Positions 1 through 10,272 of a stretch of DNA of 10,272 nucleotides are shown here, one piece after another. The position numbers were made by a program, and so were the translations under genes. This stretch comes from Desulfobacteraceae bacterium. GTDB taxonomy: Bacteria; Desulfobacterota; Desulfobacteria; Desulfobacterales; Desulfobacteraceae. Each line of letters opens with the position of its first letter. Position 1 is the first letter of the stretch. Location of the stretch: assembly GCA_023140455.1 (NCBI GenBank), contig JAGLLQ010000141.1, positions 1 to 10,272 of the forward strand, read 5' to 3'. Below the pieces are notes generated by a model. The model did not search any database, had not been told where the DNA came from, and saw only the letters and a list, made by a program, of their open reading frames with translations.

Positions 1-213
1 TATGGCATTCAGCTTGCCATTCAACCATGTGTTTAACCGTGCGCCGGGTCTGATATTGAGAATGGTATTAATCAGGTTATATGATTTTATGTCCTGTTTT
101 TTTTCTTTTTTTTTCTCTTTTGATTCTTTTATCAGGCGGTAAATTTTTGCTTCTTGTTCAAGTTCCAGCTGTCTATGTTTTCCAATTATTTTGATTGCGT
201 GAAAGTCTAACAT
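1..213 (-). CDS. Lysine-rich hypothetical protein, N-terminal part (runs off left edge)
   Basis: This is an open frame of 71 codons from an ATG at 213 to the window edge with no stop, so the protein is incomplete. It is too short and open-ended to be caught by simple ORF calling. The start is well supported: a GGAGG Shine-Dalgarno (219-223) sits 5 nt upstream, and a sigma-70-like promoter lies at 251-279. The visible protein begins MLDFHAIKIIGKHRQLELE. It has no signal peptide or membrane segment, looks helical and strongly basic, and contains a run of Lys/Glu codons at about residues 29-41. On the coding strand that stretch holds runs of 9 and 8 adenines (106-114 and 97-104). I do not recognise the family. 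Its own promoter and the 127-bp gap after cheA suggest it is not primarily part of the chemosensory operon. Confidence 0.72.
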   Translation of the reverse strand, partial: MLDFHAIKIIGKHRQLELEQEAKIYRLIKESKEKKKEKKQDIKSYNLINTILNIRPGARLNTWLNGKLNAI

Positions 214-250
214 TTTTTCCTCCAGAAGATTAATAATGGATCTGAAGGCA

Positions 251-279
251 AGAATAGCCCTGTGAAATCAATTTGTCAA
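251..279 (-). promoter_or_regulatory. Sigma-70-type promoter for the hypothetical gene at 213
   Basis: On the minus strand a perfect -35 hexamer TTGACA (279-274) is followed after exactly 17 nt by TATTCT (256-251) as the -10. Just upstream is an AT-only stretch (about 281-298, TTAATTAATT-like) that could serve as an UP element. The predicted start, at about 244, leaves roughly 30 nt of leader before the ATG at 213 and its GGAGG. This is a sequence match only. No convincing terminator is seen between the cheA stop and this promoter, so read-through from cheA is also possible. Confidence 0.65.
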
Positions 280-340
280 CTATTAAATTAATTAATTATG
301 CAGATAATCGGGTTATTGAATTATGGAACAATTTCTTCTC

Positions 341-2584
341 TTAGACCAGCGATTGCTGAAAAACACCATCTATGTCAAGAATAAGACCAACTCTTCCATC
401 TGAAAGAATAGCACCTCCTGCAAAGCACGATACATTTTCCAGGCTCTCTCCAAGGCTTTTGATAACATACTCGTCTTTACCAATTAACTCATCGATAATC
501 AAACCTCTTTGTCCTTCCTCTGATTCAACCACAACCACAAGACTTTCCCAGGGAGGGAGAGTATCTTTTTCCATTCCAAATAAACGCTTTAATCTGATCA
601 GAGGAGTCAGTCCGGTCTCCTGTTTTATCATTTCGCCTTTACCTTCAACAGTAAAGCAGGCGTCTTTATCAGGCCTGAATATTCGTTTGACTGCTATTGT
701 CGGGATTACATAGTTTTCTTTTCCTACCCTCACCAGCATGCCATCAATAATTGCCATGGTTAAAGGAAGACTGATGGTAAACTTTGTTCCAATGCCTTTT
801 TCTGAACTGATGCCAAGGCTGCCCCTGAATTTTTCAATTCCATTTTTCACAACATCCATGCCAACCCCTCGACCGGAAATATCTGTGATCTTTTTTGCTG
901 TGGAAAACCCGGGTTCAAGAATCAAATTGTAAATCTGTTTGTCGCTAAGTTCGTCATCCTTTGAGATAAGGCCAGTGCTTATACCTTTCTTAATAATTTG
1001 TTCTTTATCAAGCCCTTTGCCATCATCTTCAATTTCAATTATTATATTTCCGCCTTTATGATAGGCCCTGAGTGTAATTTTACCCTGGGCAGGCTTACCT
1101 GTTTCAAGTCTTGTTTTTGCAGGCTCAATACCATGATCTACAGAATTTCTGATCATATGCATCATTGGTTCATAAAGCGCGTCTACCACGTTTCTGTCAA
1201 TTTCGGTTTCCTCTCCAATCATGTCAAGGGAGACCTCTTTACCTGATTTATGGGATAAATCCCTTATAAGGCGGATCATTTTCATGAATGTTGATTTTAT
1301 GGGAATCATTCTCATGGACATTGCAATGTTTTGCATCTTACTGACAATCTGCCCCAGATGACCTACGCTTTGATTAAGGGATGAATCTTTTGATGCTTTC
1401 TGTTTTACTATTGACTGAGCAATTACAAGTTCTCCTGCATAATCTACAAGATCATCCAGTTTGGATGTGCTTACTTTAACCTGCCTTTCTACAGACAAGG
1501 ATTTCTTTTTTTGATCCCTCAGGGCTTCAGCTACATCCTTTGCTTCAGCCTTTTTCTCCCTAATGAGTATTTCTCCCAGCTTTTTTTCCGGATTCTTTTT
1601 CTGGGATTGCAGCGATTCTTTCAGAGCATTTCTGTCGATTACTCCTTTTTTGATAAGAATTTCACCGATAGGTTCTTTGTCGCCATTGATAAGACTGTTT
1701 TGCAGGCTTTGAAGTTTATTCTTCAACCCTGTGATATCAATATCATCATCCTTTTGTCTGATGCCATTGGCAAGACCCTGTTTTACCCTTGATATTAATA
1801 GTTTTAAAGTGTCAACTGATTCAAGGATTACATCAGTAGCAATGTCATTAATAAGAAACTCTCCGCTTCTTGCACTGTCTAAAAGATTTTCTGTTGCATG
1901 GGAAAGGAGGTTAATTTTATCAAGGCATAAAAATCCTGAAACTCCTTTTATCGTATGGAACGGCCGGAATATATTATTCAGGATTTCCATATTAGAAGGA
2001 TTCTGTTCAAGCTCAATAAGACTGACTTCTATACTTTCAAGGCTCTCCTGTGCCTCAGATACAAAATCGATCAGGATTTCTATATCCTGTTCTGAAATAA
2101 TTTCTAATTCATCTGGTTTGCTGACTTCATCCTGATGGCCGGGAGACTGATAGCAGGGAGAATTTTCATCAGGATCAAGAGAATCGGGTGGGGCTAATTT
2201 TTCGATCACGTCAGAAGTATCAAAACCAAATATACTACCCTTTTGTAAATGGCGTAATATAGCTTTGAGAAGCACCACTCCTTCCTCAACAGGTCCCATG
2301 TCATGAATATCCTCAATGACCATTGTTTCGATATATAGTTTACAGGCAATGGTTACATCAAGAAAGGATTCCGGAAAGACTGCTTTTGTCTTGCTGATAA
2401 GCTCTGCTAATATATTTAGCATCTCACCAAGTTCGGGGATCTCGCCCGGGCAATAGCCTCTAACCAAACATGAGAGTTTATCAAGGTCGGCTTTGGCATA
2501 TTTGACAACATCTCTTTCCGGTTCAATCTGTTTATCAAAAGCAATTATATCTTCAACAGGTTGTTGCATGGTGATATATGTCAT
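341..2584 (-). CDS. cheA: Chemotaxis histidine kinase CheA
   Basis: CheA autophosphorylates in response to receptor state and passes phosphate to a CheY-type receiver; it acts in the cytoplasm in a receptor-CheW-CheA array. Along the 747 residues: an unassigned, mostly helical segment (about 30-130); an Hpt (P1) domain (about 165-275) with phospho-acceptor His210 in FHTIKG; a tandem repeat resembling MshEN/GspE_N units (304-328 and 334-358, each with a GEILI core); the dimerisation domain (about 366-435, ending in MRMIPI); and the HATPase with N box HMIRNSVDHG (476-485), G1 DDGKGLD (520-526), F box GFSTA (559-563) and G2 GRGVGMD (571-577). The CheW-like P5 domain fills 611-745. All catalytic motifs are intact. 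A standard P2 (CheY-docking) domain is not evident. Having P1 about 165 residues in, behind another domain, differs from E. coli CheA. The start at 2584 has only a weak GAG Shine-Dalgarno 8 nt upstream; Met6 has none. It is the last gene of the operon, 83 nt after the MCP. Confidence 0.97.
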   Translation of the reverse strand: MTYITMQQPVEDIIAFDKQIEPERDVVKYAKADLDKLSCLVRGYCPGEIPELGEMLNILAELISKTKAVFPESFLDVTIACKLYIETMVIEDIHDMGPVEEGVVLLKAILRHLQKGSIFGFDTSDVIEKLAPPDSLDPDENSPCYQSPGHQDEVSKPDELEIISEQDIEILIDFVSEAQESLESIEVSLIELEQNPSNMEILNNIFRPFHTIKGVSGFLCLDKINLLSHATENLLDSARSGEFLINDIATDVILESVDTLKLLISRVKQGLANGIRQKDDDIDITGLKNKLQSLQNSLINGDKEPIGEILIKKGVIDRNALKESLQSQKKNPEKKLGEILIREKKAEAKDVAEALRDQKKKSLSVERQVKVSTSKLDDLVDYAGELVIAQSIVKQKASKDSSLNQSVGHLGQIVSKMQNIAMSMRMIPIKSTFMKMIRLIRDLSHKSGKEVSLDMIGEETEIDRNVVDALYEPMMHMIRNSVDHGIEPAKTRLETGKPAQGKITLRAYHKGGNIIIEIEDDGKGLDKEQIIKKGISTGLISKDDELSDKQIYNLILEPGFSTAKKITDISGRGVGMDVVKNGIEKFRGSLGISSEKGIGTKFTISLPLTMAIIDGMLVRVGKENYVIPTIAVKRIFRPDKDACFTVEGKGEMIKQETGLTPLIRLKRLFGMEKDTLPPWESLVVVVESEEGQRGLIIDELIGKDEYVIKSLGESLENVSCFAGGAILSDGRVGLILDIDGVFQQSLV

Positions 2585-2620
2585 GACATCATCTCATTTA
2601 TTTTTTTAGTTGAATTTTTT

Positions 2621-2648
2621 AACGGGCAGCTGACTTTAGCCACCCGCC
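2621..2648 (-). other. Intercistronic RNA hairpin between the MCP gene and cheA
   Basis: In the minus-strand transcript an 11-bp stem forms between 2648-2638 and 2631-2621 with a 6-nt loop (AAAGTC). Four of its pairs are G-U. On the plus strand two inner positions would be A-C mismatches and the outer G-U pairs would be lost, so the fold is favoured only in the RNA that carries these genes. No U-run follows the stem in that RNA (it continues TAAAAAATT), so it does not look like an intrinsic terminator. It could stabilise the upstream message or mark a processing site that tunes the MCP to CheA ratio. The function is inference. Confidence 0.45.
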
Positions 2649-2667
2649 AACCTATTTTTTTACAAGA

Positions 2668-4587
2668 TTAAAAATCTTCAAAGTCTTCATCGTCATCAAA
2701 AGGGATTACCTGATCAGGTTTGACTTCATCTTTTTTTAACTGTAGCTGTTTTCTTCCCTTCGCCGGATTTGCAAGATATTTTGAAGAAGTTTGTGTTATA
2801 TTTCTTTCAATGTGTGTTTCAGATATTCTCTCATTATTGCCAGTTATCACTATAACAAGATCACCAACATATGCTTTAAGCTGCTCTGCCTGGGCATTCA
2901 TTTCTTCTGAAGCAGAAGCAGATTCTTCTGCATTGGCAGCATTTTGCTGGACAACCTTATCCATTTCTGAAATTGCAATATTGACCTGATCAATACCGCT
3001 GGACTGCTCATTGGAAGCTTCTGAAATTTCTTCAATAAGTATGCCTACCTTGCCTGCACTTTCTGCTACTTTACCAAAAGCTTTATTGGTAGAGGCTACT
3101 AACTTGGAGCCATCATCAACTTTTTTAACTGTGCCCTCAATAAGTTCGGCTGTATTTTTCGCAGCATCTGCAGACCGCATTGCTAGATTCCTGACTTCCT
3201 CTGCAACTACTGCAAATCCCGCACCTGCTTCTCCTGCCCGGGCTGCTTCAACAGCAGCATTCAGAGCCAGAAGATTTGTCTGGAATGCTATTTCGTCAAT
3301 GGTTTTAATAATTTTTGATGTTTCTTCGCTGGCTTTGGAAATTTCTTCCATAGAGCCTGTCAATAATCCCATAGACTCATTGGCCTCTTGTACCACCCCG
3401 TTTGCTTCCTTCATCAGGCTGTCTGCATGGCTGGCATTCTCAGCATTCTTTTTTGTCATTGAAGACATTTCTTCCATTGACGAAGAGGTTTCCTCAATAG
3501 AAGCTGCCTGTTCAGAAGCACCTTCAGCCATGGACTGGCTTGATGATGATACCTCGTTTGATGCAGCTGCAACCTGGCTTGCTCCTTCGTCAAGGCCTTC
3601 GATAATACGGTTGATGGGCAATGTAATCCCCCGGGCAAACCAGAGCACACCAAGGATTGTGATAAGTAAGAATATTCCCCCGGAACCAAGAACAACATTT
3701 CGAATAGTATATACCGGTGCCATAAATTCTGCTTTATTCTGGGTCACACCAATACTCCAGCCTGTAACTTTAACAGGTGCAAATCCGGCAATTTTGTCAA
3801 TTCCTTGAAAACGGTAATTATCCACACCGGATTTATTAGCCATCATCTGGCCTGTGATGGATTCCATACCTTGGAGTTGAGTAAGATTCAGCTTGAGTAT
3901 ATGTTCCTTTTTAGGATGTGCAATCGTAAGGCCGGTTTTGTCTATCATAAACGGATAACCTGTCTTGCCTATCTTTACTTTTGTAATTTTATCGGACATT
4001 GTATCAAACTTGACAACTATTCCGAAAACACCGGTGAAATTTCCTGAATCAGTTTTTAGGGGCACAGCTATCACAAAGACAGGTTTGCCACTGGCTCTGG
4101 ACAGGATAGGTTTGCCGATGCTGACTTTTCCGTTTTTAGCTGCTATGAAATAATCTCTGTCTGCCACAGATAATTTTTTTTCCCGAAGAGTTCCACCTGC
4201 ACTGTCTGCAATGGTAACTCCATGAGTATCAGTGACAAATATAAGATCATAACCGCCGCCAATTTCTTTAAATACTTTTCCAAAGAAATCGTCCAGTGCC
4301 GTTAATTCGTCCATGGCAAAATCCTGTCCGCCTTCCAATACGCCGGCGGCTGCATCTGCCACCATAGGATTCATAGCCATTTCAGTGGCAAGCTTTATTT
4401 CCTGTCCTATGGCAACATCCATCATAGTGGACAGATCACCGGCGACTTGTGCAGCTTGCCCTTCTGCAGCTGTAACCAGTGCGGTTGATGATTTGTTAAT
4501 TGCAAAGAGTCCTACAACTGCTAAAGGGATAATAACAGCCATAATTCCACCAAGAATAAGTTTAAATTTAAGTGATCGTTTTTTCAT
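2668..4587 (-). CDS. Methyl-accepting chemotaxis protein, dCache type
   Basis: This is a transmembrane chemoreceptor that signals to CheA through CheW. The 639-residue protein has TM1 at about 8-28, a periplasmic double-Cache sensor at about 35-285, TM2 at about 299-319, then the cytoplasmic four-helix signalling rod. Cache hallmarks include ADRDYF (142-147) and [15 protein letters not shown] (211-225), and the domain probably binds a small metabolite. The hairpin tip, about 432-469, carries the conserved [19 protein letters not shown] stretch. Glu/Ser-rich heptads such as [12 protein letters not shown] (365-376) are likely methylation regions. After TM2 only a short [12 protein letters not shown] segment resembles HAMP before the coiled coil starts, so HAMP is abbreviated or degenerate. 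The C-terminus is a flexible linker ending in an acidic DDDEDFEDF tail, not an NWETF-type CheR-binding pentapeptide. The start is supported by GGAGG 9 nt upstream. It lies 16 nt after cheW and 83 nt before cheA. Confidence 0.96.
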
Positions 4588-4603
4588 TTTTATAATCCTC
4601 CAT

Positions 4604-5125
4604 TTAATTTTTATTTACTGTCTGATCCAATGATGATACCTCGTCGCTGCTTAGTACAAGGTCAATATCCAGAAGGATTTTTACGCCGCCTTCCATTTTC
4701 GCCATACCTAATATATAAGTCGCATCCAGGCTGGCACCAAAATCAGGTGTGTCCTCAATATCATCTGCTCTTATATTTAAGACTTCTGACACCTCATCCA
4801 CAACACAACCTACAAGGATGTTGCCGGATGCCCCCTGAATCTCAACAACAATAATGCAGGTCCTGTCTGTATAATCCATCGCGCTTATTTCGAATTTAAG
4901 CCTGAGATCCATTACCGGAATAACTTTTCCTCTGAGATTGATGACTCCTTTTACATATTCAGGTGTCTGAGGGACTGAGGTTATGGGCATCATCCCAATG
5001 ATTTCCTTAATTTTTAAAATACTTATGCCGTATTCTTCATTGTCCAGTACAAAGGTAAGGTATTTCCCTTCCCGCTCCGGCAAAGCCTTTATCGCCTGAT
5101 CAATTGTTTCTGATGGTTTAGACAT
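4604..5125 (-). CDS. cheW: Chemotaxis coupling protein CheW
   Basis: CheW is the cytoplasmic adaptor that links receptor tips to the P5 domain of CheA. The 173-residue protein is one CheW domain (about 20-160) with a 20-residue N-terminal extension and a short polar tail. The family signature [15 protein letters not shown] is at 61-75 and includes the conserved Arg65 of the receptor-contact region. GVINLRG and the final [10 protein letters not shown] strand (about 148-157) are typical. Its ATG lies inside the end of the preceding gene, which it overlaps by 8 nt (ATGTCTAA shares that gene's TAA). An AGGAG Shine-Dalgarno lies in that gene's last codons, so translation is probably coupled. The MCP begins 16 nt downstream. 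Confidence 0.97.
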
Positions 5126-5507
5126 TTTTAATATTCTCCTTTATTTTTTTTTGTATTTGTCTTAATACAGAAGCAACATCCTGCAAATCACTGTCAACAT
5201 AGCTGACAAAGCTTGTTTTCAACTTAAAACCCAATGCAAGCGTTTCTTTGCTTCTGTCAGGCAAAATTAGAATCACCCGACTATTGTCAAAAAGCATGTT
5301 CATTAAATTGAATTGAATCAGTTCCTCTTTAGAATCAATTATAAGGATTACGACAGATACATTGTTCAATGGCTGCCGAAGTATTTGAGAAAGAAGTTCA
5401 ATAGAATTACAGGTTTGGATTTTAGTTCTGGAGACTTGTGTATGGATAATATTTTCGAGTTGTTCCCCGATATTATTTATTCCATTTGCGTACAAGATTA
5501 TTTTCAT
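5118..5507 (-). CDS. Receiver-like (pseudo-receiver) protein, first gene of chemosensory operon
   Basis: I do not recognise a named family for this 129-residue protein. Its predicted alternation follows a CheY-like fold: strand MKIILYA, helix 12-25, strand near 29-34, helix 36-45, strand VVILIID (52-58), strand RVILILP in the middle of the second half, and a final amphipathic helix ending in lysines. Asp58 at the end of the third strand sits where CheY has Asp57. The acidic pair at the end of strand 1 is missing (LYANG), no Thr/Ser follows strand 4 (ILPDRS), and the invariant Lys-Pro after strand 5 is absent (SYVDSD). It is therefore at best a degenerate receiver, perhaps a protein-interaction module for CheA or CheW. 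The start at 5507 has an AGGGG Shine-Dalgarno 8 nt upstream. It is the first gene after the sigma-54 promoter and overlaps cheW by 8 nt. The ORF is well supported; the fold assignment is inference. Confidence 0.75.
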   Translation of the reverse strand: MKIILYANGINNIGEQLENIIHTQVSRTKIQTCNSIELLSQILRQPLNNVSVVILIIDSKEELIQFNLMNMLFDNSRVILILPDRSKETLALGFKLKTSFVSYVDSDLQDVASVLRQIQKKIKENIKNV

Positions 5508-5563
5508 TTCTTGTTCCCCTGCGATTTGTATTAATAAAATTTTTTTGCTTTGATATTAGGCAG

Positions 5564-5579
5564 AGCAGAAAGTGTGCCA
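5564..5579 (-). promoter_or_regulatory. Sigma-54 (-24/-12) promoter of the chemosensory operon
   Basis: The minus strand reads TGGCACACTTTCTGCT, which fits the RpoN consensus TGGCACG-N4-TTGCW at nearly every informative position. The -24 GG (5578-5577) and -12 GC (5566-5565) are exactly 10 nt apart, the spacing sigma-54 requires. Transcription would start near 5553, giving a leader of about 46 nt before the ATG at 5507. A sigma-54 promoter needs an ATP-driven activator, and one is encoded immediately upstream (5753-7156). The promoter has not been shown experimentally. Confidence 0.82.
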
Positions 5580-5664
5580 TAAGGTTATGTTTTAGATTTT
5601 ATTTAATGATAACAATGGGTTGCAGTATTATAGGATAGGCGTCGATTTTGGAATTTGAAAGCAT

Positions 5665-5706
5665 ATTCCTAAAAACAGGAATGAATTTATTCCTGTTTTT
5701 AGGAAT
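5665..5706. promoter_or_regulatory. Candidate enhancer (UAS): two back-to-back 18-bp palindromes
   Basis: Two 18-bp blocks, each ATTCCT-N6-AGGAAT, lie at 5665-5682 and 5689-5706 with 6 bp between them. Each is an inverted repeat, and the second is the exact reverse complement of the first, so the whole 42 bp forms a perfect 18-bp inverted repeat with a 6-nt loop (GAATTT). Four alternating half-sites start at 5665, 5677, 5689 and 5701, a strict 12-bp period. This suits two dimers of a Fis-type HTH activator. Its centre is about 132 bp upstream of the predicted sigma-54 start, a usual distance for NtrC-family enhancers. The alternative is a transcript-end hairpin for the response regulator gene, whose stop is 46 nt away, but no T-run follows on either strand. 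Confidence 0.72.
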
Positions 5707-5752
5707 CAGGGATAAAAAATGAAAGATTATAGAATTGACTGTGTAATTTTTG

Positions 5753-7156
5753 TCATGAAGAACTGAATTTGGACAGATTATGCTTTTTGAGCAAACCATA
5801 TAAACGGGATTGAGAGATACCGGAAATCCGGCCTGCTTCATTTCTGTCTCCTTTAACAGTGCTCAGCAGTGTCTTTAAGTAATTTTTTTCAACCATAGTT
5901 CGATAATCATTCAAGCTGGGAAGCTCGCCCTCTGGAGACAGGCTCTCAACAGATTCCTGATCTATTTCGATTTTTGTGGTCAAATTAAACTCCAGCCCTG
6001 CTGTCCGGTATTCTACAGGAAGGTGTTTGGGAAATAAAGTGGGGTCCTGACCTGCGGCAGCCAGTACATATTCTAAAACATTTATAAGTTCCCGTACATT
6101 CCCGGGCCAGTCATGGGCTGCAAGAGCTTGAAAAAACTCCTGGGAGATCGCCTTTGTTTCAAAGCCATATCGTTGCCCAAGCGCATGAATTTTTTTTATG
6201 GTTATTTCTTCAATATCCTGTTCTCTTTCCCGTAAAGGAGGGAGTTTAATTCCTATAGCTCGGATTCTGTATAAAAGATCTTCGCGAAATAATTTTTCTT
6301 TTACCATTTTATCAAGATCAAGGTTTGTGGCTGCAACCAGTCTGAAATCAACAGGTTTTTCCGATTTTCCACCTACAGGGCGAACACACCGTTCCTGGAG
6401 GGTTCTCAAAAAAGTTTTTTGAACAATCAACGGAAGATCTCCTACTTCATCCAGCATAAGAGTCCCGCCTTCAGCTTGTGCAATCAAACCTTCCTGTTTT
6501 GTTTGTGCCCCTGTAAATGCTCCTTTTTCGTGTCCGAACAGGGTACTCTCCACTAATGTTTCGGGCAATGCACCACAATCCACAGCAATAAATGGTTTTG
6601 ATGCTCTATTACTATTTTCATGTATGGCTCTCGCAAACAATTCCTTACCGGTCCCTGTTTCGCCGGTAATGAGAATGCTGGCATCCGTAATTGAGGCGTT
6701 TGCAACTTCTTCCAGACATTTATGGACTGCATCGGACTCCCCGATAATATTTGATCGAATCAGGTGTACTGGTTGCTTGGTGGTCTGTTTTTCCTTGCGG
6801 TATTGGAGAGCACGGGTTATGGGAAGAGAAACCTCATCAAGAAGAAAAGGCTTTTGTACATAATCCCATGCACCATATTTAAAAGCCATTTTTGCTCCTC
6901 TGACATCTCCTGTGCCGGTAATAATAATGACCTCAGGCTCAGAAGGGGATTTGATCAGGTCCGGCAATATCTGCAATCCGTTCCCGTCAGGGAGTTCCAG
7001 GTCAAGAAGAACAAGGTCAAAATATTCTTTTTTGCTAAGTTGAAGTCCATCATTCATGGTATTGGCAGCATATGGTTCATGTTCCATCTGCTCTAACAAT
7101 TTGCTGAAAAACAGGCAGATTTTGGGATCATCGTCAATTATCAATACTTTGATCAT
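5753..7156 (-). CDS. Sigma-54-dependent NtrC-family response regulator
   Basis: This is a cytoplasmic transcription activator: phosphorylation of its receiver should license an AAA+ ring that remodels sigma-54 RNA polymerase. The 467 residues comprise a receiver (about 1-118) with the acidic cluster DDD (8-10), phospho-acceptor Asp52, Thr80 and Lys102-Pro; the AAA+ domain (about 136-365) with Walker A GETGTGKE (165-172), the sigma-54 contact loop GAFTGA (212-217), Walker B GTLMLDE (231-237) and the REDLLYRI arginine-finger region (291-298); a linker with WPGNVREL (350-357); and a Fis-type HTH at about 416-462 (NEAGRISGISQSRLYGLLKK). All functional motifs are intact. The start has a GAGG Shine-Dalgarno 7 nt upstream. 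It begins 13 bp after the hybrid kinase, so the two form a pair in one transcript. Its probable target is the palindromic site and sigma-54 promoter just downstream. Confidence 0.96.
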   Translation of the reverse strand: MIKVLIIDDDPKICLFFSKLLEQMEHEPYAANTMNDGLQLSKKEYFDLVLLDLELPDGNGLQILPDLIKSPSEPEVIIITGTGDVRGAKMAFKYGAWDYVQKPFLLDEVSLPITRALQYRKEKQTTKQPVHLIRSNIIGESDAVHKCLEEVANASITDASILITGETGTGKELFARAIHENSNRASKPFIAVDCGALPETLVESTLFGHEKGAFTGAQTKQEGLIAQAEGGTLMLDEVGDLPLIVQKTFLRTLQERCVRPVGGKSEKPVDFRLVAATNLDLDKMVKEKLFREDLLYRIRAIGIKLPPLREREQDIEEITIKKIHALGQRYGFETKAISQEFFQALAAHDWPGNVRELINVLEYVLAAAGQDPTLFPKHLPVEYRTAGLEFNLTTKIEIDQESVESLSPEGELPSLNDYRTMVEKNYLKTLLSTVKGDRNEAGRISGISQSRLYGLLKKHNLSKFSSS

Positions 7157-7169
7157 AGCTTTACCTCTA

Positions 7170-9953
7170 TTAAGTTTCGTTGCTTAAGGCATTGCTGACT
7201 GCCCGGGCAAGCTCGCTTGCAATCATTGGTTTCATGATCATATCAAGGATACCGTAATCTTCAATCATTTTAGCTGTTAACCCTTCACTGAAACCCGTAC
7301 AGAGTATGATCGGGATATCGGGTCTTATCGCTATCATCTGGTTTGATAATTCAAGGCCGGTCATTTGAGGCATTGCCATGTCTGTTAACACAAGATCAAA
7401 ATCATTTGGATTTTGTTTAAATTTTTCAAGTGCTTCCACGCTGTCTGTCATGCCGACAACTGTATATCCGAGCTTTATCAGCACTTGCTGTGTCCAGTTA
7501 ATGATCGGTTTTTCATCATCTATTAAAAGGATTTTACCCTTACCGGGTATGAGAAGAGGATCAAAAGAAGTTCCATCTGATACAGGTTTTTTCTGCTGTT
7601 CCGGAAGCAGCACCTGAAAGGTTGTCCCCATGTCGGGTTCACTGTAAACTGAAATAACACCTTTCATATCCTTTATGATTCCGAAGGTTGTTGACATACC
7701 CATACCTGTTCCTTCGCCACGTTTTTTTGTGGTAAAAAAGGGTTCAAAAATTCTTCCGATAACCTTTTTTGGGATGCCGCATCCAGTGTCTGCAATTGTT
7801 AATCGAACGTATTGACCCGCCTCCAGTTCTTTTGCCTGGAGGATTTCATCGTCTTGAATTTCAATTGATTTCAAGCTAACATCCAGTATCCCACCTTTTT
7901 CTTTCATTGCATGGGCTGCATTGGTAAAAAGATTCATAAGAACCTGGTGAATCTGAGTGGGGTCTGCCCTCACAATACTGTCTGATACAGAAAGATGATG
8001 CTTGATCTCAATATTGCTCGGGACAGAAGCCCTTATAAATTGCAGGCATTCTTTGATCAAAGGAGTGATTTCTATCAAATTCTTTTGTACATCTGCTTTG
8101 CGGCTGAATGTCAATATATGTTTGACCAGATCCCTTGCCCTTACACCAGCGGCCAGGACCTGATCCAGGTTCTTTATTATGTCCTCATCCTTGTCAGCCT
8201 TTAATTTTGCAAGTTCTGTAAATCCAAGCACAGATGATAGGATATTATTAAAATCATGGGCAATTCCACCGGCAAGGGTTCCAATAGCTTCCATCTTTTG
8301 GGCCTGTCTAAGTTTCTGCTCCAGGTGCTTACGTTCAGTGATGTTGCGAGTGATTCCCAATACCCTGTCAGGTTTTCCATGTTCATCCCTTAAAAAAGAG
8401 GCAGTCACTTCTGTCCAGATTTTTGATCCGTTCTTTCTTATCTGTTCCAGCTCATATGTCCTGTGTCGTTTGGGATCAATACCATCTTCAGTGTCTCTTT
8501 CCAACTCTTCAGATATGGCTGCAAATACTGTTTCTAAAGATGATTCATGAATGTAATATTCTAATTTTAAATCTATCATTTCCTCTGGTTCATATCCCAG
8601 AAGTCGTTTTACAGAAGGGCTCATATAGATCAAAGAAAGATTAGAAAGTTGTAATACCCAGATGCTGTCAGTTGCATTGTCTGCCAGCAGCCGGTACCGT
8701 TCTTCACTCTCACGTAAATTATCCTCAGACTTCTTCCTTTGAATAATACTCCACATCCCATCCATCATTAACTGTAATTGACGGACATCAGAATCATTAT
8801 AATCCTCAGGTTTATTTCCGACACCTGCAACTGCCACAATATTATCACCTTCAAATACAGGTATATTCATATGACGTAATATTTTGACATGCCCCTTTGG
8901 GTATCCTTTTTTTTCTGAGGAATCAAAATTTTCATAATCATTGACAATCACAGCCTTTCTTTGCCTGACAGCCTCACCCCATTGCCCGGTTTCTTTTGTA
9001 GAATATACCAATGCCTTCTCAACGATATCGCACTTTTTCATTGCATGCTTTGACCAGGTATGCATTGTCAACTGTGTCTCGTCCTCATTTACAAAGGCAA
9101 GATATCCGATATCACTCTGGGTCAGGTTGATGGCTTCCTCTAACGCGAATTCAGTCAGGTCGTTTAGCGATGCATCTGACATCTGGCTTAATTCCAGTAA
9201 TTTTTTCAGGCGTAACTCCTCAAGATATTTCGCTTTTTCAGCCCGGTTCTTTTTCTTTTCAATCTTGATTGTCTGCCAGGTAATATAAAATGATAGAATA
9301 ATAACTATGAGCAGTACGCCCATAAACACTTTAATAAACCCCTGGGTGATCAATCTAATTTCTTGATGTATATCTTCCACATATATGCCGGTTCCAATTA
9401 CCCAGGCCCAGGGAGAAAAGCCTTTTACATAAGAGATTTTAGGAACAATTTGTTTCGGATCATCCTTCCATTGCCAGTTGTATTCTATATAACCGCTATC
9501 CTGCTCTTTGACCTTCTCTACCATGGCGACCCAGAGTTGTTTCCCTTTGGAGTCCTTTACATCGGTCTGATCCATCCCTTCCAGGTCGGGGCGGTATGGA
9601 TGCATGATCACTCTGTGTTGCATATTAATTATCCAGAAGTAATCCTTGCCTTCAGGACCATATCGCAGGGTTCTTATCTGATTGATAGCTTCCTGTTGAG
9701 CATCTTCAAACACCAGTTCTCCATTTCTCACTCTCTGATCATATTTTGACAAAAGGCTCCAGGTGCTGTCTGTAAGTTCATGAATTGTTTCTTTTTTCTG
9801 CTTCATCATCTGTTTTTCCAGCATCGGTATAAAAACCAGAAAAACACTCAGGATAAATAAAATATATGTTGCATAGAGCGGTATAATGATTCTCAGGGAT
9901 GTTACAAACGTATTCTTATTAGATAGGAGTTCAGATGCCTTGTTTTTTTTCAT
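7170..9953 (-). CDS. Hybrid sensor histidine kinase (Cache-GAF-PAS-HisKA-HATPase-REC)
   Basis: This inner-membrane sensor kinase is probably the partner of the adjacent NtrC-type regulator. Counting from the ATG at 9953 (927 residues): TM1 about 23-45; a periplasmic single Cache_2 domain about 50-195, with DYFWI (104-108), VIMHPY (115-120) and SPWAWVIGTGIY (180-191); TM2 about 204-228; a GAF domain about 255-405; PAS about 415-540, ending in GITRNITERK; HisKA with phospho-acceptor His566 in AHDFNN; HATPase with N box NLFTNAA (674-680, Asn678), G1 DTGCGIP (722-728) and G2 GTGMGM (748-753); and a C-terminal receiver about 806-920 with Asp858 and Lys908-Pro. The frame can be extended 5 codons to a TTG at 9968, but that would place the GGAG Shine-Dalgarno inside the gene; the ATG, 9 nt after GGAG, is preferred. 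No Hpt domain is present, so the terminal receiver may be autoregulatory rather than a relay step. It shares a transcript with the regulator 13 bp downstream. Confidence 0.95.
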   Translation of the reverse strand: MKKNKASELLSNKNTFVTSLRIIIPLYATYILFILSVFLVFIPMLEKQMMKQKKETIHELTDSTWSLLSKYDQRVRNGELVFEDAQQEAINQIRTLRYGPEGKDYFWIINMQHRVIMHPYRPDLEGMDQTDVKDSKGKQLWVAMVEKVKEQDSGYIEYNWQWKDDPKQIVPKISYVKGFSPWAWVIGTGIYVEDIHQEIRLITQGFIKVFMGVLLIVIILSFYITWQTIKIEKKKNRAEKAKYLEELRLKKLLELSQMSDASLNDLTEFALEEAINLTQSDIGYLAFVNEDETQLTMHTWSKHAMKKCDIVEKALVYSTKETGQWGEAVRQRKAVIVNDYENFDSSEKKGYPKGHVKILRHMNIPVFEGDNIVAVAGVGNKPEDYNDSDVRQLQLMMDGMWSIIQRKKSEDNLRESEERYRLLADNATDSIWVLQLSNLSLIYMSPSVKRLLGYEPEEMIDLKLEYYIHESSLETVFAAISEELERDTEDGIDPKRHRTYELEQIRKNGSKIWTEVTASFLRDEHGKPDRVLGITRNITERKHLEQKLRQAQKMEAIGTLAGGIAHDFNNILSSVLGFTELAKLKADKDEDIIKNLDQVLAAGVRARDLVKHILTFSRKADVQKNLIEITPLIKECLQFIRASVPSNIEIKHHLSVSDSIVRADPTQIHQVLMNLFTNAAHAMKEKGGILDVSLKSIEIQDDEILQAKELEAGQYVRLTIADTGCGIPKKVIGRIFEPFFTTKKRGEGTGMGMSTTFGIIKDMKGVISVYSEPDMGTTFQVLLPEQQKKPVSDGTSFDPLLIPGKGKILLIDDEKPIINWTQQVLIKLGYTVVGMTDSVEALEKFKQNPNDFDLVLTDMAMPQMTGLELSNQMIAIRPDIPIILCTGFSEGLTAKMIEDYGILDMIMKPMIASELARAVSNALSNET

Positions 9954-9962
9954 AAAAACTTT

Positions 9963-9966
9963 CTCC
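9963..9966 (-). promoter_or_regulatory. Ribosome binding site that decides the hybrid kinase start
   Basis: GGAG on the minus strand (9966-9963) lies 9 nt before the ATG at 9953-9951. The competing TTG at 9968-9966 overlaps this motif and has no comparable purine tract at a suitable distance upstream. This favours a 927-residue product over the 932-residue reading. Confidence 0.7.
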
Positions 9967-10037
9967 AAAACAGCCCGCGTGAGAACAGATGGTTAGCAGC
10001 CAGTATTACATATCAAGAATTCATGTCGTAAAGGTTC

Positions 10038-10055
10038 TATTATCAATAGATAATA
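10038..10055. promoter_or_regulatory. AT-rich inverted repeat over the -10, candidate operator
   Basis: TATTATC (10038-10044) and GATAATA (10049-10055) are perfect 7-bp inverted repeats separated by AATA. The right arm contains the predicted -10 hexamer of the kinase promoter, so a bound protein would block polymerase. The half-sites resemble Fur hexamers, but their order (ATTATC before GATAAT) is the reverse of the usual Fur arrangement, so no regulator is assigned. Short AT palindromes also arise by chance in AT-rich DNA. Confidence 0.4.
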
Positions 10056-10078
10056 TTACAAAGCAGTCACAATGTCTA
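10050..10078 (-). promoter_or_regulatory. Sigma-70-type promoter for the hybrid kinase / regulator unit
   Basis: On the minus strand TAGACA (10078-10073; five of six match TTGACA) and TATTAT (10055-10050; five of six match TATAAT) are 17 nt apart. The -35 overlaps the TAG stop codon of the ywbE-like gene. The start would fall near 10043, leaving a leader of about 90 nt. Nothing else clear is seen in the 122-nt gap. Co-transcription from the ywbE-like gene is a possible alternative, as no terminator is visible. Confidence 0.55.
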
Positions 10079-10270
10079 TTGAATTATTTTTACACGCCCT
10101 ACTTGACCATCCTCCAGGCGAACTTTGATTCCATGATGATGGCTGGCTGAATTGGTCAGTATGTCCTTGACAACACCTTTAGTAAGTTTGTCGGTTCTCT
10201 GGTCTTTTTTTAGTACAATGGAAACTTTTATGCCGGTTTTGATATCAGCTCTTTTTGTTCCGTCAGTCAT
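10076..10270 (-). CDS. ywbE: YwbE-family conserved small protein
   Basis: This complete 64-residue protein resembles the YwbE (DUF2196) family of about 60-70 residues, whose biochemical role is unknown. The conserved core is clear: KRADIKTGIKVSIVLKKDQR, then TGVVKDILTN-like sequence (here KGVVKDILTN), HGIKVRLEDG and a final GRVKIIQ. The strand-rich pattern and closing GxVxxI are consistent with a small beta-barrel (KOW/SH3-like) fold; that is inference. It has no signal peptide or membrane segment and is probably cytoplasmic. The ATG lies 2 nt from the window edge, so its ribosome binding site and promoter cannot be seen. It runs in the same direction as the downstream kinase gene but appears functionally unrelated. 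Confidence 0.9.
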   Translation of the reverse strand: MTDGTKRADIKTGIKVSIVLKKDQRTDKLTKGVVKDILTNSASHHHGIKVRLEDGQVGRVKIIQ

Positions 10271-10272
10271 TT

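Follow-up and report, generated by a model that had tools for sequence, protein, structure and literature searches.

A predicted sigma-54 switch joining a two-component pair to a chemoreceptor operon in Desulfobacteraceae

Gene content and a pseudo-receiver at the head of the operon

We analysed a stretch of 10,272 nucleotides from a Desulfobacteraceae bacterium (the window), which carries, all on the minus strand and in this order, genes for a hybrid sensor histidine kinase (7170-9968), an NtrC-type response regulator (5753-7156), a 129-aa protein (5118-5507), CheW (4604-5125), a methyl-accepting chemotaxis protein (MCP, 2668-4587) and CheA (341-2584). The kinase combines sCache_2, GAF, PAS, HisKA, HATPase_c and C-terminal REC domains, with the H-box GGIAHDFNN and with N and G boxes present. 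In the regulator, a REC domain (Pfam Response_reg, 6.3e-21) holding DDD from residue 8, D52 in LLDLE, K102 and a KPF motif is followed by an AAA+ domain (Sigma54_activat, 3.1e-66) with its GAFTGA loop at residue 212 and by a Fis-type HTH region (SQSRLYGLL), the last being only a weak Pfam HTH_8 match at residues 420-457 (E 0.079; 13.2 bits, the cut-off being 22). A gap of 245 bp separates the regulator gene from the 129-aa gene. The MCP has a dCache_1 sensor domain, and CheA contains Hpt, an MshE-related c-di-GMP-binding motif (residues 305-358), dimerisation, HATPase and CheW domains together with HTIKG and the ATPase boxes. MCP, CheW and CheA genes thus lie together in the window, as in a chemosensory operon.

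The 129-aa protein, encoded by the first gene of this operon, had no Pfam match. Its structural model (pLDDT 90, built with 31 sequences) showed the (beta-alpha)5 order of a receiver and resembled receiver structures with TM values of about 0.6-0.75 by query length among the 50 matches listed. A working receiver has an acidic pair after strand 1 and a Lys after strand 5. Both are missing from the alignment of the 129-aa protein, and the Asp at residue 58, after strand 3 of the window protein, occurs in only 3 of the 31 homologues (the window's own counted), so we named the protein a pseudo-receiver. Some of its homologues come from organisms named Desulfobacula.

DNA elements between regulator and operon

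A palindrome at 5665-5706, with arms at 5665-5685 and 5686-5706 that are 95% complementary, resolved in palindrome and dyad scans into two tandem dyads of the form TTCCT-N6-AGGAA (6-6-6), ATTCCTaaaaacAGGAAT and ATTCCTgtttttAGGAAT, whose centres lie 24 bp apart. Both the promoter-distal dyad 1 (5689-5706) and the promoter-proximal dyad 2 (5665-5682), to which we assigned no strand, read ATTCCT-N6-AGGAAT. The pair occurred once in the window; allowing up to 3 mismatches, none of 200 shuffles contained it. Explanations of the palindrome as a dispersed repeat or a known RNA family were rejected, the former because the pair is present at only one to three places in each genome having it and the latter because there was no Rfam match at gathering score.

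The consensus of sigma-54 -24/-12 promoters is TGGCAC-N5-TTGCW. The element TGGCACACTTTCTGCT (5564-5579, minus strand) differs from it by one mismatch, giving a predicted start near 5553, and is the sole window site with at most one mismatch; with 0.47 such sites expected and one present in 81 of 200 shuffles, this match taken alone is weak and not significant. The -24/-12 element has GG and GC at the correct spacing and the dyads lie within the roughly 100-150 bp upstream that is usual for UAS-dependent promoters, the distance from the pair centre to the -12 C being 120 bp. Between them, an IHF-like element, CAACCCATTGTTA (5610-5622, minus strand), lies at an offset of 43 after the 40-bp enhancer pair and has one mismatch to the consensus YAANNNNYTGATW, as given in the part of PMC7962754 used here. 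The preliminary description of this DNA had named a regulator gene, a palindrome, a promoter and a receiver-like/cheW/MCP/cheA operon, all of which we found in place, and its enhancer distance of about 132 bp from the predicted start agrees with our measurement.

No enhancer dyad was found upstream of the kinase gene, and nothing therefore suggests self-activation of the pair through this site. A sigma-70-like candidate, TAGACA-N17-TATTAT (10050-10078, minus strand), precedes the kinase gene in a motif scan in which such matches were at chance level in the window (23 found, 26.9 expected).

Recurrence of the control region in the family

Searching 86 genomes of the family with the 31-row alignment of the 129-aa protein returned 73 matches distributed over 46 genomes, and the sequence around each of them was examined. 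Together with the window, 54 loci had an NtrC-type regulator homologue that extended almost to the C-terminus, and in 49 of these a relative of the pseudo-receiver, CheW or the MCP lay within 900 bp downstream on the same strand, the remaining five being L051, L083, L105, L108 and L117. The arrangement had been called unusual, but these counts indicated that it recurs within the family. Using a weighting that we devised on the sigma-54 consensus given above (scale to 15), we found that the best score within 300 bp after the regulator was at least 12.5 in 38 of 54 loci, compared with 103 of 3198 control windows taken from these loci, and that a score of at least 11.5 occurred downstream of the regulator in 49 of 54, compared with 547 of 3198.

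The paired dyad, with up to 2 mismatches, was present at 20 places in 15 of the 86 genomes, mostly at a single place per genome, whereas a reversed-pattern control gave 1 place. At 17 of the 20 places, as in the window, a sigma-54 site scoring 12.5-14 was found with its -12 element 115-120 bp from the pair centre, and all 17 of these related sites precede relatives of the window operon. At each of the 18 sites only 0-5 of 300 letter shuffles matched the sigma-54 score. The three pairs of the total of 21 that had no sigma-54 site of this score at this distance were L136, L139 and L140; the last two are 2-mismatch matches inside unrelated ORFs and were set aside as chance.

An IHF-like element lay between enhancer and promoter at an offset of 41-43 in 17 of the 18 sites (not L060), with 1 mismatch in 13 cases and 2 mismatches in 4. 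Other stretches fit the IHF consensus equally well at several loci, and the support for this element comes from its constant offset. We aligned 17 of the 18 sites, omitting L058 for its closeness to L056, and found the AA of the IHF-like element, the GG of the promoter and most dyad-half positions to be invariant. Conservation upstream of related operons, proposed earlier as a check on the site, is thus strong, extending to 17 related sites besides the window. Within a 291-genome sample of the order (1 mismatch allowed), the site was detected in G001 and G059 only, both already known to have it. An RpoN gene was found in each of the six related genomes searched.

One regulator clade carries the site

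A tree was built of 54 regulators, with L060 and L071 omitted because of their short length. All 15 of its rows having the site fell within one clade of 17 (100/100), the other two members being L051, which has a diverged site, and L064. The latter is an exception, combining a 62% identical regulator and a sigma-54 site with no enhancer found within 4 mismatches; its HTH stretch reads SQARLY, and SQSRLY is common to the 14 enhancer-linked regulators shown. Paralogues have other HTH stretches, for example SRGHLY, SRSQLY, SRAVLY and SKSHLY, and their modules carry other dyads, such as TGTCANNTTTTTCTGACA at 85-87 bp from the -12 element in L082, L084, L096 and L114.

Five related genomes each have 21-32 matches to the window regulator at E <= 1e-60, so that the dyads might be supposed to be bound by some other activator, such as a flagellar master regulator. 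However, the site tracks a single regulator clade, whose member is encoded beside it in 14 of the 17 related cases, and is found at one to three places in each genome that has it, while paralogous modules show other dyads; we consider this explanation very improbable. That the regulators form one clade and that most genomes with the site have one copy argue instead for a dedicated local switch.

Several genomes contained more than one pseudo-receiver match (five in G002, three in G001; loci L048-L120). Many of these matches belong to paralogous regulator/chemosensory modules, which have different dyads and whose promoter is often preceded by a TAACTATCTGAAAT-like element.

The enhancer stays with the operon after rearrangement

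The 17 related sites comprise 14 located where the regulator gene ends, one (L050) at a contig end and two placed elsewhere than behind the regulator. At L138 regulator and operon are separated by a gene for a TonB-dependent receptor, and both enhancer and promoter remain with the operon. L062 has a second enhancer pair before a second operon, while the pair adjoining its regulator precedes an MCP gene alone. L051, a locus not among these sites, has an inverted regulator. Its operon still has a promoter scoring 13.5 at 115 bp, an IHF-like stretch seen by eye and a diverged dyad, TTCCAATATATTGGAA, whose partner is degenerate. These arrangements indicated that the enhancer belongs to the operon promoter and not to the 3' end of the regulator gene.

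They also bear on two other accounts of the region. With all genes on one strand and a sigma-70-like site before the kinase gene, the operon might be transcribed mostly by read-through from the kinase-regulator promoter, the sigma-54 promoter being minor. Yet L051 and L138, with an inverted and a displaced regulator respectively, both retain the sigma-54 promoter, and we consider predominant read-through very improbable. Likewise, the palindrome might be mainly a transcript-end hairpin of the kinase-regulator mRNA, since the pair folds as an 18-bp RNA stem (-26.1 kcal/mol, z -6.0) and usually lies just where the regulator gene ends. The A-rich spacer of dyad 1 and the T-rich spacer of dyad 2 are mostly complementary, making the whole 40 bp nearly two-fold symmetric, and across 13 distinct pairs 62 of 78 spacer positions pair mutually against a permuted mean of 53.8, a value reached by 39 of 10000 permutations with relatedness uncorrected. 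An intrinsic terminator, however, consists of a G+C-rich stem with a T-run, and here no T-run follows the stem, which was also absent from the terminator scan. In addition, the TonB-receptor gene separates the pair from the regulator at L138, the regulator is inverted at L051, and the pair-promoter distance is held at 115-120 bp although a terminator needs no such spacing. There is accordingly little chance that the palindrome serves chiefly as a hairpin rather than as an enhancer.

Returning to the enhancer, the two spacers seem to change together from locus to locus. This may arise because two dimers bind with two-fold symmetry, or from a further function of the sequence at the mRNA end. Because L138 and L137 lose much of the spacer pairing (2/6 and 3/6) and yet have perfect dyads, the dyads themselves are the main constraint.

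A near-constant receptor target with a variable CheA

To determine what is placed behind the conserved promoter, we compared the operons downstream of the 17 related sites. An MCP gene follows in 16 of them, the contig of L137 ending first. CheA homologues follow in L049, L053, L054, L055, L061 and L062; by tblastn (>60 bits) there was none in the examined stretch of L048, L050, L052, L057, L059 or L060 and none among the ORFs of L138, and the contigs of L056 and L058 end at the MCP gene. The near-constant target is thus the pseudo-receiver and the receptor, with CheA often not adjacent, and the full MCP-CheW-CheA set is found in the window. The earlier proposal that a whole array is under control therefore stands for the window but not generally, 7 of the 17 related sites having no CheA match in the examined stretch. 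Two reduced or altered forms were seen: at L048 (7383-7676) the CheW gene is shortened to 97 aa in a reduced operon, and at L055 (5406-7004) the CheA homologue starts at the dimerisation domain, has no Hpt match and contains two CheW stretches.

The c-di-GMP-binding motif of CheA (NF053729) lies between the Hpt and dimerisation domains. It scored above the curated cut-off in 6 of 8 CheA scanned (window, L049, L062, L084, L103 and L107; 42.6-50.6 bits against 38). The two without it, L055 and the partial L053 stretch, both lack the N-terminal part, so that every examined CheA having this part (6 of 6) carries the motif. This suggests a c-di-GMP input to the array.

The product of such an operon could also feed back on its own switch. 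In Myxococcus xanthus, CrdS and CheA3 together control the NtrC homologue CrdA, according to the sections of PMC3510030 consulted, and a similar loop here would have the operon's CheA act on the regulator besides the kinase, making the array both product and input. The window CheA has an Hpt domain, and no CheY, CheB or CheR, as a complete chemotaxis system would have, was found among the six window proteins scanned; genes for these may be located elsewhere in the genome. Against this, the seven loci where no CheA match was obtained and the L055 CheA, with no Hpt match, mean that CheA is not a constant neighbour of the regulator; CheA could be encoded elsewhere in such genomes. We regard the loop as unlikely.

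A proposed local switch and its relation to known systems

Sequence shows directly the motifs of the proteins and three DNA elements that keep a near-constant spacing and are conserved together with the operon. These features make it very probable that the kinase and regulator genes (9968-5753) form a dedicated local switch for the chemosensory operon, acting through the paired dyads and sigma-54. We infer the following route. A stimulus, presumably a ligand, at the periplasmic Cache domain of the kinase, possibly also at its GAF or PAS domains, would lead by phosphotransfer to a phosphorylated regulator, which would bind the two dyads at 5665-5706 as paired dimers and then oligomerise. With the DNA bent at the IHF-like site (5622-5610), the regulator would reach RNA polymerase-sigma54 at 5579-5564 and activate transcription of the pseudo-receiver, CheW, MCP and CheA genes, starting at about 5553. 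Sigma-54 activation of the operon by the neighbouring regulator through the palindrome, the core of the preliminary description, is a prediction from sequence that comparison strongly supports: the geometry is constant at 18 sites, the IHF-like element is present in 17 of 18, sites are few per genome, and the control region is retained after rearrangements. The complete wiring, namely which regulator, which 40-bp site, which promoter and which operon, can thus be predicted from DNA alone, and it suggests that some sulfate reducers would build chemoreceptors on demand under a second sensor.

An enhancer, an IHF site and a sigma-54 promoter under a neighbouring two-component regulator form a textbook mechanism. 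We found no published description of this module in the literature searched, which was mostly that available without subscription, and what would be new here is a recurring chemoreceptor-operon target of a known kind of switch. In Pseudomonas aeruginosa, PhoB controls the single chemoreceptor genes ctpH and ctpL, and there too a two-component system sets receptor supply; PhoB, however, is a global regulator working with another sigma factor, whereas the predicted regulator here is a dedicated neighbour working with sigma-54. The CrdS-CrdA/Che3 system of M. xanthus similarly brings together a histidine kinase, an NtrC-type regulator and a chemosensory system, but in the account given in the consulted part of PMC3510030 the chemosensory system feeds the regulator and the output is developmental genes, while here the predicted target is the chemoreceptor operon itself.

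Among sulfate reducers, the sigma-54 regulome of Desulfovibrio vulgaris, in the portions of PMC4641369 used, counts chemotaxis (2 operons) among sigma-54-dependent functions and also lists chemotaxis among promoters without predicted UASs. Its local NtrC-family systems resemble the present one in having a REC-AAA+ regulator with an HTH region (here a weak match), UAS dyads and a -24/-12 promoter; the difference, as far as those portions extend, is that here regulator, paired UAS and chemoreceptor operon appear linked at near-constant spacing (PMC4641369). A 2025 sigma-54 survey reports many activators in Desulfobacteria, including 52 in Desulforapulum autotrophicum HRM2, and the words "chemotaxis" and "chemosensory" do not occur in its main text as accessed (PMC12316311).

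A broader reading is that this locus is one copy of a repeatedly duplicated, insulated Desulfobacteraceae cassette (kinase, NtrC-type regulator, a private enhancer code, sigma-54 promoter, pseudo-receiver, CheW, MCP and CheA with the c-di-GMP motif), in which every paralogue would combine an enhancer dyad of its own with a matching HTH, particular receptor arrays would be made on demand and c-di-GMP would gate CheA output. This reading draws on the paralogues with other dyads and other HTH stretches and on the presence of NF053729 in all six CheA that have the N-terminal part, and we hold it tentatively, the balance lying slightly against it. If it were true, one sensory layer would decide which second layer exists. 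With an enhancer that is rare in each genome and paralogues that carry other dyads, the family forms a natural set for studying how NtrC-type regulators separate their DNA specificities.

A perfect enhancer pair also occurs at L136 (7001-7040, genome G022). It precedes the genes of a different kinase and regulator by about 117 bp, and neither strand has a good sigma-54 site at the usual distance; this enhancer pair may mark a second target or be a relic.
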